IMG/VR virus record: IMGVR_UViG_3300028581_000026
Location: 1 to 64,000 of that record
From: a virus
Direction: 5' to 3' (one strand)
Length of the DNA: 64,000 bases
The notes under the pieces were generated by a model, which did not search any database, was not told where the DNA came from, and saw only the letters and a list, made by a program, of their open reading frames with translations. How positions within the stretch are numbered: the first letter of the stretch is position 1; each line of letters starts with the position of its first letter. Shown here piece by piece: positions 1 to 64,000 of this stretch. The position numbers were made by a program, and so were the translations under genes.

Positions 1-360
1 TTGGATTTATATAATACCCAAATTAAAAGTTTGGGTAATTTGGAATCAGTTGGTGGGGATTTGTATTTAAGAAGTACCCCAATTAAAAGTTTGGGTAATT
101 TGGAATCAGTTGGGGGTGATTTGGATTTATATAGTTCCAAAATTAAAACTTTGGGTAATTTGGAATCAGTTGGGGGTAATTTGAATTTAGCTTATTCCCC
201 AATTGAAAGTTTGGGTAATTTGGAATCAGTTGGGGGTAATTTGAATTTAGATAGTTCCAAAATTAAAACTTTGGGTAATTTGGAATCAGTTGGGGGTAAT
301 TTGAATTTATATAATACCCAAATTGAAAGTTTGGGTAATTTGGAATCAGTTGGGGGCGAT
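1..360 (+). repeat. 60-bp tandem repeat array (six units) inside the LRR gene
   Basis: Each unit is 60 bp (20 codons). The stretch spelling LGNLESVGG is almost identical at DNA level in all copies, whereas the codons for the exposed turn differ. Such low synonymous divergence indicates recent unit duplication or gene conversion, with variation concentrated in the putative contact residues. Confidence 0.85.
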
Positions 361-450
361 TTGTATTTAAGAGATACTCCACTTTCTGATGCAACCACTG
401 AAGAAGAATTAAGAAGTAAAATAAATGTTGAAGGGGAGATATTACTATGA
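1..450 (+). CDS. Leucine-rich-repeat-like protein, 5' end outside window
   Basis: The frame is open from base 1, so the true start lies upstream; the TTG at 1 is probably internal. The visible 149 residues are about six copies of a 20-residue unit with core SLGNLESVGG followed by a strand like DLYLR or NLNLD and a variable Ser/Thr-Pro-Ile-Lys turn. This is a short LRR-type solenoid, presumably a binding surface. The last 20 residues leave the repeat and end acidic. The stop overlaps the start of a tagged peptide gene (ATGA). A similar unit (GNLDVSHTKISDIG) occurs in the protein at 27194-28540. The partner is unknown. Confidence 0.75.
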   Translation: MDLYNTQIKSLGNLESVGGDLYLRSTPIKSLGNLESVGGDLDLYSSKIKTLGNLESVGGNLNLAYSPIESLGNLESVGGNLNLDSSKIKTLGNLESVGGNLNLYNTQIESLGNLESVGGDLYLRDTPLSDATTEEELRSKINVEGEILL

Positions 451-530
451 AAATAATAATAACTGAATCACAACTTAGGTTGATTGTTGAGAATGAGGAA
501 AAGAATCTTTTGGATTTTACTGGACATTAA
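447..530 (+). CDS. 27-residue peptide made almost only of the tag motif
   Basis: ATG at 447 overlaps the TGA of the LRR gene, and TAA is at 528-530. The product starts MKIIITESQLRLIVE and runs 12 residues further. The start closely matches the beginning of the metalloprotease-like protein at 745-1392 (MKIIISEQQLKQLITE), including the [I/V]-x-E ending. It could be a free copy of the packaging tag, a remnant of a tagged gene, or a small scaffold-type peptide. The length is short, but the match and the coupled start argue that it is real. Confidence 0.55.
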   Translation: MKIIITESQLRLIVENEEKNLLDFTGH

Positions 531-540
531 AATAATAAGG

Positions 541-738
541 TTATTTAATATGTTTGAATACTTTTCTGATATTCTTTGGTAATGAATTTATTGGGATTAA
601 TTTGGCTTTAATTGTTTTAAGTTTTTGTTTAACAGCTTTTTGGGCTCTGTGATGACCATCAATTATGGTTAAGAACTTATTATCATCATTAACAAATATT
701 AGTATAGGATATTTCTTGGATTCTATATATTTGTTCAT
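541..738 (-). CDS. Short ParB/sulfiredoxin-like domain protein
   Basis: 65 residues. The motif IIDGHHRAQKA (about residues 26-36) matches the DGxHR signature of the ParB N-terminal/sulfiredoxin-like fold, which binds or hydrolyses nucleotides. The domain is smaller than usual and lacks any DNA-binding region. It is the last gene of a minus-strand run starting near 4.8 kb. Another DGRHR protein lies two genes upstream (1389-2354), so both may derive from one phage family. A truncated remnant is possible. Confidence 0.6.
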   Translation of the reverse strand: MNKYIESKKYPILIFVNDDNKFLTIIDGHHRAQKAVKQKLKTIKAKLIPINSLPKNIRKVFKHIK

Positions 739-744
739 TTAAGT

Positions 745-1392
745 TCATTTCCATTTTGCTTGAGGTAATAATTTTTTTCCGAATTCGATTAGTTTATCTT
801 TAACTTTGTTCATTTCTTTTTTTGATTTAAATCTGTCTTTTCTTTCGTCAGCCCATTCATCAATAACATCATCCATATACATTTTTCTTGTTTTGGCTTG
901 GGTATAAAAACCTTGGATATATGCTGGTAGTTCTCTTGGTGTTAATACTTCTTGTGCAAATGAGTTATACGCCTTATTTCTAACATCTTTTTCCGGATTT
1001 TCGGTTTGGGATATGTGTTCGATTTCGTGTCTGATTGTATCTTTTAATTCCGCCAATAATTTATTTATTTGATTACCTTTAAATAGTTTTGGGTTAATAT
1101 CAATTGTAAAATCAATAATATTAAGGTAATTTTCATCATCAAATTCATAACCACCACTGATATCAAATGCTATTTCTGAATCAGTTTTAGTTAGATGTAA
1201 TTCAACGGTAAATACTTCTTCATCAAATGATTCGTGAATATACTCATTTTCCCAGTCAATTTCTTCATCATCACTTTTGAGGAAGGATTTAATTTCTTTC
1301 ATTAAGTCCATACTGATTTCTCTTGTGACTTGACTATATCTTCCCTCAGTGATGAGTTGTTTAAGTTGTTGTTCTGATATTATTATTTTCAT
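745..1392 (-). CDS. Tagged zincin-like metalloprotease
   Basis: 215 residues. The N-terminus MKIIISEQQLKQLITE is one of the recurrent tags, with ITE then Gly as a possible prohead-protease site. The zinc signature HEIEH is at residues 122-126 and a downstream RELPAY segment near 152-157 could give the third ligand, as in many phage zincins. The substrate is unknown; an injected protease or a self-processing virion protein are both possible. Its start overlaps the stop of 1389-2354 (ATGA coupling). Metal-protease fold: likely. Activity: inferred. Confidence 0.65.
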   Translation of the reverse strand: MKIIISEQQLKQLITEGRYSQVTREISMDLMKEIKSFLKSDDEEIDWENEYIHESFDEEVFTVELHLTKTDSEIAFDISGGYEFDDENYLNIIDFTIDINPKLFKGNQINKLLAELKDTIRHEIEHISQTENPEKDVRNKAYNSFAQEVLTPRELPAYIQGFYTQAKTRKMYMDDVIDEWADERKDRFKSKKEMNKVKDKLIEFGKKLLPQAKWK

Positions 1393-2354
1393 TTTAAGTT
1401 TGATTCTAAGTAGTTAATATCTTCTTCATTTGGATTTTGTATTTCAAATGGGAATTCTTCTAATCCTAGATTAAATGCTGCCAATAGTCGGTGTCTTCCA
1501 TCTGAAATTCCAATTTTTGGTTCTTTGTTTTTAACTTTTTGTCCACTATCATCATATCCCCAATTTTCAACATATAATGCGGTTGGTTGATATGCTTCAA
1601 CATCTGTATTTTTAAGATATTCCATTGCTTTCTCCAGTCTATTTCCAATTCTTACACCTTGATTTCTGATATCAAAACTTGAACCCATATCTTTACCGAC
1701 TCTTTCTAATACTTTTTGTGGTGAAAGATAAATAACTTCTGAGTTGTTACTTCTTTTTACAATTGTTTTTGAACCCCAGTCAATATTGAATTTCTTTGAT
1801 GTTTTGGTTGTTTTATTTGAGGTGATGTCGTTGTAAGTATTTTCTAGTAATTGGTTAATGTATTTAATTAATTCAAACATTGAATTATTATCTTTGTATA
1901 TTAATTGATAATAATTGTTAATATTTGATTTAAGAGTTTCTTTATCTGAGGTTGATGTATTTTTAATTTCATTTATAGATTTTTCAATTTGGTAATATAA
2001 CTTAACCATATAATTGAAATAATCATAGAACTTATTGATTCCTGTTCTATCTATATCCTCTTCCTTTACTATAATTCGTTTAAGCCTAGATTCATTGAGT
2101 AACCCAAGTGTTGATTCACAATACTTTGCATTAATGAATATTTGTCTAAATAATACATCTAAACCTTTTAAAAATTCTTCAATAAAACTTAATATATTTT
2201 GTTTATTATTTTTGGGACTTTCATTGAATATGGTTTTTAATTTGTTCATTGCATCATCTATATGTTTATGATTTGCAATTAGATAGTGTAACTCTTTATC
2301 CAATTTGGTTGTTTCTTCCCTCAATATTCTTCTTATTGTTTGTTTTAGGCTCAT
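1389..2354 (-). CDS. Tagged protein with C-terminal ParB-like DGRHR motif
   Basis: 321 residues. It begins MSLKQTIRRILREE, the commonest tag variant here. The middle (about 40-190) is helical and Lys/Asn-rich with no recognised domain. The C-terminal third carries an ALYVEN segment and then GISDGRHRLLAAF, the ParB/Srx-type nucleotide-binding signature. The start overlaps the stop of the zinc-ribbon gene upstream. A head-packaged ParB-like nuclease or CTPase-like module is an inference. Confidence 0.65.
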   Translation of the reverse strand: MSLKQTIRRILREETTKLDKELHYLIANHKHIDDAMNKLKTIFNESPKNNKQNILSFIEEFLKGLDVLFRQIFINAKYCESTLGLLNESRLKRIIVKEEDIDRTGINKFYDYFNYMVKLYYQIEKSINEIKNTSTSDKETLKSNINNYYQLIYKDNNSMFELIKYINQLLENTYNDITSNKTTKTSKKFNIDWGSKTIVKRSNNSEVIYLSPQKVLERVGKDMGSSFDIRNQGVRIGNRLEKAMEYLKNTDVEAYQPTALYVENWGYDDSGQKVKNKEPKIGISDGRHRLLAAFNLGLEEFPFEIQNPNEEDINYLESNLK

Positions 2355-2611
2355 TATTTTGTTTTTTTAACACAATTAGGGTATCTTTTTCCGAACATTG
2401 TTTTCATTCCTTTTTGGGTATAACCTTTCCAACATTTTTCGGTTAATTCTGTTTTTGAATTATCGTGACCACACTTATGACATAAATATGGGTCATCCCC
2501 ACCATCAGATAATTTCCAAGAATGATTACATTGACCACAGATTACTTTTTCATCTTCTGTGACTAAGTTCATCATTTCTTGAATTCTTTGTATTTGTTCT
2601 TGTAGGTTCAT
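2354..2611 (-). CDS. Small zinc-ribbon protein with tag-like N-terminus
   Basis: 85 residues. The helix MNLQEQIQRIQEMMNLVTE ends in V-T-E. A zinc ribbon follows (CGQCNHSW at about 26-33, CHKCGHDN at about 43-50), then a Lys-rich tail with CWKGYTQKGMK and YPNCVKK. The ribbon plus a Cys-Trp-x-Gly-Tyr/PNCV tail also occurs in virion-associated proteins of marine T4-like phages, which supports a structural or packaged role. It is coupled to 1389-2354. Confidence 0.6.
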   Translation of the reverse strand: MNLQEQIQRIQEMMNLVTEDEKVICGQCNHSWKLSDGGDDPYLCHKCGHDNSKTELTEKCWKGYTQKGMKTMFGKRYPNCVKKTK

Positions 2612-2615
2612 AATT

Positions 2616-3686
2616 TTAAAAATCCATTACATCAAAGTGAATTAATTCACCATCTTTTATTCCCATATTACCGCCGTGTAAATCTGCGGTTGGGACAACA
2701 TTATCTTCCAATTTTAATAAAAGTTCTTCATATTTTTCAATATAATCAACAATTTCACTATAATCTAAGTCATATGGTTCTAGTTCATCTTTTGGTCTAG
2801 GATTTGACAATCTTTCAGATACTATATCTATTATTTCATCTCTTTCATCATCATCACCATTGAATAAGTCCCAAAAAGTACTATCTGAATATCTAGCTTC
2901 TTCATAAAATAATACGGTATATACGGTTTCATCTTTTTCTGATAATAATTCAACTTCATCCATTAAGATTGCATACACTTTTGATTTTGGGTAATATTTT
3001 ACATCATAGTAATGGATAACACCAGGAACAGTTCCTCCCAATTTTTTTTGTATATTTATTACTTTTTTGATTCCTCTAATTTCATCATCATTATTTGTTA
3101 GTTTGAGGATTTTGTCATCATCAACCATAAATGCCATTCCGAAATGACCTTCACCGGCATATTTAATTTTATTTATATTGAAATCATTTTTGAGGATTTT
3201 TATTGTTTCACCTAGGTTATCACCAATACTTTGATGTATCTTTCCAACACCTCTTGGTTCATTTGATTTTACATATTTGTCAAAATCTTTTTGTAGTTTT
3301 TCAGGATTGGATAAGTCACCATAATCGGTAAAATCTTCAGATAGATTTTTGGCTTGATAAACCCATTTGATATATTTGGGGTCATTTTTTATTCTATCTC
3401 CATATATCATTTTTAATAATTCTGGTGTGTTTGGTATTATCCAAGTATCGGTGTCAAAATTTATTAATCTATCGTGAAAAGAATCAATCTCTGTGAAGTA
3501 TTTCTTAAATGGATTATATTTTTGGTATAATTCTTCTTTGGTTATTTCCAATGTGTCAAGCATGTTATCCAACCCCATTGAATGTATTAAGGACATTAGT
3601 CCCATTGTTTCAATAAGTTTTTCCATTTTGGACTTTGGGGTTTTTTCAGATTCTTCCCTCAGTATTCTTCTAATTAAGTTTCTCAT
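2616..3686 (-). CDS. Tagged protein kinase-like protein
   Basis: 356 residues starting MRNLIRRILREE. After a helical region shared with 4342-4812 (KMEKLIETMGL), a compact kinase-like domain follows: Gly-rich loop AGEGHFGMAF (177-186), Lys195 in ILKLT, hinge ILMDEVELL (240-248), catalytic-loop-like TADLHGGN with Asp335 and Asn340, and metal-binding-type FDVMDF at the very C-terminus. The lobe past the DFG-equivalent is missing, as in minimal atypical or phage kinases. By analogy with T7 kinase and T4 Alt it may modify host proteins, possibly on injection if the tag targets it to the head. Confidence 0.7.
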   Translation of the reverse strand: MRNLIRRILREESEKTPKSKMEKLIETMGLMSLIHSMGLDNMLDTLEITKEELYQKYNPFKKYFTEIDSFHDRLINFDTDTWIIPNTPELLKMIYGDRIKNDPKYIKWVYQAKNLSEDFTDYGDLSNPEKLQKDFDKYVKSNEPRGVGKIHQSIGDNLGETIKILKNDFNINKIKYAGEGHFGMAFMVDDDKILKLTNNDDEIRGIKKVINIQKKLGGTVPGVIHYYDVKYYPKSKVYAILMDEVELLSEKDETVYTVLFYEEARYSDSTFWDLFNGDDDERDEIIDIVSERLSNPRPKDELEPYDLDYSEIVDYIEKYEELLLKLEDNVVPTADLHGGNMGIKDGELIHFDVMDF

Positions 3687-3700
3687 TTTATTATATTTAA

Positions 3701-4345
3701 CTAAAACAAATCTTCTATTTTGTCCATATGTTTTTTGACTATTGGTAAATCCACTATATCTGAATATTCCATACCCTTTCTTTTCATCTGTTGTATTTGT
3801 TTATGTAATGTTTTCATCATATTTCTTATTGAGTGCCCCATAGACGGATAATTCAAAATAATGTCACTTAATTGGTAATGTTGTTTTGGAAGATTCAACT
3901 CGTTCCCTAATTTTTTAACCCATTCCATTCCATAATTATGAGCATCTATTTCCATTTCCCAATAAAGTTTATATAGTTCTTCAAAATCTTCAATTTCACC
4001 TGACATTGGGTTTTTTTGTTTTAATTTACCCATTTGTATTTCGTGTTGTATTTCGTGGAATAATATATAAATAAATTCGGATATTGTATTAAAACTTGTT
4101 GGTGAACAAATTATTATAAAGTTTTTTGTTCTCACTCCCTTAAATCCTGTCTCACAATTGTTTAATACTTTGATATTAAAACCTTCTTCATTTATATAGT
4201 TTTTTATCTTTTCAAAAACATCTTCAATTTTATCTTCATAACTTTTTGGTGTTATTGATTTAAAATGTTTTAGTATAGTATCAAAATTACTAGTCTTAGA
4301 TAAATCTTCCCTCAGTATTCTTCTAATTGTTTCTTTTAGTTTCAT
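3701..4345 (-). CDS. Tagged zincin-like metalloprotease, second copy
   Basis: 214 residues beginning MKLKETIRRILRED. FHEIQHEIQ places an HExxH motif at 97-101, and EMEIDAH (about 131-136) supplies the usual downstream E/D-x-x-A-H. The sequence is otherwise unlike the zincin at 745-1392. It ends with TAG; reading through would add only a few residues before TGA. The start overlaps the stop of 4342-4812 and the gene lies directly upstream of the kinase gene, so metalloprotease and kinase are co-transcribed. Confidence 0.65.
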   Translation of the reverse strand: MKLKETIRRILREDLSKTSNFDTILKHFKSITPKSYEDKIEDVFEKIKNYINEEGFNIKVLNNCETGFKGVRTKNFIIICSPTSFNTISEFIYILFHEIQHEIQMGKLKQKNPMSGEIEDFEELYKLYWEMEIDAHNYGMEWVKKLGNELNLPKQHYQLSDIILNYPSMGHSIRNMMKTLHKQIQQMKRKGMEYSDIVDLPIVKKHMDKIEDLF

Positions 4346-4812
4346 TCTAAATTATGAGTTATTTGGAATTCAACACCTTTTGGTATCATTGGTTTAAGGT
4401 AGGAAAAAACAATTATACTACTAATTTCATTTTGGACTTCCCACCACCAGTATTGTTGCCATAAATCAGAGTCCCATAAATCAAATTCTCCATCATCTAA
4501 AATTACAGAACCATCTAATATTTTAACATATATATCCCAAATATCATCAGTATAAACAATGTCTTTAATAACAAAATTAAAATCATATGGCCCTACTTCA
4601 CTTTTATTTAATTTTTTTGTTGAAACTTCTTTGTCAAGGATGAAGTCTTTAAATAAATCAATTGCTGTGGTATCTAATATATCCAAAATATTATCCAAAC
4701 CAACTGATTTAACTGTGGATATAATCCCAAGTTTTTCAATAAGTTTTTCCATCTTAGATTTTGGGACATTCTCGTTTTCTTCCCTCAGTATTTTTCTAAT
4801 TAAGTTTCGCAT
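4342..4812 (-). CDS. Tagged protein, N-terminal paralogue of the kinase
   Basis: The start at 4812 was chosen because MRNLIRKILREE matches the other tags; an upstream ATG at 4827 would add five hydrophobic residues. Residues 1-55 (tag, Lys-Ser-Lys-Met-Glu-Lys linker, then a helix with SVGLDNILDILD) closely match the kinase N-terminus, but the remaining 100 residues are acidic and aromatic (LWQQYWWWEV) with no kinase motifs. This suggests domain shuffling behind a common N-terminal cassette. First gene of the run that ends at 541. Confidence 0.6.
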   Translation of the reverse strand: MRNLIRKILREENENVPKSKMEKLIEKLGIISTVKSVGLDNILDILDTTAIDLFKDFILDKEVSTKKLNKSEVGPYDFNFVIKDIVYTDDIWDIYVKILDGSVILDDGEFDLWDSDLWQQYWWWEVQNEISSIIVFSYLKPMIPKGVEFQITHNLE

Positions 4813-4832
4813 AAATATAAATATCATAAATA

Positions 4833-4867
4833 ATTAAAGGTGATAAGTTAAACCTATCACCTTTAAT
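4833..4867 (-). terminator. Hairpin terminator
   Basis: Perfect 13-bp inverted repeat ATTAAAGGTGATA / TATCACCTTTAAT with a 9-nt loop. It separates the gene at 4883-5083 from the tagged run beginning at 4812. AT at both ends allows U-tract function in either direction. Confidence 0.65.
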
Positions 4868-4882
4868 TATTAATCCCCACTA

Positions 4883-5083
4883 TTATTCTTCTAAATAAAC
4901 TCTAATCTTAGTGAACTTATTACATTCATCAAATACCCATTCAATGTCTTTGATTTTGAAATCCATTATACCTGATTTTACAAATGGGAATACAAATGTT
5001 TCACCTTTTCTTGGTGCCTATGGTAAATATACCTTGATATCATTGATATCGTGTATTAAAAAAATTACTTGTGTTAATATCAT
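4883..5083 (-). CDS. Small protein interrupted by an in-frame TAG
   Basis: A frame opening with ATG at 5083 encodes 21 residues ending VYLP, then TAG at 5018-5020, then 44 more coherent residues starting APRKGETFVF and ending with TAA at 4883-4885. Composition and frame continue smoothly through the stop, and an ordinary phage protein of 66 residues results if TAG is read, for example as Gln. Function unknown. Either a nonsense allele or a recoded codon; compare 8413 and 11611. Confidence 0.5.
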
Positions 5084-5084
5084 A

Positions 5085-5507
5085 TTATAATTTTATCCAG
5101 TCTGTTGTGTATTCATTTCTTATGTTATATAATCCTGGTTCAAATGTTTGTGTCACTAGTACTATCTGAAGGACTATTTCGAGTTCTCTGTGAATCTTTT
5201 CAGCTCTTTGACTATCTTCCTTGTCCCACCCCAATATTTCCGCTATATCGGATTCTACTGAGGTATTACCATAAGGTCGTTTGGGATCAATCATTGGCGC
5301 TCCATATTCTGACGCTCTCCACATAATGTGAGAATGTTTAAGTAACTTTAGATGTTCTTCTGTAACTTCAAATATTTTTCCTTTGATATCATTTAGATTC
5401 TCGGCTTGTTTTAATAGTTCATCCAAGTCTTTCCATTCTATTTCACATTGGTGGGGGTTTCCGTAATTGTTTTCCAATTGTGATTTCAACCATTTTAATG
5501 AATTCAT
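5085..5507 (-). CDS. Conserved phage protein of unknown function
   Basis: 140 residues, soluble. Notable motifs are an IEWKDLDELL helix and, about residues 60-95, MWRASEYGAPMIDPKRPYGN followed by SVESDIAEILGW. That central block is memorable from many tailed-phage hypothetical proteins, but I cannot attach a function. It ends two bases before the start of 4883-5083. Confidence 0.7.
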   Translation of the reverse strand: MNSLKWLKSQLENNYGNPHQCEIEWKDLDELLKQAENLNDIKGKIFEVTEEHLKLLKHSHIMWRASEYGAPMIDPKRPYGNTSVESDIAEILGWDKEDSQRAEKIHRELEIVLQIVLVTQTFEPGLYNIRNEYTTDWIKL

Positions 5508-5517
5508 ATTTTTTATA

Positions 5518-5724
5518 TTATTTTAATCCTTTATTTAAAATATTTTGTAATGTATCAGCACATTTTGTAAATCCCCTTTCAAACTCATTTTGATTTTGTT
5601 CCTTTTCCAGTTCGAGGGCTTCATTATATTTGGTTTGTAATAGAGAATCATCAGGATATTCAATGAAACCTAAATCGCAAAGGTCTTTAAAGAATTGTTC
5701 TACCGCTGTCTGTTTATTTAACAT
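5518..5724 (-). CDS. Small acidic-helical phage protein
   Basis: 68 residues. The N-terminal KQTAVEQFFKDL and the following Glu/Gln-rich helix resemble the short TAVEW-type proteins common in phages of Bacteroidota. Function unknown. Its start overlaps the end of 5714-6121 by 11 bp, implying translational coupling. Confidence 0.65.
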   Translation of the reverse strand: MLNKQTAVEQFFKDLCDLGFIEYPDDSLLQTKYNEALELEKEQNQNEFERGFTKCADTLQNILNKGLK

Positions 5725-6121
5725 TTTCTTTTAACATTTTTATAAGTTCATTTAAACAATTTAATTCAGCTTCTTCTGGTGTTTCAAAATAATCATCAGT
5801 GATGATATCTTTGAATCCCTCCCAAATCACATATGTGAATATATTTTTACCATTATCATAACCACCCTCAACTAGTCCAATAAGATTATATTTCTCACGG
5901 ATAAATTTGAATGCTTGTGAGAATGTTGGTAATCCAATGTTCTCAACTGGTTTACCATCAATTTTGGCATCCCATTCTTCTTGAATGTTTGTAATTGGGC
6001 TTCTGCCCTCTGAGTAACAATACCTAACATCTTCGTCAGGTATATTATACCAAGCCCAACAAGGTTCGTTGAATCCAAGTTGTTTAAGTTCTAGGGCTTG
6101 AGTGTAGGGTATGAATTCCAT
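5714..6121 (-). CDS. Conserved phage accessory protein, paralogue A
   Basis: 135 residues with the architecture Tyr-x-Gln-Ala-Leu-Glu-Leu-Lys at the N-terminus, FNEPCWAWY, then PTFSQAFKFIREKY in the middle and an EEAELNCLNELIKML helix at the end. The next gene (6124-6567) has the same order of motifs, so the two are tandem paralogues. The family is common in gut and aquatic Bacteroidota phages, with no established function. TAA stop; the start is two bases from the neighbouring stop. Confidence 0.7.
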   Translation of the reverse strand: MEFIPYTQALELKQLGFNEPCWAWYNIPDEDVRYCYSEGRSPITNIQEEWDAKIDGKPVENIGLPTFSQAFKFIREKYNLIGLVEGGYDNGKNIFTYVIWEGFKDIITDDYFETPEEAELNCLNELIKMLKENVK

Positions 6122-6123
6122 TG

Positions 6124-6567
6124 TTATTTATTTTTTGTTAATTCAATTAATTTATCAAGGCAAGCAAGTTCTGCTTCTTCGTAGGTTTTGAATTTTCTAG
6201 TTTCATCATCTATTGAATAATCAACAAGAGGCTTGTAATTACCTTTTTCATCTAAATCAGTTCCAATGATGGCAATTGCATAATCCCAGTCAATTCCTGT
6301 TTTATCATCAATAAAATCAGTAATAGAATTTCTTAACTCATACTTCTCCCTAAACCATCTAAATGCTTGTGAGAATGTTGGTGCTAGTATTGTCACCTCT
6401 GTCTGTTTAGCATATTGACCAAATTCAAAAACAAGTTCCGTTTCTTCTGACTGAGGATTTAACATAGGATATGATTCCTTGTAATAATATCTACCAAGAC
6501 AAGGTTCATCAAAACCTAGTTCTTTCAACTGGAGTGCGATTCCATAAGGGACAAATTCTTTTTTCAT
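6124..6567 (-). CDS. Conserved phage accessory protein, paralogue B
   Basis: 147 residues. FVPYGIALQLKELGFDEPC opens the protein, APTFSQAFRWFREKYEL lies near residue 80-96 and EEAELACLDKLIELTK closes it. It matches paralogue A (5714-6121) motif for motif, with a longer central insertion. Biochemical role unknown. Confidence 0.7.
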   Translation of the reverse strand: MKKEFVPYGIALQLKELGFDEPCLGRYYYKESYPMLNPQSEETELVFEFGQYAKQTEVTILAPTFSQAFRWFREKYELRNSITDFIDDKTGIDWDYAIAIIGTDLDEKGNYKPLVDYSIDDETRKFKTYEEAELACLDKLIELTKNK

Positions 6568-6573
6568 TGTTAT

Positions 6574-6948
6574 TTATTTTTTGATTTTAAAATATTCTTC
6601 GTCTGACAATGTTCTAAACCAAGGAATGTCGGTTCTTAGTTCCCCAACCTTACCAGTAATTTCACAAATTGTAAAACTTTCTTTTTCGGCTTTATGAATT
6701 CGGTTGAATACTTCATTTGATCCATCATTGATATAGATTCTGATTCCTCCGAATTTTTCTTTAACTTGACATACTTCTTTATTCCAACCTAGATTAATAA
6801 GGTCGGTGATAAGGTCTTTGATAAGAGGAAACCAACCTGAATCAACTTCAAAGAAATATGAATCTGTAATTGGTGGTTGGTCATTATACATACCATTTTT
6901 AAGTCCCCCAATTGACTGGAGGAATTCATCCATTTCTTCTTTGTTCAT
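6574..6948 (-). CDS. Conserved protein with VKEKFGG motif
   Basis: 124 residues. QVKEKFGGIRIYIN (about 70-83) and ICEITGKVGELR followed by WFRTLSDEE (about 95-118) form a recognisable but uncharacterised family in Bacteroidota and their phages. One Cys pair is visible, too few for a zinc site. Its 5' end overlaps the 3' end of 6926-7318. Confidence 0.7.
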   Translation of the reverse strand: MNKEEMDEFLQSIGGLKNGMYNDQPPITDSYFFEVDSGWFPLIKDLITDLINLGWNKEVCQVKEKFGGIRIYINDGSNEVFNRIHKAEKESFTICEITGKVGELRTDIPWFRTLSDEEYFKIKK

Positions 6949-7318
6949 ATGAGGAAAAATATTTATCGGTATAGTGTTTTATAAAATTATCTTGATTGTT
7001 TGTTTGGGTGGTTAATTTAGAACCAAAGAATATGCTATTATCATCAATTATTAATAGATGATTATCTCTGATGGATTCAAAATCCAAATCTAATAATTGA
7101 AATTGATTAACACGATTTTCAAATGATTCTATCCAAATGTTGATTCTATTCAAATCAACATTTGGAAATAGGTATTTTAATCTTGTTAATGTTTTTGGAT
7201 AAATGAATTTTAGTTCTTTATTCAATAGAATAAGAAGTCCAATATTCACTCGTTCATCCAATATGGCTGAAGGTCTGAATTTCAATACACTATATTCAAT
7301 GTGGTTGTTCATAATCAA
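6926..7318 (-). CDS. DUF3037-like protein
   Basis: 130 residues. YSVLKFRPSAILDERVNIGL at the N-terminus fits the DUF3037 signature (a Y-S/T-x-x-x-Y/F-R/x-P opening with E-R-V/I-N-I-G). Members occur in bacteria and phages and are uncharacterised. Start is ATG at 7318; the internal ATG two codons later is an alternative. Confidence 0.65.
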   Translation of the reverse strand: MIMNNHIEYSVLKFRPSAILDERVNIGLLILLNKELKFIYPKTLTRLKYLFPNVDLNRINIWIESFENRVNQFQLLDLDFESIRDNHLLIIDDNSIFFGSKLTTQTNNQDNFIKHYTDKYFSSYEQRRNG

Positions 7319-7574
7319 TAATATCTTTTATAAGGTTTAACATTGTTTCATTCTCCATATAACCATCAAATGGTTCTCCGTGATTATCTATGGATAGAAT
7401 ATTTTCACCACTAACAGCGTCAAATACTTTGGTTGTTGGTTCTTTACTGACATAGACATTGAAATTACCCCATCTGTATCTAATATAGAACATTCTTCCA
7501 TCCTCAAAAGTTCCCTGCCATTGAGATGGACATACATCACAGGTTTTAATTAATTCTTTTATTTTTGGTTTCAT
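7296..7574 (-). CDS. Conserved phage protein with CPSQWxG motif
   Basis: 92 residues. DVCPSQWQGTFEDGRMFYIR with RYRWGNFNVYV following is the hallmark of a short family widespread in phages and some bacteria. It is predicted to be a small all-beta protein; function unknown. The start overlaps the stop of 7571-7810 (ATGA). Confidence 0.7.
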   Translation of the reverse strand: MKPKIKELIKTCDVCPSQWQGTFEDGRMFYIRYRWGNFNVYVSKEPTTKVFDAVSGENILSIDNHGEPFDGYMENETMLNLIKDIIDYEQPH

Positions 7575-7810
7575 ACTATGTTAAAATTATATCCCTCAGT
7601 TCCATTATATGTTATAAACTCAACTTCCATACCAATAAATGGTTTAATAGATTGTCTTTTAACAATTCCACTACCACCAATAGATGTCACATCAATTAAA
7701 ACTTTTGGAAATCCACTTTCATCAGTTCCTCTTATTGGTAAGATAAAATTTTTACCATCAGGAGTTTCAACAGATCCATCACTTTTTATAATTCCCTTTA
7801 GTGTCACCAA
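7571..7810 (-). CDS. Small beta-rich hypothetical protein
   Basis: 79 residues, mostly alternating hydrophobic strands (LKGIIKSDGSVETPDGKNF, then a C-terminal GMEVEFITYNGTEGYNFNIV-like strand pair). It resembles a small OB/SH3-like barrel, but that is only an impression. Start overlaps 7804-8178. Confidence 0.6.
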   Translation of the reverse strand: MVTLKGIIKSDGSVETPDGKNFILPIRGTDESGFPKVLIDVTSIGGSGIVKRQSIKPFIGMEVEFITYNGTEGYNFNIV

Positions 7811-8178
7811 CCTTTATCTTTCAATTTGTTTAAGAATAATTTGAAATCTTTGATACCTTCATCATCCATTGAACGATGAATTGAACGAATAGCATCTTTA
7901 ATTGATTCTGGGTTATCTTCTAATACACCTTTAAACCAATTCATATTATCCCAATGTTCTTCTTTCCAAGGAAGAGTTGTTTTGTCAGTAAATTCAATAT
8001 CAAAACCCTCATAGAATGTTTCACCATCATCTTTATAGAGTCTGGATGCTTTCCATACATAATCATCAGTTTCACAGATTGATCCAATGAAATCAATTAC
8101 TTCAATTTCTTTTGTTTCGGTTTTAGGTTCTGTTTCTCTAACATACCAAACACCATTGATTAATATTCTATCTTCCAT
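7804..8178 (-). CDS. Hypothetical protein
   Basis: 124 residues, acidic with many aromatic residues (WKEEHWDNMNWF near residue 72-83). Its opening MEDRILINGVWYVRE is a recognisable phage start, but I know no function. The upstream leader TATAAAATAAAAATT resembles that of the next gene, 8221-8511. Confidence 0.6.
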   Translation of the reverse strand: MEDRILINGVWYVRETEPKTETKEIEVIDFIGSICETDDYVWKASRLYKDDGETFYEGFDIEFTDKTTLPWKEEHWDNMNWFKGVLEDNPESIKDAIRSIHRSMDDEGIKDFKLFLNKLKDKGW

Positions 8179-8220
8179 AATTTTTATTTTATATTTTTTT
8201 TGTGAACCAATAATAACAAA

Positions 8221-8511
8221 TTACCATCCTTCTTCCTTTAATCTTTTTGTATTTTCATCAAGAGTTTCAATTATCTTTTCAAGAGTTTTACCAGATGGAT
8301 CTGTTGTTTCAAGCCTTAGTATTTGAGAAATGACAGATTCAACTAAAAGATTCAATCCCCAACCTGAACTACATTTATCAGCTTCACGCCCAAACATTTC
8401 AATAAATTTATCCTAAACGGATTCTCTTAAAGGAAAATCTCCTCCAAAAGGAACTCCATTTCTATCTATTGCTCCTATAATACAATACCAAAATTCTAAT
8501 TTTTCTTCCAT
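8221..8511 (-). CDS. Small protein interrupted by an in-frame TAG
   Basis: ATG at 8511 opens a frame encoding 32 residues ending LRESV, then TAG at 8413-8415, then 63 residues beginning DKFIEMFGREADKCSSGWG and ending with TAA at 8221-8223. Amphipathic character and codon use continue across the TAG. The combined 96-codon product is a plausible single protein of unknown function. Nonsense mutation, sequence error or TAG read as an amino acid are all possible. Confidence 0.5.
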
Positions 8512-8590
8512 AATTTTTATTTTATATTTTTTTGTAGTCCATAAATCAAATACCTTTCATAAACCCATTTAGTTCCAAGAACTAAAACTT

Positions 8591-8869
8591 TTATTCAGAT
8601 TTTATTTTCTCCAAGATATATTTTGAATTATTTGTGTCAAACTTTAACACATTACCATCATATTCAAATGAGGTTATCTCTGTGGTTAACCAGGTGTATG
8701 TGAATAAATGGGGTTCAAGAATAACTGATCTTCCTATTGCTGGTTCATCGTGAACTTTGGAGAATCTTCCATCTTCATCCCACTCAACGAATTTAACAAC
8801 TCTACCACCAAGAATTCTATTATCTTTTTCCCTGGTTAATTTGTATGTATCACTAGTTAGTTTATTCAT
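8591..8869 (-). CDS. Conserved phage protein, GRVVKFVEWDEDGRF family
   Basis: 92 residues. RVVKFVEWDEDGRFSKVHDE, PAIGRSVILEP and YTWLTTEITSF are block motifs seen in a small family of Bacteroidota phage proteins. No catalytic residues are evident. The start overlaps the stop of 8862-9047. Confidence 0.65.
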   Translation of the reverse strand: MNKLTSDTYKLTREKDNRILGGRVVKFVEWDEDGRFSKVHDEPAIGRSVILEPHLFTYTWLTTEITSFEYDGNVLKFDTNNSKYILEKIKSE

Positions 8870-9047
8870 AATCTTCTTCTATTTTTTCAATGTTTGTTAT
8901 TATGGTAAAGTTAATCGGAAAACAAGCAACGGTTTCATCTTTATACCAAAATCTATAGAGACCATTAATTGCTTCAAAATTACCAGCAAAAACTTTGAAG
9001 CTCTTAGTATTGTCTCCTACTATAACGGATATCTCAAATTTGTTCAT
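8862..9047 (-). CDS. Small hypothetical protein
   Basis: 61 residues with a beta-hairpin-like pattern (FEISVIVGDN, SFKVFAGNFEAINGLYRFW) and an acidic C-terminus. Nothing recognised. It overlaps the downstream gene 8591-8869 by 8 bp, which supports expression as part of the same operon. Confidence 0.6.
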   Translation of the reverse strand: MNKFEISVIVGDNTKSFKVFAGNFEAINGLYRFWYKDETVACFPINFTIITNIEKIEEDYE

Positions 9048-9059
9048 AGTTGTATTTTT

Positions 9060-9620
9060 TTAATATATATAATTTCCAACCCATTCAAATTTAGTTTCCA
9101 TTTTAAATTCAAAACCAATTGGATATTTTGTTAAGGTTTTTAACTCCTGTTCATAAAACCATTCTTGTCTTTCCTCGTAGTCCATATCTTTCCAATTTGA
9201 TGGATAATTTTCTTCATATCCATTTCTATCAGAACCATTATATCTTTCTCTAAGTTCCCAACCCCTTGAAAATATTTTCCGTAAATCTTCTTCTGTGTAT
9301 TTGTATTTCTCCTTGGCTTTCTTATAACCAATCATAAGAATATTGGAAATTGATTTGTTACAACTTTCGGAAATTGATTTCTCATATTCATCTTCTTGAA
9401 GTGGTGGAAGTAGTGGAATGTTTTTCAAATTATTGGCACTTAATGGTAAATGTGCCAATATTTTTTTATGGACTAGGGGATGTATATCGTTTAATGTGTC
9501 AATCTGTTCCAATCCATTTGTACCATCCACATAAGTTTCCAATACTATATCCCCTTCTTTAATTTCTGAATCATCCACAACAAGTAGATAGTTTTCTGTT
9601 TTAATTATATCGTATTTCAT
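9060..9620 (-). CDS. Conserved Bacteroidota-phage hypothetical protein
   Basis: 186 residues. An N-terminal strand region (LLVVDDSEIKEGDIVLE, then KKILAHLPLS near residue 53-62) is followed by a charged helical domain with YTEEDLRKIFSRGWELRERY and a C-terminal YPIGFEFKMET segment. This two-part layout is common in phages of Bacteroidota and has no assigned role. Confidence 0.65.
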   Translation of the reverse strand: MKYDIIKTENYLLVVDDSEIKEGDIVLETYVDGTNGLEQIDTLNDIHPLVHKKILAHLPLSANNLKNIPLLPPLQEDEYEKSISESCNKSISNILMIGYKKAKEKYKYTEEDLRKIFSRGWELRERYNGSDRNGYEENYPSNWKDMDYEERQEWFYEQELKTLTKYPIGFEFKMETKFEWVGNYIY

Positions 9621-9621
9621 A

Positions 9622-9774
9622 TTATTGTTTTTTTAAATCAATTAATAATAATTTACCAATAACAAAACCAAGACCCATAATAAGAGTCTCCTGATAACCA
9701 CATAATTTAACACATAATATTACTATTGATACACCTAATATCATAGCTAAAACATAAATTAATAATTCTTTCAT
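9622..9774 (-). CDS. Small two-helix membrane protein
   Basis: 50 residues from ATG 9774 to TAA 9622. Two hydrophobic stretches (about 4-25, LIYVLAMILGVSIVILCVKL, and about 32-45) are separated by a short GYQET turn, giving a hairpin in the inner membrane. Size and topology would suit a small holin-like or superinfection protein, but nothing specific supports that. It sits first in the minus operon, about 20 bp downstream of a TATCTTTG box. Confidence 0.5.
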   Translation of the reverse strand: MKELLIYVLAMILGVSIVILCVKLCGYQETLIMGLGFVIGKLLLIDLKKQ

Positions 9775-9796
9775 AATTTTTGATTTTAATTTTAAA

Positions 9797-9804
9797 CAAA
9801 GATA
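9797..9804 (-). promoter_or_regulatory. Candidate Bacteroidota-type -7 promoter box
   Basis: TATCTTTG on the minus strand matches the TAnnTTTG -7 consensus of Bacteroidota primary sigma promoters. It is placed about 23 bp upstream of the first gene of the 9774-to-4883 minus run. No clear TTTG -33 element was found at the usual distance, so strength is uncertain. Confidence 0.4.
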
Positions 9805-9856
9805 GGTAATTGGTTTTATAATTTAAAATGTTTGGGGATATTTATTTTAAAAAAGA

Positions 9857-10222
9857 ATGAAAAGAATTGTTAGATTAACTGAACAAGATTTGGTTAGATT
9901 GGTGAAGAGGGTAATCAATGAAGATGACGATGAGAGTAAATTAATTGATTTATTAAGAAGTAAGAATATTAATAATGTTAAACTTGGATTAATGCTTTAT
10001 GATTCTCAGGATATTGGTGTTAAAAAGGATGTGGTTGATAAAGCTAAAGCAAATGTGTTAAGTATGTATCTAATTAATTTATCAGATTTAGAGGTAAATA
10101 ATTTTGCTGATGAACTTGGTTTTGGTGATTGGTTTAAAGGTAAAGATATTGACAGTTTAACCAAAAAAATTGTGAGATTTGGACATTGGGATAAAATAAA
10201 GATAAAAATATTATATTCGTGA
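9857..10222 (+). CDS. Tagged helical protein
   Basis: 121 residues on the plus strand, starting MKRIVRLTEQDLVRLVKRVINE, the second class of the recurrent N-terminal tag, followed directly by Asp-Asp. The rest is helical, charged and without recognised motifs. It is translationally coupled to 10219-10590 (the TGA overlaps a GTG start). Likely a head-packaged or scaffold-type protein if the tag hypothesis holds. Confidence 0.6.
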   Translation: MKRIVRLTEQDLVRLVKRVINEDDDESKLIDLLRSKNINNVKLGLMLYDSQDIGVKKDVVDKAKANVLSMYLINLSDLEVNNFADELGFGDWFKGKDIDSLTKKIVRFGHWDKIKIKILYS

Positions 10223-10590
10223 TTTTTATCAAAGATAACGAGCGTGATAAAATAATTAGAGAAATAAGAAGACGAGTTAAGGAACACGATAATAGAAAAT
10301 CAAAATACGATAAATACTTTGCTGAAAAGAATACAAATATTAGTAAGGGTAAAGAATTTGTAAGTAAAAAAACTGATAGTGGGATTAGTTTACATTGGGA
10401 TCGATATGATAATCAATATCTTATATATTTCCCAGAAAATGAAGTAGATACTCAAATATTACCTTTTGGTGATAGTGATACTGATTTAAGATTGGGTGAA
10501 GAAATTTTTGAACTTATTAAAACTTTGGAAGAAAATGGAATGTCATCTGAAAAACTATATAGATATGCAGAAATAGTAAAAAACAAATAA
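10219..10590 (+). CDS. Hypothetical protein coupled to the tagged gene
   Basis: 123 residues from a GTG start overlapping the upstream stop. Highly charged N-terminus (REIRRRVKEHDNRKSKYDKY), then HWDRYDNQYLIYF and a C-terminal helix. No tag of its own and no recognised family. It is followed by an intrinsic terminator, so the two genes form a bicistronic plus-strand unit. Confidence 0.6.
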   Translation: MIFIKDNERDKIIREIRRRVKEHDNRKSKYDKYFAEKNTNISKGKEFVSKKTDSGISLHWDRYDNQYLIYFPENEVDTQILPFGDSDTDLRLGEEIFELIKTLEENGMSSEKLYRYAEIVKNK

Positions 10591-10600
10591 CAACAAGAAA

Positions 10601-10627
10601 CACCCACCCTTTTGAGTGGGGTTTTTT
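10601..10627 (+). terminator. Intrinsic terminator
   Basis: CCCAC / GTGGG stem with a GC-rich base and a run of T (GTTTTTT), 10 bp after the TAA of 10219-10590. It ends the plus-strand pair before the convergent minus-strand genes. Confidence 0.7.
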
Positions 10628-10631
10628 ATTA

Positions 10632-10709
10632 TTAAAACTTATGACTCACCCCCAATGAAAATCCAATACCAGGATTAGTTTCAACTTTATATGGTTGGTT
10701 AAATTTCAT
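10632..10709 (-). CDS. 25-residue ORF resembling a beta-barrel C-terminus
   Basis: ATG at 10709 lies inside the last codons of 10699-11610 and runs in another frame to TAA at 10632. It reads GIGFSLGVSHKF at the end: alternating residues with a terminal Phe, as in the last strand of outer-membrane barrels. It may be the tail of a lost outer-membrane-type gene or chance. Confidence 0.2.
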   Translation of the reverse strand: MKFNQPYKVETNPGIGFSLGVSHKF

Positions 10710-11610
10710 TTAATCTATCTGTCAGTCTATCATTGTACAACTCTTCATCTATATCCGCATACCAATAATCATAAAAGCTTGGTATTGGTTTATCAATAGA
10801 ACCCTCATCAAGTAAAGCACCAAAAAGACATTTGGGGTCATCATTACAGTCTTCATAAGTTTCAAAATAATCATTAATATCATTATCACTAAAGAGGTCT
10901 TTTAAATCAATTTGCATTTTGATTTTCTCACTACTAAATTCAAATACATTACCCAATTTATTTAAAGCGGTTTCTAATGCGTCTCTCAAATATTGAGCAT
11001 ATTCATCACTTTCAATATCACTCATAGCGTCATTAATTGCATTTTTAATTTCGTCAGTGTCATCATATTGTTCAATCATTTCTTTCAAACTAATATTCTC
11101 ATCAGTTTCATTAATCATTTCTCTGATTTTACTTTCGTTATCGGAATCAACATAATATAAATTATCTTTCCAACTACCACCATCACCTCGATACATATCC
11201 CAAACATCATCACTCATTATTTTTTCATAGTAATATACTTTTCTTTTCGCATCATTTCCTGCTGGAGTTTTAAAAATATATGAACTATAATGATAATCAC
11301 CTCCCAAATAATAACCAATATCACTTGAGTCAAATTCTATTGTAAATGTTGTAACAAATAGTTTCGCTTCAATAATACCCATTTGGGCTAACTTACTTTG
11401 CAAACTTCTTCTGTTGAATAGTTTAGGTCTTTCATTGTAAAGTTTTCTTATTGTTTCGTTAGGTAAATCTGAAATTTTGAAATCTTGGTTTGATGCGTAT
11501 TCCGATCCAAAACCTTGGATTAAATAATCACCAGCTTCTCTAACATCAAATAATGGTAAAATATATTTGTGATATTCTTCTTTTGGTTTTGAATTTTTAG
11601 GACCTTTTAA
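10699..11610 (-). CDS. Continuation of the HCGR/SLR modular protein after an in-frame TAG
   Basis: Immediately after TAG 11611-11613 the same frame continues with LKGPKNSKPKEEYHKYILPL, matching the residues after the equivalent Gln in the intact copies (DGIxxQ-LKG). It then follows the family through GFGSEYASNQDF and RPKLFNRRSL, plus an acidic C-terminal region ending DRLNEI with TAA at 10699. An ATG-started product would begin only near 11403 and omit the conserved start, so this is best seen as the second part of one 1090-codon gene, 10699-13971. Confidence 0.65.
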   Translation of the reverse strand, partial: LKGPKNSKPKEEYHKYILPLFDVREAGDYLIQGFGSEYASNQDFKISDLPNETIRKLYNERPKLFNRRSLQSKLAQMGIIEAKLFVTTFTIEFDSSDIGYYLGGDYHYSSYIFKTPAGNDAKRKVYYYEKIMSDDVWDMYRGDGGSWKDNLYYVDSDNESKIREMINETDENISLKEMIEQYDDTDEIKNAINDAMSDIESDEYAQYLRDALETALNKLGNVFEFSSEKIKMQIDLKDLFSDNDINDYFETYEDCNDDPKCLFGALLDEGSIDKPIPSFYDYWYADIDEELYNDRLTDRLNEI

Positions 11611-13971
11611 CTAATATAATATACCATCTGTTCCTATAGATGCTGTTAAATGACTTCTGTTTATTTTAAATTTCCCACCTGGTAACTTTTTATCACTTCT
11701 TAATGAATATAGATATCCATATGAACTTCTTCCGCAATGTCCCATTCTTTGACATTCTTCATCTGAATTGTTTGTTTCTAGGTCAACCCAATAATATCCT
11801 TCACCATCTTTTCTAAAATCAATAATGATTGGGTGGGTTTCTTCATAATTGATTGCACCATCACCAATATTTAAACTATCGTGCCATATCTTTGCGTCTG
11901 TAATTATATCAGTTATACTAGTTTCTTTGTCGTAGTGACTTGTAATTTTATTATCTAAACCTCCAACACTTTTTGGCGCTCGATTATAATCCATTATTGA
12001 TACTAAAACCGGTATTATTCTTTGGGGATGTAATTCATTTATTTTCTTCTTAGCTGCATTTAAAACATCCGCTTTAGTCATACCATAATTAATTAAATCG
12101 ATATTGTTATCATAGTACATTTTAAGATATTTGTTAGCAATCCAAACAGAAGTTTTTCCACACACTCGGTCGAATGTTTCTGCTAATCCTGGTTTCATCC
12201 CAATTTTTTCAGTTAAGATTTTTAATCTCTCCTCTTGTTTATCTTCAGTTAATAATCCAAAATTTTCATTATATTCTTTCAAAATGTTTATAACATCTCT
12301 ATCACTATAATTTTCATTAATTGAGTTGCTTTTGAGCTTTCTGTCTAAAATCTTTCTAAGATAAAAATTGAATTGATTTCTATCTAAATCTATTGTTGGA
12401 TAAGACCAAGTTGGTAAATCAATTAGTTTATTATCTAATAATCCATAAAATACATCTGCAACAAGATAACCATCTTGATCAGAGTTCATTTCAAATTCTT
12501 GAAACACTTGTAATACAGTATCACTATTAACATTAACTAGGTTTGTTAGGTCACCTTCTATTATTATAGCTTCATCCCTTTGTTCATCATTAACATACCC
12601 ATAATGTTCTAAAGTTACAATCAATGAATCTTTATATTCTTCTCTTGCCGATTCTAACATAGTTTGTGTGGTAGCCTGTTCTATAGCATATGATATGTCC
12701 TCACGTATATCATATGATTCAATCATATCATTTATACTACCTTCAACAAATTCTTTGTTTTCTTTTTTAGCTAATATTTTTAAGAGTTCAATTATTTTAT
12801 TTTTATTTTCATCTCTAATATATTCTGTTGCTTCAAACCAATGTATAAAATCCAAATTATCAATTACAAAATCATTAAATTGTTCAAAATAATTCTCATT
12901 GTGAAAGGTTTTTAATATAACTTCAGATAAGTAAACATCTCTTTTAGTGTTATAATAATTATTTGAAATCTGTTGATACAATTTTGTGTCATTTTTAATT
13001 AAAGTATGAACTATACTATAATCAAAATTAATATAATATTCTGTATTAAAATTAAATCTACTTGTAACTCCAAGTTCTTGTAATTTTTTATAATCATTAA
13101 CTCCAGTATATAAATCAGGTCTTTCTTTGTATAATTCTAAAAATTCATTATCTGTTAAGTCAGTTAATTTGAAGTCATTCCCAGTCACATATTCTTTACC
13201 AAAATAATTAATGAAATATCCCCCATCATCTAATTTAAGTTGTAAAAGTGGTATGATATATTTGTGATATTCTGATTTTGGTTTGGAGTTATTCTTTCCT
13301 TTTAATTGATATACTATACCATCACCATTAATTGCTGCGGTTAAATGACTATCATTTAGTGTATATTTTTTTCCTGGTGCGTATTTGTAACTTCTTAAAG
13401 AATATAATGTACCTTTATCACTTCTACCACAATGTGACATTCTATTGCATTCATCTTCTGAATAATCTCCTTTTAGGTCAATCCAATAATATCCTATCCC
13501 ATTTTCACGAAAATCTAATCCTGGTATAATATTTTCTTCTTTTTCTTTGTAATTATGTTTACCACTATTTTTTTCCCATTCTGTTGCTAAGATTCTAATA
13601 TCCTCCAAATTTAATTTTTCTAATGATTTTGTTTTTCCACTTAATTCGTATGTAATATAATCTTTTATCATCATGTATTGTCTGTTTATTTCTTCATTTT
13701 GTAAATCAATGTCAGATAACGCGCTTTTAACTGTTGGATATGTATTTGGCATCAATATTTTAGAATAATATTCACCAATTTTATTAGCCATAAAAATTGT
13801 GTTGGATTTGAATATACTTTCAAATAGTTTGGCCTTGTCTTCTGACATTCCAAATACTTTAACCAAAGTATCAACATTTTTGGCTTCAGTTATTAAAGTT
13901 CCAAACTTGTCATTATATTCTTTAAGAAGTCTGACAATGCTATTTTCGTAATATTGTTCTTTTAGTTTCAT
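11611..13971 (-). CDS. Large tagged modular protein with two HCGR/SLR modules
   Basis: 786 residues before a TAG. The N-terminus has the tag-like SIVRLLKEYNDKFGTLITEA. Module 1 carries CNRMSHCGRSDKGTLYSLR and then HLTAAINGDGIVYQLKG. From residue 551 a second unit restarts with its own tag-like VINILKEYNENFGLLTED and repeats the core (CQRMGHCGRSSYGYLYSLR). It therefore reads as a fused array of modules with potential protease sites between them. The Cys/His/Arg...Ser-Leu-Arg core is faintly like the C...SxR core of PcfJ-like proteins; the function is unknown. It follows 13975-15801, a single-module paralogue, in the same operon. Confidence 0.7.
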   Translation of the reverse strand: MKLKEQYYENSIVRLLKEYNDKFGTLITEAKNVDTLVKVFGMSEDKAKLFESIFKSNTIFMANKIGEYYSKILMPNTYPTVKSALSDIDLQNEEINRQYMMIKDYITYELSGKTKSLEKLNLEDIRILATEWEKNSGKHNYKEKEENIIPGLDFRENGIGYYWIDLKGDYSEDECNRMSHCGRSDKGTLYSLRSYKYAPGKKYTLNDSHLTAAINGDGIVYQLKGKNNSKPKSEYHKYIIPLLQLKLDDGGYFINYFGKEYVTGNDFKLTDLTDNEFLELYKERPDLYTGVNDYKKLQELGVTSRFNFNTEYYINFDYSIVHTLIKNDTKLYQQISNNYYNTKRDVYLSEVILKTFHNENYFEQFNDFVIDNLDFIHWFEATEYIRDENKNKIIELLKILAKKENKEFVEGSINDMIESYDIREDISYAIEQATTQTMLESAREEYKDSLIVTLEHYGYVNDEQRDEAIIIEGDLTNLVNVNSDTVLQVFQEFEMNSDQDGYLVADVFYGLLDNKLIDLPTWSYPTIDLDRNQFNFYLRKILDRKLKSNSINENYSDRDVINILKEYNENFGLLTEDKQEERLKILTEKIGMKPGLAETFDRVCGKTSVWIANKYLKMYYDNNIDLINYGMTKADVLNAAKKKINELHPQRIIPVLVSIMDYNRAPKSVGGLDNKITSHYDKETSITDIITDAKIWHDSLNIGDGAINYEETHPIIIDFRKDGEGYYWVDLETNNSDEECQRMGHCGRSSYGYLYSLRSDKKLPGGKFKINRSHLTASIGTDGILY

Positions 13972-13974
13972 ATT

Positions 13975-15801
13975 TTATCTATCTTCAAGTTCATTTAATA
14001 TTTCATTTAACATTTCATTGAATCTATCGTTATCCAATTCAATGGTGTTTAAATCTGGTTTATTCCAATATGGTTTTGGGATAATGTATTCTTGTACTAA
14101 TTTATCAAATACCATATCAACATAAATTTCATCAAAGTCATATTCAACATCATCATATGCTTTTAAAACCTCTGGATTGCCCACATCAACCAATTCGGCT
14201 AAATCACCAACTATAGTAATATCATTTTTACCAAATATAATATGTCCATTATAGTAGTCTTCAACATATTTGTTAAGTGTATTTTTTAATGATTCTTTAA
14301 ATAAACCAAGACCTTTATCCACTAACAATTGTCTTTGGATGTCATATAAATAATACAATATACTCTCACCCATTTCAGTATCAATTAATAATTCTGAGAG
14401 TGGTTTGTTTTCATATTTTATTTTATCTTCCTCACTAGCACCTTGAACATTTACAATATCGTCAATAATCATTCTTTTCATCTGACTTTTAAGACCATCA
14501 TAAACATAATTATTTAATATATTTTCAATTCTGTATAATTCCGATTGTCTATTTGATATAGTCCCTGGTGAATAATCGTGATGAATGTCAATGTAAGATG
14601 CCATATCTTCATAATCATTTAACACTACTATTTCAGATAACATAATTTGTCTCCTACTACCATATCCTGTTCTATCGTAAGCAACTTCATCCCCATAAAT
14701 GTAGTAAGTAAGTATTTCAGCCCCTATTTCAATTTGAAATGCTGTTGGTAAATCTTCCGTTTCAATTTCAATACCTAATTCCTTCATTTTTTCTTTTAAC
14801 CTACGATTACCTTTGAATATATCCGGTCTTTTTGAATAAATCGCTTTCAAGGTTTCTAGTGGTAAATCTTCCAATCTAAAATCTTGTTGTGAAGCATATT
14901 CTTTACCAAATCCAGTTATGAAATATTCATCACCGTCATCTATCATATCAAACAATGGTAAAATATATGGGTGATATTCTTCTTTTGGTTTGGAATTCTT
15001 TGGTCCTTTTAATTGAAATAATATACCATCGTCCCCAATTGCTGCGGTTAAATGACTTTTGTTTAATTTTATGTCAGTTCCTGGATATAATCTGTAACTT
15101 CTTAATGAGAGTAATCTACCTTTGGAACTTCTCCCACAATGCCCCATTCTTTCACATTCTTCTGGGGAGTTATATGTTTCCAAATCTGCCCAATAATATC
15201 CTATACCATTTTGATTACGGAAATCAAGAATAATTGGATGTTTTTCTTCATAATCCATTTTATCGTCACCGATATTTAAGTTTTTGTGCCAATCTTGTGA
15301 TAGTCTGTATATTTCACTAAAATTTTCATTCTTAACACTTTCTATATTATTCTCTAGACCACCAATACTTCTTGGTGCTCTAACATAATCCATTATTGAT
15401 GTTAGGTTTTCTCTAGCCCAATTTGGAAAGACTTTAGACATTTCTCTTTTTGCTACTACTAATATTTCACTATCAGTAACTTCTTTTTCCGAAACACTTC
15501 TAAGATATTTAAAACTAGATTTCAGTAATGTGTTAGCTAATTGTATTGCTAATTTTTTCCCCACCTCATTGAATACCTTAGCGGTTTCGGGATTTAATCC
15601 AAGTTTTTTAACTAGAGTATTTATTCTTTCCTCTTCCTTTTTATCCTTGTTCTCATTTAATAAGTCATACTTTGAGTTATATTCCCTCAATAAATTTATT
15701 ACTTGGATATCTCTGTTTTCCTTAATCAATTTTGGTCCAAACTTATTATTATATTCTCTTAAAAGTTCAATTATCTTCTTATCTTGTGTTATTTTCCTCA
15801 T
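13975..15801 (-). CDS. Tagged protein with one HCGR/SLR module
   Basis: 608 residues. Two tag-like segments lie in tandem at the N-terminus: IIELLREYNNKFGPKLIKEN (about 9-28), then VINLLREYNSKYDLLNEN (about 34-51). The conserved core follows at about 210-340: DFRNQNGIGYYWADLETYNS, CERMGHCGRSSKGRLLSLR, SHLTAAIGDDGILFQLKG and GFGKEYASQQDF. The C-terminal 250 residues are acidic and helical. It is the intact template against which the in-frame TAG of the next gene can be judged. First gene after the divergent gap at 15.8 kb. Confidence 0.7.
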   Translation of the reverse strand: MRKITQDKKIIELLREYNNKFGPKLIKENRDIQVINLLREYNSKYDLLNENKDKKEEERINTLVKKLGLNPETAKVFNEVGKKLAIQLANTLLKSSFKYLRSVSEKEVTDSEILVVAKREMSKVFPNWARENLTSIMDYVRAPRSIGGLENNIESVKNENFSEIYRLSQDWHKNLNIGDDKMDYEEKHPIILDFRNQNGIGYYWADLETYNSPEECERMGHCGRSSKGRLLSLRSYRLYPGTDIKLNKSHLTAAIGDDGILFQLKGPKNSKPKEEYHPYILPLFDMIDDGDEYFITGFGKEYASQQDFRLEDLPLETLKAIYSKRPDIFKGNRRLKEKMKELGIEIETEDLPTAFQIEIGAEILTYYIYGDEVAYDRTGYGSRRQIMLSEIVVLNDYEDMASYIDIHHDYSPGTISNRQSELYRIENILNNYVYDGLKSQMKRMIIDDIVNVQGASEEDKIKYENKPLSELLIDTEMGESILYYLYDIQRQLLVDKGLGLFKESLKNTLNKYVEDYYNGHIIFGKNDITIVGDLAELVDVGNPEVLKAYDDVEYDFDEIYVDMVFDKLVQEYIIPKPYWNKPDLNTIELDNDRFNEMLNEILNELEDR

Positions 15802-15865
15802 AATTGGTTATATATTAATATAAATATTTAACTTATCATCTTATATTTATAATATAAAAAAAATA

Positions 15866-16537
15866 ATGAAACGAAAAGCAGATTCACTACTTGATTTTTA
15901 CTTTTATAAGTACTTAAAGGGTGGTGAAAAACAAATAGACTTGAATGGTTTTATTCTAACCCCAACATTTGATGAAGAAGAACAAAGAATAATTTGGATT
16001 CCTAGTAACCCAAATAAATTATCTTTTGCCAAATATACATTGTCATCCCATGTTGAAGAACCACTATTCAAGTTTTCTAAAATGGCTTATGACCCTGATT
16101 TTTTTGCCGATGTAGTGGCAAGACAACAAATTGATGTTGTACAGAAACTTTTTATATCACCAAAAGATTATGACATTTTTATGGATGAATTAAAAAAATT
16201 GGAGTTGTTTAGTTTTGAAAATTTTGAATTCAAGACCAAAGTATTAGATTTAGAGATTAAAAATGATGGTGGGGATGAAATGGACTTCTATGTTGATTTT
16301 GAAATATCAAACCCCATTGATTCCGAAACTGGTGAGAAAATAACTTTTACTGAATTAAGTGAAAGAATGTATGGTTTGAATGAAGATGACTCTTTTGTTG
16401 ATAAGATTGATATTTGGTTTCTTCAGTTTTTTGATTTTCTTTTAAAGGAACGTCCAAGTCTTGTGTGTCGTGATACAACTCCAAATTATTATCCAAATTT
16501 TTTAATGAAAAATGGTAGACCAATTAAATATTGGTAA
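15866..16537 (+). CDS. Hypothetical protein
   Basis: 223 residues, acidic and rich in Phe/Tyr, starting MKRKADSLLDFYFYKYLKGG. No recognised domain; no signal peptide. It is divergently placed from 13975-15801 across a 64-bp AT-rich gap that must hold both promoters, and convergent with 16538-17578, whose stop abuts its own. It may be distantly akin to the plus-strand protein at 30234-31055 (similar size and composition), but I see no shared motif. Confidence 0.6.
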   Translation: MKRKADSLLDFYFYKYLKGGEKQIDLNGFILTPTFDEEEQRIIWIPSNPNKLSFAKYTLSSHVEEPLFKFSKMAYDPDFFADVVARQQIDVVQKLFISPKDYDIFMDELKKLELFSFENFEFKTKVLDLEIKNDGGDEMDFYVDFEISNPIDSETGEKITFTELSERMYGLNEDDSFVDKIDIWFLQFFDFLLKERPSLVCRDTTPNYYPNFLMKNGRPIKYW

Positions 16538-17578
16538 TTATAGGTATTCTTTTAAATAGGAATTAAGGTTTTGTTTAAGTGAAGCATAGTCTGGGTAATC
16601 TGGTATTCTAAAACTTAGACGCTCCCAAATACTACAACTAAATAAACCTTTAATCAAGTAATCATAACTTCCATAGTTAAAAACACTATCACAATGATCT
16701 GCTTCGGTTACAAATTGTTTTATTGTTTTTGGTAGTGATTTAGTTACCTTAAATTTGGTATATTTTTTTTTGTTATAATAAAATTCCTCACCATATTCGT
16801 TACCAGGGTCAATAACACCAAATTCTAATTCTTCCCATACATTGTTACTTACTTCATCATAATAAGTCTCATTATATGCACTATCATACATTGAGTGTAG
16901 TTTTTCGGCTACATCATCCAAATAATTATCAAAAAGAAAAGTCATAGTATCATTGTCACTGAATAAATCCATAACATTCTCGTTTGTAATATAAAATTCA
17001 TAATCACCATTTTCATCCTCAGTCCCAATTCTTTCAATTACATCAGTTACATTTTTAATTGGCACGCCTATTAAATCTTTTCCGTAATTTTCAACTATTC
17101 TATTGCGTAAATATTGTTTGTTTTCATTGGTTAATTCATCATAAACATTATCCATTAAATCAATATATTTCCAATCAGTAGTGAATATTTCATCATAATC
17201 TTCCTTGAATACTCTTTTTGCCACATCATATGAACTTACATCTCTACCACTATCACTAAAATAATCAGCCATATCTTCTTTGTCTCTAACTTCATAATAA
17301 TAATCCTTACCATCAAAACTAATATCACTAAAACTATTACCTATAGTTTCTATTGCATTTTTATAAGTGCTTTCATCATTCAAAAGATATGTCCAGATTT
17401 TGTTTTCAACCTCAGTATCATCCATTAGTTGGTATTGGTCAAAATCAATATATTGTATTACATCAGAATTGAACAATACATCTAATAATTCTTCAATATC
17501 AATACCCATCATTTTAGCAATGGCCTCAATACCTTTGTCATTAACTAAATCAACTATCTTTTGTAATTTGGGTGTCAT
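16538..17578 (-). CDS. Acidic Asp/Tyr-rich protein
   Basis: 346 residues. The N-terminal helix pair (LQKIVDLVNDKGIEAIAKMM, then GIDIEELLDVLF) has the pattern of the KMEKLIE...GLDNMLDTLE segment of the kinase gene at 2616. The remainder is very acidic with many Asp-Tyr pairs and a Cys-containing C-terminal region (FSCSIWERL). The ATG immediately follows the TAG of 17579-18025 in the same frame, so a fused 495-residue product is possible if the TAG is read through. Confidence 0.6.
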   Translation of the reverse strand: MTPKLQKIVDLVNDKGIEAIAKMMGIDIEELLDVLFNSDVIQYIDFDQYQLMDDTEVENKIWTYLLNDESTYKNAIETIGNSFSDISFDGKDYYYEVRDKEDMADYFSDSGRDVSSYDVAKRVFKEDYDEIFTTDWKYIDLMDNVYDELTNENKQYLRNRIVENYGKDLIGVPIKNVTDVIERIGTEDENGDYEFYITNENVMDLFSDNDTMTFLFDNYLDDVAEKLHSMYDSAYNETYYDEVSNNVWEELEFGVIDPGNEYGEEFYYNKKKYTKFKVTKSLPKTIKQFVTEADHCDSVFNYGSYDYLIKGLFSCSIWERLSFRIPDYPDYASLKQNLNSYLKEYL

Positions 17579-18025
17579 CTATTTTAAGAATTTTAACTTA
17601 TATAAAGTTTGGTTAAGTAAAGTACACACATTATCAACTTCGTTCTGAAACCAAGTATCATCACAACAATCCCTTAATTCTGTTACTTTGTCACAAGTCT
17701 TTTTAAGGAAATTTATTGATGTTTCAACTCCTTTATATTCAACCAAAGGATAACTCTTATAACCTTTAACAATTCCATATTTGCCTTGATATGATTCAAC
17801 AATCGTATCAACTAATGGAACAATACCATCATAATATCCTTGTAAGGCGATGTGTTCTGCGTATGATTCTGTCTGTAAATGAAATGTGTGAGTTTGTGTA
17901 CGAGAATGAAATAACAATGAAATCATCTCAGTAATATCAGAATTTGATTCTTTCTCATCTTGTTCCAAGAATAACCCTCTTTTCTTGGCCTCTTCCATAA
18001 CCGTTTTTTTAATTCTGTCTTCCAT
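17579..18025 (-). CDS. Hypothetical protein ending at TAG before an in-frame ATG
   Basis: 148 residues beginning MEDRIKKTVMEEAKKRGLFL. A short N-terminal basic helix precedes a body with HSRTQTHTFHLQTESYAEHI and YYDGIVPLVDTIVESYQGKY. Many phages encode a protein with this His/Tyr-rich pattern of similar size (a ferritin-like fold comes to mind, but ligand residues are not clear). The TAG at 17579-17581 is followed at once by ATG in frame. Confidence 0.6.
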   Translation of the reverse strand: MEDRIKKTVMEEAKKRGLFLEQDEKESNSDITEMISLLFHSRTQTHTFHLQTESYAEHIALQGYYDGIVPLVDTIVESYQGKYGIVKGYKSYPLVEYKGVETSINFLKKTCDKVTELRDCCDDTWFQNEVDNVCTLLNQTLYKLKFLK

Positions 18026-18065
18026 AATTTTTTATTTATAAATATAACTAAATAACGAAAAAAGC

Positions 18066-18079
18066 AGACAATAATGTCT
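18066..18079 (-). terminator. Intrinsic terminator
   Basis: On the minus strand AGACA-TTAT-TGTCT is followed by GC and a T-run, downstream of the lipoprotein gene at 18137-18265. Two further short hairpins (CCTTGTT/AACAAGG and CCGA/TCGG) lie between the stop codon and this stem. Confidence 0.6.
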
Positions 18080-18136
18080 CCCTTTTATTAGGACCGAATG
18101 AATCGGACTCCACCACCTTGTTTGTGAACAAGGAAA

Positions 18137-18265
18137 CTACTTGTGGCAAGAACTATCTTGTTCAACCTTGTGACAGGTTTTTTCAGCTTTCTTACAACAA
18201 CTCTTCTTTGCTGGACAGCAAGATGCCATAAGTACCACAAACACACCAAATAAAAACAATCTCAT
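18137..18265 (-). CDS. Cys-rich small lipoprotein
   Basis: 42 residues. MRLFLFGVFVVLMASC is a textbook lipoprotein signal with lipobox LMASC. The mature part is only about 26 residues with five more Cys (CCPAKKSCCKKAEKTCH), all close to Lys. It ends at TAG; reading on gives an unnatural sequence, so this TAG acts as a real stop. Probably anchored in host membrane facing the periplasm; a spanin o-component or metal/redox role is possible but not shown. Confidence 0.55.
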   Translation of the reverse strand: MRLFLFGVFVVLMASCCPAKKSCCKKAEKTCHKVEQDSSCHK

Positions 18266-18283
18266 ATTATAACAATTTAAGGT

Positions 18284-18559
18284 TTATTTTGTGACCAGAG
18301 CTTCAATCTTTGATTTGACAATCTCCGTCATATCATAAGTATTTACACCAGTCGTAATTATTGAATCAACTAACTTATCATAGGGAATATGAATTAAAAA
18401 GTCAACTCCATTGAAGAATGTTAAGGAATTTTTAAGTTCCAATGATCCGTGAATCATCTTGAGAAATAGTTTGAACTGAACATCATTGATGAAGTTCTCA
18501 TTAAGGATTGTTCCGAATTTTTCGTTAACAATTTTGATGTTATAAGCAGTTGTGTTCAT
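18284..18559 (-). CDS. Hypothetical protein
   Basis: 91 residues, helical, with FGTILNENFINDVQFKLFLK and a C-terminal basic helix. No family recognised. It lies in a tight run with 18571-18831 and SmpB. Confidence 0.55.
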   Translation of the reverse strand: MNTTAYNIKIVNEKFGTILNENFINDVQFKLFLKMIHGSLELKNSLTFFNGVDFLIHIPYDKLVDSIITTGVNTYDMTEIVKSKIEALVTK

Positions 18560-18570
18560 TTGTTTGGATT

Positions 18571-18831
18571 TTATTCAGTAATAATGTTTGATATATTCTT
18601 TTCATTGAAGTTTGATGCAAACTCCATTACTTCTTCTAAAGTTTTCCAAGTTGTTACAGTCCATAGAGAGTTCCAAGTTGCATTATCTTTCTTTCTTGTT
18701 GCCAAGATATACCAACTCAAATTAAGTCTCTCAATAGAGATATAAAAACCATTCTTTCTACAATTCCAAGATAATGTTCTGTTGTCCATTTTCTGAGTGA
18801 ATGTTGTCTTGTTGAATACTTTCTTTTCCAT
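18571..18831 (-). CDS. Hypothetical protein
   Basis: 86 residues with an alternating Trp/Ser pattern (TLSWNCRKNGFYISI, NLSWYILATRK, TWNSLWTV) typical of a small beta sheet, then a short helix. No family recognised. The start codon overlaps the SmpB stop. Confidence 0.55.
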   Translation of the reverse strand: MEKKVFNKTTFTQKMDNRTLSWNCRKNGFYISIERLNLSWYILATRKKDNATWNSLWTVTTWKTLEEVMEFASNFNEKNISNIITE

Positions 18832-19253
18832 TAGTTGTTTCTTTGAATGTCTCTTTGAATATCTCGTTCTTTAATCGTATTTCTTTTATCGTGGATTTTC
18901 TTCCCTTGTGCTAAAACAATCTCAACCTTAATTAAGTTCCGTTCATTGAAATAAATTTTTGTTGGAACAATTGTCAGACCATTGATTAATTTTGATTTCA
19001 ATCTTCTGAGTTGTGATTTCTTTAATAACAACTTTCTTTCTCGTTTTGGTTCCCCATTTGCCAAAGAAATTGAAATATTTTTAACAAAGAGTTCATCATC
19101 CTTGAAATAACAATATGTGTCGGTCAGGTTAACATTACCTAGTCGGATGGATTTAACTTCCATTCCGGTCAATACAATACCAGCCTCATATGTTTCCAAA
19201 AAGGTATATTCAAATCTAGTTTTTTTGTTTTCAATCTTCATCATCTTCATCAT
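18831..19253 (-). CDS. smpB: SmpB-like tmRNA-binding protein
   Basis: About 140 residues from the ATG cluster at 19241-19253 inside the upstream gene's end. Signature blocks appear in order: NKKTRFEYTFLETYEAGIVL, GMEVKSIRLGNVNLTDTY, RERKLLLKKSQLRRL, GLTIVPTKIYF, LAQGKKIHDKRNTIKERD. SmpB binds tmRNA and brings it to stalled ribosomes, its basic C-terminal tail entering the empty mRNA channel. The tail here (RDIQRDIQRNN) is short and only moderately basic. No tmRNA gene was visible in the window, so it would use the host's or one encoded elsewhere. Exact start uncertain within four clustered ATGs. Confidence 0.85.
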   Translation of the reverse strand: MMKMMKIENKKTRFEYTFLETYEAGIVLTGMEVKSIRLGNVNLTDTYCYFKDDELFVKNISISLANGEPKRERKLLLKKSQLRRLKSKLINGLTIVPTKIYFNERNLIKVEIVLAQGKKIHDKRNTIKERDIQRDIQRNN

Positions 19254-19461
19254 CTTCAACTCCCCAATTGGCTTCATAGAATTTGTCATTAACATACTTT
19301 TCCAATTGTTCCGCAACTTCCAAATATTTTTTTCTTAATTGGTGGAATTGTTCATCCTCTATTTCTTCAAAACTTGAGTAATGTTTGAAACAATAGTGGA
19401 ATCCTTCATCTCTCATTTTGGCGTCGAGATATGTCCAGTTTTCTGCTTCTTGTGCTTTCAT
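19231..19461 (-). CDS. Conserved phage protein, MRDEGFHYCF family
   Basis: 76 residues. TYLDAKMRDEGFHYCFKHYS, SSFEEIEDEQFHQLRKKYLE and a highly acidic tail (VEDDEDDED). The central block is a recurrent, uncharacterised family in phages of Bacteroidota. Its acidic Asp/Glu codons overlap, out of frame, the Met/Lys-rich start of smpB, so the two are translationally coupled. Confidence 0.65.
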   Translation of the reverse strand: MKAQEAENWTYLDAKMRDEGFHYCFKHYSSFEEIEDEQFHQLRKKYLEVAEQLEKYVNDKFYEANWGVEDDEDDED

Positions 19462-19465
19462 AATT

Positions 19466-19873
19466 TTATTTTAATAAATTTGTATAAACTTCAATAGTTT
19501 TTTTAAAAAAATCATTTCTAACTATCATTTCATGATATTTTGTATAATCGTTCAACATTTTTCTTGAGTATATTGAAAATAATTCAGTGTCAAACATTTG
19601 TTTAAATAAATTTGTATTGTGTTCATTTATTAGTTTAGTATATTCTTTATATCTTTCTTCAAAATTTTCGTTTTTAATCACTATTTCTGCAAAACAACCG
19701 AGAAATATAATTGTATTATTAGTTTTTTTTGATGAAAAAACATATAAAGTGTTTTCAATTGGATATCCTGAATTCCAAACTAATTCTTTTCCGCTTTTAC
19801 ATTCAATCCAAATAATAAAACCGTCAACACAAACAATAAAATCAGGTGATTTTTGACTATTGAAGGGTTGTTT
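19466..19873 (-). pseudogene. 5'-truncated restriction-endonuclease-like gene
   Basis: The frame is open from just after TGA 19874-19876 to TAA at 19466 (135 residues) but has no ATG/GTG/TTG near its beginning; the first GTG is at 19681. The upstream part reads SPDFIVCVDG then IIWIECKSGKELVWNSGYP and YVFSSKKTNNTIIFLGC. PDF...ECK fits the PD-(D/E)xK nuclease core, and the WNSG/SSKK/FLG blocks are typical of Type II restriction enzymes. I infer the C-terminal part of a restriction endonuclease that lost its start, or a gene whose N-terminus is frameshifted. Confidence 0.5.
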
Positions 19874-19946
19874 TCATTATTTTTGATATTTAGTAGTGAA
19901 TAATATTAATACAACCTCAAAGGTAGGAAATAAGTTTCAATAAAAC

Positions 19947-19985
19947 AAAAAACCCCAATAAATTTCTGCATTTATTGAGGTTTTT
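19947..19985. terminator. Bidirectional terminator
   Basis: AAAACCCCAATAAAT / ATTTATTGAGGTTTT inverted repeat around TTCTGC, with A-run before and T-run after. It lies downstream of the Nudix gene (minus) in the 187-bp gap between it and the nuclease remnant. Confidence 0.7.
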
Positions 19986-20060
19986 AATATATATTAACCA
20001 ACATAAAGAAAGGGAGTTGGGGGTTGTGAAATATAAATATATCAATATTTTCAAAAAATC

Positions 20061-20444
20061 TTATTTATAATAAAAAAAAGTTGTTTTTCCACCTTTTCTG
20101 GCAAGTTTTTTTTTATTAAACCATTTACACTCATCGTGTTCATACCCATCTCTAGCACCATCCAAATCAATATCAACCTTTGTTGAAATCTCATACATAA
20201 ACAAATAATATTTCATTCTTGATGCACCATTCAATGTTGCAACATAATCCAAGTTATCAATAATCTGAAGTCCAGTTTCTTCCCTAAATTCCCTTATTGC
20301 CCCTTCCTCAATCTTTTCACCCTTTTCTAAATGTCCACCAGGAACTGACCATATACCTGGTAAACTTCCCTTCTGACTACGTTTACACAATAAACATTGA
20401 TTCTTATATTTTAATAATATACCAGCACAATTTCCCATATTCAA
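20061..20444 (-). CDS. Nudix hydrolase (MutT-like)
   Basis: 127 residues. The Nudix box is complete: GGHLEKGEKIEEG... REFREETGLQI, residues 37-60, with the Glu residues needed for metal binding. LPGIWSVPGG precedes it as in NTP-pyrophosphatase-type members. Nudix enzymes hydrolyse nucleoside diphosphate linkages such as oxidised dNTPs, NADH or dinucleotides; the specificity cannot be read here. It is divergent from the DUF192 gene across a 20-bp gap. Confidence 0.85.
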   Translation of the reverse strand: MNMGNCAGILLKYKNQCLLCKRSQKGSLPGIWSVPGGHLEKGEKIEEGAIREFREETGLQIIDNLDYVATLNGASRMKYYLFMYEISTKVDIDLDGARDGYEHDECKWFNKKKLARKGGKTTFFYYK

Positions 20445-20464
20445 TTATTCTTATATTTATATAT

Positions 20465-20812
20465 ATGAAGTTAAGTATAAATGATAATAAATTCAAGGTA
20501 AAAGTTCAAACATCCCCAAAAGAAACTCAAGAAGGGATGATGAACAAAACCTTTGATAAAACATTCAACGGAATGTTATTTGTTATGAAAAACCAAGAAC
20601 ATTGTTTTTGGATGAAAAATTGTATTATATCCTTGGATATGATATTCATTGACGGTGATAAGATAACAAAAATTTATCATAATTGTCCCCCCTGTGAAGA
20701 TGAACCTTGTAAAAGATATTGTGGAGATGGTGGTTATATCTTGGAAGTCAAAGGTGGAACTTGCAAGAAATTGGGAATAAAAAAAGGGGATGTTGTTACA
20801 TTCCCCTCTTAA
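20465..20812 (+). CDS. DUF192 family protein
   Basis: 115 residues from ATG 20465. The family pattern is clear: MLFVMKNQEHCFWMKNCIIS followed by LDMIFIDGDKITKIY, a Cys-rich loop (CPPCEDEPCKRYC) in place of the usual Pro-rich turn, and VKGGTCKKLGIKKGDVV. DUF192 proteins are small barrels, often secreted in cellular organisms; no signal peptide here. Extra Cys residues suggest a metal or disulfide-bound variant. Role in the phage unknown. Confidence 0.8.
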   Translation: MKLSINDNKFKVKVQTSPKETQEGMMNKTFDKTFNGMLFVMKNQEHCFWMKNCIISLDMIFIDGDKITKIYHNCPPCEDEPCKRYCGDGGYILEVKGGTCKKLGIKKGDVVTFPS

Positions 20813-20814
20813 TA

Positions 20815-22044
20815 TTATCTTAATACTCTTTTTATTATATTCCTAAAATAACTCTCATTTACATTGGTTTCACTTTGCATCATCTGAACCAATTTACCCT
20901 TAAATGATTGAGCAATTTTTTTTACAAATCCAACATATGGTGTCTCGTCTTCTTTAACCGAAAATGGATTATATTTTCCTATCTTAACAACCCTACCATT
21001 TTCAATTTTCATTATTTCTGAAGTATCTTGAATGTAATATTGCCCATCAGATAATGGTTTTTTATTTCCTTTTTTATCCAATTTAGATACAGTTGAATCC
21101 ACCTCAATATTCTCAACAATTAAATCAGTACTATAAACATTATTAACTCTAACGGTTTCTCTTGCTGGTCGTTTTTCCTCTTTATTGGGGGGTCTGTTGG
21201 ATCTCTTCAAATAGTTAAGTCCTGATATATTGGTAATACATTTATGGCCACCACTATTTTTAAGAACAATGTCCCAACCACTAATTACAATGTTATCCAA
21301 TACTTCTTTGTCTTCCTCATTTAAATTAATGAATTGGGTGTCCATAATTCTTTCCAAATCTTCTTCTGAGACACTTTCATCCATCATCTCATATACATTC
21401 CCATATAACGCTTTTAAGTCCTTGTAAGTAAAACCAACTGACTCTTCATTAAATCCTGGGTCACTCTCGGATATCCATTTCAAACTTGATAATCTAACCT
21501 TAATTTTTTTAAGTTCCCCCTCAAATTCTTTTAAAACATCATCCTTGACTTCACCAAGATTAATACCTTTTAACTTTCTATCTTCTTTAAATGGATTACA
21601 TGATACTTGAACCATCCCCATTGGATATGCCGTTATTAAAAAGTCCCCATCTGGATTATTGATAAATGGGGTATATCTATCATACGAACCCTTTGGTCTA
21701 ATATAACCCAACCCATATTGGAATATTACACTATCTTCAATGTTAATGTCCTTATCGGTTGTTCTACGTTCAGTATAATCTGTTTGATTCTGTAATAAGT
21801 CTTCAACTAATTCATTGAAATCTCCACCAAGTAATTGTCTTATCTTTAGATAAATGCTAATAATTGATGGTGTACAATCTAAAACTAATGTTTCCAAGAA
21901 ATTGTCCTGACTTTTGAATGTTAATAACAATTTATTAACAACAAAGGTGAGCATAAATCTATTCTTCTTACTAGAGTTTTTGAAATCAAAGTTTAGAATA
22001 TCTTGTGGAGTAATACCATATCTAATAAAGTCAGCACTATCCAC
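20815..22044 (-). CDS. DHH-family phosphoesterase, C-terminal part of an interrupted gene
   Basis: The frame is open from 22119, but the first usable start is GTG 22044. The part before it (TVSEIISSSDIFTNTDIQAI) and VDSADFIRYGITPQDILNF are typical of the DHH domain after the catalytic DHH motif, and INNPDGDFLITAYPMGMVQ with SCNPFK follows. The last residues NESYFRNIIKRVLR resemble the recurrent packaging-like tag but at the C-terminus. The catalytic half lies upstream (22120-22485), separated by TAA. DHH enzymes cleave cyclic dinucleotides, nanoRNA or single-stranded DNA. Confidence 0.65.
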   Translation of the reverse strand: MDSADFIRYGITPQDILNFDFKNSSKKNRFMLTFVVNKLLLTFKSQDNFLETLVLDCTPSIISIYLKIRQLLGGDFNELVEDLLQNQTDYTERRTTDKDINIEDSVIFQYGLGYIRPKGSYDRYTPFINNPDGDFLITAYPMGMVQVSCNPFKEDRKLKGINLGEVKDDVLKEFEGELKKIKVRLSSLKWISESDPGFNEESVGFTYKDLKALYGNVYEMMDESVSEEDLERIMDTQFINLNEEDKEVLDNIVISGWDIVLKNSGGHKCITNISGLNYLKRSNRPPNKEEKRPARETVRVNNVYSTDLIVENIEVDSTVSKLDKKGNKKPLSDGQYYIQDTSEIMKIENGRVVKIGKYNPFSVKEDETPYVGFVKKIAQSFKGKLVQMMQSETNVNESYFRNIIKRVLR

Positions 22045-22119
22045 CGTTGAGATTGCTTGAATGTCCGTGTTTGTGAATATATCACTTGATGATATTATTT
22101 CAGATACCGTCTTAACATT

Positions 22120-22485
22120 TTACCTTGAATGTGAGAATTGTTTTGATTTTGTAAATTCAGCCCCAGCTTGTGTATCGTGGTGGTCAGTATGAATAACAAA
22201 CATTGGTTTTCCGTGAGCAAAATCTACTAATACTGGCATAACCTCACCACTCGCATTTGGTTTCTTTATGGCGAATTCTGAGGGTCCGTATTGAATGGTT
22301 TCGGCATCAACAACTTTGATTCCATAATCCTCCAAATATTTTTTCATGGCCAAGGCCGTTGTAACTCCGTCAAGTCAAAGGTCCTGATGAAAGTAGATTT
22401 TCGCTTTTTTATATCTGTCAGCTAATTTATTTATGTTTTGTATACCACTTTCTAGTAGTAAACTTTTTTTCTTATAAATTTTCAT
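22120..22485 (-). pseudogene. DHH-family phosphoesterase, broken N-terminal part
   Basis: ATG 22485 opens MKIYKKKSLLLESGIQNINK..., reaching HQDL, then TGA at 22375-22377, then LDGVTTALAMKKYLEDYG. Removing six bases (TGACTT) restores the canonical HQDLDGV metal motif, so a 6-bp insertion, probably a local duplication of GACTT-like sequence, created the stop. Downstream the catalytic TDHHDTQAG and FSHSR are intact, but TAA at 22120-22122 replaces the Ser expected in HSRSN. Two lesions in one gene indicate decay or sequence error. Confidence 0.6.
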
Positions 22486-22493
22486 TTTAATCG

Positions 22494-23411
22494 TTATATT
22501 AATTTCATTAATAGTTCAATAGGATCTACTCTTGAACTATGTGGTGGTGAGGGTGGTGATGTGACTTGTGGTGGTGTTATTGGTTCTGTATCACTACTTT
22601 GAGCCAATATATTTTTTGACTCTGGAGTTGATGCGTATTGGGCTACTTTGGTATCTAAATCAGGTACAATTTTTCTTAATTCATCTTCAGTTCCTTTAAA
22701 GTCAGTTAATCCGTACCAATCTAACCAACCCATATACCATTTAGTATTCCCCATCAATTTTCTAACTGCTGGTCTACCTAAAGACTCAAATGTCTTTAAT
22801 TCCTTTCCTGCTAATCCAAAAATTTCTAACCAAGATTTTGCAGTATTAACGAACCCTCCACCTAAAAATGGAATATATTTAGCGGTTTGTTCTAACATTT
22901 TTATTACTTTTTCACCCCAAAATGGTGCTTTCTCAAGAATTTTTACAACAGGACCACCAACATTTTTTGCAGTTTCAGCTATTTTTGCGGCGTCTTTTGC
23001 TAATATTGCGGCTTTTAAAAGATTAACCCCTTTACCACCAACCTTTATTAAATTAAATGTCGGTTTTAATACACCCCCAAGAATGTCGCCAATTAATGGT
23101 ACTGCACTAATCCAAGACAAAATAGCAAATAGGATGTCGCCTTGTCTCCAATAACTATATCCATTATATAAGTCAATTGGTGTTCCAACAACAGGAAGCA
23201 TACCTAAAACATCCATAACTGTATTATACCAACGAGCTTCATTAATATTTATTTTTTTATTTGGGTACAATACATTATATATTTCCAAAACAATTTTTTT
23301 CTCGTTTTTAGATAATTTATTCCATTTTTGTTTTGTTATTATTTTTTCTTTTTCTTCATGGTACAATTGATTGACTTTTTGTTTGAATTGCACATCAGTT
23401 AAAATTTCCAT
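22494..23411 (-). CDS. Protein with glycine-rich hydrophobic hairpins, possible membrane-active virion protein
   Basis: 305 residues. After a basic helical N-terminus, residues about 65-110 contain hydrophobic hairpin segments (VLGMLPVVGTPIDLYNGYSY, then AILSWISAVPLIGDILGGVL). Several Ala/Gly-rich helices and a Pro/Ser-rich C-terminus (ITPPQVTSPPSPP) follow. VVGTP...SAVPLIGD hairpins occur in phage internal/tail proteins and in pre-toxin domains of polymorphic toxins. A membrane-inserting role during DNA entry is an inference. Confidence 0.55.
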   Translation of the reverse strand: MEILTDVQFKQKVNQLYHEEKEKIITKQKWNKLSKNEKKIVLEIYNVLYPNKKININEARWYNTVMDVLGMLPVVGTPIDLYNGYSYWRQGDILFAILSWISAVPLIGDILGGVLKPTFNLIKVGGKGVNLLKAAILAKDAAKIAETAKNVGGPVVKILEKAPFWGEKVIKMLEQTAKYIPFLGGGFVNTAKSWLEIFGLAGKELKTFESLGRPAVRKLMGNTKWYMGWLDWYGLTDFKGTEDELRKIVPDLDTKVAQYASTPESKNILAQSSDTEPITPPQVTSPPSPPHSSRVDPIELLMKLI

Positions 23412-23453
23412 AAATATGTTTTCTATAAATACTCAACAAACTAAAAAAGGAAC

Positions 23454-24287
23454 TCAATGAGTCCCTTCCATATTCTTAAATATATGTGCTATCACATCCA
23501 CCGTCCATCCATTCCCCAACATTTTATACCTCTGAGTATTTGATAACCCACTCGTATAATTTAGTGGTAATGTTTGCATTAACTCACAATCTTGTGGTGA
23601 GTATTTATAAATCTGTCCCAATTCATTTTTACAAAATGAATTAACTTGTCCCTTATACATTGTCGCGGTTAAACAAGATGCTTTCTCTTTGTAGTGTTGG
23701 ACAACATCCTTTCTAATCTTTGGTCCCCCATAAAATAATAAGTCCAAGTAGTTCGGATATTTGTCTTTAAATTCTGGACTGATAACATCACATATTCTTA
23801 AACCCAAATCTTTTGGTTGTGTTATGTTTGGAATATTTGTCCAATATAATCTTGGTCTATTCTGACAAGAGACCAATTTACTATTTATCTGAATTGGTTT
23901 AACACCCATTTGTTCAGATATAATATCTTGCCACTCCTGTTTCATTACAACATTTTCAAGTAGAAAATATTTTGGATTACATTCATTTTTTATTCTAACA
24001 AACTCAAAGAATAATTTACTCCTTGGGTCATCAAAGTTCAATCCCTTTCCAACATTTGAAAATCCTTGGCAAGGTGACCCACCAATTATAAGGTGGATTG
24101 GTGGTAAGTCAGAACCTTTAATTTGTGTAACATCCCCAAGTTGAATTGTGTTGGGGAAATTCTTTTGTGTTATTTTGATTGCATAGGGATCAACTTCACT
24201 TGAGAAATAATTTTCATATTTTATTCCTATTTTATTAAGTGCGACTTGTCCACAGCTAACCCCATCGAAAAGACTTAGTACATTCAT
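23454..24287 (-). CDS. C5-cytosine DNA methyltransferase
   Basis: 277 residues. Motif I SLFDGVSCGQVAL, motif IV GGSPCQGFS with catalytic Cys73, motif VI LLENV, motif VIII-like QNRPRLYWTN and a C-terminal LGNGWTVDVIAH (motif X). This is the compact phage form. It transfers a methyl group to C5 of cytosine, presumably to protect phage DNA. The target sequence cannot be read. Separated from the paralogue at 24925 by a third, divergent enzyme. Confidence 0.9.
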   Translation of the reverse strand: MNVLSLFDGVSCGQVALNKIGIKYENYFSSEVDPYAIKITQKNFPNTIQLGDVTQIKGSDLPPIHLIIGGSPCQGFSNVGKGLNFDDPRSKLFFEFVRIKNECNPKYFLLENVVMKQEWQDIISEQMGVKPIQINSKLVSCQNRPRLYWTNIPNITQPKDLGLRICDVISPEFKDKYPNYLDLLFYGGPKIRKDVVQHYKEKASCLTATMYKGQVNSFCKNELGQIYKYSPQDCELMQTLPLNYTSGLSNTQRYKMLGNGWTVDVIAHIFKNMEGTH

Positions 24288-24307
24288 TATTTAATATTTT
24301 TATAAAA

Positions 24308-24928
24308 TTAGTTGATTTTATTTGAAATGTCAATTTGTCTGATAACACAATCCAAGATATATTTCCCAACATTGGGATCAACACAATTTCTTATTATTTG
24401 GTCTTTTCTATGTTTTAGTTTAAACACCCTTAAATCAAAATATCCTTTGTCAGACATACCTCTTTCGTTATGGGTTAAACCATCTTTAATTTCAATTTTG
24501 GGAATATCAATGTTTGTCCAAAACAAATGTCTTCCCAATTTTATAGTTGGCTGAACAAGTGTCTCATAGTATGGTTTAACATTTTCAACAACGAATTTTA
24601 TATTGGTGTTTTTTGTATAATTTTGTAAGAAAATAATCTCAGCCCATAATTTCATATCTGGCATAACTGAATCGTAACTTCCACTTTTACTTGCCATCAT
24701 TCTAACTTTGCTATGACTTTGACAAGGTGGACTAGACCAAATAAAATCAAAGTTTCTCCAATTCTTGGCAAGGTATTCGTGAGCATCACCAACAATTACA
24801 TTATCATTCGGAAAAAAATGTTTATATACATTTGCAATTTCTTCATTATACTCAATGGCTGTTACTTCAACATTTTCCCAATATTTTCTATTTCCCCCAA
24901 TTCCAGCATATAGATTTAATACATTCAT
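24308..24928 (-). CDS. DNA cytosine methyltransferase, divergent type
   Basis: 206 residues, shorter than the neighbours. NLYAGIGGNRKYW (motif I), VGDAHEYL, DFIWSSPPCQSHS with Cys69 in the PCQ motif, FVVENVKPYY (ENV) and HLFWTNI. It lacks an obvious large target-recognition domain and ends soon after the core, as in minimal phage enzymes. The gene overlaps the upstream methyltransferase by 4 bp. Confidence 0.8.
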   Translation of the reverse strand: MNVLNLYAGIGGNRKYWENVEVTAIEYNEEIANVYKHFFPNDNVIVGDAHEYLAKNWRNFDFIWSSPPCQSHSKVRMMASKSGSYDSVMPDMKLWAEIIFLQNYTKNTNIKFVVENVKPYYETLVQPTIKLGRHLFWTNIDIPKIEIKDGLTHNERGMSDKGYFDLRVFKLKHRKDQIIRNCVDPNVGKYILDCVIRQIDISNKIN

Positions 24929-25986
24929 TGTTCAATATTTTTTAATATGTGTGCAATAACGTCCACCGTCCATCCATTTCCCAACATTTTTCTCGCTTGA
25001 GTTGATGTGACAACATTAGTATAGTTATCAGGAATTGTTTGTAGTCGTTCCATTTCAATTAAATGTAGTTTTCTATATCTCCAAGTATTATCAACAATAT
25101 AATCCAATGGTGACTCTACTGTAACCAAACAATTACCTTTACCATTTTTCTGCTGTGCATACATCTTATGTTCTTTACTCCTAGGTGTTGAGTCCTTACC
25201 AGTTTCCTGTCTTATCTTTCTCCTCATATCTTTACCCTCTTGAGTTCTTGTTTCATAAAATGAAATTGGTGTGTTATCTGACAAATTAACAACAATTTTT
25301 TTACTATTAATTGCCTTGAAAGTTATTGCTAATTCATTCTGTTCAAAATCTATACTAGACCTTAAATTTGAAATTTTTTCATCAATTGATAACCCCATCG
25401 GTTGTTCTTCAACTATATCTTTCAACATAATTTTCTTATCAATAGGTTGGGTTACATTGGGAATGTTTGTCCAATACAATCTTCTTCTGTTTTGTGCTGA
25501 AACAAGTGCTGAATTGATTTCAATAGGTTTGACTCCCAAGACATCAGAAATCATATTTTCCCACTTCTTTAACATCTTAACGTTTTCTAGTAGAAAATAT
25601 TTTGGTTTAACTTCTTTCAGTATTCTAACATATTCCCAAAATAGATAAGATTGTCCTTGGAACTCAAATCCATCATTTTTCAATCTTAGATATTCATCCA
25701 AAGTAGTAATCTCATAATTGTCTTTTGTTGCCATACCTTTCATATTACCAGCAAAAGACAAGTTTTGACAAGGTGAACCACCAAATAAAATGTCTATTGC
25801 AGGTAGATTACTACTAGTTATTTCTTTTATGTCCCCCAATTGAATTGTATTGGGGTAATTGTGTTGTGTTACTTTAATAGCATACTTATCCACTTCTGAG
25901 GCAAAGTAATTATCATACTTTATCCCAGCACGATTCAATGCAACTTGGCCACAACTAATTCCATCAAACAGACTTAATACATTCAT
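24925..25986 (-). CDS. C5-cytosine DNA methyltransferase, paralogue of 23454
   Basis: 353 residues. The first 60 residues are nearly identical in pattern to 23454-24287 (SLFDGISCGQVALNRAGIKY). Catalytic Cys73 is in GGSPCQNLS, LLENVKML is motif VI, AQNRRRLYWTN motif VIII and MLGNGWTVDVIAHIL motif X. It is longer by about 75 residues, mostly in the target-recognition region (about 200-290), so the two enzymes probably methylate different sites. Coupled by overlap with DUF3310 upstream. Confidence 0.9.
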   Translation of the reverse strand: MNVLSLFDGISCGQVALNRAGIKYDNYFASEVDKYAIKVTQHNYPNTIQLGDIKEITSSNLPAIDILFGGSPCQNLSFAGNMKGMATKDNYEITTLDEYLRLKNDGFEFQGQSYLFWEYVRILKEVKPKYFLLENVKMLKKWENMISDVLGVKPIEINSALVSAQNRRRLYWTNIPNVTQPIDKKIMLKDIVEEQPMGLSIDEKISNLRSSIDFEQNELAITFKAINSKKIVVNLSDNTPISFYETRTQEGKDMRRKIRQETGKDSTPRSKEHKMYAQQKNGKGNCLVTVESPLDYIVDNTWRYRKLHLIEMERLQTIPDNYTNVVTSTQARKMLGNGWTVDVIAHILKNIEQ

Positions 25987-26228
25987 TTATTTTCCAATTG
26001 ATTAATATGATGTTGAAGATACCACAAGGCTTTTTTAAGGTCTTCAATTTCTTTTGATTTATCTTTCTTTCCAGCTCTACTAATATACTTTACGGTGTTA
26101 CCCAAAGCAAATCCTAATTCCCAAGCATCAATAACTTTGATGGCTTCATATACATTTGATTCTCCCCCATAATGACTGGGGTGATTGATATTTTCTTTCT
26201 TCTCCCAAGTTTTAGTTACGGTCTCCAT
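25983..26228 (-). CDS. DUF3310 protein
   Basis: 81 residues. INHPSHYGGESNVYEAIKVI, GFALGNTVKYISRAGKKD and IEDLKKALWYLQHHI match the DUF3310 (SaV-like) family, common in tailed phages and sometimes annotated as a nucleotide-kinase-like protein without firm proof. The gene sits at the head of the methyltransferase block and overlaps 24925-25986 (ATGA type). Confidence 0.85.
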   Translation of the reverse strand: METVTKTWEKKENINHPSHYGGESNVYEAIKVIDAWELGFALGNTVKYISRAGKKDKSKEIEDLKKALWYLQHHINQLENK

Positions 26229-26422
26229 TTGATTTCTTCATTTTTAGTTTTATTCATATTTTTTCCTGTTTTTTCATAATCTTGGAGAAGTTGTTCAACT
26301 ATATTATCCAAAGGATTATTTCCGTTTTCTTTTTGGGATTGATAAACGGATAAGGATACATCTTTTGTTTCCTTCCAACCTTTTGTGTTGGTCAATGTGA
26401 TTCTGATTTTTAATGATTCCAT
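26216..26422 (-). CDS. Small hypothetical protein
   Basis: 68 residues, basic, with LKIRITLTNTKGWKETKDVS as a beta hairpin and a Lys/Asn-rich tail. Overlaps the DUF3310 gene by 13 bp. No family recognised. Confidence 0.55.
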   Translation of the reverse strand: MESLKIRITLTNTKGWKETKDVSLSVYQSQKENGNNPLDNIVEQLLQDYEKTGKNMNKTKNEEIKWRP

Positions 26423-26461
26423 ATGTTTTTTAAAAATGATAAAATATTTCAGTTAAATTGT

Positions 26462-27157
26462 CTATCTAATTGTTAAGTTTTTTGATTGGAATATATAAGA
26501 CAATACCTTTCTCTTTATTAATGGAAATAACGTTTCTTCGAATGGAACGTCTTTGGAACAAAAGATATTGAACACTGGTAACTCATTCTCTTTTGATATG
26601 ATAATTTTTAATATGTTGGGATCAGTAACTTCAGTAAATGTTGTCTTGTTTGAATTCTTATACTTTCTAATATTATACTCCCAAATCTTGGTAAAATTAT
26701 TAGATTTGGTATTACAATAACCCTTCTTTGAAGTTAAGTTATCTTCGTTTAAAATGGAGGTTACTTCAATGGAATCGTAAACTACTGTCCATATTGATTT
26801 AATGATATTGAAATAATCCTGAAGTTTTGTATCACTATATTTCAATATTTCTTTTAATTCGGTTCTTTTTGGTTCTGTAAGATTGGGGATTTCTTTTGTC
26901 TTTAAATCGGTAAAACTTAATTCTTCATCAATTGATTTAAGTTTTTTATCAACATATATAATTTTTCCGTGTTTGGATATGTTTTTGATATTTGCTAAAT
27001 GGAGGGTTATTTCCGTAAACATTGGATAAACTTTCATTTCTTCCAATTGGGTATTTAATTTTTGGAAATAACCCAACAAAACATATTGTTTTTGTTCTGC
27101 ATCAATTACACCATGGAACAACCAATCTGTATCCATCAAAAACTTTAATTTCTTCAT
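26462..27157 (-). CDS. Conserved Bacteroidota-phage protein
   Basis: 231 residues starting MKKLKFLMDTDWLFHGVIDA, continuing QKQYVLLGYFQKLNTQLEEM. This opening and size recur in large phages of Bacteroidota, but I cannot assign a function. C-terminal region basic. TAG stop followed two codons later by TAA. Confidence 0.6.
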   Translation of the reverse strand: MKKLKFLMDTDWLFHGVIDAEQKQYVLLGYFQKLNTQLEEMKVYPMFTEITLHLANIKNISKHGKIIYVDKKLKSIDEELSFTDLKTKEIPNLTEPKRTELKEILKYSDTKLQDYFNIIKSIWTVVYDSIEVTSILNEDNLTSKKGYCNTKSNNFTKIWEYNIRKYKNSNKTTFTEVTDPNILKIIISKENELPVFNIFCSKDVPFEETLFPLIKRKVLSYIFQSKNLTIR

Positions 27158-27193
27158 AATACCAAATATAATTAAAGTTTTGATTAAAATAAA

Positions 27194-28540
27194 TTAATTA
27201 ATTCTCATTACAACAAATCTATGTCTTTGACCATCCGAGGTTGTAACCATTTGTTCATCATAACTCGACAAAATTCTAATTCCATCAATATCTACCATCT
27301 CTTTAGCTATTTCATCAATATCCACATAATATTTCAAATCAGCACCCATATTTGTTAGATAATCAATTGGGCTTTCACTATCAACCAATGAATCAACTTT
27401 ATCTTCAATCATTTCATCTGTTGGTTCGGTGTCAGGTTCAATACCATCAAGTTCCTCTTGAGCATTATCAATCAGTTCTTGAATTTCATCATATTTTTCA
27501 GAATATTCATCTGGGTCTTCAATTTCATCTTCCAAATTACTTTGTTGTTCTTCCAATTGACTAATATAATTTTCCAATTGTTCTTTTCTTTCTTCTTGTT
27601 CTTCTGTTAACTCAAAGTCATCAGAGTCAAACCAAGATTCTGGACTATCACGGATACTATCTTCATAATGTTCTCTCATTTCATCTCTTACTTGGTCTTC
27701 ATCAATGTATTGTGCTAAATCAACACCTTCAAGTCCAAGTTCTATCGTATATTGTAAAGCAGATTTTTCAGCGTCAGCCATAGTTCCAACAGCATATTCT
27801 TTCCCTCTATGTCCAACAACTTCAAACATACTCATCTCATAGTGTCTATATTTCATTGGTATGATAGAATATACATCGGCAACATCGTTAGTCAAATCAT
27901 CAATTTCTTCTTGTAGATTATCAATTTCATTATATAATTCTTCCCTTTCTTCGGAGTCTGGGTCTAATTCAGCACCTTGTTGTACTAATTCTTCAATTCT
28001 TTCCTTTAAAGATTCAATTTCTTCTTTCGTATCTTCATCCATTTCATCTAGTTCTCCTTCACTAACCAAATATTGGTATAAGGCATTGACTATTAGTCCT
28101 TCGTCATCTATATCAGGATTATCCAAATCCCATTCACCACTTTCTTTTCTTTCTAGGGCTAATTCCTTTTTTTCTTGTTCCTCTCGTGCAATCCTTCGTT
28201 TTTCTATGGGTGTACCCCAATCAGTAACATAACCTTTTACAATGGTTTTACCAATGTCAGATATCTTGGTATGTGATACATCTAAATTACCATAAATGTA
28301 AGCAACATTACCCAACTCAGTCATTTCTGGCATATCACTCAATTTTAAATTACCTGTTATGTAAAGTGGTTTTCCTTTGAATTTTTTAATATAAGTTGCA
28401 TCGGCTTGATAATACGCCATCTTCATTAATGTTCTATATTCATCTGGTGCCATTATATAATACTCATAATCCTCATTTTGTTCTTTCAACAATTTGATTA
28501 ACCTTTTGAATTGTTCTTCGTTTAATATTATTTTTCTCAT
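27194..28540 (-). CDS. Tagged LRR-like/coiled-coil protein
   Basis: 448 residues. MRKIILNEEQFKRLIKLLKEQ is a tag-like N-terminus. Residues about 50-110 hold two or three short LRR-like units (LYITGNLKLSDMPEM, VAYIYGNLDVSHTKISDIG), then WGTPIEKRRIAREEQ and WDLDNPDIDDEGLIVNALY. Two long acidic coiled coils follow (about 165-215 and 300-360, Glu/Gln/Leu rich) and a C-terminal domain ending VTTSDGQRHRFVVM. The GTPIEK...WDLDN linker after LRR units is familiar from LRR proteins of marine phages. Likely virion-associated. Confidence 0.65.
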   Translation of the reverse strand: MRKIILNEEQFKRLIKLLKEQNEDYEYYIMAPDEYRTLMKMAYYQADATYIKKFKGKPLYITGNLKLSDMPEMTELGNVAYIYGNLDVSHTKISDIGKTIVKGYVTDWGTPIEKRRIAREEQEKKELALERKESGEWDLDNPDIDDEGLIVNALYQYLVSEGELDEMDEDTKEEIESLKERIEELVQQGAELDPDSEEREELYNEIDNLQEEIDDLTNDVADVYSIIPMKYRHYEMSMFEVVGHRGKEYAVGTMADAEKSALQYTIELGLEGVDLAQYIDEDQVRDEMREHYEDSIRDSPESWFDSDDFELTEEQEERKEQLENYISQLEEQQSNLEDEIEDPDEYSEKYDEIQELIDNAQEELDGIEPDTEPTDEMIEDKVDSLVDSESPIDYLTNMGADLKYYVDIDEIAKEMVDIDGIRILSSYDEQMVTTSDGQRHRFVVMRIN

Positions 28541-28878
28541 AATAGTTTTCTTAATGTTCTTCTTATTTGTTCTGACATCTCTCTACCAGGATTTATATTA
28601 TCTGATTTATCATCCTTAGTTGGTTGTCCACCACCAGTTCCAATTGGTTCATATGTTACATTAGGTTCTTTATATTTGAATGGACCATCATTGAATTTGA
28701 ATGGGGGGTCATCATCGTCACAATCATAATATCCTTTTTTGCAACAATCCAACCATGTTCCCGCCATACTAAACATTTCTTGTGCTTGTTTATGATGAGG
28801 GTCTTTTCTCATTCTACCTTCATCGTGTTTAGGTTTTAATAATTTACTATATTTCTTTTTAATAAAATTAAGTCTCAT
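28537..28878 (-). CDS. Small protein with a C-terminal tag-like helix
   Basis: 113 residues. A basic N-terminus (RLNFIKKKYSKLLKPKHDEG) is followed by AGTWLDCCKKGYYDCDDDD, a Pro/Gly/Lys linker and a C-terminal EQIRRTLRKLL. The last element mimics the IRRILREE tag, placed at the other end and without the final Glu. It overlaps the tagged LRR gene by 4 bp, so it may be a partner loaded with it. Confidence 0.5.
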   Translation of the reverse strand: MRLNFIKKKYSKLLKPKHDEGRMRKDPHHKQAQEMFSMAGTWLDCCKKGYYDCDDDDPPFKFNDGPFKYKEPNVTYEPIGTGGGQPTKDDKSDNINPGREMSEQIRRTLRKLL

Positions 28879-28908
28879 TTTTCTTATTTCTTCTACTGAT
28901 ACCCCAAT

Positions 28909-29313
28909 TTATTTTGATAGTAATTCAGCAAACTCATAAAACTTGGGATCAGGTAAATGGTCATATTTTTTAATGAAATCATTTATCTTTTCTTCATTAC
29001 TATTTGATGAAAAATTTCTTTGAGCAGGTAAATCTACCCCACTTTTATATTTCTTTTTCAATTCATCTACCTTATAGTGTGCGGTATTGTATATCCTGTG
29101 TAACATATTCAAATGTTTTTTATCACAAACATTATCACTTGGTGCTAACTCATTCAAATGTTCATCTAGTTCCATCATAAAAGAATATGCTTCGTCAAAA
29201 GATGTGTAAGTATTATTTTCACCAATCGTAGGTTCGTTTAGTTTGGATTCATTTAACACCCTTTTAACCAACTTGGTTAAATCTCGTTCTGTACGTCTGA
29301 TTATTTTTCTCAT
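28909..29313 (-). CDS. Tagged helical protein
   Basis: 134 residues from ATG 29313, chosen because MRKIIRRTERDLTKLVKRVLNES is a class II tag identical in layout to those at 9857 and 55996. The body is helical (SFMMELDEHLNELAPSD, LHRIYNTAHYKVDELKKKY) without recognised motifs. An upstream extension to 29496 would be hydrophobic and unlikely. First gene of its operon, divergent from the GIY-YIG gene. Confidence 0.6.
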   Translation of the reverse strand: MRKIIRRTERDLTKLVKRVLNESKLNEPTIGENNTYTSFDEAYSFMMELDEHLNELAPSDNVCDKKHLNMLHRIYNTAHYKVDELKKKYKSGVDLPAQRNFSSNSNEEKINDFIKKYDHLPDPKFYEFAELLSK

Positions 29314-29370
29314 TAAAAAAGTATTTTTGTTTAATTTACATATAATAAATATATCAGTAATTAGATATTT

Positions 29371-29973
29371 ATGGTTATGAATATTGGGATATATAAAATA
29401 CAAAATAAAATAAACAATAAAGTTTATATTGGTAGTTCTATTGTTTTGAATAAAAGAAAGTATAAACATTTTTGGATGCTGAACAAAGGTGTTCACCCAA
29501 ACATTTATTTACAGAAATCTTATAATAAAAATGGTACTGAGGTTTTTGAATTTGAAATATTGGAATTATGTGAAGAAAATGATTTAATTTCAAGAGAAAA
29601 TTATTATATTAATTATTATAAGTCTAATGAGATGGAGTTTGGTTACAATTTAGCATTGGTTGGGGATTCAAGAAGAAATATTGTAAGCGATGAAGTTAAA
29701 ATGAAATTATCAAAACATAATCAAATTAAAAATGGTAATTTTTCAAAATATAGTTTAATCAATTTGAAAAATAATATATTTAACATTTTTGATAACTTAA
29801 AGGATGGTGCTAGATATTTATTAGATAATGGGTTCGCTAATGGTAATGAAAAAAATGTTAGACAAACATTATCAGTTTGTTTGAGGGGTAAACCAATAGA
29901 CAATGGTAATAAAAAATGTAATACAATCAGACAAACTTGTTATAGTCATAGATTTGAAATCATAAACAACTAA
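29371..29973 (+). CDS. GIY-YIG homing endonuclease-like protein
   Basis: 200 residues. NIGIYKIQNKINNKVYIGSS gives the GIY...YIG core (GIY near 6, YIGSS near 20-24). KRKYKHFWML with Arg/His, and FEFEILELCEENDLISREN supply the conserved Arg and Glu of the nuclease. The C-terminal half has a repeated basic DNA-binding-type region with an NUMOD-like pattern (FNIFDNLKDGARYLLDN). Free-standing, on the plus strand; it could promote its own spread into related phages. Confidence 0.8.
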   Translation: MVMNIGIYKIQNKINNKVYIGSSIVLNKRKYKHFWMLNKGVHPNIYLQKSYNKNGTEVFEFEILELCEENDLISRENYYINYYKSNEMEFGYNLALVGDSRRNIVSDEVKMKLSKHNQIKNGNFSKYSLINLKNNIFNIFDNLKDGARYLLDNGFANGNEKNVRQTLSVCLRGKPIDNGNKKCNTIRQTCYSHRFEIINN

Positions 29974-29987
29974 AAAACAAAACAATT

Positions 29988-30137
29988 ATGGCCGGATGTG
30001 GATGTAAAAACAAACCAGTTCAACCTACCCATTCAACTCCAGCGAATCAATCTCAGCCAAACACTCAGAATTCGCAAAGTAACACAATTCAGGAGTCAAT
30101 CAAGAAAGTCGTTGAGAAATATTATAAGAAAAAATAA
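29988..30137 (+). CDS. Small Cys/Gln-rich protein
   Basis: 49 residues: MAGCGCKNKPVQPT, then a Ser/Gln/Asn-rich linker, and a basic amphipathic helix IQESIKKVVEKYYKKK. No signal peptide. Composition and GC are higher than neighbours. Followed by an intrinsic terminator. Such MAGCGCKNK peptides recur in large Bacteroidota phages; role unknown. Confidence 0.55.
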   Translation: MAGCGCKNKPVQPTHSTPANQSQPNTQNSQSNTIQESIKKVVEKYYKKK

Positions 30138-30162
30138 TATTTTTTGATGGGGAGGTAAAATG

Positions 30163-30190
30163 AAGGGGACATTATTTGTCCCTTTTTTTA
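30163..30190 (+). terminator. Intrinsic terminator
   Basis: AGGGGACA / TGTCCCTT stem with an ATTATT loop followed by seven T residues, after the small gene ending at 30137. Confidence 0.75.
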
Positions 30191-30233
30191 TTTATATTGT
30201 CATAATTTTTTTGTATACATTAATTAAAAAATT

Positions 30234-31055
30234 ATGAAATACATAAACACATTTTCAAAGGAGGGGTTTGTTAATCTATTTGCGGATTATATAATAAAAA
30301 ATATTGACCCCATCCACAAATCACGTTTTCAAGTTATTGATTTTAAATCATTTTTGGTTGTATATGGTTCAACATCCTCTGATACTGTTTTGGACTTAAA
30401 TAAACTTAGAGACACCTTTGTTGAACAACATAAATCTTTAATTGATTTTCTAAATCTAAAACATATTAACATCATTGACTTAATTGATTATAGAGAACCA
30501 CTAAATTCAAATGAATTTCATTTCACATATTACAATAGTGATAGACCAATATTCAATCAAAAGGTAATTGATGAAGTTAATAGAGAAACAGAATATAACA
30601 AAGAGTTTTTGAATAACATAAATTATACAGACAAGTTGGAGTTAGAATTCTATTCCCCATTTATGTCTCACAACTTAACTATTGTCAATTCTACGAACTT
30701 TATGTCCGTGTCCTCATCTTTCCCTTATGGTTATAGTCTAAATCTTGGTAGGAGAGAGTTTTATTATGGGGAGTATGTCTGTAATCATCTGTTTGATATT
30801 TTGGTCACAGATAAGATTCTATTCAAATATACCTCTGATATAATTGATGATGATTTGAATGTAGATATTGTTTGTGATTCAATATATGATTTTAAAGATA
30901 TCAAATCATTGGTGCTAGATGTATTTGATTTTAACTTTAATAAGTTCGTCAATGACTATCTAAATGACTTTGATATTGAAACCGATATTACTAATCAGTT
31001 GGGCGATAAACCTTGGTTGGTTAAAGATAGAATGAAAGATTTGATTATATTTTAA
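30234..31055 (+). CDS. Hypothetical protein
   Basis: 273 residues, Asp/Asn/Phe-rich, soluble, starting MKYINTFSKEGFVNLFADY. Patterns such as KLELEFYSPFMSHNLTIVNS and LNLGRREFYYGEYVCNHLFD suggest a beta-rich middle, then an acidic C-terminal helix region. No family recognised. Own plus-strand unit between two terminators. Confidence 0.6.
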   Translation: MKYINTFSKEGFVNLFADYIIKNIDPIHKSRFQVIDFKSFLVVYGSTSSDTVLDLNKLRDTFVEQHKSLIDFLNLKHINIIDLIDYREPLNSNEFHFTYYNSDRPIFNQKVIDEVNRETEYNKEFLNNINYTDKLELEFYSPFMSHNLTIVNSTNFMSVSSSFPYGYSLNLGRREFYYGEYVCNHLFDILVTDKILFKYTSDIIDDDLNVDIVCDSIYDFKDIKSLVLDVFDFNFNKFVNDYLNDFDIETDITNQLGDKPWLVKDRMKDLIIF

Positions 31056-31060
31056 ATTAA

Positions 31061-31087
31061 AAATCCCCACCTTAGAGATGGGGATTT
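31061..31087. terminator. Bidirectional terminator
   Basis: AAATCCCCA / TGGGGATTT stem with flanking A and T runs between convergent genes 30234-31055 and 31094-31546. Confidence 0.8.
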
Positions 31088-31093
31088 TTTGTT

Positions 31094-31546
31094 TTAGTTA
31101 ATTGTGTATAACTCAAAATATACATACAATTCACCCTGAAAGTTATCAGCTCCTTCGGTTGCGGGATTTGCGTTATATAACTTAAATTCCAATCCTATAG
31201 GACCTCCAGTTGAAATCAAATAAGGTATTGCGTTATCATCACCTGTCTGACTATAATACACCGAGAACTGTACATACACATTATCTATATTACCTACAGT
31301 TAAATCCAATGCTGGATTATTGATGTAAAATGTTACATTACTAGTAAACGCGGATGTTGGTGCTGTTGCCGCTGTAATATTAGTAATGTCAATAATCCCA
31401 AATGTTGTATCTACTGTAACGGTATTAGTTACATCCAAATCCAATTCATAATGTTTAGTGTCTTTTCCAGTTACATTGATTCCGTTTACTGATAACGAAG
31501 TTGTGTCAACTGTGTCTGTGATTAATCTGTCTACTTTTAATGGCAT
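31094..31546 (-). CDS. Virion appendage-like beta protein
   Basis: 150 residues, Thr/Val/Asn-rich and almost without Lys in the middle, starting MPLKVDRLITDTVDTTSLSV. The N-terminal residues (ITDTVDTTSLSVNGINVTG) resemble the repeating strands of tail-fibre or appendage shafts, and the rest reads as a beta sandwich (TSNVTFYINNPALDLTVGN). Probably a fibre or decoration protein. Single gene between terminators; codon usage is GC-richer than neighbours, as in well-expressed structural genes. Confidence 0.6.
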   Translation of the reverse strand: MPLKVDRLITDTVDTTSLSVNGINVTGKDTKHYELDLDVTNTVTVDTTFGIIDITNITAATAPTSAFTSNVTFYINNPALDLTVGNIDNVYVQFSVYYSQTGDDNAIPYLISTGGPIGLEFKLYNANPATEGADNFQGELYVYFELYTIN

Positions 31547-31623
31547 AATTTGTTTTTTTTTAGTTTATGTTTATTTCAATATAAATATTTACAATATCAA
31601 TAAAGTCATTATAATGTGAAATC

Positions 31624-31652
31624 AAAAATCCCCACCGATTATGATGGGGATT
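31624..31652 (-). terminator. Intrinsic terminator
   Basis: AATCCCCA / TGGGGATT stem (loop CCGATTATGA) directly downstream of the glutaredoxin-like gene, with a T-run on the minus strand. Confidence 0.75.
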
Positions 31653-31655
31653 GTT

Positions 31656-31943
31656 TTACATTAAGAACTTTTTAATTATTTCAAGACCTTCCTCCAATTC
31701 ATTGAAATCAACCTCTGGAGCAAATAACATTGGTATTGGTTCATCTGATTCACTTTCATCAACCAACATAAATGATGGAACGTAATCCTTACCAGTTAAT
31801 TCAACAAAGATGTCAAACTCATCACTATACTCATCAATGTCCCTATCGTAAAAATGAATTCCATTATCTTTTAACATTTGTTTGAAGACTACACAATGGG
31901 GGCATCCCTTCATTGTATATAGGATTACCAACTTATTATCCAT
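31656..31943 (-). CDS. Glutaredoxin-like protein (CPHC)
   Basis: 95 residues. LVILYTMKGCPHCVVFKQML has the active-site CPHC at 14-17 after the first strand; YDRDIDEYSDEFDIF follows as in glutaredoxins, and VPSFMLV carries the cis-Pro. The C-terminus is acidic. It probably reduces a phage or host disulfide enzyme such as ribonucleotide reductase. Coupled to the thioredoxin gene upstream. Confidence 0.8.
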   Translation of the reverse strand: MDNKLVILYTMKGCPHCVVFKQMLKDNGIHFYDRDIDEYSDEFDIFVELTGKDYVPSFMLVDESESDEPIPMLFAPEVDFNELEEGLEIIKKFLM

Positions 31944-32244
31944 TGATTAAGTTTTTAACGATTGTATTTAATTCTCCTTCAGTCATTATTCCCGACTTAG
32001 TAAATACTTCCCCACCATTATTAAATGCCTTTGTTGTTGGTACAGCTCTGACACCTAATTCTATGGCATAGTCCCCATTGTGTTCAACGTTCATTGTGTA
32101 CATAGGTATTTGAGAGTTTTCGGAAACTTTCTCAAATGTTGGTTTATACATTTTACATGGGCCGCAAAAGGACACCCAAAAGTCAACTATGACTTGTTCC
32201 CCATTATTAATCTTTGACTTTAATTCTTCACTTGTAATTTCCAT
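31936..32244 (-). CDS. Thioredoxin
   Basis: 102 residues. VIVDFWVSFCGPCKMYKP places CGPC at 27-30; RAVPTTKAFNNG gives the cis-Pro strand, followed by the usual final strand-helix. Cytoplasmic dithiol reductase. Two redox proteins in tandem suggest a dedicated electron supply for a phage enzyme outside the window. Overlaps 31656-31943 by 8 bp. Confidence 0.9.
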   Translation of the reverse strand: MEITSEELKSKINNGEQVIVDFWVSFCGPCKMYKPTFEKVSENSQIPMYTMNVEHNGDYAIELGVRAVPTTKAFNNGGEVFTKSGIMTEGELNTIVKNLING

Positions 32245-32561
32245 TATTTGTTTAATTTTATAAGATTATGTAATGTAAATTCGGCAACATTCAATCTGTC
32301 TACCGTAGTAAAAATAAATATATTAATACCCCCTTTTATGTAAATAAGAATTCCACTTGAGTCATATTCGACTAGTCTGTCCACCTCAACAATCTTATAG
32401 TCAATGACTTCCTTATTCACATATATAAGATATGATTTGTTAAGGAATTTCTCAATTTTTTCCTTATCAATTTTTTCATTTTCAAGATATAAAATTGATG
32501 GTTCAACCTTATATCTTTCCTTGAAAATTCTGGTTATTCGTTCATCAAAAGAGTAGTTCAT
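32244..32561 (-). CDS. Hypothetical protein
   Basis: 105 residues with an alpha/beta pattern (FLNKSYLIYVNKEVIDYKIV, SSGILIYIKGGINIFIFTTV). No family recognised. Overlaps both neighbours (ATG coupling with the thioredoxin gene; 17 bp with 32545-34260). Confidence 0.55.
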   Translation of the reverse strand: MNYSFDERITRIFKERYKVEPSILYLENEKIDKEKIEKFLNKSYLIYVNKEVIDYKIVEVDRLVEYDSSGILIYIKGGINIFIFTTVDRLNVAEFTLHNLIKLNK

Positions 32562-34260
32562 CTATAAAGTTTGTATCTGGTGTTCTAATTAAGTTAAAGG
32601 ATGGTTTATATATTTCAATTGAGCTATTATCAAATCTCAATGTTCTATTTATTTTTTTCCCTCTTTGTCCTGGTGTCATATATATTTCCTTAAGGTCATT
32701 AAAGATAATTTTCCCTTCAAGTTTCACCCCTTTATATTCAACAGAATAATTTGGTAGTTCAAATATATTATTATCCATTATATATTTAATCCGTTTATCC
32801 ATTTCTTCCAAATATGAATCCCAAGTTATGTCCAATTGTTTATTAAACCTACCCAAACTTTGAACTCTAACCAATTCAATATTATCTTCATCTCCATATA
32901 TTTTGTACTCCACAGAAGCTCTTTCCTCCCCTTCTATGTCACCAACCCTAATGGATATAATTATTGATTCTGGACGATTGTTGTAAGTTCTAACACAATT
33001 TGATTGGACAATACTTTCCATTGAATATTCTTGAAATGTTGTTAATAAGACTGGATAATAGTTATCCATTGGTTCTTCAACAATTTCCTTAAATCTTGGG
33101 TTATACATTCTTTGATATCTTGGATCTTTGAATTTGGCAACCTTCTCACTCCAAATGAAATGTTCTGAATTAAATTCGGCATATGTTTTTGATTTCCAAG
33201 TTACAGGTTCAAATTGACTAAGTTTATCTCTGAATTCCAAATGGTCAATGAATGTATTATGATTGATTGAACCATTTATCATAAGTTTGAATATATCAAA
33301 ACAATTTAATAACTCATTTTTGGAAAATGAATACATATAATACGGATAATAGAGATGTTCTATACCAGGCATTGGGGGTGATTCAACAATATATTTAATC
33401 ACACTATCCTCCTTGGATAATATAAAATTATTACCAAATAATTCTAAAGCAAATCTCAAATTATATATTCCCCTAACTGTTGTAACTGTATGTAGAACCC
33501 TTTTAATCTTATCACCATTCAATCTATTAACACTCATATAAGCATCAATGAATTTGAACTTATGTTTCTTATATATTTTCTTGGTTATTTGGGGGTATGA
33601 TGGTTTAAATATATGCCAATTGTTTGGTAATTTAACCCCAATTCCATCCAAATAATGTTTATATATTCTGATGTCAGGACTAACAATTGAATTGTCTAGA
33701 TTGGGGATATGTTCCAAAAATAAGTCAAAGCACTTATTGATTTCTTTTGTATTTAAATCAACTTCTTCAAAAGTTTGTGGTTTAATATTATTTGGTTTAA
33801 AATATTGGAATATAACCTTGGAGAGAGTTGAAAGTGGGGTTAAATACCAAGTATTTTTATGGATAGTATTAAATTTCTTTTTTCTTCGTATTGTATTATT
33901 ACCTGTGTATATTTCATTTTTCTTGTAATTGTAAGTTACAAATTTAATGAACATATGTTTATTAAAATACTTTTGTCCCACCATTCTATGATTACTATAA
34001 AAATAGAACTTGAGTGAGACCTTATCTTCTGAGGTTTCTACTTTAATCCTATATCTATCGTGTCTACATTCAGCAAATTGATTTCCGTAATTACTAACAA
34101 AAGATTTGTCATCAAATAATGTTTCCAATAAACTGTCAAAAATATATTCCGGCTGAAAAAAGAATGGGTTGTCTTGTTTCGGTTTGTCTATTATGTCACA
34201 ATAATTCTTATATGTTTTTGTTAGATATTTTTCAATCTTATATTCGTATATTACCCCCAT
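32545..34260 (-). CDS. PcfJ-like protein
   Basis: 571 residues. The diagnostic part is residues about 430-460: QEYSMESIVQSNCVRTYNNR then PESIIISIRVGD, matching the PcfJ core (Q...NCV..Y......S.I.S.R) followed by an ASVEYKI strand. The N-terminal 250 residues are basic and Tyr-rich with NTWYLTPLSTLSKVIFQYFK. PcfJ-like proteins occur on conjugative plasmids and in many phages; their role is not established. First gene of the redox operon. Confidence 0.65.
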   Translation of the reverse strand: MGVIYEYKIEKYLTKTYKNYCDIIDKPKQDNPFFFQPEYIFDSLLETLFDDKSFVSNYGNQFAECRHDRYRIKVETSEDKVSLKFYFYSNHRMVGQKYFNKHMFIKFVTYNYKKNEIYTGNNTIRRKKKFNTIHKNTWYLTPLSTLSKVIFQYFKPNNIKPQTFEEVDLNTKEINKCFDLFLEHIPNLDNSIVSPDIRIYKHYLDGIGVKLPNNWHIFKPSYPQITKKIYKKHKFKFIDAYMSVNRLNGDKIKRVLHTVTTVRGIYNLRFALELFGNNFILSKEDSVIKYIVESPPMPGIEHLYYPYYMYSFSKNELLNCFDIFKLMINGSINHNTFIDHLEFRDKLSQFEPVTWKSKTYAEFNSEHFIWSEKVAKFKDPRYQRMYNPRFKEIVEEPMDNYYPVLLTTFQEYSMESIVQSNCVRTYNNRPESIIISIRVGDIEGEERASVEYKIYGDEDNIELVRVQSLGRFNKQLDITWDSYLEEMDKRIKYIMDNNIFELPNYSVEYKGVKLEGKIIFNDLKEIYMTPGQRGKKINRTLRFDNSSIEIYKPSFNLIRTPDTNFIDELLF

Positions 34261-34285
34261 ATAATTTCTTTTAGAAATTAATAAT

Positions 34286-34324
34286 AAAAAATGGGGAGAA
34301 TATCAAGTATCTCCCCATTTTATT
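34286..34324. terminator. Bidirectional terminator
   Basis: AAAATGGGGAGA / CTCCCCATTTT stem with a TATCAAGTA loop; it isolates the DUF932 gene from the PcfJ-like operon. Confidence 0.75.
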
Positions 34325-34325
34325 T

Positions 34326-35075
34326 TTAATAGACAAGAGTGTCGGCAAGTTCCCAGAGTTTGGTGTTCATGGTGTTGGTCGCCATAATGTTCTTGAGACC
34401 TTTGAGAGAGGTTTTCTTGCCAGCCTGACTTCTGTACTCAAGTCCGCCTTTTACGAACTTCTCTTGTACAATGTTGAAGGTAGTCCAAAGGTTGTCATCA
34501 TTGTCGCCAGTTCTTTGTGGAGTAATCAACTCCTCATAATCCACGAATGGAACTGAACCCATTCCCCACTTGATGATTGATGCGTCCTTTGCAAACTGAA
34601 TCTTCTCACCTTCCGTCATCATTCTGTCCATCATCTTATCAACTGAGCTTTGGATGAGTGGAAGTTTCTTGGAGAAACTCTCAGTAAGTTTCTTAACTTC
34701 CTCACTATCAAATCCCATGTGACGGATATTGAATTGTTCGGCTGTTGCAGTTGGGACTGTAAGACCGTTGGAACAAACCAATCTGAAGAGCCCAGCACCT
34801 ACATTCAGAGTTGTCATACCATTGTGGCTGTTACGGATTATTGCCTCAACTAATGTGTCACCAACTTTTGGTAGTTCTCCGTTTCTGAACCTCAACTCGT
34901 GAGTACCATACAAATCCTTACCATTTTGTTTGACTGAGGAGAGTTCCCATCCTTGGTTGGTAAAGTTTTCCACTATATCCATAGTTGGTACAAACATGTA
35001 TTTGTTGGACATTTTAGGATCTGCTGAAGTTGCGAATACTGCTGGAGCGATAGATTTGATTTCTTGGATTGTCAT
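34326..35075 (-). CDS. DUF932 protein
   Basis: 249 residues. Family blocks: PKMSNKYMFVPTMDIVENFT, QNGKDLYGTHELRFRNGE, IRNSHNGMTTLNVGAGLFRL and a C-terminal YRSQAGKKTSLKGLKNI. DUF932 proteins are abundant in phages and plasmids and uncharacterised. Base composition is clearly GC-richer than flanking genes, suggesting strong expression or recent transfer. Monocistronic: its own repeated leader upstream and a terminator downstream. Confidence 0.85.
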   Translation of the reverse strand: MTIQEIKSIAPAVFATSADPKMSNKYMFVPTMDIVENFTNQGWELSSVKQNGKDLYGTHELRFRNGELPKVGDTLVEAIIRNSHNGMTTLNVGAGLFRLVCSNGLTVPTATAEQFNIRHMGFDSEEVKKLTESFSKKLPLIQSSVDKMMDRMMTEGEKIQFAKDASIIKWGMGSVPFVDYEELITPQRTGDNDDNLWTTFNIVQEKFVKGGLEYRSQAGKKTSLKGLKNIMATNTMNTKLWELADTLVY

Positions 35076-35092
35076 ATGATTTATGTTTTTAA

Positions 35093-35146
35093 TTGGTTGA
35101 TAATTAACTTACAATACTATAAACCTAAGATTGGGGTGGAAAGTTC
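35093..35146 (-). promoter_or_regulatory. Repeated 5' leader A, upstream of the DUF932 gene
   Basis: About 54 bp nearly identical to leader B (35403-35456). On the minus strand the core is GGTTTATAGTATTGTAAGTT, preceded by a GGAACTTTCCACCCC block. It ends about 18 bp before the ATG. Three genes in a row carry it, so it is probably a phage promoter or translation enhancer. Confidence 0.5.
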
Positions 35147-35160
35147 CTATAGTTTAAAAT

Positions 35161-35385
35161 TTATTTTACTAATTCAATATAAGTACTCCCCATAAATGAA
35201 CCTTTAAGGTTGAAAGTTAAGGTAGAAAATAAACCTGAATGATTACTTACTTTGAAGTATCTACCTGATGGAGTAATTTCTGTTACAACACCTTCTTCAC
35301 CATCAACATTTAAAAATTTTTTATGGAGAACTGAATCTTGTCCTACTGAAATAGTAATTCCCATTTTGTTAGTGAATGTCTTCAT
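35161..35385 (-). CDS. Small beta-rich protein
   Basis: 74 residues: MGITISVGQDSVLHKKFLNV, then GVVTEITPSGRYFKV and LFSTLTFNLKGSFMG, a series of short strands like an SH3/KOW barrel. No family recognised. Single gene under leader B. Confidence 0.6.
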   Translation of the reverse strand: MKTFTNKMGITISVGQDSVLHKKFLNVDGEEGVVTEITPSGRYFKVSNHSGLFSTLTFNLKGSFMGSTYIELVK

Positions 35386-35402
35386 ATCAGATATATTTTT
35401 TA

Positions 35403-35456
35403 TTGGTGGATAATAAACTTACAATATTATAAACCTAAGATTGGGGTGGAAAGTTC
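35403..35456 (-). promoter_or_regulatory. Repeated 5' leader B
   Basis: Same block order as leader A with only a few base differences: GGGAACTTTCCACCCC, then AATCTTAGG, then GGTTTATAATATTGTAAGTT. About 18 bp upstream of the ATG at 35385. Confidence 0.5.
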
Positions 35457-35475
35457 CCTAAAGATTTATATTTTT

Positions 35476-35667
35476 TTAAAATTTGGTTTTGAACCGTAAA
35501 TTCAATTCATCGAATAAAGAATTAATCTTATCAATTTCCTTTTGGTAAAATTCCTTTACCTCTGTATATTCAGTTTTATCCATTTCTCTAACGAAATGAT
35601 TTCTGAGAGTAAGTGTGTGTGCTGTCAAGAGAACAAATTGTTCCCCAGATAATTTGAAGTTTTTCAT
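35476..35667 (-). CDS. Small helical protein
   Basis: 63 residues. GEQFVLLTAHTLTLRNHFVR and YQKEIDKINSLFDELNLRF form two amphipathic helices. No family recognised. Preceded by leader C. Confidence 0.55.
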   Translation of the reverse strand: MKNFKLSGEQFVLLTAHTLTLRNHFVREMDKTEYTEVKEFYQKEIDKINSLFDELNLRFKTKF

Positions 35668-35694
35668 AATGATGGATTTTAATATTAAATAATC

Positions 35695-35714
35695 AACTTA
35701 CAATACAATAAACC
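35695..35714 (-). promoter_or_regulatory. Repeated 5' leader C (core only)
   Basis: GGTTTATTGTATTGTAAGTT on the minus strand matches leaders A and B at 18 of 20 core positions. The upstream block is diverged (AACTAACTGGGGGTGACC). It lies 28 bp before the ATG at 35667. Confidence 0.45.
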
Positions 35715-35754
35715 AAGGTCACCCCCAGTTAGTTCCAAGAAGTTCAAAATATTT

Positions 35755-36033
35755 TTAATTTAATGAAAATAAACCATATTTGGTTTCAATGAATACACCA
35801 TCCAAAGTTAATATTCCTTTTGGATTTTTCTTAATACTCACAACAACATCAATCAGTTGTGTTCTGGTTGGGATGAGATCCAATCCAGCGTCAAGGTTTT
35901 TATAACAAAGTTCTTTTACCTTCTCATAAAAAACTTCTTTGAGGTCTCCCCCAATTAATTCCATTAACTCGTTGGGGTTTTTCTCAAAGAAGTTTATAAA
36001 ATTCTTAATGTATATTTCAACATCTATGTTCAT
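35755..36033 (-). CDS. Hypothetical protein
   Basis: 92 residues. Helical N-terminus (YIKNFINFFEKNPNELMELI), then a small sheet (DVVVSIKKNPKGILTLDGVF). No family recognised. Confidence 0.55.
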   Translation of the reverse strand: MNIDVEIYIKNFINFFEKNPNELMELIGGDLKEVFYEKVKELCYKNLDAGLDLIPTRTQLIDVVVSIKKNPKGILTLDGVFIETKYGLFSLN

Positions 36034-36046
36034 AATAATTTATTTT

Positions 36047-37609
36047 TTATTGTACATAAAACATTCCATCTTTTCTTTCAATCAATTTCTCTTTCAAAAC
36101 TGGTGGTATCATAGGATTACTACCTCTAAGTACTATAAAATTCAATTCTTCCAATTCACTGATACTTTCTGGTAGTTGTTTCACTAGGGGACAATTAAGA
36201 ATAGAAAGAAATGTCAAGTTTTTCAAGTTTGAAACTGTATTTGGGATATTTTTAGCTGAAGCGTCAAATACCAATGAAGTTAGTTCGGTAAATCTACCAA
36301 TAGAATCTGGTATTTCAAAAGCTCTGTTTTGGTCTTTTGTACTGTTAATAAGTTGTAAAATTTTAATATTAGCAGGTAATTTATCTAACAAAGCTTCAAA
36401 ACCAAATATTTCAAAAATTCCTTTACTAGTTGGGTAGGTAATGATTGCTTCCTCATTACTACTCATAACATATTTTTTAAATAACATCTCAAATCCCTCT
36501 CTGAATATTGGTAATCCATCAAATATTTCTCTCATTATACCATTCTGACCAAAATATTTACCCAAATCAATTTGGCGGTCTAATAAATCCATAAATTGTT
36601 CTTTAATGAAATTAAATTGGAATCTATTTTTTGGTAATCCCGACTTTGGTGATACATTACCACCGTCATTTGTTGGTAAAATAACATACAATGGGGAATC
36701 TATAGCACATTTTGTTTTAACATTTTCATAAGGTGTTGTGTAATAATCAAAGTTACTTACATATCCTTTTTCACCTTTTAATAGAGCGTTACCTGGTGCC
36801 GAAGTACACCAATTAGACTCACCATCATTTTTCAATTGACTTCCACCATAAAATACTGCCGCGTGTCTAGCCAATGGATTTTTAGGATTAATTTCAACAA
36901 CAACCCAATCTTTACCTTGATAAACTATCGGACAATCAAATTTACTATAAGGATTATCACCTTGAACTTTTTCAGCTTCTTTCCTAACCTGTTTATTTAT
37001 ATTTTTTTCCGGTATTTGATAATTCATACAGACATCACCCAAATCTTTTGGTGTTAATTTATTGATGTCTTTTTTATCTAAAGGTAATAAATCTTTAAAT
37101 TTCTTTAATTGATGGAATTTAATTAAATCAGTTTTAAGACTAGGTAAATCCTCAATAAAAAGTCTACGATATTCTGTAACTGCTCTTTTGTATTCTGGTG
37201 ATTTGGGGTCTAGTTCTTTTATATTACTTGGTAATTTTGCGGCATAATAAGATAATATCCAATTTGCATATTCACCAACTTTCACTTTTTCCATATCATC
37301 TATACTAGCACCATCAATATCAAAATTAGATGGCTCAGTTCCAGCTATACAAGGTGATGTTGCACAAGGTATTGTTGTTGGGTCGGAAAATATGATTTGT
37401 TTTAATACTTGAAATGGTGTTATTTGTACTTGTTCCAATTCATTTGTTTGGTCATTAAGTTTAGTCATTGTACTACCAGCCAATTTACCTTTTGCATTTG
37501 GATTTTTTCTGAGGTCTTCTTCTGATGGTATTACCAATTTATCATACAACATCTTGAATCTAGATGTATTTTCAAGTATTAATCGTTTTAGTATTGATTT
37601 GAATCTCAT
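36047..37609 (-). CDS. Tagged protein with central WCTSAPG domain and C-terminal LRR
   Basis: 520 residues. MRFKSILKRLILEN is a tag-like start ending I-L-E. Residues about 235-330 contain DWVVVEINPKNPLARHAAVF, SNWCTSAPGNALL and SPLYVILPTNDGG, a fold with Cys-Thr-Ser like that of some PcfJ/HCGR-type phage proteins. Residues about 425-510 are four LRR units (IPDSIGRFTELTSL, VSNLKNLTFLSILNC, PESISELEELNFIVL). LRRs plus an enzyme-like domain behind a tag suggest a targeted effector; the activity is unknown. Confidence 0.65.
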   Translation of the reverse strand: MRFKSILKRLILENTSRFKMLYDKLVIPSEEDLRKNPNAKGKLAGSTMTKLNDQTNELEQVQITPFQVLKQIIFSDPTTIPCATSPCIAGTEPSNFDIDGASIDDMEKVKVGEYANWILSYYAAKLPSNIKELDPKSPEYKRAVTEYRRLFIEDLPSLKTDLIKFHQLKKFKDLLPLDKKDINKLTPKDLGDVCMNYQIPEKNINKQVRKEAEKVQGDNPYSKFDCPIVYQGKDWVVVEINPKNPLARHAAVFYGGSQLKNDGESNWCTSAPGNALLKGEKGYVSNFDYYTTPYENVKTKCAIDSPLYVILPTNDGGNVSPKSGLPKNRFQFNFIKEQFMDLLDRQIDLGKYFGQNGIMREIFDGLPIFREGFEMLFKKYVMSSNEEAIITYPTSKGIFEIFGFEALLDKLPANIKILQLINSTKDQNRAFEIPDSIGRFTELTSLVFDASAKNIPNTVSNLKNLTFLSILNCPLVKQLPESISELEELNFIVLRGSNPMIPPVLKEKLIERKDGMFYVQ

Positions 37610-37697
37610 TGTAAAATTTTTATTTATAAATATCTTAAAAAATCAAAATCTTTATTAGTTATAAAAGTATGGTATTTTTATAATAAAAAATATAGAT

Positions 37698-37844
37698 ATG
37701 AAACAAGAAAAAAGTTGCAAAAGTTGCAAAAAAGGTTTAAGTGGGCAACAAATTGGGTTATTCGGATTATCATTATTTATCCTTGGAACTTCCATTTATG
37801 GGACAATATTATTATTCAAAAATATTATTTCCCTTTTCTATTAA
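37698..37844 (+). CDS. Small single-pass membrane protein
   Basis: 48 residues, ATG 37698 to TAA 37844: [18 protein letters not shown], then a hydrophobic helix [20 protein letters not shown]. Two CxxC-spaced Cys in the cytoplasmic tail. Plus strand, overlapping the 3' end of the convergent dnaJ gene by 20 bp. Confidence 0.5.
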
Positions 37845-38742
37845 ATTTAACATTTAGATAGATAATCAAATCCCCAATATACTCACCCCTATATCCTTTT
37901 CCTTTTACCCTCAATGGTTTGGTTGAATCAAAATCATCTGGTAATTTGACGAGGATATTTCCATTGGGGTGGGGTATTTCAAGATTTTCTTTGGATAAAT
38001 CATTTAAGCTTAGATATGATTGATATATTAAATGATTTTCTCTCTTCTCAAAATTATCTTTTGGTTTAATGAACACACGAATAATTAAATTACCATATCC
38101 CCCACTAAAATAATCACCCTTACCTTGTAATCTTAGAAACTGTCCTTCATCAATACCTTGGGGTATTTTGACCTTAATTGAATCTTTTTTGGGGTTTGTA
38201 CCAGAACCACCACATCCATTACAAACTTTTTTAAATAACTCACCAACGCCTCTACAAGTGTTACAAGGTTGTCTTATTACTTGTTGAAAAAACCCTGACC
38301 CCATTGTTATTGTTGTATGTCCAACACCATTACATTGATGACATCTTATTCTTTCACCTCCAGCACCATTACAAGGTTCACATTTAATCTTTCGTTCATA
38401 TTCAAATGTCTTTTCAACACCAATATATGATTCAAGACAACCAATTTCAACATTAACAACTTTCTCAGGAGCACTGGTTTTACGTTGTGTAAATCCCCCG
38501 CCATTGAAGAAGTCATTAAACATACTGCCTAAGTCACCATATGGATTTTTTCTTTGGTTATCGTATTGTTGTCGTTTGGTATCATCCCCCAATATATCAT
38601 AGGCTTGAGATATTTTTTTAAACTTCTCTTCATCCCCACTTTTGTCTGGATGATGTTCCATTGCCAACTTTCTATATGTCTTTTTGATTTCATCTGGGGT
38701 GGCGGTTTCAGTTACACCCAATATGTCATAGTAATTTTCCAT
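37825..38742 (-). CDS. dnaJ: DnaJ/Hsp40 co-chaperone
   Basis: 305 residues, shorter than cellular DnaJ (about 370-390). The J domain has HPD at 31-33. The Gly/Phe linker is short ([13 protein letters not shown]). The zinc region has four CxxCxGxG-type repeats ([32 protein letters not shown]), then the substrate-binding C-terminal domains ([19 protein letters not shown]). It would stimulate host DnaK, for example in head assembly or replication, as phage lambda relies on host DnaJ. No DnaK gene in the window. Confidence 0.92.
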
Positions 38743-38778
38743 TATTTATATTATTTAAAGTCTAATTATTTTTATATT

Positions 38779-39417
38779 ATGAACTACCAAATAGTCCTAT
38801 TCAAAAATAAAGAAAAGAAAAAAATAATCAATAAGTTTATCACCTTTGATAAGGCAAAGAAAGGTTATGAAAATCTGTTAAAGAAAAGTGAAAATGTTAT
38901 TTTCAATGTTCAGACTCAGAATGGAAAACCTTGTAATTATGAAATCGCCTTAATCGGAAAAGATAAACGAAAGGATCCAATATACCTTAAAGATAGTTTG
39001 GGTAGGAATATTAAGGTTGAATTGGACACTGATGAGTTCAGTATTATAAAGATTCATCAATACAACAAGGAAGAATCATTTTTGGATTACAAGACAAAAA
39101 ATAAAATAACCACCAACCAATTTATAAACAAATATTTAAAGGGTGGTGGTTTAAAAATGATATCAAAACTAAACAACAAGATTGTTCTTCAAAATGAAGA
39201 AAAGATAAATCTATTTACATTCAAAAGTGAAGAAGATGCTCTTAGGTTCACCGATGTTTTATCAAATTTATTTGTTAAAACAAATCGTAAAGATTGTATG
39301 ATTGTTAATGATTATTCCACAATACAGAGGAAATCATTATATGATATGTTGGTGGATAATGGGTTTTCTAGAGAGTATCTCCAGACATATTCAACTGCGT
39401 TTCTTTTAAAAAAATAA
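38779..39417 (+). CDS. Hypothetical protein
   Basis: 212 residues from ATG 38779 (an upstream extension would read through the divergent dnaJ promoter). Basic; NYQIVLFKNKEKKKIINKFI and RKDPIYLKDSLGRNIKVELD, with a C-terminal DYSTIQRKSLYDMLVDNGFS. A few large Bacteroidota phages carry similar proteins; no function known. Its 3' end overlaps convergent 39368-39616 by 50 bp. Confidence 0.6.
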   Translation: MNYQIVLFKNKEKKKIINKFITFDKAKKGYENLLKKSENVIFNVQTQNGKPCNYEIALIGKDKRKDPIYLKDSLGRNIKVELDTDEFSIIKIHQYNKEESFLDYKTKNKITTNQFINKYLKGGGLKMISKLNNKIVLQNEEKINLFTFKSEEDALRFTDVLSNLFVKTNRKDCMIVNDYSTIQRKSLYDMLVDNGFSREYLQTYSTAFLLKK

Positions 39418-39616
39418 ACTCAGTTCCAGAAATATCTATTTTAAATTGGGTGGTATTTGAAAAGTCATTCACTTGAGTTTTAATCATATTGAAATCATTA
39501 TCATTAAGGGAATATACAACTACCACTTTTGAGTTTGGTATTATGTCTAATAATCCATCTGACACCATTGCCATTTTTTGAATTAACCCATTAACACCTT
39601 CTTGATTCTTTGCCAT
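39368..39616 (-). CDS. Hypothetical protein
   Basis: 82 residues, alpha/beta (LLDIIPNSKVVVVYSLNDND, NDFSNTTQFKIDISGTEF). Ends at TAG inside the convergent gene. No family recognised. Part of a short minus operon with 39583, 39731, 40168 and the histone-like gene. Confidence 0.5.
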   Translation of the reverse strand: MAKNQEGVNGLIQKMAMVSDGLLDIIPNSKVVVVYSLNDNDFNMIKTQVNDFSNTTQFKIDISGTEFIFLKETQLNMSGDTL

Positions 39617-39768
39617 ATTGTTAGTTTCTTTGGTTTTTGTGGTAAAATATCTTCTTTTTTATATTTTTTGATTTCCTTGATTGTTTCAAGTTTTTGGAGG
39701 TTGGTTTGATTTTCACCTTTTTTAATCTCACTAAACAGCCACTCTATCTGTGTTGATTTGTTCTTCAT
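39583..39768 (-). CDS. Small basic protein
   Basis: 61 residues, Lys-rich helix (LQKLETIKEIKKYKKED) and C-terminal LTIWQRIKKVLMG. Overlaps both neighbours out of frame. No family recognised. Confidence 0.5.
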   Translation of the reverse strand: MKNKSTQIEWLFSEIKKGENQTNLQKLETIKEIKKYKKEDILPQKPKKLTIWQRIKKVLMG

Positions 39769-40171
39769 CGTCTTCCAATTTTAATTTTTGTTTGGGATCA
39801 ATTATTTCATTAATTTGAAAATTCAAACCCTTTAATTTATCTAAATTTTGTTTCTCAAATATCCGTTTAAGTTCATTAACTTTGTCTTCAAACAATTTGT
39901 CCTTTTCTTCCCTTTCCTTATTGTACTTGATGATACTACAAATGTTTTGATATACCCGTTCTATTTCAGTTTCATTAAATTCACTTACATATGAAAATAA
40001 TCTTTCATTTGGTACTGTACTTTGTTGTTCCATGATTTTGGTTTCATCAACATATTTCTTGGGTATTTTCCAAGTATTAGGAAAACTGATATCAAAAGAC
40101 AAATACGTTTCAATCTTTCTTACAGATTGTATATATGGAAATAGTGTTGAAAATTCTTTATATAAACTCAT
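39731..40171 (-). CDS. Hypothetical coiled-coil protein
   Basis: 146 residues. The N-terminal half (IETYLSFDISFPNTWKIPKK) resembles a conserved phage opening that precedes a Glu/Lys-rich coiled coil (YNKEREEKDKLFEDKVNELK). It ends VAV-TAG-TGA. Function unknown. Confidence 0.55.
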   Translation of the reverse strand: MSLYKEFSTLFPYIQSVRKIETYLSFDISFPNTWKIPKKYVDETKIMEQQSTVPNERLFSYVSEFNETEIERVYQNICSIIKYNKEREEKDKLFEDKVNELKRIFEKQNLDKLKGLNFQINEIIDPKQKLKLEDDEEQINTDRVAV

Positions 40172-40356
40172 ATTCTAATTAAGTATGTTATTATGTATGA
40201 TATTGTCATCCCTAACAATATTAGCTCTCTACTATTAAAAATTAACCTTCGAGGGGGATTTGAAAAGAGAGAGCTAACAAATGTAATGCAAGTCCTTGTT
40301 AGGACAAGAATTGAAAAAATAAACACGAATAAAAATAAACTATCTAAACTAAGCAT
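40168..40356 (-). CDS. Small two-pass membrane protein
   Basis: 62 residues: hydrophobic LFLFVFIFSILVLTRTCITF, a basic cytoplasmic loop (NPPRRLIFNSRE), then a second helix LILLGMTISYIITYLI. Its ATG overlaps the TAG of the histone-like gene (ATGCTTAG), so the two are coupled. Holin-like size and topology, but no direct evidence of lysis function. Confidence 0.55.
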   Translation of the reverse strand: MLSLDSLFLFVFIFSILVLTRTCITFVSSLFSNPPRRLIFNSRELILLGMTISYIITYLIRI

Positions 40357-40528
40357 CGGTTTTTTTTCTTTCTTCTAAAATTTCAGTTCTAAGTGTTTGT
40401 AGTTGAATTTTAATATCTTGTGCTAATTTTCTCGCTCTAGTTCCAGCACTGTTATTACCCTTAAAGAATTTTGTTGTATCTGTTGTCAATTCTTCAACTA
40501 ATGTTTTGATTTTTTCTAATGTTTCCAT
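40349..40528 (-). CDS. Histone H1-like protein (Hc1 type)
   Basis: 59 residues from ATG 40526-40528 to TAG 40349-40351. METLEKIKTLVEELTTDTTK, GNNSAGTRARKLAQDIKIQL and QTLRTEILEERKK match the short Bacteroidota histone H1-like/Hc1 family (helix, GNSAAGTRARK turn, helix). Such proteins bind DNA. In a phage it may compact DNA or affect host nucleoid organisation. Here the TAG is clearly a genuine stop, because the next gene starts across it. Confidence 0.75.
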   Translation of the reverse strand: METLEKIKTLVEELTTDTTKFFKGNNSAGTRARKLAQDIKIQLQTLRTEILEERKKTDA

Positions 40529-40582
40529 TGTTTTTTTTTATTTAATTTTAGATTTATTTTATTTAATTGTAAATAGAAAAAG

Positions 40583-41050
40583 TTAAATAGACATATTCTT
40601 ATCAAGGTTTTTATATATAACTGAAATCAAATCTAAATCAGATTTTGAAAATGATGTCTTAGTATTAAACAATTGCATTAAGAAAGTTTTAACACTACTT
40701 TTAACCTTTTCCTCCTTTTGGTTATAGTACACATCCATAAAAAAACTTTTGAAATAATCAAAATGTTCCCCCTTCTTTTTAAAAACAAGTCCTTCTTTCT
40801 TAAAGTTTTCAATTGTCTTGTTAAAACACCATTCAAAATGGTTTAAATTATCTTCATTGGTTAATTTTATCTTAGTTTCATTACTATCTGTTGTATTACC
40901 CAAATAGGTCTCACATATAATCATATGTAATGAAAGACTAAAGTCAGAATATAATTCCAATTTCTCTGGGATTATATTATTGACTCTAAACCAAACATCA
41001 ACATCATCGGAGGGTAAGGGTTTTGATAAATAATTAAAAAAATTCTCCAT
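40583..41050 (-). CDS. Hypothetical protein whose start codon lies in a hairpin
   Basis: 155 residues starting MENFFNYLSKPLPSDDVDVW, then helical with FEWCFNKTIENFKKEGLVF and a long C-terminal helix. No family recognised. The ATG forms part of the 3' arm of a perfect 11-bp hairpin followed by a T-run that itself codes Phe-Phe, so translation or transcription of this gene is probably controlled by the structure. Confidence 0.55.
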   Translation of the reverse strand: MENFFNYLSKPLPSDDVDVWFRVNNIIPEKLELYSDFSLSLHMIICETYLGNTTDSNETKIKLTNEDNLNHFEWCFNKTIENFKKEGLVFKKKGEHFDYFKSFFMDVYYNQKEEKVKSSVKTFLMQLFNTKTSFSKSDLDLISVIYKNLDKNMSI

Positions 41051-41070
41051 AAGGATTAGCTTATGGAGAA
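41043..41070 (-). terminator. Hairpin plus T-run overlapping a start codon
   Basis: TTCTCCATAAG / CTTATGGAGAA, 11 bp, no mismatch, 6-nt loop, followed on the minus strand by seven T. It has all marks of the intrinsic terminator of the 43.9-41.1 kb operon, yet its second arm contains ATGGAGAA, the start of 40583-41050. Confidence 0.75.
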
Positions 41071-41098
41071 ATTATAATGTATATTTAACAAATGTATA

Positions 41099-42472
41099 TT
41101 ATTGAGTTTTTCTATTATATGAAAATAAATTTTTTATTCGGTCAAATTCTTCATTTAAGATATTGATTCTTTTCTCATCAATAGTTTCCATTTTTAAATT
41201 CAACTTTCCAACTTCCTCAAATTTTTCATCAAATACTGGTTGTGATACGCGTTTGTAAGATTGGTCTTTTAGTTTCTTTAGAGTATTCTTTTTTCTCATC
41301 TTATTGAATCTTTCATTGGCATCAGATTCTAAGGCGTTTCCACCAGGTGCATTTCCAGTTGTTGAGTCTCCTTTAAAGTATTTATCCATACGTTTTTCAT
41401 TAAACTCAATTCCGTCAGAAACTGGGAAATTTTGTCCTCCAATTTCATAATTAAAGTCTTCCAACTCATCTGTCATCTCATAAGCTTTTTTACTCATTTC
41501 TCCCAATTCGCCATTCCCAACTGGAAACTTTTTAGGGTTCATTTCATATTTTCCTTTTGATCCGTCTTTAAGATAATCTTTCATCTTTTTACCCAAAGAT
41601 GTCATATAGTCTTTGTTTTCTTTTCCAGATTCTCTATGAGCTTTTTCATATGTTACCATACCTCTAGGTTTTTCCAATGATTTCATTTTTGTCTTTTGTT
41701 CATTAACAATATTTTCAATTAAATCAACCATATCATCCTCACTTAATCTGATGATATCTCCACGACTATCTTTAATACGATATTCAATAGATTCTTTTAG
41801 TTTAACACCACGTCCTTTTAAAATGTCCTTTCTTGTTACTTTACCATCACCAGTTAAATCGGGGAATTTCTTACCTTCTTTGGTCTCTTCACGATGTTTG
41901 CCTTTACGAAGAAGTTTGAAATCCTCTGAGTCAAGTTTTCCATTTTTGTTCTTGTCCAAATTTCTTTGATTACCTTTAAGTTGTCTACTTTCAACATAAT
42001 CAAATTTGTTTTTACGATTTAAGTCATGTGATCTCTCGTTTAATTTACTATAACCACACTCATTACATTCACCTTCATTCATTTTACCAACACCACATTG
42101 TTCGCATAATCTTCCTTCAGTAACTAAATCATCGTTACCACCTTCAGGGTCTAAGAAATACTCGCCATTGTCGTCATCATCTTCAATTTTGCCCAATAAA
42201 TCTTTTAACATATTTTCAAATTCACGTTTTCGTGTTATACCTCCAATGTCGCCATCTTTAAGGTCATCAAATTTTTTACCTGATTTAAATTTACGCAATC
42301 TAGTTCCTTTTGGTAAAAAAGGAGTGTTGTCCCCCATGCCTTTCTCGTCTCCAAAAGCTTCTTCAATTTCCATTTCTTTTATTTTACCATACAACATATC
42401 AGCCTTGTCTTTCAAGGTTTCATTAAGGTTATGTCTAATAGCTTTTTTTAAGTATTTGTCTGAGTATTTCAT
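41099..42472 (-). CDS. Scaffold/virion-like protein with zinc ribbon and EF-hand-like loops
   Basis: 457 residues, very charged. Tag-like N-terminus (YLKKAIRHNLNET). A zinc ribbon is formed by CEQCGVGKM and CNECGYSKLNE. Two calcium-loop-like repeats follow: DKNKNGKLDSEDF and DLTGDGKVTRKDI. Further possible prohead-protease sites occur along the chain (VTE-G, LNE-R, VNE-Q, LNE-E). The mix of L-x-E sites, low complexity and position next to other virion-like genes suits a prohead core or internal protein that is processed during maturation. Confidence 0.6.
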   Translation of the reverse strand: MKYSDKYLKKAIRHNLNETLKDKADMLYGKIKEMEIEEAFGDEKGMGDNTPFLPKGTRLRKFKSGKKFDDLKDGDIGGITRKREFENMLKDLLGKIEDDDDNGEYFLDPEGGNDDLVTEGRLCEQCGVGKMNEGECNECGYSKLNERSHDLNRKNKFDYVESRQLKGNQRNLDKNKNGKLDSEDFKLLRKGKHREETKEGKKFPDLTGDGKVTRKDILKGRGVKLKESIEYRIKDSRGDIIRLSEDDMVDLIENIVNEQKTKMKSLEKPRGMVTYEKAHRESGKENKDYMTSLGKKMKDYLKDGSKGKYEMNPKKFPVGNGELGEMSKKAYEMTDELEDFNYEIGGQNFPVSDGIEFNEKRMDKYFKGDSTTGNAPGGNALESDANERFNKMRKKNTLKKLKDQSYKRVSQPVFDEKFEEVGKLNLKMETIDEKRINILNEEFDRIKNLFSYNRKTQ

Positions 42473-42496
42473 TGTTTGTTTTTATTATAAATATGT

Positions 42497-43213
42497 TCAT
42501 TTTATGTTTGAGTAATGATTGATTATCATTTTCTTAATCATTTGTTCACTAAGATTATATTTTTTACTTAATTCAGAAATCGTTCTTTTTATCATTTCTT
42601 CATTAGTAAACTTTAATGCTTTGATATCCCCTTGGTTACAATATGGAAATTTTTTACATTTCTTTTTTACGGTTACGAATTTACCACCAGGTATTTGAGT
42701 TTTACTCTTGCCTCTCCAATCTTTTTTACTTGTTGACTTAGCCCAAGCCGCTGGAGTCACATAAGAACCTGAAGACGCAACTCCAGTTGCTTCCTTGAAT
42801 TCACCTTTATCTGATTTTCCTTGACAATGTGCTTTTTGACTGAAACCTTTTGGATTGTCACAGTCAATAGAATCTTTATATTTTTGACTCCATTTTTCTG
42901 TCATATCTTTTTTATTAGTTGTAAATAGCGGGACGGAATATCCACCGGCACTACCTGACCCAGTAACTTCTTTAGTCTCTGATTTTCCCATTGAATATAA
43001 TTTACCAATAGGTTTGTCCATTTTTGGTGTTTTTTGGGACAGATTATTAACTATATCCCCTTTTTTAATCTTTTTCTTGATTATTGTGTTTTCTGTTTGT
43101 TCTAGTTTACTCATAATATCACTAGTTGATTTAAATAATTCTCCTTGGTCTTCCCCTCCACTTGATGTGGCAAGATTTCCAATTTTATTCGCCAAGTTTT
43201 TAGTTAAACTCAT
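42497..43213 (-). CDS. Virion-associated protein (NPKGFSQKAHCQG family)
   Basis: 238 residues. CDNPKGFSQKAHCQGKSDKG and VTVKKKCKKFPYCNQGD are conserved blocks of proteins repeatedly found among structural genes of marine T4-like phages. Gly/Ser/Thr-rich linkers with TGSGSAGGYSVPLF and TGVASSGSYVTPAAWAKS look like exposed docking loops. The Cys pairs may bind metal. Likely prohead or head-associated protein. Confidence 0.6.
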   Translation of the reverse strand: MSLTKNLANKIGNLATSSGGEDQGELFKSTSDIMSKLEQTENTIIKKKIKKGDIVNNLSQKTPKMDKPIGKLYSMGKSETKEVTGSGSAGGYSVPLFTTNKKDMTEKWSQKYKDSIDCDNPKGFSQKAHCQGKSDKGEFKEATGVASSGSYVTPAAWAKSTSKKDWRGKSKTQIPGGKFVTVKKKCKKFPYCNQGDIKALKFTNEEMIKRTISELSKKYNLSEQMIKKMIINHYSNIK

Positions 43214-43215
43214 AT

Positions 43216-43884
43216 TTATGGCATTTTAGTTAATTTTCTATTACCTAATACTTTGGACCATTTTGATTTGAACTTTTCATAATAAGTTTTTAGTTTTTGT
43301 ATCATTTCCATAAAATCATCATCGGTATTAATCATTTCCCCTCTGATATATATTCCATTTTCTTCACCTAATGAAAATATAAAATCAATTTCAAACTCAA
43401 TTAATTTACCAGACCATTCAACTAAATTTGGATAAACATTTAATTGATTAAACTCAGCTAAATCAGATACTTCAGTTACAAATTCATTCATTGTTTCTTG
43501 AAAAGCCACTTTTTCATCTGTAGTTATTTCAAGTTCTGATTGTTTTTTCCCATGAAAGACTAAAATACCCCCAGATATTCTATATGCCTGTCTTTTATCT
43601 CTTGGTGATGATTTAGTTTCTTCATCATAAGACATATCCCTATCAGGTTGTCTCCTATCTCCCCCTCTATCAGATTGTCTTTGTCTACCAAAATCCATAT
43701 CATCTTCAATTGCTGAAGCTACATTAATTTTTTTGGTTATATCACCAGAAGTTGGGACAACACCTTGTTCTAATATTAGGCTATATTTTTGTCTGATTTC
43801 ATTCATTTCATAAATTGTATTACTACTAGACAACATATTTTGTGATGCTTTTAGTAATCTCTTTATTTCATCATGTTTGTTCAT
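43216..43884 (-). CDS. Putative virion protein
   Basis: 222 residues. The first 40 residues include EMNEIRQKYSLILEQ, with ILE-Q as a possible maturation site. A Gly/Arg/Asp-rich linker follows (RQRQSDRGGDRRQPDRD), then a beta domain (YRISGGILVFHGKKQ, LIEFEIDFIFSLGEENGIYI). It lies between the amidase and the NPKGFSQ protein, in the same operon. Confidence 0.55.
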   Translation of the reverse strand: MNKHDEIKRLLKASQNMLSSSNTIYEMNEIRQKYSLILEQGVVPTSGDITKKINVASAIEDDMDFGRQRQSDRGGDRRQPDRDMSYDEETKSSPRDKRQAYRISGGILVFHGKKQSELEITTDEKVAFQETMNEFVTEVSDLAEFNQLNVYPNLVEWSGKLIEFEIDFIFSLGEENGIYIRGEMINTDDDFMEMIQKLKTYYEKFKSKWSKVLGNRKLTKMP

Positions 43885-44471
43885 ATATCTATTATGTTTC
43901 TTAATTTATCAAAATCAAAAGAAGGGTTTACATCAGTATAATTCACATCAAAATTACTCCTAGATACAATTCCCTTAAATATTTCAATTCCGTTTATTTT
44001 TGTATTGTGTCCTGTTATTTCTTTGGTTATTTTCATCTCATCCATTATTGTTTTGAGTAGATAACCCAAACTTTCAATTTGATTTGATGTATATTTATCC
44101 CAAAAAAAATAATCCCTCCACTTTCTCTCATAAGGAATACCCTTATAAATATCACCAATCCAATTAACATAATAATTTTCCAATGGTTGTTTTTCTAACC
44201 ACCCCAAATTTTCTAAACTTATTATGATTCCGTTTCTGTTTATATTGGGTTCATTGAAATAATTGGTGTGTTCAATATTGTCCAGTAATTGCAATATATC
44301 CCCATTTTTCTTTATTACATAATTTGGAATTCTATCAAATTTTCCATTACATCTATATAACAAAGAAGCCAAATAATTCTCAACATTCCTTCCGGTGTGT
44401 GTGAGAATTATTTGGTTTTTCTTCTTTTGTTTACCTAATGGTTTAAAGTTTCCGTATTTAATTACCTCCAC
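43881..44471 (-). CDS. N-acetylmuramoyl-L-alanine amidase-like endolysin
   Basis: 196 residues. IILTHTGRNVENYLASLLYR holds the first His ligand and the fold of amidase_2/PGRP enzymes; RIPNYVIKKNGDILQLL is the characteristic strand-hairpin; NRNGIIISLENLGWL matches the N-x-x-(T/S)-I-(S/G)-x-E-x segment; TGHNTKI could carry the second His. The third ligand is not obvious. It cleaves the peptide-glycan amide bond for host lysis. Membrane genes just upstream are plausible holin/spanin partners. Confidence 0.75.
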   Translation of the reverse strand: MEVIKYGNFKPLGKQKKKNQIILTHTGRNVENYLASLLYRCNGKFDRIPNYVIKKNGDILQLLDNIEHTNYFNEPNINRNGIIISLENLGWLEKQPLENYYVNWIGDIYKGIPYERKWRDYFFWDKYTSNQIESLGYLLKTIMDEMKITKEITGHNTKINGIEIFKGIVSRSNFDVNYTDVNPSFDFDKLRNIIDI

Positions 44472-44472
44472 T

Positions 44473-45222
44473 TTATTGTATTTTAGTATATGTTAATTTT
44501 CTTGGTTTTGGTTTCTCAATATATTGTGGTTTTGGTATGAATTGTATTGTTGGTAGTGTTGTTGTCTCAGTTATACTTTCAACTTCTTCAGCAATTATTT
44601 CCTCAACTTCTTGAGTCTCTTCAACTTTTGGTTCTTCTTGAATTGGTTCTTTTTTCTTTCTTCCCCTCTTTGTCTTTGGTTTTTCTTCTTGTTCCAATGT
44701 TGATTTCAAATCAAACAAAGATACTATTTCCAAATCCCTATCGTTCTCAATTATTGGTTTGGGTTTTTCATATCTCACAAAGAAATGTAATGATGTTAAT
44801 GATATGATTGGGAGTAATCCCCCACCTAGTATTGCCAACCATCTTTTATGTGAAATCACATCCGTTGGTTCTGTCCCAAATATCTCAAATATTGGGGACA
44901 TAAGTTCAACCCAGGCTTTGAATAACTCACCATTTGCATCAATCTCCTTATATGAATAGAATATATTTCCAATCATTTGAACGAATGTGACCAATCCGAA
45001 CATAAACCATACCCCACCTTTAATCTTCTGTGTAGCGGCAATTAGAGCGGTAATCGCACCTATTTCTATTGCCACCGATAGATAGATTGCCCAACTGAAT
45101 GGATTGGTAATATCATACCAAGCAACAACGTGAGATATGGATATACCCGCCACCAAAAAGATGGGGACTAAGAACATTGATCGGATGGGATTATCTTTAA
45201 TCCATTTTAATAAGTTATTCAT
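44473..45222 (-). CDS. Multi-pass membrane protein with charged C-terminal tail
   Basis: 249 residues. Four hydrophobic helices (about 15-33, 42-64, 70-90 and 128-146) are followed by a 100-residue cytoplasmic tail with KTKRGRKKK and Glu/Pro-rich repeats (EEPKVEETQEVEEI). Start overlaps 45219-45512. Between the endolysin and a spanin-like gene it may be part of the lysis cassette, for example a holin, although the tail is long for one. Confidence 0.6.
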   Translation of the reverse strand: MNNLLKWIKDNPIRSMFLVPIFLVAGISISHVVAWYDITNPFSWAIYLSVAIEIGAITALIAATQKIKGGVWFMFGLVTFVQMIGNIFYSYKEIDANGELFKAWVELMSPIFEIFGTEPTDVISHKRWLAILGGGLLPIISLTSLHFFVRYEKPKPIIENDRDLEIVSLFDLKSTLEQEEKPKTKRGRKKKEPIQEEPKVEETQEVEEIIAEEVESITETTTLPTIQFIPKPQYIEKPKPRKLTYTKIQ

Positions 45223-45512
45223 TTATCTAAGGTCTTGAGTTCTTTATCTATTTCAGCTTGTCTATTCAAATCCATTATTTTTCTGTCAGTTGATTGTATC
45301 ATTCTTTTCTCAACTTTCAATCCTTCAACTTTGATTTCTTTTTGTAGAGTTTTGGTCAAGATATCCAAACTTTTTTGGACTCCCTCAACTTGTTTTAACA
45401 TTTTCTTTTCACTCATTTTTCTACTCATAGAAGTAGTACAAGTGGACACCATTAATAGAACGAATACTACGATTAGTCCGTGTTTCCCAATAAATTCAGT
45501 TATTGTTTTCAT
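45219..45512 (-). CDS. Spanin-like or membrane-anchored coiled-coil protein
   Basis: 97 residues. One N-terminal membrane segment (GLIVVFVLLMVSTCTTSM) is followed by a continuous charged coiled coil (SEKKMLKQVEGVQKSLDILT and on). Topology fits an inner-membrane spanin; LLMVSTC could also be read as a weak lipobox. Next to the membrane protein and amidase, a lysis role is likely. Confidence 0.55.
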   Translation of the reverse strand: MKTITEFIGKHGLIVVFVLLMVSTCTTSMSRKMSEKKMLKQVEGVQKSLDILTKTLQKEIKVEGLKVEKRMIQSTDRKIMDLNRQAEIDKELKTLDK

Positions 45513-45546
45513 ACTTTATTTTTTTATAAATATTAGTTAATTGTTA

Positions 45547-46347
45547 TTACATCCACTCAAATAAATCATTGGATAAGTTTCTCAACTTTCTCAAACTTTT
45601 TTCCTTTATCTGGCGCACCCTCTCTTTCGTCAAATTAAAGTCACCACCGATGTCTTCCAATGTTCTTGGTGCTCCTGTCAACCCAAAATAATCTTCCACT
45701 ATAACTCGTTCTCGTTCATCCAAACAGGTCAATAGTCCCAGCAATTTGGTTCTAAGAATGTCTTTGGTGTTAAATGACTCATCCGGCATATCCGCCTCAT
45801 CATTTTTGATAACATCAAATAAACTATCACCCTCTTCATTGATATCCATATCAAGGTTAATCATTGATGGTAATGACGCAAACTTACCTTCCAATTCACC
45901 ACCCTTGTCTTCAATCTCCTTCTTGGCTCTATGTAAGTCTTGGACAACATTAACTGGGAGACGAATGGTTCTTGCATTGTCATTCAAACTTTGAATAATT
46001 GATTGTTTAACCCACCACACAGCATAGGATATAAACCTCAAATCTTTATTCCAGTCAAAGTTCTTGATTGCTTTCATTAAACCATAATTACCTTCAGCAA
46101 TTAGTTCATCCAAATCAAGTCCTTGATTTTGATATTGTTTGGCAACCGTAATTACAAATCGTAAATTACCTTCCAATAGTTCTTTGTTAACATCCTCAAT
46201 CTGTCTTGGTGTCAATTCACCAGACTTCATTAGGACGGATAGTTCTTTCTCCCTCTCAGGAGTCATAACTTTCTTCTTACGAATGTCCTTGAGGTAGGAT
46301 TGGATCTCTTCTTGATTAATTGGAATACCTGAATTTTTCTCTTTCAT
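45547..46347 (-). CDS. RNA polymerase sigma-70 factor (RpoD-like)
   Basis: 266 residues, lacking region 1.1. Region 1.2 includes IQSYLKDIRKKKVMTPEREK. Region 2: LLEGNLRFVITVAKQYQNQG, LDELIAEGNYGLMKAI, DLRFISYAVWWVKQSI. Region 3 from ARTIRLPVNVVQDLHRAKKE. Region 4: LDERERVIVEDYFGL and TLEDIGGDFNLTKERVRQIK. The layout matches the single-copy RpoD-type sigma of Bacteroidota rather than T4 gp55. Presumably it redirects host RNA polymerase to middle or late phage promoters. Confidence 0.92.
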   Translation of the reverse strand: MKEKNSGIPINQEEIQSYLKDIRKKKVMTPEREKELSVLMKSGELTPRQIEDVNKELLEGNLRFVITVAKQYQNQGLDLDELIAEGNYGLMKAIKNFDWNKDLRFISYAVWWVKQSIIQSLNDNARTIRLPVNVVQDLHRAKKEIEDKGGELEGKFASLPSMINLDMDINEEGDSLFDVIKNDEADMPDESFNTKDILRTKLLGLLTCLDERERVIVEDYFGLTGAPRTLEDIGGDFNLTKERVRQIKEKSLRKLRNLSNDLFEWM

Positions 46348-46910
46348 TTTGAATATTTTTTTAACAATTCTTTTTCTTCGTCAGTCAATGACTTCATACC
46401 ACTAACATTAATCTTGTCCAAAAGTTCATCCAAGGTGGGAATATGTTTAACAACTTCCTTTTTGTCATCACCGAATAAACGATTAAATCTATCACTAAAG
46501 TGTCTGCTACTAGGAGGTGGTCCCCATTCTCCTTTTGGTTTTTTTGGTACATCATTGAATCCAAGGAATAAATCATCCCTAAGTTCATCTTGTTCATCTT
46601 CTGAATAATCATCATTTGTTGCACACAAATCCGTACCAAATAGATGTTGTTCATTCTCTTTATTAAACCAATATGACATTTTGTCAGTTTGTGCTAATAC
46701 AAAGGGGATTGATAAGTCACCCAAGATTGCATTAAAGAAATCTGTGGCCTGTTTGAAAGATGACCTGGTTTCAAATGTCATTAGGATGGTTTGTTCCCCA
46801 TAAAAATATTTAACTTCTTTTGAGGTGAGGGTTTGGACTTCTTTTGCCAAAGAGATGACAAAATCTTCCTGTTTTTTGTGTGACACAAAAACTGTTAATA
46901 GATACTTCAT
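46344..46910 (-). CDS. Hypothetical protein with SLTxEEK C-terminal motif
   Basis: 188 residues. The N-terminal alpha/beta part (YLLTVFVSHKKQEDFVISLA, TLTSKEVKYFYGEQTILMTF) looks like a small ferredoxin-like domain. The C-terminus LDELLDKINVSGMKSLTDEE then KELLKKYSK is a module often appended to Bacteroidota proteins. Coupled to the sigma factor gene; possibly a regulator of it, but that is guesswork. Confidence 0.6.
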   Translation of the reverse strand: MKYLLTVFVSHKKQEDFVISLAKEVQTLTSKEVKYFYGEQTILMTFETRSSFKQATDFFNAILGDLSIPFVLAQTDKMSYWFNKENEQHLFGTDLCATNDDYSEDEQDELRDDLFLGFNDVPKKPKGEWGPPPSSRHFSDRFNRLFGDDKKEVVKHIPTLDELLDKINVSGMKSLTDEEKELLKKYSK

Positions 46911-46952
46911 ATTGATGTGTTTTAAATTGTGGAATATAAAGGTAAGAAACTT

Positions 46953-49172
46953 TTATTGACTTACACTACTGATATTATTTTCCTTTGTAATTTTAACAAT
47001 GTTATCCGCCCAATTACTAACAAGTGGGTTATGAGTTATAACAAACAACTTCTCAAAATAGTTCTTTATTTTACCAAAAAATTCACCAACCATATCAAGA
47101 TTTTCATTTGATATTTTTCCAAACACTTCATCCATTACCACAATATTCGGTTTTGGTAAAGAACTTATTTTAGTTAGTACCGCTCTCAACGCCAATGATG
47201 CCACAGTTCTTTCATAACCTGATCCTGATGACATAAGTTTCTCAATCTGGGTATTATTATCAATCATTATAAATTCAACCTCATTCTTGTCATTTATGTT
47301 AATCTCCAATCTAAAATGACAGCTATCTTCCAATAACCTTTGTAACTCAGAATTCAACATCGGAATCATTGTTTTCATTATGGTTTTGGATATTCCATTC
47401 TTCCCAAAGATTTCCAAATATAACTTATAGATTTTCTCCTTGTTAGCTTCTTCTTTAATCTTAACAATTGTTTGTTCATTCTGCTCAATCTTATCTTTCA
47501 ATGACTGAACCTGATAATTGTTTGAATCAATAATTCTTTGAACGGAAGTCTTCTCCCTATCTAATTCCTCAATTCTTAGGTTAGCTTTGATAAGTTGGGT
47601 TTCAATCTTGCTGTTGGTGGATATGTTATCCTGTAACAAATTGAATTTTTCCAACTTATCTTCCAATCCTTTAATTTTCATCACATACCCTTCAATTGTC
47701 AATTCATATTTTTCTTTGATAAGTTTGTTTTTCTCATACTCATCAAATTCTTTTTTGAGTTGGACATACTTGGCTTCTTTGTCAATTATAATATTCATTT
47801 CCCCCTCAAATTGGTTCTTTTGTATGTTATAATTGTCAAGTTCAGATATTTTTGATTGGGTTATGGATGCCATCATCAATTCAATCCCACAATGTTCGCA
47901 CTTAATCCCACCATCAACGGAGGATTTAAGTTCATTGATTGATTTGATTTTCTGTTCAATCTGAACAATTTCTTTGTATAGAACTTTATGGGTTTCCTTT
48001 AACTTATCGTGTTCTTGTTCTGAATAAAACTCTGTTGGCTCAATAACCTTGAGTTCTTTTAATTGTCTATCAACACCTTGTTTTAGGGTTTTAATTCCCA
48101 TAATTTCGCTTTGAACATTTTCCGGTACAATCTTGGCGATTTCAATATCAATATCCATATGTTTGGATTTCAATAGATTATCCCTATATTCTTGTCCCTT
48201 GATTATTCTGTTCTGAACATCAATCAAATTGTTTTGTTGGGTGATATTGTCTGATGTTAATTCATTTATCCTGGTGGAATATCCATCATTATCTGACTTC
48301 AGTTTCTCACTGGAATAAACATTTGATAACATTGATTTTGAAAACTCCGAATAGATTTCCTTTCCAATTTCTTCTTTCTTTTTAAGGAAGTCCAATCCCA
48401 TAAACTTGGATAATACTTGTCCTCTTGCTGTGGGTTTGGAATCAATTAACTCTTCAAGGTTTGTTGCCGTGGTTAGAATTGTCATTAAGAAATCATCCTT
48501 TGTTCCAATGGATGTTTTAATAAAGTTTTCCGTTTCTCTTCTTTGTTCCCCAGTAAAGTTCTGTAATGAACCATCTGATAATTTCTTATAGAAGTCCAAT
48601 TCAGTTTTTACATTCCAGGTGTCATCCTTTTTCTTTTTTCTTTCAATATTTCTGATGATGATATATTCATCCCCATCAATTATTATTTCACCTTTGACAT
48701 GGACTTTATCGTAGTTTGAGAATCTATTGAATATTTCTTCAGCTTTGGTTGTCTTGGTTGTTTCATTGAAGAATAAGAATAACAATAGATCAACGGTTAG
48801 AACGGTGTTATGAGACACAATACCATTTGTATAATATTGATGAACTTCAGCAACTTGGATATCATATAGGTCATCTTTAATGTCCAATAATTCAATGTTG
48901 GAGACATTACTACTACCACTAATAGTTTGTATGCTTTCACCAATTTTAATCTCTTTAAGAACAACGAATTGGTTATCGGTATTTTTTAACTTATGATAAT
49001 CGGCACCTTCAACAGACATCCCATTATCAAGTTCGCATCTATAAACTTCAGCATTTTTTTCAGTTATACCACACCATTCAATGTTTTTATACCCATATGG
49101 TGTGTTTACTTTAAACCCTAAATCACCATATTTTTGGTATAAATTATATAAATCCCCTATTTTAATTTTCAT
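46953..49172 (-). CDS. gp46/SbcC-like recombination ATPase, C-terminal part with C-intein
   Basis: 739 residues. Residues 1-122 are a C-intein ending IVSHN, followed by Thr123. The extein then continues TVLTVDLLLFLFF (end of Walker A and following helix), long coiled coils with a CEHC zinc-hook-like turn near the middle, the ABC signature SSGSGYERTVASLALRAVL, Walker B NIVVMDEVFG and the FVITHNPLV switch. Joined to the product of 50228-50833 by trans-splicing it gives a full gp46, which with gp47 (57803-58582) forms a nuclease complex for DNA end resection and recombination-dependent replication. Its start overlaps the end of the homing endonuclease gene. Confidence 0.85.
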   Translation of the reverse strand: MKIKIGDLYNLYQKYGDLGFKVNTPYGYKNIEWCGITEKNAEVYRCELDNGMSVEGADYHKLKNTDNQFVVLKEIKIGESIQTISGSSNVSNIELLDIKDDLYDIQVAEVHQYYTNGIVSHNTVLTVDLLLFLFFNETTKTTKAEEIFNRFSNYDKVHVKGEIIIDGDEYIIIRNIERKKKKDDTWNVKTELDFYKKLSDGSLQNFTGEQRRETENFIKTSIGTKDDFLMTILTTATNLEELIDSKPTARGQVLSKFMGLDFLKKKEEIGKEIYSEFSKSMLSNVYSSEKLKSDNDGYSTRINELTSDNITQQNNLIDVQNRIIKGQEYRDNLLKSKHMDIDIEIAKIVPENVQSEIMGIKTLKQGVDRQLKELKVIEPTEFYSEQEHDKLKETHKVLYKEIVQIEQKIKSINELKSSVDGGIKCEHCGIELMMASITQSKISELDNYNIQKNQFEGEMNIIIDKEAKYVQLKKEFDEYEKNKLIKEKYELTIEGYVMKIKGLEDKLEKFNLLQDNISTNSKIETQLIKANLRIEELDREKTSVQRIIDSNNYQVQSLKDKIEQNEQTIVKIKEEANKEKIYKLYLEIFGKNGISKTIMKTMIPMLNSELQRLLEDSCHFRLEININDKNEVEFIMIDNNTQIEKLMSSGSGYERTVASLALRAVLTKISSLPKPNIVVMDEVFGKISNENLDMVGEFFGKIKNYFEKLFVITHNPLVSNWADNIVKITKENNISSVSQ
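48807..49172 (-). other. C-terminal fragment of an atypical split intein (122 residues)
   Basis: Begins MKIKIGDLYNLYQKYGDLGF, then VNTPYGYKNIEWCGI and DNGMSVEGADYHKL (block B region, with a His), VLKEIKIGESIQT, and ends YDIQVAEVHQYYTNGIVSHN, a block F/G pair with the catalytic His-Asn. The +1 residue is Thr. Carrying almost the entire Hint fold in the C-fragment is the layout of atypically split inteins such as AceL-TerL. Confidence 0.85.
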
Positions 49173-50172
49173 TTTTTAAAAATTTTACACACTTTTTAAT
49201 AACCTCATCTTTTTCTTTTCTATACTCAGAATCCCATATCACTAACACATCAAAATTATGTCTATTGGCTAATTTAATCTTAACCTCATCTTTTTTCCAA
49301 ATATCTTCAGATGTTATACTTTTACGGAAAGGATTTGGGGTATCTGTAGTTATAAAAATATTAGGATTTGCATGATAACTATCTCCATTGTATTCAATAA
49401 TTTTTTTATTAAAAGTATCGGTAAAGTCATATCTATAAAACCCTTCATCACCAGTTAATACAAATTCACCACCTTTTTTAGCAAACATAACATAATTCAA
49501 TTCTTCAATATTTTCGTAATATTTTAATAATTCAAAAAACAAATCTTGTGACACTTTTGAATATCCTGATTTTAAATTACCGTTTTTATATAGTGATTGT
49601 TGCCATTTTTTTTGTCTTTCAAAAAATATCTTTTTACCCTCATCTTCCCCATATTTCTCAATACATTTAACTAAACTAAATTTATTTTGGAATTCTGAAA
49701 CTTTATTTTTTGACTCTTCAACTGAAAATCCTTTTTTTATCCAATATTCAACACTTCTTGGTGAGTGTAATTTACCTTCTTTAAGTTTTTTTTCTTGAAA
49801 AAGTTTAACTCCATCTTTTTCACCATATTTTATTATGAATGACCTTTCAGTGTTCATCAAGTGTAATTCTGTTTGAAGTTTAGCATCTTCTAATGAAAAT
49901 CCTCTACTTATCCAATATTCAATTAAATTTGGTTTCATTTCTTTAACTTTCTTTTTCGATTCTTCTTCAGTTAAACCCCTTTGAATCCAATATTTAACAC
50001 TAAATGCAGAACCTTTAGCAATAGTAATTCCCGCATCTTTTAATCTTTTAACAATTGTTGATGTATCAACATTGTATTTTTTGGATATAAAAGTTGTGGA
50101 TTTCATTTCATTGATATATAAATTTATTATATCTTGAATTTGATTTTCCGTAAAATTACACATTTTTCCCAT
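49162..50172 (-). CDS. Homing endonuclease (EDxHD/Vsr-like) in the gap of the fractured gene
   Basis: 336 residues. The N-terminus is a helix-turn-helix (NQIQDIINLYINEMKSTTFI, then KKYNVDTSTIVKRLKDAG). Three copies of a (S/L)-(V/I)-(K/E)-YWI-x-(R/K)-G(L/F)-(T/S) motif follow, probably DNA-binding modules. The C-terminal nuclease domain has YDFTDTFNKKIIEYNGDSYH, ANP, IWKKDEVKIKLA and FDVLVIWDSEYR, matching the Vsr-like EDxHD family (I-Bth0305I type) known from fractured genes with split inteins. Orientation is the same as both gp46 halves, and its stop lies inside the start of the C-half. Confidence 0.85.
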   Translation of the reverse strand: MGKMCNFTENQIQDIINLYINEMKSTTFISKKYNVDTSTIVKRLKDAGITIAKGSAFSVKYWIQRGLTEEESKKKVKEMKPNLIEYWISRGFSLEDAKLQTELHLMNTERSFIIKYGEKDGVKLFQEKKLKEGKLHSPRSVEYWIKKGFSVEESKNKVSEFQNKFSLVKCIEKYGEDEGKKIFFERQKKWQQSLYKNGNLKSGYSKVSQDLFFELLKYYENIEELNYVMFAKKGGEFVLTGDEGFYRYDFTDTFNKKIIEYNGDSYHANPNIFITTDTPNPFRKSITSEDIWKKDEVKIKLANRHNFDVLVIWDSEYRKEKDEVIKKCVKFLKNEN

Positions 50173-50212
50173 ACCTTTTTAGAAATAAATATACCCATAT
50201 AACTAAAAAGGT
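50173..50212 (-). promoter_or_regulatory. Hairpin directly upstream of the homing endonuclease gene
   Basis: ACCTTTTTAG / CTAAAAAGGT, 10 bp perfect, 20-nt AT-rich loop, immediately before the ATG at 50172. It could terminate the N-half transcript, protect the start, or contain a promoter (TTACCTTTT resembles a TAnnTTTG box). Confidence 0.45.
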
Positions 50213-50227
50213 AAGGAGTGAATGTAA

Positions 50228-50833
50228 TTATTTTAATTCATTGGGTAAAAACCCTAACTTATTAATTATATAGTCAATATCAAATTCTATTTCAATCTCC
50301 GTATCACCCCTAACGCATTTCCCGCCAAAATTACTAGGCGTTGATTCCACCACCGAGATACCATTACATTTGTCAAAATCTATTTTTTGATTTTGTCCAT
50401 AAGATAAGAAATTGGAGAATTCAATATTTTTGATATACCATTTTTTGAATGGGGTTACATCTTCATCTGATAATAGTCTATTATCAACTATTCTGTCAAG
50501 ATTGAATATTTCATCTGACAATTGATTTTGATTTTTGGTGTCAAGGTATGATTTAACCAATTCATATTGATAATTTTTATCAAGGATATTGAAGGAGACA
50601 TCAACCGATTGATTTGTTGTTTCAACTGATTTTGTCTTGGTTATAACATTGATATTGGTTGAGTTATATTTTTTTTGGAAGTAATGTTTTACACTTTTTA
50701 TTTTTTCTTGTGTGAAGTTTTCGGCATAATCTTCCCAAATAACCTGGATGTATGGATTATCAAATTTGTTGAAATCTATATCTTTTATCATAAAATTGTA
50801 ATTGTATTCTGGTGGTGGATTAAATAAATCCAT
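50228..50833 (-). CDS. gp46/SbcC-like recombination ATPase, N-terminal part with N-intein
   Basis: 201 residues. Extein residues 1-172 include IKNIEFSNFLSYGQNQKIDF, typical of the first strands of SMC/SbcC-type ATPases, and the Walker A start STPSNFGGK. The intein begins at Cys173 (CVRGDTEIEIEFD) and the gene stops 29 residues later. Fusion of FGGK with Thr-Val from the other half recreates a Walker A (FGGKT). The N-terminal 110 residues before the ATPase start (LFNPPPEYNYNFMIKDIDFN) are an extra domain not usual in gp46. Confidence 0.82.
   Translation of the reverse strand: MDLFNPPPEYNYNFMIKDIDFNKFDNPYIQVIWEDYAENFTQEKIKSVKHYFQKKYNSTNINVITKTKSVETTNQSVDVSFNILDKNYQYELVKSYLDTKNQNQLSDEIFNLDRIVDNRLLSDEDVTPFKKWYIKNIEFSNFLSYGQNQKIDFDKCNGISVVESTPSNFGGKCVRGDTEIEIEFDIDYIINKLGFLPNELK
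50231..50317 (-). other. N-terminal fragment of an atypical split intein (29 residues)
   Basis: Starts with nucleophile Cys1 and block A CVRGDTEIEIEF, ends NKLGFLPNELK before TAA. Conventional N-inteins are about 90-100 residues; only a few natural inteins have N-fragments near 25. The fragment ends before a KIKIGDLY-like strand that here opens the C-fragment, so the split is very early in the Hint fold. Confidence 0.82.
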
Positions 50834-51009
50834 ATTTGTTATTGGATGTTTTGGATTTTATCAAACTTTCGTAAACATTTGTGTTATAAGTAATTGCTAC
50901 CATTCCGTTTCAAATGGAGTTTCGTGATGAAAAACAAAAAGAATTTCCCAACCTTTTCAGGTCATTCCTACCGCAGGTCACTTACAGGAAACGCCCCACA
51001 ACAAGAATT

Positions 51010-51144
51010 TTATAGGTTTTCAATTTCTGTTTTGACTAATAAAATATCACAAGAGGTTGAACCGTCCCTACCATAGGGATATAATTCATCATATTCATCT
51101 CTTAAACTTAACCACTTAATTTTTAATTCTTTTAATTTTTCCAT
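51010..51144 (-). CDS. Small helical protein
   Basis: 44 residues, ATG 51144 to TAA 51010: MEKLKELKIKWLSLRDEYDE then LYPYGRDGSTSCDILLVKTE. One amphipathic helix and a short tail. No family recognised. The following 170 bp to the gp46 N-half hold no gene; they contain short inverted repeats such as CCATT...AATGG near 50899-50914. Confidence 0.45.
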   Translation of the reverse strand: MEKLKELKIKWLSLRDEYDELYPYGRDGSTSCDILLVKTEIENL

Positions 51145-51171
51145 AAGTTTAATTGTTTTTAAAGTTCGTTA

Positions 51172-51435
51172 TTACCCAGGAAAATCGGTATCAACATCAC
51201 TTTCTCTATTTTCCAATTCACTTGGATCAACGATTGAGAAGCCAAGTTCTTGTCCCCCAATTGAAACCTTCAAATCATTTTCAAGTTGTTCATTTTGGGT
51301 TAATTTTTCTTGGTATTCTTTTAATTTTTGTTCCAACAATTGTGTGTATTGTTTTTGAAACTTTTTCTTCTCAGTAGCAATCTTTTCGTTTCTTTTGGCT
51401 ACTTTCTTTCTGTGTTCTTTAGCTTTTTTTCCCAT
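51172..51435 (-). CDS. Small coiled-coil protein
   Basis: 87 residues. Lys-rich N-terminus (GKKAKEHRKKVAKRNEKI), a coiled coil (KKKFQKQYTQLLEQKLKEYQ) and an acidic C-terminus (LENRESDVDTDFPG). This basic-coil-acidic pattern recurs in small phage proteins near the replication genes. Function unknown. Confidence 0.55.
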   Translation of the reverse strand: MGKKAKEHRKKVAKRNEKIATEKKKFQKQYTQLLEQKLKEYQEKLTQNEQLENDLKVSIGGQELGFSIVDPSELENRESDVDTDFPG

Positions 51436-51444
51436 TTTTTTTAT

Positions 51445-51651
51445 TTATTTAAATTTTTGTATTGAAAACATTTTTTCTCCGTAACATCTTAATGTGTGAA
51501 GAACATCCTTAATTGAGTGATTAACTTTGTAGAACTCATTTGGATTTACGGTTGTAATCATTGTAACATTATCCCCATCTTTATAAACGGAAACTATTTT
51601 ATCCAAATTAATATAAACAGAACTTTCTTCTTGTTTGAATTCGATGAACAT
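51445..51651 (-). CDS. Small hypothetical protein
   Basis: 68 residues with a PH-like strand pattern (SSVYINLDKIVSVYKDGDNV then TMITTVNPNEFYKVNHS). No family recognised; the fold resembles small sensor barrels found in Bacteroidota. Confidence 0.55.
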   Translation of the reverse strand: MFIEFKQEESSVYINLDKIVSVYKDGDNVTMITTVNPNEFYKVNHSIKDVLHTLRCYGEKMFSIQKFK

Positions 51652-51652
51652 A

Positions 51653-51886
51653 TTATAATTGTTTTAAAAGTTTAACCCATCCCAATCCATTACAATAAGA
51701 ATATCCAGCTTCTTTAGCCTTCAATCTACATTCATCATTGTCATTTTGGTATTCTTCAGGAGCAAAATTGGATTCCCATTTGATTATGGTATCTTGTCCA
51801 TCCATTTCAGCAACATCTTGATCTGGTGTTAGATAATGAATATCTTTACCACCATTACCTTTCATTGTAAATTCATATACTATCAT
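51653..51886 (-). CDS. Small hypothetical protein
   Basis: 77 residues from ATG 51886 (preferred to a TTG at 51943 because MIVYEFTMKGNGGKDIHYLT starts the conserved part). Acidic, with EYQNDNDECRLKAKEAGYSY and CNGLGWVKLL. No family recognised. Confidence 0.5.
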   Translation of the reverse strand: MIVYEFTMKGNGGKDIHYLTPDQDVAEMDGQDTIIKWESNFAPEEYQNDNDECRLKAKEAGYSYCNGLGWVKLLKQL

Positions 51887-51949
51887 CGTCTTAAATTTTA
51901 ATTGTGATAGATGAATAATAGAAAATTTGGGTGAGATTGTCAAACAAAA

Positions 51950-51973
51950 ATTCCACCTTTATTGGGGTGGAAT
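51950..51973 (-). terminator. Intrinsic terminator
   Basis: ATTCCACC / GGTGGAAT stem, loop CCAATAAA, followed on the minus strand by TTTTTG. It overlaps the last codons of 51959-52204. Confidence 0.7.
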
Positions 51974-52204
51974 CTCTTTAATTATAACCTCAGATTCGGT
52001 GATAATAACAACCCTGGCACCACACGAAAGGAGGGGTTTATCATTTCCACCATATATAACTTTACTCGGACCTAATATCTCAACTTCATTACAATAGGTA
52101 TTCTTCTTACCTTGTTTTACGGTTATAACAGGTAAGTTTGTTCCTTTTGTTTTATTGGAACGGATGTGATGTTGATTGACATGGATATAGGTTTTCATTA
52201 CCAA
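51959..52204 (-). CDS. Conserved phage protein, HVNQHxIRxN family
   Basis: 81 residues: MKTYIHVNQHHIRSNKTKGT, PVITVKQGKKNTYCNEVEIL, GPSKVIYGGNDKPLLSCGAR. This small family is widespread in marine and freshwater T4-like phages and has no known function. The preferred start may be the second Met (52198). It overlaps the tagged gene upstream by 7 bp. Confidence 0.7.
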   Translation of the reverse strand: MVMKTYIHVNQHHIRSNKTKGTNLPVITVKQGKKNTYCNEVEILGPSKVIYGGNDKPLLSCGARVVIITESEVIIKEIPPQ

Positions 52205-52569
52205 TTACGATCTGTTTTGTTGCGAATAAGTTCAATTTCTTTGATGCGTAATCTTATAGATGTTATTTGTTTGAAGTAGAATTCAATTTCAGAATAAATT
52301 GGCTCAAAATTATAGTGAGACATAAGTCCTTCAGAATAAGTATTTACTGTAGCAACTAAACCTCTTTCATTTTCACCCAAATCAATTACATCTATTTTTA
52401 CAATAGAATCAATCCAATCAGTAATATCTTCATTATATTCATTTGGATTATCATTTTCTTCAATATCCGTTTTAATGGTATTGAGTATTTCATTAATTGT
52501 TTTTTCAACCTTTCTTCTTTGTTTCTCGCTGGTTTGTTCTTCTAATATTTTTCTGATAATATCTCTCAT
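52198..52569 (-). CDS. Tagged hypothetical protein
   Basis: 123 residues starting MRDIIRKILEEQTSEKQRRK, a class I tag with a helical continuation. The rest is acidic alpha/beta (WIDSIVKIDVIDLGENERGL, YSEIEFYFKQITSIRLRIKE). No recognised domain. Confidence 0.6.
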   Translation of the reverse strand: MRDIIRKILEEQTSEKQRRKVEKTINEILNTIKTDIEENDNPNEYNEDITDWIDSIVKIDVIDLGENERGLVATVNTYSEGLMSHYNFEPIYSEIEFYFKQITSIRLRIKEIELIRNKTDRNW

Positions 52570-52592
52570 TGTGTTTTAATAATAAATATTGA

Positions 52593-52712
52593 TTAAATCT
52601 TGTTTTTCATCTTTAATACCTTATAGATATGTTCGGTAATATATTGGGTATCACCATTTGGTGCCATAATCAAATATCCATCCTTTAATTCTTTTAATAC
52701 TACAAATTTCAT
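52593..52712 (-). CDS. Small hypothetical protein
   Basis: 39 residues, ATG 52712 to TAA 52593: MKFVVLKELKDGYLIMAPNG, then DTQYITEHIYKVLKMKNKI, a beta hairpin plus basic helix. It directly follows the ABC-type membrane gene with no gap, so expression is plausible. Confidence 0.4.
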   Translation of the reverse strand: MKFVVLKELKDGYLIMAPNGDTQYITEHIYKVLKMKNKI

Positions 52713-52713
52713 A

Positions 52714-53547
52714 TTATATTTTTATTCGGTTAACAACATCTTTCATTCTCGCAAAGATTTCCATAGCAATAGGAAATGACATCAGAGAGATTAAAAACTG
52801 ATTAATGTAAGCATACATCGCAACAGCTTCACCCTGGGTCATATTAAAATTATAACTAGTAAATATCACCAAGGCTAACACCAAAAAGATACTTTTAACA
52901 ATATTCAACGACGCCCAATTCTTACCCTGTATTGTTGACATACCGACAATAACTTTAGCTCTCCTCTTATAAAATGTTTCAATGGTTGTATCATCATTTG
53001 TTTCCATTGTCTTCGTCTTTTGTTCGTAGTGGGTATGTGAGACTCGTGTGGCTTGAGCAATCTTGTTATAGAATAAATAAACAATCAATGATATTGGTAG
53101 AATACAACTAATGACAACAAATCCTGTTAATGTATGTTGATAAAATATAAAAACCAAACTTCCAACAATATTAATTAATGCCATTACAAAATAATGAATG
53201 TCACTCTCCAAGAAGTTAATCACATAATTGGTTAAATCAGTTCTTGCTATCTTAACGGATGTTTCCGCATCTTTATTGTGTTTAAGGAATCTAAATATAA
53301 TATCATTATACATCTTTGTATAAACCTTGGTATCATATACCATTCTCTTATACATAAAAATATTTTGTAATATATTAATAACCAAAAAAACACCCAACCA
53401 CATATAATTTTTAACCAATAAACCATCAATCGTCTTTCCCAAGATAAAAGGTTCAACCAAAAATAATAGTTGGGCTATTATGATGTATAGATATATAAAC
53501 ATCAAAGAAAATTTATATTCTTTGATGATATTATAGATGTATTTCAT
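52714..53547 (-). CDS. ABC-transporter type-1 membrane domain without ATPase
   Basis: 277 residues, six predicted membrane helices: an N-terminal elbow helix (YIYNIIKEYKFSLMFIYLYI), LFLVEPFILGKTIDGLL, and paired helices near 120-170 and 225-265. The cytoplasmic loop with SHTHYEQKTKTMETN is as in type-1 exporters. The nucleotide-binding domain that should follow is absent and no ABC ATPase transporter gene is adjacent. It could pair with a host half-transporter, block one, or act as a channel. This form is known from some environmental phages, without function. Confidence 0.75.
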   Translation of the reverse strand: MKYIYNIIKEYKFSLMFIYLYIIIAQLLFLVEPFILGKTIDGLLVKNYMWLGVFLVINILQNIFMYKRMVYDTKVYTKMYNDIIFRFLKHNKDAETSVKIARTDLTNYVINFLESDIHYFVMALINIVGSLVFIFYQHTLTGFVVISCILPISLIVYLFYNKIAQATRVSHTHYEQKTKTMETNDDTTIETFYKRRAKVIVGMSTIQGKNWASLNIVKSIFLVLALVIFTSYNFNMTQGEAVAMYAYINQFLISLMSFPIAMEIFARMKDVVNRIKI

Positions 53548-53592
53548 TTTTTAATTAGATAATGGTATTCTTGGAGTAGTGCTTGATAATCT

Positions 53593-53802
53593 TTATCTAG
53601 TTTGTTCATGTATATAACCTCTATTTTCTGTGTATTTGAATAATATTTGATTTTCTTTTAATTCAGGAAATCCGAATGTATAATTTTGTACCATTATGGT
53701 TTTCCAATTTTCACCAGAGTCTTCAGCATTATAAGTGAATTCTCTTGGATTGTCCAAGTTTATTAGAAAAACTGGACGAGTTATTTCAATTATATTTTCC
53801 AT
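53593..53802 (-). CDS. Small hypothetical protein
   Basis: 69 residues: IIEITRPVFLINLDNPREFT, NWKTIMVQNYTFGFPELKEN, ILFKYTENRGYIHEQTR. Beta-rich, no family recognised. Its start is one base after the stop of 53803-54021. Confidence 0.5.
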   Translation of the reverse strand: MENIIEITRPVFLINLDNPREFTYNAEDSGENWKTIMVQNYTFGFPELKENQILFKYTENRGYIHEQTR

Positions 53803-54021
53803 CTATTTTATTAATTCAATTTGTTTTTTTAACTCATCACATATTTCATATTCTTCGTGTTTAATGAAATATGGTAGTAAATAATTTTCTAATATCTCCA
53901 ATCTTTTATGAGTTTCAAGTCCATCCATTTTGAAATCTGATTTCTTAACATCGTTATATGTCTCCCACATTACTTTGTTTAATAAATCGTAATTACTCAT
54001 ACCACCTTTGTTTAAACTCAT
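53803..54021 (-). CDS. Small acidic helical protein
   Basis: 72 residues. GMSNYDLLNKVMWETYNDVK then LETHKRLEILENYLLPYFIK and YEICDELKKQIELIK; the last helix resembles UVR-type/McsA-like CDELKKxI motifs. No function claimed. Overlaps the methyltransferase gene by 29 bp. Confidence 0.5.
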   Translation of the reverse strand: MSLNKGGMSNYDLLNKVMWETYNDVKKSDFKMDGLETHKRLEILENYLLPYFIKHEEYEICDELKKQIELIK

Positions 54022-54856
54022 TTTTTTTGTTATTAAACTCCTCTTCAGTCAATATGATTAATTCATTAGGATCATTGAACATTTCTTCAATGTGGGGTTG
54101 AGTACCAAGCAAATCCCCACTTTCATAAGCTTCCTTTATTTCGGTTACTTCCTCAAGGTATTTTTTATAAGTTTCCATCAATTTATTATTTGGGTTTGGT
54201 GGATTAACGATATAATTGTTTAATAAGTTCCAATCATCCAATAATGTATTTAACACTTCAAAACATAATTCTTGTGTAATTTTACTTCGTTCATAAGATC
54301 CCTTTCTACCTTGAGTTCCAGTTTTGCTTCCCCTTGGTGCTGGTTGGTGGTGACATTCCGTATTCCCATTCTTGCAAACAGGTCTTGGTATCCAAGTATT
54401 ACTATTTGTCCATATATCTGTGGGTTTGGCTCGTTCATCACCATATACGCAATACCAAATGGTATGTCTTGTGAATTCTTGCATCCAGGGCATCTTTCTC
54501 AACATCCCCCTTGGATTTTCAATAAAGAATACCATATTGGGATTTATCTTTAACCATTCCTTTATTAAAGATATAAAATGTTGATTAACGATATCACATT
54601 TCTTGGCATATTCACTTTTGGGTTCAGTTCCGTTTCTATGGTGGGATATTGCCGCAATTGTGTATGTTGTGCAATCTGGGGATGCCCATATAAAGTCCGG
54701 AACGAAGGGAACATCATTTAAGGTTAATTCACCAATATCTTTTGATAAATTAATTCCCTCATATTGTTCCCAATCAACCGAGAATACCTCCATTCCCAAT
54801 GATTCCGCAACCTTTCCTATTGACCTGCTCCCAGCAAATAATTCCAATACTTTCAT
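53993..54856 (-). CDS. DNA cytosine methyltransferase-like protein
   Basis: 287 residues. MKVLELFAGSRSIGKVAESL (motif I), VFSVDWEQYEG, PDFIWASPDCTTYT with Cys62 where PC is normal (here Asp-Cys), FFIENPRGMLRKMPWM (ENP instead of ENV) and TDIWTNSNTW. ASPDCTTY/ENPRG forms are a known phage-associated branch of the Dcm fold. The C-terminus has a zinc-like CKNGNTECHH and an acidic tail. Methyl transfer to cytosine is likely but the altered PC motif leaves some doubt. Confidence 0.75.
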   Translation of the reverse strand: MKVLELFAGSRSIGKVAESLGMEVFSVDWEQYEGINLSKDIGELTLNDVPFVPDFIWASPDCTTYTIAAISHHRNGTEPKSEYAKKCDIVNQHFISLIKEWLKINPNMVFFIENPRGMLRKMPWMQEFTRHTIWYCVYGDERAKPTDIWTNSNTWIPRPVCKNGNTECHHQPAPRGSKTGTQGRKGSYERSKITQELCFEVLNTLLDDWNLLNNYIVNPPNPNNKLMETYKKYLEEVTEIKEAYESGDLLGTQPHIEEMFNDPNELIILTEEEFNNKKNEFKQRWYE

Positions 54857-55203
54857 TGTTTTGGTCTGTTTTCTTCAAAATATTCAACAACCGCATTGAT
54901 TGCCCATACAGCTCCAGATGATAAGATTCCATCAAAGAACCAAGAACCCCATATTGGAATTCCATATAATGTATGAATTGGTGAGAATATTACCAATGAT
55001 AAAAACCATCCTCCGTGAAAACTGAAACACATCGGACAAGATAAAATACCATCAATAAATCTTGGGAAGAATGATAATTTTGAATTTGAATCTCCAGCTT
55101 TCTTAAAGAAATCTCTTAGTCCTTGGAATATACTTCCGTAAACCATAATGTTCATTAATCCATAGGATAAGATGAACCAAGTGATAATTTGAATTGTAAT
55201 CAT
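54853..55203 (-). CDS. Membrane protein with CPMC motif
   Basis: 116 residues, three hydrophobic helices: ITWFILSYGLMNIMVYG, GGWFLSLVIFSPIHTLY, FDGILSSGAVWAINAVVEYF. Between them SCPMCFSFHGG resembles the C-x-x-C of DUF1360-type proteins. Role unknown. Overlaps the methyltransferase gene start by 4 bp. Confidence 0.6.
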   Translation of the reverse strand: MITIQIITWFILSYGLMNIMVYGSIFQGLRDFFKKAGDSNSKLSFFPRFIDGILSCPMCFSFHGGWFLSLVIFSPIHTLYGIPIWGSWFFDGILSSGAVWAINAVVEYFEENRPKQ

Positions 55204-55212
55204 ATTTGTATA

Positions 55213-55620
55213 TTATTTTTGTATGTTTATTGAAATTTTATATTTTAAACCATTATCACTCATTATATCCCAAGTAATACTTAAATCGTCAGGATTGAAT
55301 AATCTTGGGGATATTACATTATCGTTTCCAAGTTTATTAAGAGAACATTGAATACATTCAACTATTGATTTTGGAATTTCATTTGTTTTTACAAAATTGT
55401 TTATTTCCGCTTCAGTTAGATAAAGTCCGACATTACCATCTTCATCACCAAATGTTTGTCTGAATTTTTCAACTAACCCCATTGGGAGTTCATAATTTTT
55501 TAATGTTGGGTTTGGTTCAGATTTGTCAATGTAGTAGTATATTCCTCCTTGACTTGAAATTGGGGACTTCGTAATACTATCACCTTTAGATACAATATCC
55601 ATAAATCTTTTGGAGTCCAT
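55213..55620 (-). CDS. Hypothetical protein
   Basis: 135 residues. GGIYYYIDKSEPNPTLKNYE, LPMGLVEKFRQTFGDEDGNV, and a C-terminal strand pair (SITWDIMSDNGLKYKISINI). No family recognised. Possibly a small virion or regulatory protein; no context clue. Confidence 0.5.
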   Translation of the reverse strand: MDSKRFMDIVSKGDSITKSPISSQGGIYYYIDKSEPNPTLKNYELPMGLVEKFRQTFGDEDGNVGLYLTEAEINNFVKTNEIPKSIVECIQCSLNKLGNDNVISPRLFNPDDLSITWDIMSDNGLKYKISINIQK

Positions 55621-55649
55621 TAATTTTTATGTTAAATCGTTTTCCATCG

Positions 55650-55946
55650 TTAAATTATATTTGTTTTGTCATTTATTATACAAATTGACTCATCCAACTT
55701 TTCACATATTTGTTTCAATTCTTCGGTCTTGAAGTCATCCAAACAAAACCATTCTCGTTCAATATTATAATGTTTAAATCTGAAATGGAGAGCTTTTTCA
55801 AGTTGGGTGGGGTACTTTGTTTCGTATTCAAGTATAAGGATTAAATTTGGGGAATTCAACTCCTTAAGCCTATTTTTAACCTTTCTTTTTGTATAACCAA
55901 TCTTAACCTGATCTGAGTTATCTTTGATAAAGTAAACAAATCCCAC
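55650..55946 (-). CDS. GIY-YIG-like (T5orf172/MUG113-type) nuclease domain protein
   Basis: 98 residues from a GTG start. GFVYFIKDNSDQVKIGYTKR is the VYFI...KIG core, then VKNRLKELNSPNLILILEYE and LEKALHFRFKHYNIEREWF with the conserved Glu and His. Such stand-alone T5orf172-type domains are frequent in phages; they may nick DNA. The GTG lies in the 3' arm of a 10-bp hairpin, so translation may be controlled. Confidence 0.75.
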   Translation of the reverse strand: MGFVYFIKDNSDQVKIGYTKRKVKNRLKELNSPNLILILEYETKYPTQLEKALHFRFKHYNIEREWFCLDDFKTEELKQICEKLDESICIINDKTNII

Positions 55947-55974
55947 TACTTTTTTATATTAAAATAGTGGGATT
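55939..55974 (-). promoter_or_regulatory. Hairpin covering a GTG start codon
   Basis: AATCCCACTA / TAGTGGGATT, 10 bp perfect, 16-nt loop. The second arm on the minus strand contains GTGGGATTT, the first codons of 55650-55946. It may serve both as terminator of 55996-56403 and as a translation switch. Confidence 0.55.
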
Positions 55975-55995
55975 ATATAAAAGGTAAATATTATG

Positions 55996-56403
55996 TTATT
56001 TATTTTCCAATATGGTGTCAGCGACAATTGAATAGTAGAAGTCAGACAATTCATCATCTTCCATTTCTTTTATATCATCAAACCCTAAAGCATGTAATAA
56101 ATTTGATATATCGTAATAATAGTATGGGATATCAATTGAACTGGGAAGTCCTTGTAACCATTCAATTAATGCTTTCTTTTGCCCATATCTTTTGATTGCC
56201 CAACCATACTCATCCAAAAATACCTCAAAAAGTTGGGTGAATTTGTTATCAACTTTCCTTTTGAAGTCATATCCTTCAAAACTAATTCTATCTTTCAAGA
56301 ATTTTTTTAATTGGTCGTAGGGGTCATCTTCTCTAATCTCATTGATTGTTCTTTTGATTAGTTTGGTTAAATCAGATTCGGTTAATCTTCTAATTCTTTT
56401 CAT
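55996..56403 (-). CDS. Tagged helical protein
   Basis: 135 residues from ATG 56403: MKRIRRLTESDLTKLIKRTI then NE, a class II tag. The body is helical and aromatic (VFLDEYGWAIKRYGQKKALI, ISNLLHALGFDDIKEMEDDE). An in-frame ATG upstream at 56427 is less likely since it precedes the tag. No recognised domain. Confidence 0.6.
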   Translation of the reverse strand: MKRIRRLTESDLTKLIKRTINEIREDDPYDQLKKFLKDRISFEGYDFKRKVDNKFTQLFEVFLDEYGWAIKRYGQKKALIEWLQGLPSSIDIPYYYYDISNLLHALGFDDIKEMEDDELSDFYYSIVADTILENK

Positions 56404-56423
56404 AATTGTTTTAATTATAAATA

Positions 56424-56999
56424 TCACAAGTTTTGACTTATGTTTGAACCTTTCATATAAACAGCACCAGTATTTGATACCAATTGTTCAATCTTATTAT
56501 TGAGTTCAGTTATTATCTTATCCTTATCACCCATTTCCCTTCTCAATTTCATCAAGGTTTCTTGTAACATAACCATCTTTTCATTTGGTTTTTCAACCTC
56601 CTTGATTACCTCAACCTGGACAATTTTTTCCACTATCTTCTCCACTTCCACCGGTACTTGGACAATTTTTTCTACTATAACCTCATTTGTGGAAAATATT
56701 TTCTGCTCAATTGGGACTTCTTTGATTATTTCAACAATCTTCTCAACCTCTTTAATGACCTCGATTGGGATCTCTTTAATCGTCTCTTTTTCCACATATT
56801 TAATAACCTCAATCGGAATTTCTTTCTCAACATATTCAATAATTTTTTCTGTGTTATTACCAATTAAACCATATCTCTCAATATCATATCCCTTCTTAAA
56901 ACATTTCTGAAAGAACTTATCAACATCTTCAATGTTATTTAACTTACAATAATCAGTTAAATCCTTTTGGTTTTGTTTATTGAGGGTTAGTTTGTTCAT
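56424..56999 (-). CDS. Coiled-coil protein with Glu-Lys-Ile-Val repeats
   Basis: 191 residues. The N-terminal 60 residues are globular (KDLTDYCKLNNIEDVDKFFQ). Residues about 60-140 are a degenerate repeat of (V/I)-E-K-(E/I)-(I/V)-P-(I/V)-E-V, forming stiff beta/coil segments; then a coiled coil (MLQETLMKLRREMGDKDKII) and a short tail. Similar Val-Glu-Lys-Ile-Val stretches occur in many phage proteins of unknown role. It overlaps the start of the Dam gene's end by 23 bp. Confidence 0.6.
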   Translation of the reverse strand: MNKLTLNKQNQKDLTDYCKLNNIEDVDKFFQKCFKKGYDIERYGLIGNNTEKIIEYVEKEIPIEVIKYVEKETIKEIPIEVIKEVEKIVEIIKEVPIEQKIFSTNEVIVEKIVQVPVEVEKIVEKIVQVEVIKEVEKPNEKMVMLQETLMKLRREMGDKDKIITELNNKIEQLVSNTGAVYMKGSNISQNL

Positions 57000-57810
57000 T
57001 ATAGTTATATATTATTATCTCCTGACTATTCTTGGAGTTCTTATTTCTTGCCACCTTCTCATAATCACCTTCCAATATCTTATGATTAAATCCATCATCC
57101 AATAACTTATAAATAATCTCAGACTTCTCGTTGTTCTTATGTTCCCCCAATACACCACTCAACATAAATGAATGACCCATATTGTTTAATTCAACAATAT
57201 AATCATACAACTGACTTTCTTTTGTCTTTGACCAATAAGCATTATATCCCGCCTCAGTATTTGTATATGGGGGATCAATATAAATCATACTGGGATTTTT
57301 GGGTTTAATCTCACTAAAATCCTTGGATATAAAATAAATCTTATCTTTGTGGTTGGAGATATGTCCAACAAATTCATTCACCTTCTTCTCGGTTGAAGCA
57401 TTCCAGGTTCTCTTTCCAAATGTCTGATTAAATTCAAAACTCTTATTGAACCTCATCATATTGTTTGTACAAGATAACATTAATGCCCATAACTTCTCTG
57501 GGGACTTATTGGTATTGAAACTTTTTCTCAATTCCATAAACCCCTCAGAGTCATCCTTATTGACCAATACGGACTTTGTTTTGGTTATGATAGATGTTGA
57601 ATCATTAACCAAATCTTTGTGGATTCCAACCAATTCTTTTATAATGTCATTGACCAATATCTTTTCATATCGGTCAACAACATTGGTATAGACCGAACCT
57701 CCACCACAAAATAAATCAACGAAATATTTCTTGGTGTAATCGAAGTTTGGAATTAGTTGGTCTAATAACTTAAACTTTGAACCGGTGTAATTGAAGGGGG
57801 TATTAACCAT
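56977..57810 (-). CDS. DNA adenine methyltransferase (Dam/D12 class)
   Basis: 277 residues if started at ATG 57810 (MVNTPFNYTGSKFKLLDQLI), which overlaps the gp47 stop; starts at 57825 or 57846 are possible. FNYTGSK binds AdoMet, FVDLFCGGGSVYTNV is motif I, IYIDPPYTN is the DPPY catalytic motif, and the order FxGxG...DPPY is the alpha (D12) class. It methylates N6 of adenine, probably in a short palindrome. Together with five other methylases it suggests heavy modification of the phage genome. Confidence 0.88.
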   Translation of the reverse strand: MVNTPFNYTGSKFKLLDQLIPNFDYTKKYFVDLFCGGGSVYTNVVDRYEKILVNDIIKELVGIHKDLVNDSTSIITKTKSVLVNKDDSEGFMELRKSFNTNKSPEKLWALMLSCTNNMMRFNKSFEFNQTFGKRTWNASTEKKVNEFVGHISNHKDKIYFISKDFSEIKPKNPSMIYIDPPYTNTEAGYNAYWSKTKESQLYDYIVELNNMGHSFMLSGVLGEHKNNEKSEIIYKLLDDGFNHKILEGDYEKVARNKNSKNSQEIIIYNYNEQTNPQ

Positions 57811-58582
57811 TTGCGAGTGTTTCATTTTCGTTAAGAATGTCTTCATATGAATTAATAACAAATTTAAGGAAAGGTCTTGGATTATCCAAATCCACAAAGG
57901 AATATTTGTTATTTATTACATCATAAATTCCAAATCCGTGTTTCTTTATATTCTCCCCATAGTTTTGTTGTACAACTGAACCTATCATATATGCTTTCTT
58001 ACCATTTGGAATATCAAAAATTTGACGTTTGTGTATGTCTCCACATAGAATTAGGTCACACCCATCAAACTTATCCACTTCATATCCTGTCTCAAACTTA
58101 TATCCAATGTCGGTATATAAACCAACAATGGGTCCGTGAAATAATCCAATCTTTAATCTGTCTGACTTCTCTATAATTGGTGGGATGTTGTGTTCAAATA
58201 ATGAATAAACAACCCAATCTATATTCTCGTCTTGATATACACCTCTATCCTTGTAATAAACAATATTGTCATTGTCCATTGATTGAATGATGGGGGTTAA
58301 TGTGTCTAGTCTTGATAAGTTGTTTTCAAGCATGTCATGGTTGCCTACAATTATAATTGTTTTGGCTATCTTTGAACATTCATCCAATACCCACCTTACC
58401 ATTTCAATAAGTTCAGGACTGACTTGGTTTTTACTATGGACTAAATCACCTGTGAATACCACTCTATCAGGTTTTATTTCCTTGAATTGATTGAACATAT
58501 CCGTAAGGATTGTTTTATATAGGTCGTGGTCTTTAATTAATCTCAAATGTAAATCTGAGAAATGAACCAATTTTTTAATCAT
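57803..58582 (-). CDS. gp47/SbcD (Mre11)-like nuclease
   Basis: 259 residues. The metallophosphatase motifs appear in order: VHFSDLHLRL (Asp/His), VFTGDLVHSK, IIIVGNHDML (GNHD), LFHGPIVG and LILCGDIHKRQ (GDIHxxQ). It is shorter than T4 gp47 (339 residues), lacking much of the C-terminal region that contacts gp46. With the trans-spliced gp46 it would form an exo/endonuclease for recombination and host DNA breakdown. It starts the operon running to about 56 kb. Confidence 0.9.
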   Translation of the reverse strand: MIKKLVHFSDLHLRLIKDHDLYKTILTDMFNQFKEIKPDRVVFTGDLVHSKNQVSPELIEMVRWVLDECSKIAKTIIIVGNHDMLENNLSRLDTLTPIIQSMDNDNIVYYKDRGVYQDENIDWVVYSLFEHNIPPIIEKSDRLKIGLFHGPIVGLYTDIGYKFETGYEVDKFDGCDLILCGDIHKRQIFDIPNGKKAYMIGSVVQQNYGENIKKHGFGIYDVINNKYSFVDLDNPRPFLKFVINSYEDILNENETLANG

Positions 58583-58673
58583 ATTAATTACAATTTTATT
58601 TTTGAATCTTGAAGGTTGTGTTGTTTAATACCTTGATTTTGTTGGGGTTGGGGGGTACTGGATATATTTCTTA

Positions 58674-58763
58674 GTTATGTGTAAGTGTGGTTCTGTCCTC
58701 CGAATTAACTTCCGTGTTAGAAAATTTTAGAAAAAACCCACCGCACATTTTTAATAATTTTTT
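58674..58763. repeat. Left imperfect inverted repeat of the helicase/methyltransferase cassette
   Basis: Three blocks in order outside-in: GTTATGTGTAAGTGTG (58674-58689), AGAAAATTTTAGAAAAAA (58719-58736), ATTTTTAATAATTTTTT (58747-58763). The same blocks, reverse-complemented with similar spacing, lie at 63601-63699. Confidence 0.6.
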
Positions 58764-58770
58764 AAGAACA

Positions 58771-58778
58771 CAAAGATA
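58771..58778 (-). promoter_or_regulatory. Candidate Bacteroidota-type -7 promoter box
   Basis: TATCTTTG on the minus strand, in the context TTATCTTTGTGTTCTTAAA. TTTG lies 21 bp upstream as a possible -33 element. It would drive gp47 (start 58582) with a 180-nt leader. A near-identical context is at 63594. Confidence 0.45.
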
Positions 58779-58788
58779 AGGAAATTTT

Positions 58789-59196
58789 TTATTTTAATTC
58801 AAAATCCAGGAAAGACATATTATATAAATTTAACTTATATTTTCCTGATGGATTAAACAATCTTTCAATTATCTCACAGGATTCCTTCTGTAATTCCACC
58901 ATAAAGATTTGATTTTCAATTATATGTTTCCATCTTTTTCCTGGATTAGGTTCCCAGTCTTTAAGACCTTCCATTAATTTTTCAATTAGAATGATTGAAT
59001 ATTGTCCAAAACCCGCACAAGGATCAAGAAATGTAGATGTTGGATCCTTAAATAATTCAGGATCAATGTTAGATACATGTTCCTCAACTAAATAAAATTC
59101 AGTAAAAACTTCACCAAAAGTATCAGCATGTTCTTTCCTATACTTGGTCAGTTTATTAATTTCATCTTTTATTTTCTTAATACCTTTTATTGCCAT
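58789..59196 (-). CDS. Truncated DNA methyltransferase-like protein
   Basis: 135 residues. KYRKEHADTFGEVFTEFYLV and TFLDPCAGFGQYSIILIEKL (AdoMet motif I, DPCAGFGQ) match the N-terminal part of N6-adenine methyltransferases of the type I/HsdM kind. The chain stops before any NPP(F/Y) motif. So it is a binding fragment, possibly a partner of the complete enzyme at 59485-60849, or a remnant. Last gene of the cassette operon. Confidence 0.6.
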   Translation of the reverse strand: MAIKGIKKIKDEINKLTKYRKEHADTFGEVFTEFYLVEEHVSNIDPELFKDPTSTFLDPCAGFGQYSIILIEKLMEGLKDWEPNPGKRWKHIIENQIFMVELQKESCEIIERLFNPSGKYKLNLYNMSFLDFELK

Positions 59197-59198
59197 TT

Positions 59199-59474
59199 TT
59201 ATTTACATTCTTTTAAGTCTAAAAGATCATTCTCTTTTGATTGATCACCATCCGTTCTTAAATATTTATCTTTTACAATATGAACTTTTGTTCCCTCTGA
59301 TGTTTTAATTTCTACTTCATTTTCATTCTTTTCTAAATCTCTAACTTCTTTGATGAAATCTTCTTTTTTCTTTCTACTATATTTAGTTTTGTCTGTATCA
59401 CTTACAACACCAACTTTTTCAATAACACCATCTTTGTCTTTATTTACACAATAAATTTCTTTTACAATTTTCAT
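59199..59474 (-). CDS. DUF3892-like protein
   Basis: 91 residues. IVKEIYCVNKDKDGVIEKVG at the start, KKEDFIKEVRDLEKNENEVE in the middle and VHIVKDKYLRTDGDQSKEND then LLDLKEC at the end follow the DUF3892 layout (ends L-R-T-x-x-D...N-x-L-x-x-L-x-x-C). The family is uncharacterised. Sits between the two methyltransferase genes. Confidence 0.6.
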   Translation of the reverse strand: MKIVKEIYCVNKDKDGVIEKVGVVSDTDKTKYSRKKKEDFIKEVRDLEKNENEVEIKTSEGTKVHIVKDKYLRTDGDQSKENDLLDLKECK

Positions 59475-59484
59475 AATTTTATTA

Positions 59485-60849
59485 TTATTTTTTAATTAAT
59501 TTTAATCTTTCACATCTTTCTTCAATAGTTTGTATGTCTTCCTCTGTTAGATTTAGATATTTGTAAATGTTTTCATCATCTACTTTCTCTAATTTTGAAA
59601 AATCAATATGTGGAACTAGAGATAGTGTAGATATTGTAATTGTCTGTTTATTTTTTATAAGAGAAACACAAAATCTGAAAACCTTTGTATTAATATAATT
59701 AAAGAAATTAATCATATCATTCTTATTATTGAAATTCCAATTAACTAAACTTTGATTACAAATTTCCCCAACATTTCCAATGAGAACTCTACCCATGGAA
59801 TATGGATTGGCACCATATTTTGATGTTGTGAATATTTTATAAAGATTGAAATCATTCTTGATCCTATCAGTTAAATATTCATTTGGTAAATATTTAACAG
59901 AACCTTTTTGTTCAGAAACATGACATTTCACACAATGTCCATTATCAATATCAATAAGTCTATTATCATTTGATGATAAATTATAATATGATTGAGGTCT
60001 AAAATTCAACATATCTAATTTATCAAATTTTAAAAATTTATCCAAAACCTTTAATTCATTTGTATTTAATTCATATGGTAAAAAGTTCAAAGCAACTTTT
60101 CTATTATAAGCAACACCATTTAATTCAAATGTATCTTTTGTGTTTTCATTATCAATAACAAAATATGAAACACCTCCTGATATTTCAGTTCCCTTAAACG
60201 GATTTCTGGAATAATGAACAATTTTATCAACATTATAACCATTAATCATCTTTTCCCTGAATTTTTTATGTGATGGAAGGTTCATCCAATTAGATTTAGT
60301 AATCATAATTACATATCTATCCGCTAACTCAAAAGCCTTATCTACGAATTCTGGATATATACTAGAGGATCTGTTTCCACCTTCGCCACGAACTCCGTTA
60401 TATGGTGGATTTGTTATAACACAAGTAAATTTCTTTTTCAATTCATCTAAATTATTTTTTTCATCAAGGATGTTATAATTATATCTATTAAAATCCAATA
60501 AGTTTTTAATTTTTAGTATCTTTTGAACCTTTATCATAGTTGATTTAGCAATATCTACCTGTGCTTTTGAAATATCATTTCCAGCAATTTTACTATGTAT
60601 AAATTTATTTCTTTCTTCATTATCTGGAATTATATTTTCTAAAAAATTCCAAAATTCTAAATATAAACACAACAAAAATGTTCCTTTCCCACAACAAATA
60701 TCTAAATATGAAAAATTAACATTAAATTTTTGAGAAATCAAATCTCTACAAACAGAAATAGGAGTCATCGTTGATGAATCCGAACTTTCTAATTTATCTA
60801 TTTGCTTGAATAGGATATCTATTCGCAATTGTTGTTCTTTTGAAATCAT
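59485..60849 (-). CDS. N6-adenine DNA methyltransferase (Eco57I/type ISP-like)
   Basis: 454 residues. FSYLDICCGKGTFLLCLYLE (motif I), GNDISKAQVDIAKSTMI (AdoMet contact), TCVITNPPYNGVRGEGG (catalytic NPPY), then MITKSNWMNLPSHKKFREKM. The C-terminal 200 residues resemble target-recognition regions of Eco57I-type enzymes. It methylates N6 of adenine. With the helicase gene two positions upstream it forms a restriction-modification-like set. Confidence 0.85.
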   Translation of the reverse strand: MISKEQQLRIDILFKQIDKLESSDSSTMTPISVCRDLISQKFNVNFSYLDICCGKGTFLLCLYLEFWNFLENIIPDNEERNKFIHSKIAGNDISKAQVDIAKSTMIKVQKILKIKNLLDFNRYNYNILDEKNNLDELKKKFTCVITNPPYNGVRGEGGNRSSSIYPEFVDKAFELADRYVIMITKSNWMNLPSHKKFREKMINGYNVDKIVHYSRNPFKGTEISGGVSYFVIDNENTKDTFELNGVAYNRKVALNFLPYELNTNELKVLDKFLKFDKLDMLNFRPQSYYNLSSNDNRLIDIDNGHCVKCHVSEQKGSVKYLPNEYLTDRIKNDFNLYKIFTTSKYGANPYSMGRVLIGNVGEICNQSLVNWNFNNKNDMINFFNYINTKVFRFCVSLIKNKQTITISTLSLVPHIDFSKLEKVDDENIYKYLNLTEEDIQTIEERCERLKLIKK

Positions 60850-60851
60850 TT

Positions 60852-61364
60852 TTAGAAATTTAGTATTTTACACACATACAACTTATCAATATACTTTTGA
60901 TCTTTCATTATATTATAAACCATAATGTAATTAAAAGCACTCCACTCGATAGATTTACCGATCATTTTTGTATTAACTTCACCTGTGTTAATATCAATTG
61001 TTGTGTCAATTTGTATATTAGATGCTTTTGATGTTAGCAATCGTTTAGTATTATTAATAAAAGATGAAATTTCTTTTTTCTTAAAAATCAATTTAGAAGT
61101 ATCAAATCTTTCCAGTTTAGCCAAAAATTCATCCAAATCAACTCTTTTAGTTTCCACAAAATCGGTAAATTCTTTTGAAATCTTAATATTTGTAAAATCT
61201 TCAATTTTTGTTTCAGTTCCATCATTAATTCTATTTTCAGATATTAATGGAAAAGATTTTAATATTCTATGAAATTCAACATTGCGATTGAAAAATAAAT
61301 ATCTAATACCAAAATATAATGATGGTATTCCAAAAAGTCCTAAAATTGTTAAAATTATCTCCAT
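60852..61364 (-). CDS. Single-pass membrane protein of the cassette
   Basis: 170 residues. The N-terminal hydrophobic helix IILTILGLFGIPSLYFGIRY is the only membrane segment; the rest is a soluble helical/beta domain (LDEFLAKLERFDTSKLIFKK, IQIDTTIDINTGEVNTKMIG). No family recognised. Its position between methylase and helicase genes, with 2-3-bp gaps, makes it part of the system and points to a membrane-located component. Confidence 0.55.
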   Translation of the reverse strand: MEIILTILGLFGIPSLYFGIRYLFFNRNVEFHRILKSFPLISENRINDGTETKIEDFTNIKISKEFTDFVETKRVDLDEFLAKLERFDTSKLIFKKKEISSFINNTKRLLTSKASNIQIDTTIDINTGEVNTKMIGKSIEWSAFNYIMVYNIMKDQKYIDKLYVCKILNF

Positions 61365-61366
61365 AA

Positions 61367-63517
61367 TTAGTTATATAAATATTCGTTGTTAATATTGAAT
61401 AAATCAATGCTATCATTAATCTTTTCTTCTAAAATAAATCCTTTATCTAAAAGAACTTTGAAAGTTTCAACGCCAATTCCTGTTTGTGTCTTAAATTCTT
61501 CTTTATAGTTGAATATATCATTTATGTTTGAAATTTTATCCACCACAAAAAGAAAGTTCTTAAATCTGTTTGTAATCAATCTTGCTTTGATTATATAATC
61601 TTCTATTTTTTCAACTTCACCACTTTTACCTTCACTAACTTTTGTTCTTTTAGAATTTTTGCCCCTACCTTTTGATGATTTATTTAATTCTGTTTGTTCT
61701 TCTTTTGTTAAATTACCATGAATATTTTCTAATATTTCCTTAATATCATCATCAAATTTTCCTATATTTAACATAGATAAAGAACCAAAATAATCAGTTA
61801 AAATTCTATTAAAATGTTCCAATAAATCATCACTTTTCATCTTAACAATAGAAGCACCATCAACACTAAATATCGGCATACATTTTAACATTTCAGAACT
61901 AAATTTAGATGGTTCATATCCAGTATATTTAGATATAATGGTTGAATATTCAATATAACATTTCAACATTCTATCTGAGTTAAAATCAACTATATGAACT
62001 TTCTCTTTCAAAAATTCACCATAATTGCTAATCCAAGGACTGCCGATTCTCATTCCTGTTTGAAACCAATTTTCAGCAGAATATCCATCATCTAACATCC
62101 AAACAGATTTCCATTGTTTTACGGTTGAACCAGTATTCCATCTACCACAAGATAATGTAATTGTCTTACCAACTTTATTGTAAATTCTATTTTTAGTATC
62201 TTCTAAATCCTTTACTTTATCACCAGAAGCATTAACTACTTTATAATCTTTCCAATAAGGATGTTCAGACAAAACTTTTTCAATAGTATCACAATTTATA
62301 ATTTGTGGTAAATACCAAAACATATGATTAGTTATTAAACCATTCATACTTGGATCTAATTTAATCCATTCCAAAAAATCATATACTAATTTTTCATTAG
62401 AAAATAATTTGTAATTTGTAATTTTTTCTTCCTCTGAATAAAATTTCAAGAATTTATTTACTAAACTATTATTATACTTACACAAGAAAACTTCAAATTC
62501 AGGTAATGAACGATAAATGTCTGTTTCCCAACCACTTTCTTTCTCCAATCTTCTTTTTAATTGTTCTTGTAGATATGTCCAAGTAAAAACTTCTTCTTTA
62601 TCATATTTTCCATCTAAAATAGCCTTAAATGGAGTTCCTGATAAGGCAAGTTCATAATCATAATTTAATTTTGATAAGAAGTTTTTAGATCTTTCAGTTT
62701 CATAACCATAGTGCATTTCATCCGAAATAACTAAATCAATTCTTTGTTCAAAAACTGGATTCCATTTGTCTTTATGTTGTTTTATAATATTTCCTTCATC
62801 ATCTTTAACTTCTCCCAGAGCATCCTGAAATGAAGCAAATATAATTTGAACTTTATCAGTTTCTTCAAATTTAACTTCATCTAATCCAATTGATTTTTTG
62901 AAAACAAAATCTTTGAATTCAATATGATCTATATCATCTTGCCAACTTTCAGCAACACCATTTGGTTTATATGTTAAAACAAGAACTCTTTTGAATTCCA
63001 TATTTTTAACAATTCTATAAGAAATATGACATTTACCAGAACGCATTTTAGCATTAACCAATGCTCTTACAATCTTTCTTTTTTCGGTTCTACTAATATT
63101 CAATTTGAATAATTTACAAACACCATCAACAATATCTTTTTGTTCTTCTCTTGGTGGATAAGTTTTCAATTTTTTTGTTCCATATAGAATATCATTAACT
63201 TCTCTTGTTGCTTGCTCTATTGTATCAAATTCAAAAAATTCTCTATCTCTATCCTCTCTATATTTAGGAAAACCTCTTTTTTCAAGTTCAGGATGGACTT
63301 CTTTATCTGATAAAGGTGAATTTTTCCAAACTTTTAGTATAGTTGGCTTTTCAAAAACAAAAGTCCCATCAAGTGTTTCAACTCGGACATCAGCATCAAT
63401 TGCTTCTCCAACTTTAATAATACAACCTCTTCTTAATGGTTCTAATCCGTGTTCTGTTCTATCCAAATCAGCAGGATATTGTAAAGTTTTAGTTGATATA
63501 AGGTATAAATCTTTCAT
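61367..63517 (-). CDS. Superfamily 2 helicase with N-terminal GIY-YIG-like region
   Basis: 716 residues. Residues 1-65 (LYLISTKTLQY, CIIKVGEAIDADVRV) look like a T5orf172/GIY-YIG-like module. The SF2 motor follows: PPREEQKDIVDGVC (Q-type motif), NAKMRSGKCHISYRI (Walker A with Cys in place of Thr/Ser), LVISDEMHYGYET (DExH variant), LALSGTPFKA (motif III), VHIVDFNSD and NWFQTGMRIGSPW (motif VI). The layout matches DEAD/DEAH proteins of type III and type ISP restriction enzymes and defence systems. An Arg/Lys-rich linker sits near 635-650. First gene of the cassette, 77 bp after a promoter-like box. Confidence 0.78.
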   Translation of the reverse strand: MKDLYLISTKTLQYPADLDRTEHGLEPLRRGCIIKVGEAIDADVRVETLDGTFVFEKPTILKVWKNSPLSDKEVHPELEKRGFPKYREDRDREFFEFDTIEQATREVNDILYGTKKLKTYPPREEQKDIVDGVCKLFKLNISRTEKRKIVRALVNAKMRSGKCHISYRIVKNMEFKRVLVLTYKPNGVAESWQDDIDHIEFKDFVFKKSIGLDEVKFEETDKVQIIFASFQDALGEVKDDEGNIIKQHKDKWNPVFEQRIDLVISDEMHYGYETERSKNFLSKLNYDYELALSGTPFKAILDGKYDKEEVFTWTYLQEQLKRRLEKESGWETDIYRSLPEFEVFLCKYNNSLVNKFLKFYSEEEKITNYKLFSNEKLVYDFLEWIKLDPSMNGLITNHMFWYLPQIINCDTIEKVLSEHPYWKDYKVVNASGDKVKDLEDTKNRIYNKVGKTITLSCGRWNTGSTVKQWKSVWMLDDGYSAENWFQTGMRIGSPWISNYGEFLKEKVHIVDFNSDRMLKCYIEYSTIISKYTGYEPSKFSSEMLKCMPIFSVDGASIVKMKSDDLLEHFNRILTDYFGSLSMLNIGKFDDDIKEILENIHGNLTKEEQTELNKSSKGRGKNSKRTKVSEGKSGEVEKIEDYIIKARLITNRFKNFLFVVDKISNINDIFNYKEEFKTQTGIGVETFKVLLDKGFILEEKINDSIDLFNINNEYLYN

Positions 63518-63593
63518 TCTTTATTTATAAAATAAGTTAATATCCAAAGTGTAAAAATACAAAAAATTCCTTAAAATAAAAAATTTAAGGACA

Positions 63594-63602
63594 CAAAGAT
63601 TA
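63594..63602 (-). promoter_or_regulatory. Promoter-like box upstream of the helicase cassette
   Basis: TAATCTTTG on the minus strand in the context TTAATCTTTGTGTCCTTAAA, almost the same 20-bp context as the box at 58771. It deviates from TAnnTTTG by one extra base. About 77 bp upstream of the helicase ATG. Confidence 0.4.
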
Positions 63603-63699
63603 AAAATTATTAAAAATTTCCCTCCCTTCTTTTTTCTAAAATTTTCTTTCAGTTCTACGATTAAACATTCTGCCTCAATAATTCACACCTACACATAAC
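63601..63699. repeat. Right imperfect inverted repeat of the helicase/methyltransferase cassette
   Basis: Reverse-complement blocks of the left repeat: 63682-63699 (GTTATGTGTAGGTGTGAA on the minus strand), 63630-63647 (AGAAAATTTTAGAAAAAA, identical over 18 bp), 63601-63618 (AATTTTTAATAATTTTTA). The 63518-63866 stretch has no gene; besides this repeat it holds the promoter-like box and the 19-bp stem at 63702-63810. Confidence 0.6.
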
Positions 63700-63701
63700 A
63701 A

Positions 63702-63810
63702 GGTGTATATGTAATGTGAGGTTCAGTAGTTAATTTAACATTTGTTCTTCTAATTAGGTTCATCGGTTAAGTCAAGTTTAGTGTTTCAAATCTCACACTA
63801 CATATACACC
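63702..63810. repeat. Long hairpin with 19-bp arms
   Basis: GGTGTATATGTAATGTGAG (63702-63720) pairs with CTCACACTACATATACACC (63792-63810) with one G-U-type mismatch; the loop is 71 nt. A shorter alternative stem, ACACCT (63685-63690) with AGGTGT (63701-63706), competes for the left arm. No coding frame spans it. It may be a structured RNA leader, a terminator-like element or a recombination site next to the cassette border. Confidence 0.55.
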
Positions 63811-63866
63811 CAACCGTTATAAAACATTATAAACGACCACCCCATTCAAATTTTATATCATCAACA

Positions 63867-64000
63867 TTATAGTGATAAGTTGAAAACTTCATTAAATAGT
63901 TTATTTAAATTCTCTACTTTCTCATTATCAACAACTCCATTATCAATATATAAGTTCCTATTTACTTCAATCATTATACTATAAACATTTTTATTGTTGT
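63867..64000 (-). CDS. N-formylglutamate amidohydrolase-like protein, C-terminal end
   Basis: Partial; the start lies beyond base 64000. The visible 43 residues (YSIMIEVNRNLYIDNGVVDN then EKVENLNKLFNEVFNL) match the C-terminal IE(I/V)NR-LY motif of the N-formylglutamate amidohydrolase family. The frame ends at TAA 63867-63869; a neighbouring frame continues DDIKFEWGGRL, so a frameshift near 63878 is possible. In phages such domains have been linked to peptidoglycan or peptide hydrolysis; the role here is unknown. Confidence 0.55.
   Translation of the reverse strand, partial: NNKNVYSIMIEVNRNLYIDNGVVDNEKVENLNKLFNEVFNLSL

Follow-up and report, generated by a model that had tools for sequence, protein, structure and literature searches.

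A predicted minimal kinase behind an exchangeable, putatively capsid-targeting N-terminal tag in an IMG/VR virus fragment

The window, a stretch of 64,000 nucleotides from a large uncultured phage (positions 1 to 64,000 of the IMG/VR virus record IMGVR_UViG_3300028581_000026, itself an 86,553-base fragment), carries a small kinase-like gene together with neighbouring genes whose products begin with short, recurrent N-terminal tags. The coordinates of the kinase gene, its catalytic residues, its candidate cleavage sites and its neighbours are listed in Table 1. The first part of the extra segment at residues 13-114 of the kinase is common to the neighbour at 4342-4827 (query residues 1-59, 58% identity).

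Table 1. Kinase gene, its subdivisions and the tagged neighbours, in window coordinates.
Feature	Position	Strand	Remarks
Mini-kinase gene	2616..3686	minus	complete open ORF, 356 aa, begins MRNLIRRILREE
N-terminal tag A, residues 1-12 (MRNLIRRILREE), proposed capsid-targeting sequence	3651..3686	minus	recurs in viral ORFs; replaced in orthologs
L9-R10-E11, candidate prohead-protease site within tag A	3654..3662	minus	fits the T4 gp21 rule L/I-x-E (PMC9026906)
Residues 13-114, extra mostly helical segment	3345..3650	minus	peculiar to the window kinase
L115-S116-E117, second candidate L-x-E site	3336..3344	minus	directly at the junction to the conserved body
Conserved kinase body, residues 118-356	2619..3335	minus	AlphaFold2 model covers residues 112-356
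Gly-rich loop GEGHFG, residues 178-183	3138..3155	minus	G178, G180, G183 invariant
K195 (KILKLT), ATP-anchoring Lys of beta-3	3102..3104	minus	invariant; strand 81-86 of the core model
E202, candidate alphaC Glu	3081..3083	minus	only invariant Glu starting the helix after beta-3
Catalytic loop DLHGGNMG with D335 and N340	2661..2684	minus	D335, H337, G338, N340, G342 invariant
D352 (HFDVMDF), DFG-equivalent Asp	2631..2633	minus	invariant; then only VMDF and stop
Neighbour with tag C (MKIIISEQQLKQLITEG)	745..1392	minus	HExxH-type RHEIEH; homolog of the C-terminal part of Immuto gp088
Neighbour with tag A	1389..2354	minus	DGRHRLLAA, ParB-like motif; L007 ortholog has tag B
Neighbour with tag B (MNLQEQIQRIQEMMNLVTED)	2354..2611	minus	zinc-ribbon and a module found in several PHROGs
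Neighbour with tag A	3701..4345	minus	HEIQH metalloprotease-like motif
Neighbour with tag A	4342..4827	minus	N-terminal segment same as in the kinase

Tag-like starts were also observed at five further sites of the window, namely 9857-10222, 27194-28540 and 36047-37609 (MKRIVRLTEQDLVRLVKRVINE, MRKIILNEEQFKRLIKLLKE and MRFKSILKRLILE, respectively), 52198-52569 (MRDIIRKILEE) and 55996-56427 (MKRIRRLTESDLTKLIKRTINE), so the candidate cargo set is not limited to one cluster. Elsewhere, a repetitive leucine-rich-like ORF (ESVGGDLYL... repeats) lies at the window edge (1-450). At 23454-25986, a gene starting MNVLNLYAGIGG lies between two others that resemble each other and start like DNA-cytosine methyltransferases (MNVLSLFDG[IV]SCGQ).

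The kinase was compared with its orthologs in a seven-member alignment comprising the window kinase and those of loci L007, L164, L166, L030, L176 and L169, with 32-69% identity to the window kinase; for the body alone, identity to the six orthologs' bodies was 45-72%, L169 excepted (32%). G178, G180, G183, K195, D335, N340 and D352 were invariant in all seven, and invariance at 32-69% identity indicates that the kinase motif is no chance motif. The first-pass annotation had placed the Gly-loop, Lys195, Asp335, Asn340 and Asp352 in this protein and had it end directly after the DFG-equivalent; the residues are indeed found at these positions, and the stop follows four residues past D352, as it does in the close orthologs, which terminate in HFDVMDF, HFDVMAF or HFDIMKVD. 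The candidate alphaC glutamate, E202, is residue 91 of the AlphaFold2 core model described below and lies within its helix 89-105.

Past D352 the window kinase has neither an activation segment nor counterparts of helices alphaF-alphaI, the post-DFG region that characterises a canonical Ser/Thr or Tyr kinase. The same annotation had suggested that the usual C-lobe helices are missing or rearranged; absence holds for these post-D352 helices but not for those ahead of the catalytic loop: between hinge and catalytic loop the core model contains helices 139-150, 159-164, 168-183 and 198-217, so the C-lobe is not wholly missing. In a wider catalytic-loop scan, unrelated small phage kinase-like ORFs (L157-L190) were also observed to stop shortly past the DFG-equivalent Asp, with tails of 4-48 residues, commonly about 10. 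Short ends are thus not unique to the window kinase family, and C-terminal minimisation may be common among phage kinases. The truncation after the DFG-equivalent and the lack of a Pfam domain would also be expected of a pseudokinase or a decaying gene fragment, but the ORFs are intact, and the catalytic residues and the short C-terminus are kept across orthologs at 32-72% identity; decay is highly improbable, the least probable of the explanations considered here.

In database searches, no Pfam domain or kinase-model match was obtained for any of the seven kinase members, and no significant PHROG match for the window kinase, while its relatives gave weak matches to the T7-type kinase family phrog_15752 (E 0.08-0.15). 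Searches of PDB sequences with phmmer and profiles gave nothing significant, the best kinase being APH(2'')-Id (E 0.36), and the kinase was found neither by tblastn in 50,697 phage records nor by the GTDB scan. AlphaFold2 on the single sequence yielded an unusable model (pLDDT 34), and only the seven-sequence alignment gave a usable one, covering the core (residues 112-356) with a pLDDT of 84.3 and a pTM of 0.81. The core model runs from a five-stranded N-lobe through the helix after beta-3, several helices and the catalytic loop to a final hairpin.

Foldseek matches of the core model were almost all kinases. Among PDB structures, APH(2'') aminoglycoside phosphotransferases came out on top, with E-values from 6e-6 and TM-scores of only 0.3-0.38 at about 15% identity; in the viral library, an uncultured marine phage protein was the best match (E 1.6e-10), followed by protein kinases of T7-like phages (E 2e-7). 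The low TM-scores to PDB kinases suggest that the global lobe arrangement may differ. The protein combines the elements of the protein-kinase-like (PKL) fold, namely a Gly-rich loop, an anchoring Lys, the catalytic Asp and Asn, a metal-binding Asp and, as modelled and with low TM-scores, two lobes. The earlier proposal of a protein kinase-like protein, which was to be checked by structure prediction, is therefore sustained by the invariant catalytic residues and by a predicted fold matching aminoglycoside kinases and kinases of the T7 gp0.7 type. We consider the kinase fold well supported, and the overall lobe arrangement, as modelled, less so.

These matches also set the protein apart from its nearest structural counterparts. 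Unlike APH(2''), the window kinase has no post-DFG helical region and stands in a phage context. The T7 gp0.7-type kinases (including JSS1_004) share the kinase fold and rank high in the viral fold search, but the window kinase does not match their family model significantly by sequence (best E to phrog_15752 about 0.08) and has nothing beyond the kinase core; they are products of early genes made after entry and have a C-terminal shut-off domain, whereas the window kinase stops at the DFG-equivalent and begins with a head-type tag. T7-type phage kinases disarm defence proteins or shut off host transcription by phosphorylation after entry (PMC12345140).

If the delivered kinase phosphorylated a small molecule, such as a nucleotide signal, a sugar or an antibiotic-like compound, and not proteins, the dominance of aminoglycoside phosphotransferases among the PDB fold matches would be expected, as would the absence of the activation segment and alphaF-alphaI, which bind the peptide substrate in eukaryote-like kinases. 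However, the high-ranking viral models include annotated protein kinases of T7-like phages, the weak PHROG matches of the relatives are to phrog_15752, and substrate is not decided by fold similarity. A small-molecule substrate is the foremost of the alternatives, though itself unlikely; a host protein seems the most likely substrate, the APH-like fold match notwithstanding.

A profile search with the kinase retrieved only 4 of 49 viral contigs, three of them already known as carriers, and the isolated Flavobacterium phage Immuto. Immuto gp093 (NC_055915.1 103366-103806, annotated as hypothetical) matched the profile with an E-value of 1e-10; it starts MISIYNILKE-V, thus with an L-x-E start, ends in KIIDV at the DFG-equivalent as the window kinase does, and is encoded in a gene block, upstream of terminase, gp20, gp21 and gp23, whose members have similar starts. 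Unlike the 356-residue window kinase it has only 146 residues, and its SIKMDN aligns with the window DLHGGN, the catalytic-loop Asp not being evident, so gp093 may be more degenerate. In the same phage, gp088 (NC_055915.1 107131-109854, annotated as NadR) contains a C-terminal homolog of the window protein at 745-1392 with the RHEIEH motif conserved.

A second distant homolog, of 217 aa (E 5e-9), was found in the 484-kb genome of the huge phage LR756508, which encodes gp21. It too has a short L/I-x-E start, MVKLKDLLSE-A, and closes an array of proteins with FKNLL-E or LKDLL-E starts. This array (LR756508.1 329494-337887, L261) consists of tandem paralogs starting like MKFKNLLFE or MVKLKDLLSE, with the mini-kinase last, and the paralogs contain RGTD...RKDRKPRDT motifs that look ADP-ribosyltransferase-like by eye and have no Pfam match. 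In the same genome, numerous small proteins encoded around its capsid gene (L258, LR756508.1 150001-200000) carry one more tag class, MRLSERKLRRIVKEEISRVLRE and variants.

The tag was then considered apart from the kinase. Searched for as a degenerate DNA pattern, IRRILREE was found in 83 IMG/VR viral stretches, and the tag A motif was present in 172 ORFs, at residue 7 in 96 of them and at residue 5 in 17. In 257 Gb of prokaryote genomes the pattern matched 11 stretches, of which 3 start a 41-aa ORF, 3 fall inside longer ORFs and 5 have no matching ORF, and tag A starts no ORF longer than 41 aa there. Tblastn with the short tag peptides gave no match in isolated phages, probably owing to a sensitivity limit, and in full-text searches of the open-licence literature the tag was not named in any paper.

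Kinase bodies that are orthologous stand behind at least five different tags: tag A in the window (MRNLIRRILREE, followed by about 100 extra residues and then by the body after NLSE), tag B in L007 (MKLHEQINRIQEMMDKITNE), tag C in L164 and L166 (MKIIITESQYKILNE and MKIIISESQYKILNE), tag D in L030 and L176 (MTNRTIIKQILNQFLTE and MGNRNIIKKVLNEFLTE) and tag E in L169 (MKYLKTFES). The tag A of the ParB-like neighbour is likewise replaced by tag B in L007. Among the ORFs of the loci analysed, more than one tag class occurred in 9 of 29 tagged sequence families, one of the nine being large and possibly chained via shared domains.

Conservation of the tag extends to its DNA. Tag A genes open with the 42 nt ATG AAC CTA CAA GAA TCC ATA AGA AGA ATA TTA AGG GAA GAA, with wobble positions kept far beyond codon usage (tag A/B genes of L013-L092; window 1389-4827), and the first 15 nt are common to tag B and tag A genes. 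In tag A/B genes, AAC was used in 79% (background 24%), CTA in 67-79% (7%), TCC in 84% (7%) and AGG in 90% (15%). Part of the tag similarity therefore reflects recent DNA copying and not protein function. To judge from these codons, the spread of the tags seems to be recent and to have taken place at the DNA level, perhaps through gene conversion at gene starts, which fits a mobile address label.

The T4 head offers a model for such a label. T4 Alt is a head-packaged ADP-ribosyltransferase. In T4, IPII and IPIII start MKTYQEFIAE-A, IPI has ITE19-A, and gp23 has FLTE-A, with its site at LTE65-A. The T4 protease gp21 cleaves after L/I-x-E, and as a targeting signal 10 residues of IPIII are sufficient (PMC9026906); in Alt, the processed sites are ITE-6 and LTE-619 (PMC5694885). 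Ends of this type recur in the window kinase as LRE11 in tag A and LSE117 at the body junction, and in the LSE117 column the orthologs have LNE, LTE or TNE just ahead of the body. Since LSE117 marks precisely the onset of the conserved body, the first 117 residues could all be propeptide. The L007 kinase fits L/I-x-E only upstream of the body junction, and tag E (MKYLKTFE) does not fit it.

The ends of tags B, C and F played no part in the definition of these classes. [L/I]-x-E was found shortly after the tag in 41 of 53 tag-B, 39 of 50 tag-C and 14 of 14 tag-F proteins, at a near-fixed distance; these shares of 77-100% compare with a background of 11-15% in the rest of the same proteins. Because proteins that share a tag class are related and not independent, binomial p-values for this enrichment overstate its significance. 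Separate tag classes thus converge on [L/I]-x-E ends.

A gp21-type protease (PF03420) was present in 18 of 25 tag-A contigs, and a gp23-type capsid gene (PF07068) in the same 18; the tag-A contigs without them are 106-224 kb long and may be fragments. PF03420 occurred in 1 of 14 unrelated contigs, used as a rough control and taken from a GEGxFGxAF scan whose returns were mostly unrelated; most of the 14 are short, which makes the control a weak one. The gp23-type capsid proteins of tag-bearing contigs have [FHY]LINE-A or a close variant aligned at the T4 gp23 cleavage site. Both gp21 and gp23 were absent from the 86.5-kb window fragment and from the searched pieces of other kinase-bearing contigs; the tie of these contigs to the gp21/gp23 group runs through shared genes, for example the window gene at 32545-34260, which has homologs at 33-39% identity in five contigs with both genes (G003, G009, G011, G014 and G016) and at 46% in the kinase-bearing G063. 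In another contig, a head module includes a tag-C gene (L226:7105-8061), flanked by those for the gp21-type protease and the scaffold. A phage-nucleus import signal was set aside as a role for the tag, the head genes being T4-type.

Several readings of the tag follow from these data. The kinase might act in the infected cell after its expression, the tags having another role (docking to phage proteins, stability or translation start) or being passive remnants of recombinogenic 5' DNA; tag A/B DNA conserved beyond codon usage is what a recombination-spread segment would show, and the window fragment is without head genes. Yet one kinase carries five tags, three tag classes converge on L/I-x-E ends, the tags accompany genomes with gp21 and gp23, and a tag-C gene sits inside the head module at L226:7105-8061, and such post-expression action is rather unlikely. 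Phosphorylation of phage head proteins during assembly, with no host-directed effector, would profit from a location in the prohead, which would give access to scaffold and capsid; it is very unlikely, however, as the kinase is rare in the profile search described above, and sporadic occurrence suits accessory effectors better than assembly factors. The packaging-like character that the first-pass annotation gave to the tag thus finds circumstantial backing in tag exchange, the common [L/I]-x-E end, the co-occurrence with gp21 and gp23 and the restriction to viral contigs.

The reading we favour, with modest confidence, is that a cleavable capsid-targeting tag brings the kinase into the prohead, and that the kinase is then ejected into the host and phosphorylates host molecules there. 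A T4-type N-terminal tag would dock the newly made kinase to the prohead core, where a gp21-type prohead protease would cut after [L/I]-x-E, at LRE11 and perhaps at LSE117; the matured kinase would stay with the DNA, enter the next host at injection and phosphorylate host molecules ahead of phage gene expression. We infer packaging, cleavage, injection, kinase activity and the kind of substrate alike. More broadly, it seems an evenly balanced proposition that large T4-type phages load a large and fast-changing repertoire of enzymes, minimal kinases included, into the head for injection by means of N-terminal capsid-targeting tags that are interchangeable and have spread as short DNA cassettes, and that the tag alone predicts a phage's injected proteins.

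Head-packaged host-modifying enzymes are an established theme, and the ART-PolyVal class, which one tag-A protein matches with an E-value of 6e-6, below the family cut-off, includes head-packaged effectors (PMC9503650). Most of the tagged proteins that look ADP-ribosyltransferase-like by eye gave no Pfam match. As with the T4 capsid-targeting sequence of IPI, IPII, IPIII and Alt, which is cut by gp21, a short N-terminal leader ending in [L/I]-x-E is found here on unrelated proteins, and the relatives' genomes encode a gp21-type protease and a gp23-type capsid. Unlike the single T4 sequence, several distinct and interchangeable tag classes occur here on a very large cargo repertoire, targeting and cleavage are predicted, and the tag DNA is itself conserved and dispersed. 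The proposed route and timing are those of T4 Alt, an enzyme carried in the head and injected to modify the host, but fold and chemistry are here those of a kinase rather than an ADP-ribosyltransferase, and packaging is predicted from sequence. The earlier comparison with T4 Alt for delivery and with the T7 kinase for fold is reasonable, given that Alt is cut at ITE-6 and that the best viral fold matches include T7 gp0.7-type kinases.

Phage kinase folds and capsid-targeting sequences are both already known. In the open-licence literature we found no description of a kinase behind a capsid-targeting tag or of several interchangeable tags on one body, and to our knowledge no other kinase has been predicted to be delivered by such a tag. 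With orthologs carrying swapped tags and with the isolated phage Immuto at hand, the idea is directly testable. Tag exchange among close relatives points to a modular delivery system. If the proposal is true, the kinase would act ahead of any phage gene expression, and a readable N-terminal code would mark head-carried proteins, so that a list of injected effectors could be drawn up from sequence alone, also for genomes beyond the reach of culture.
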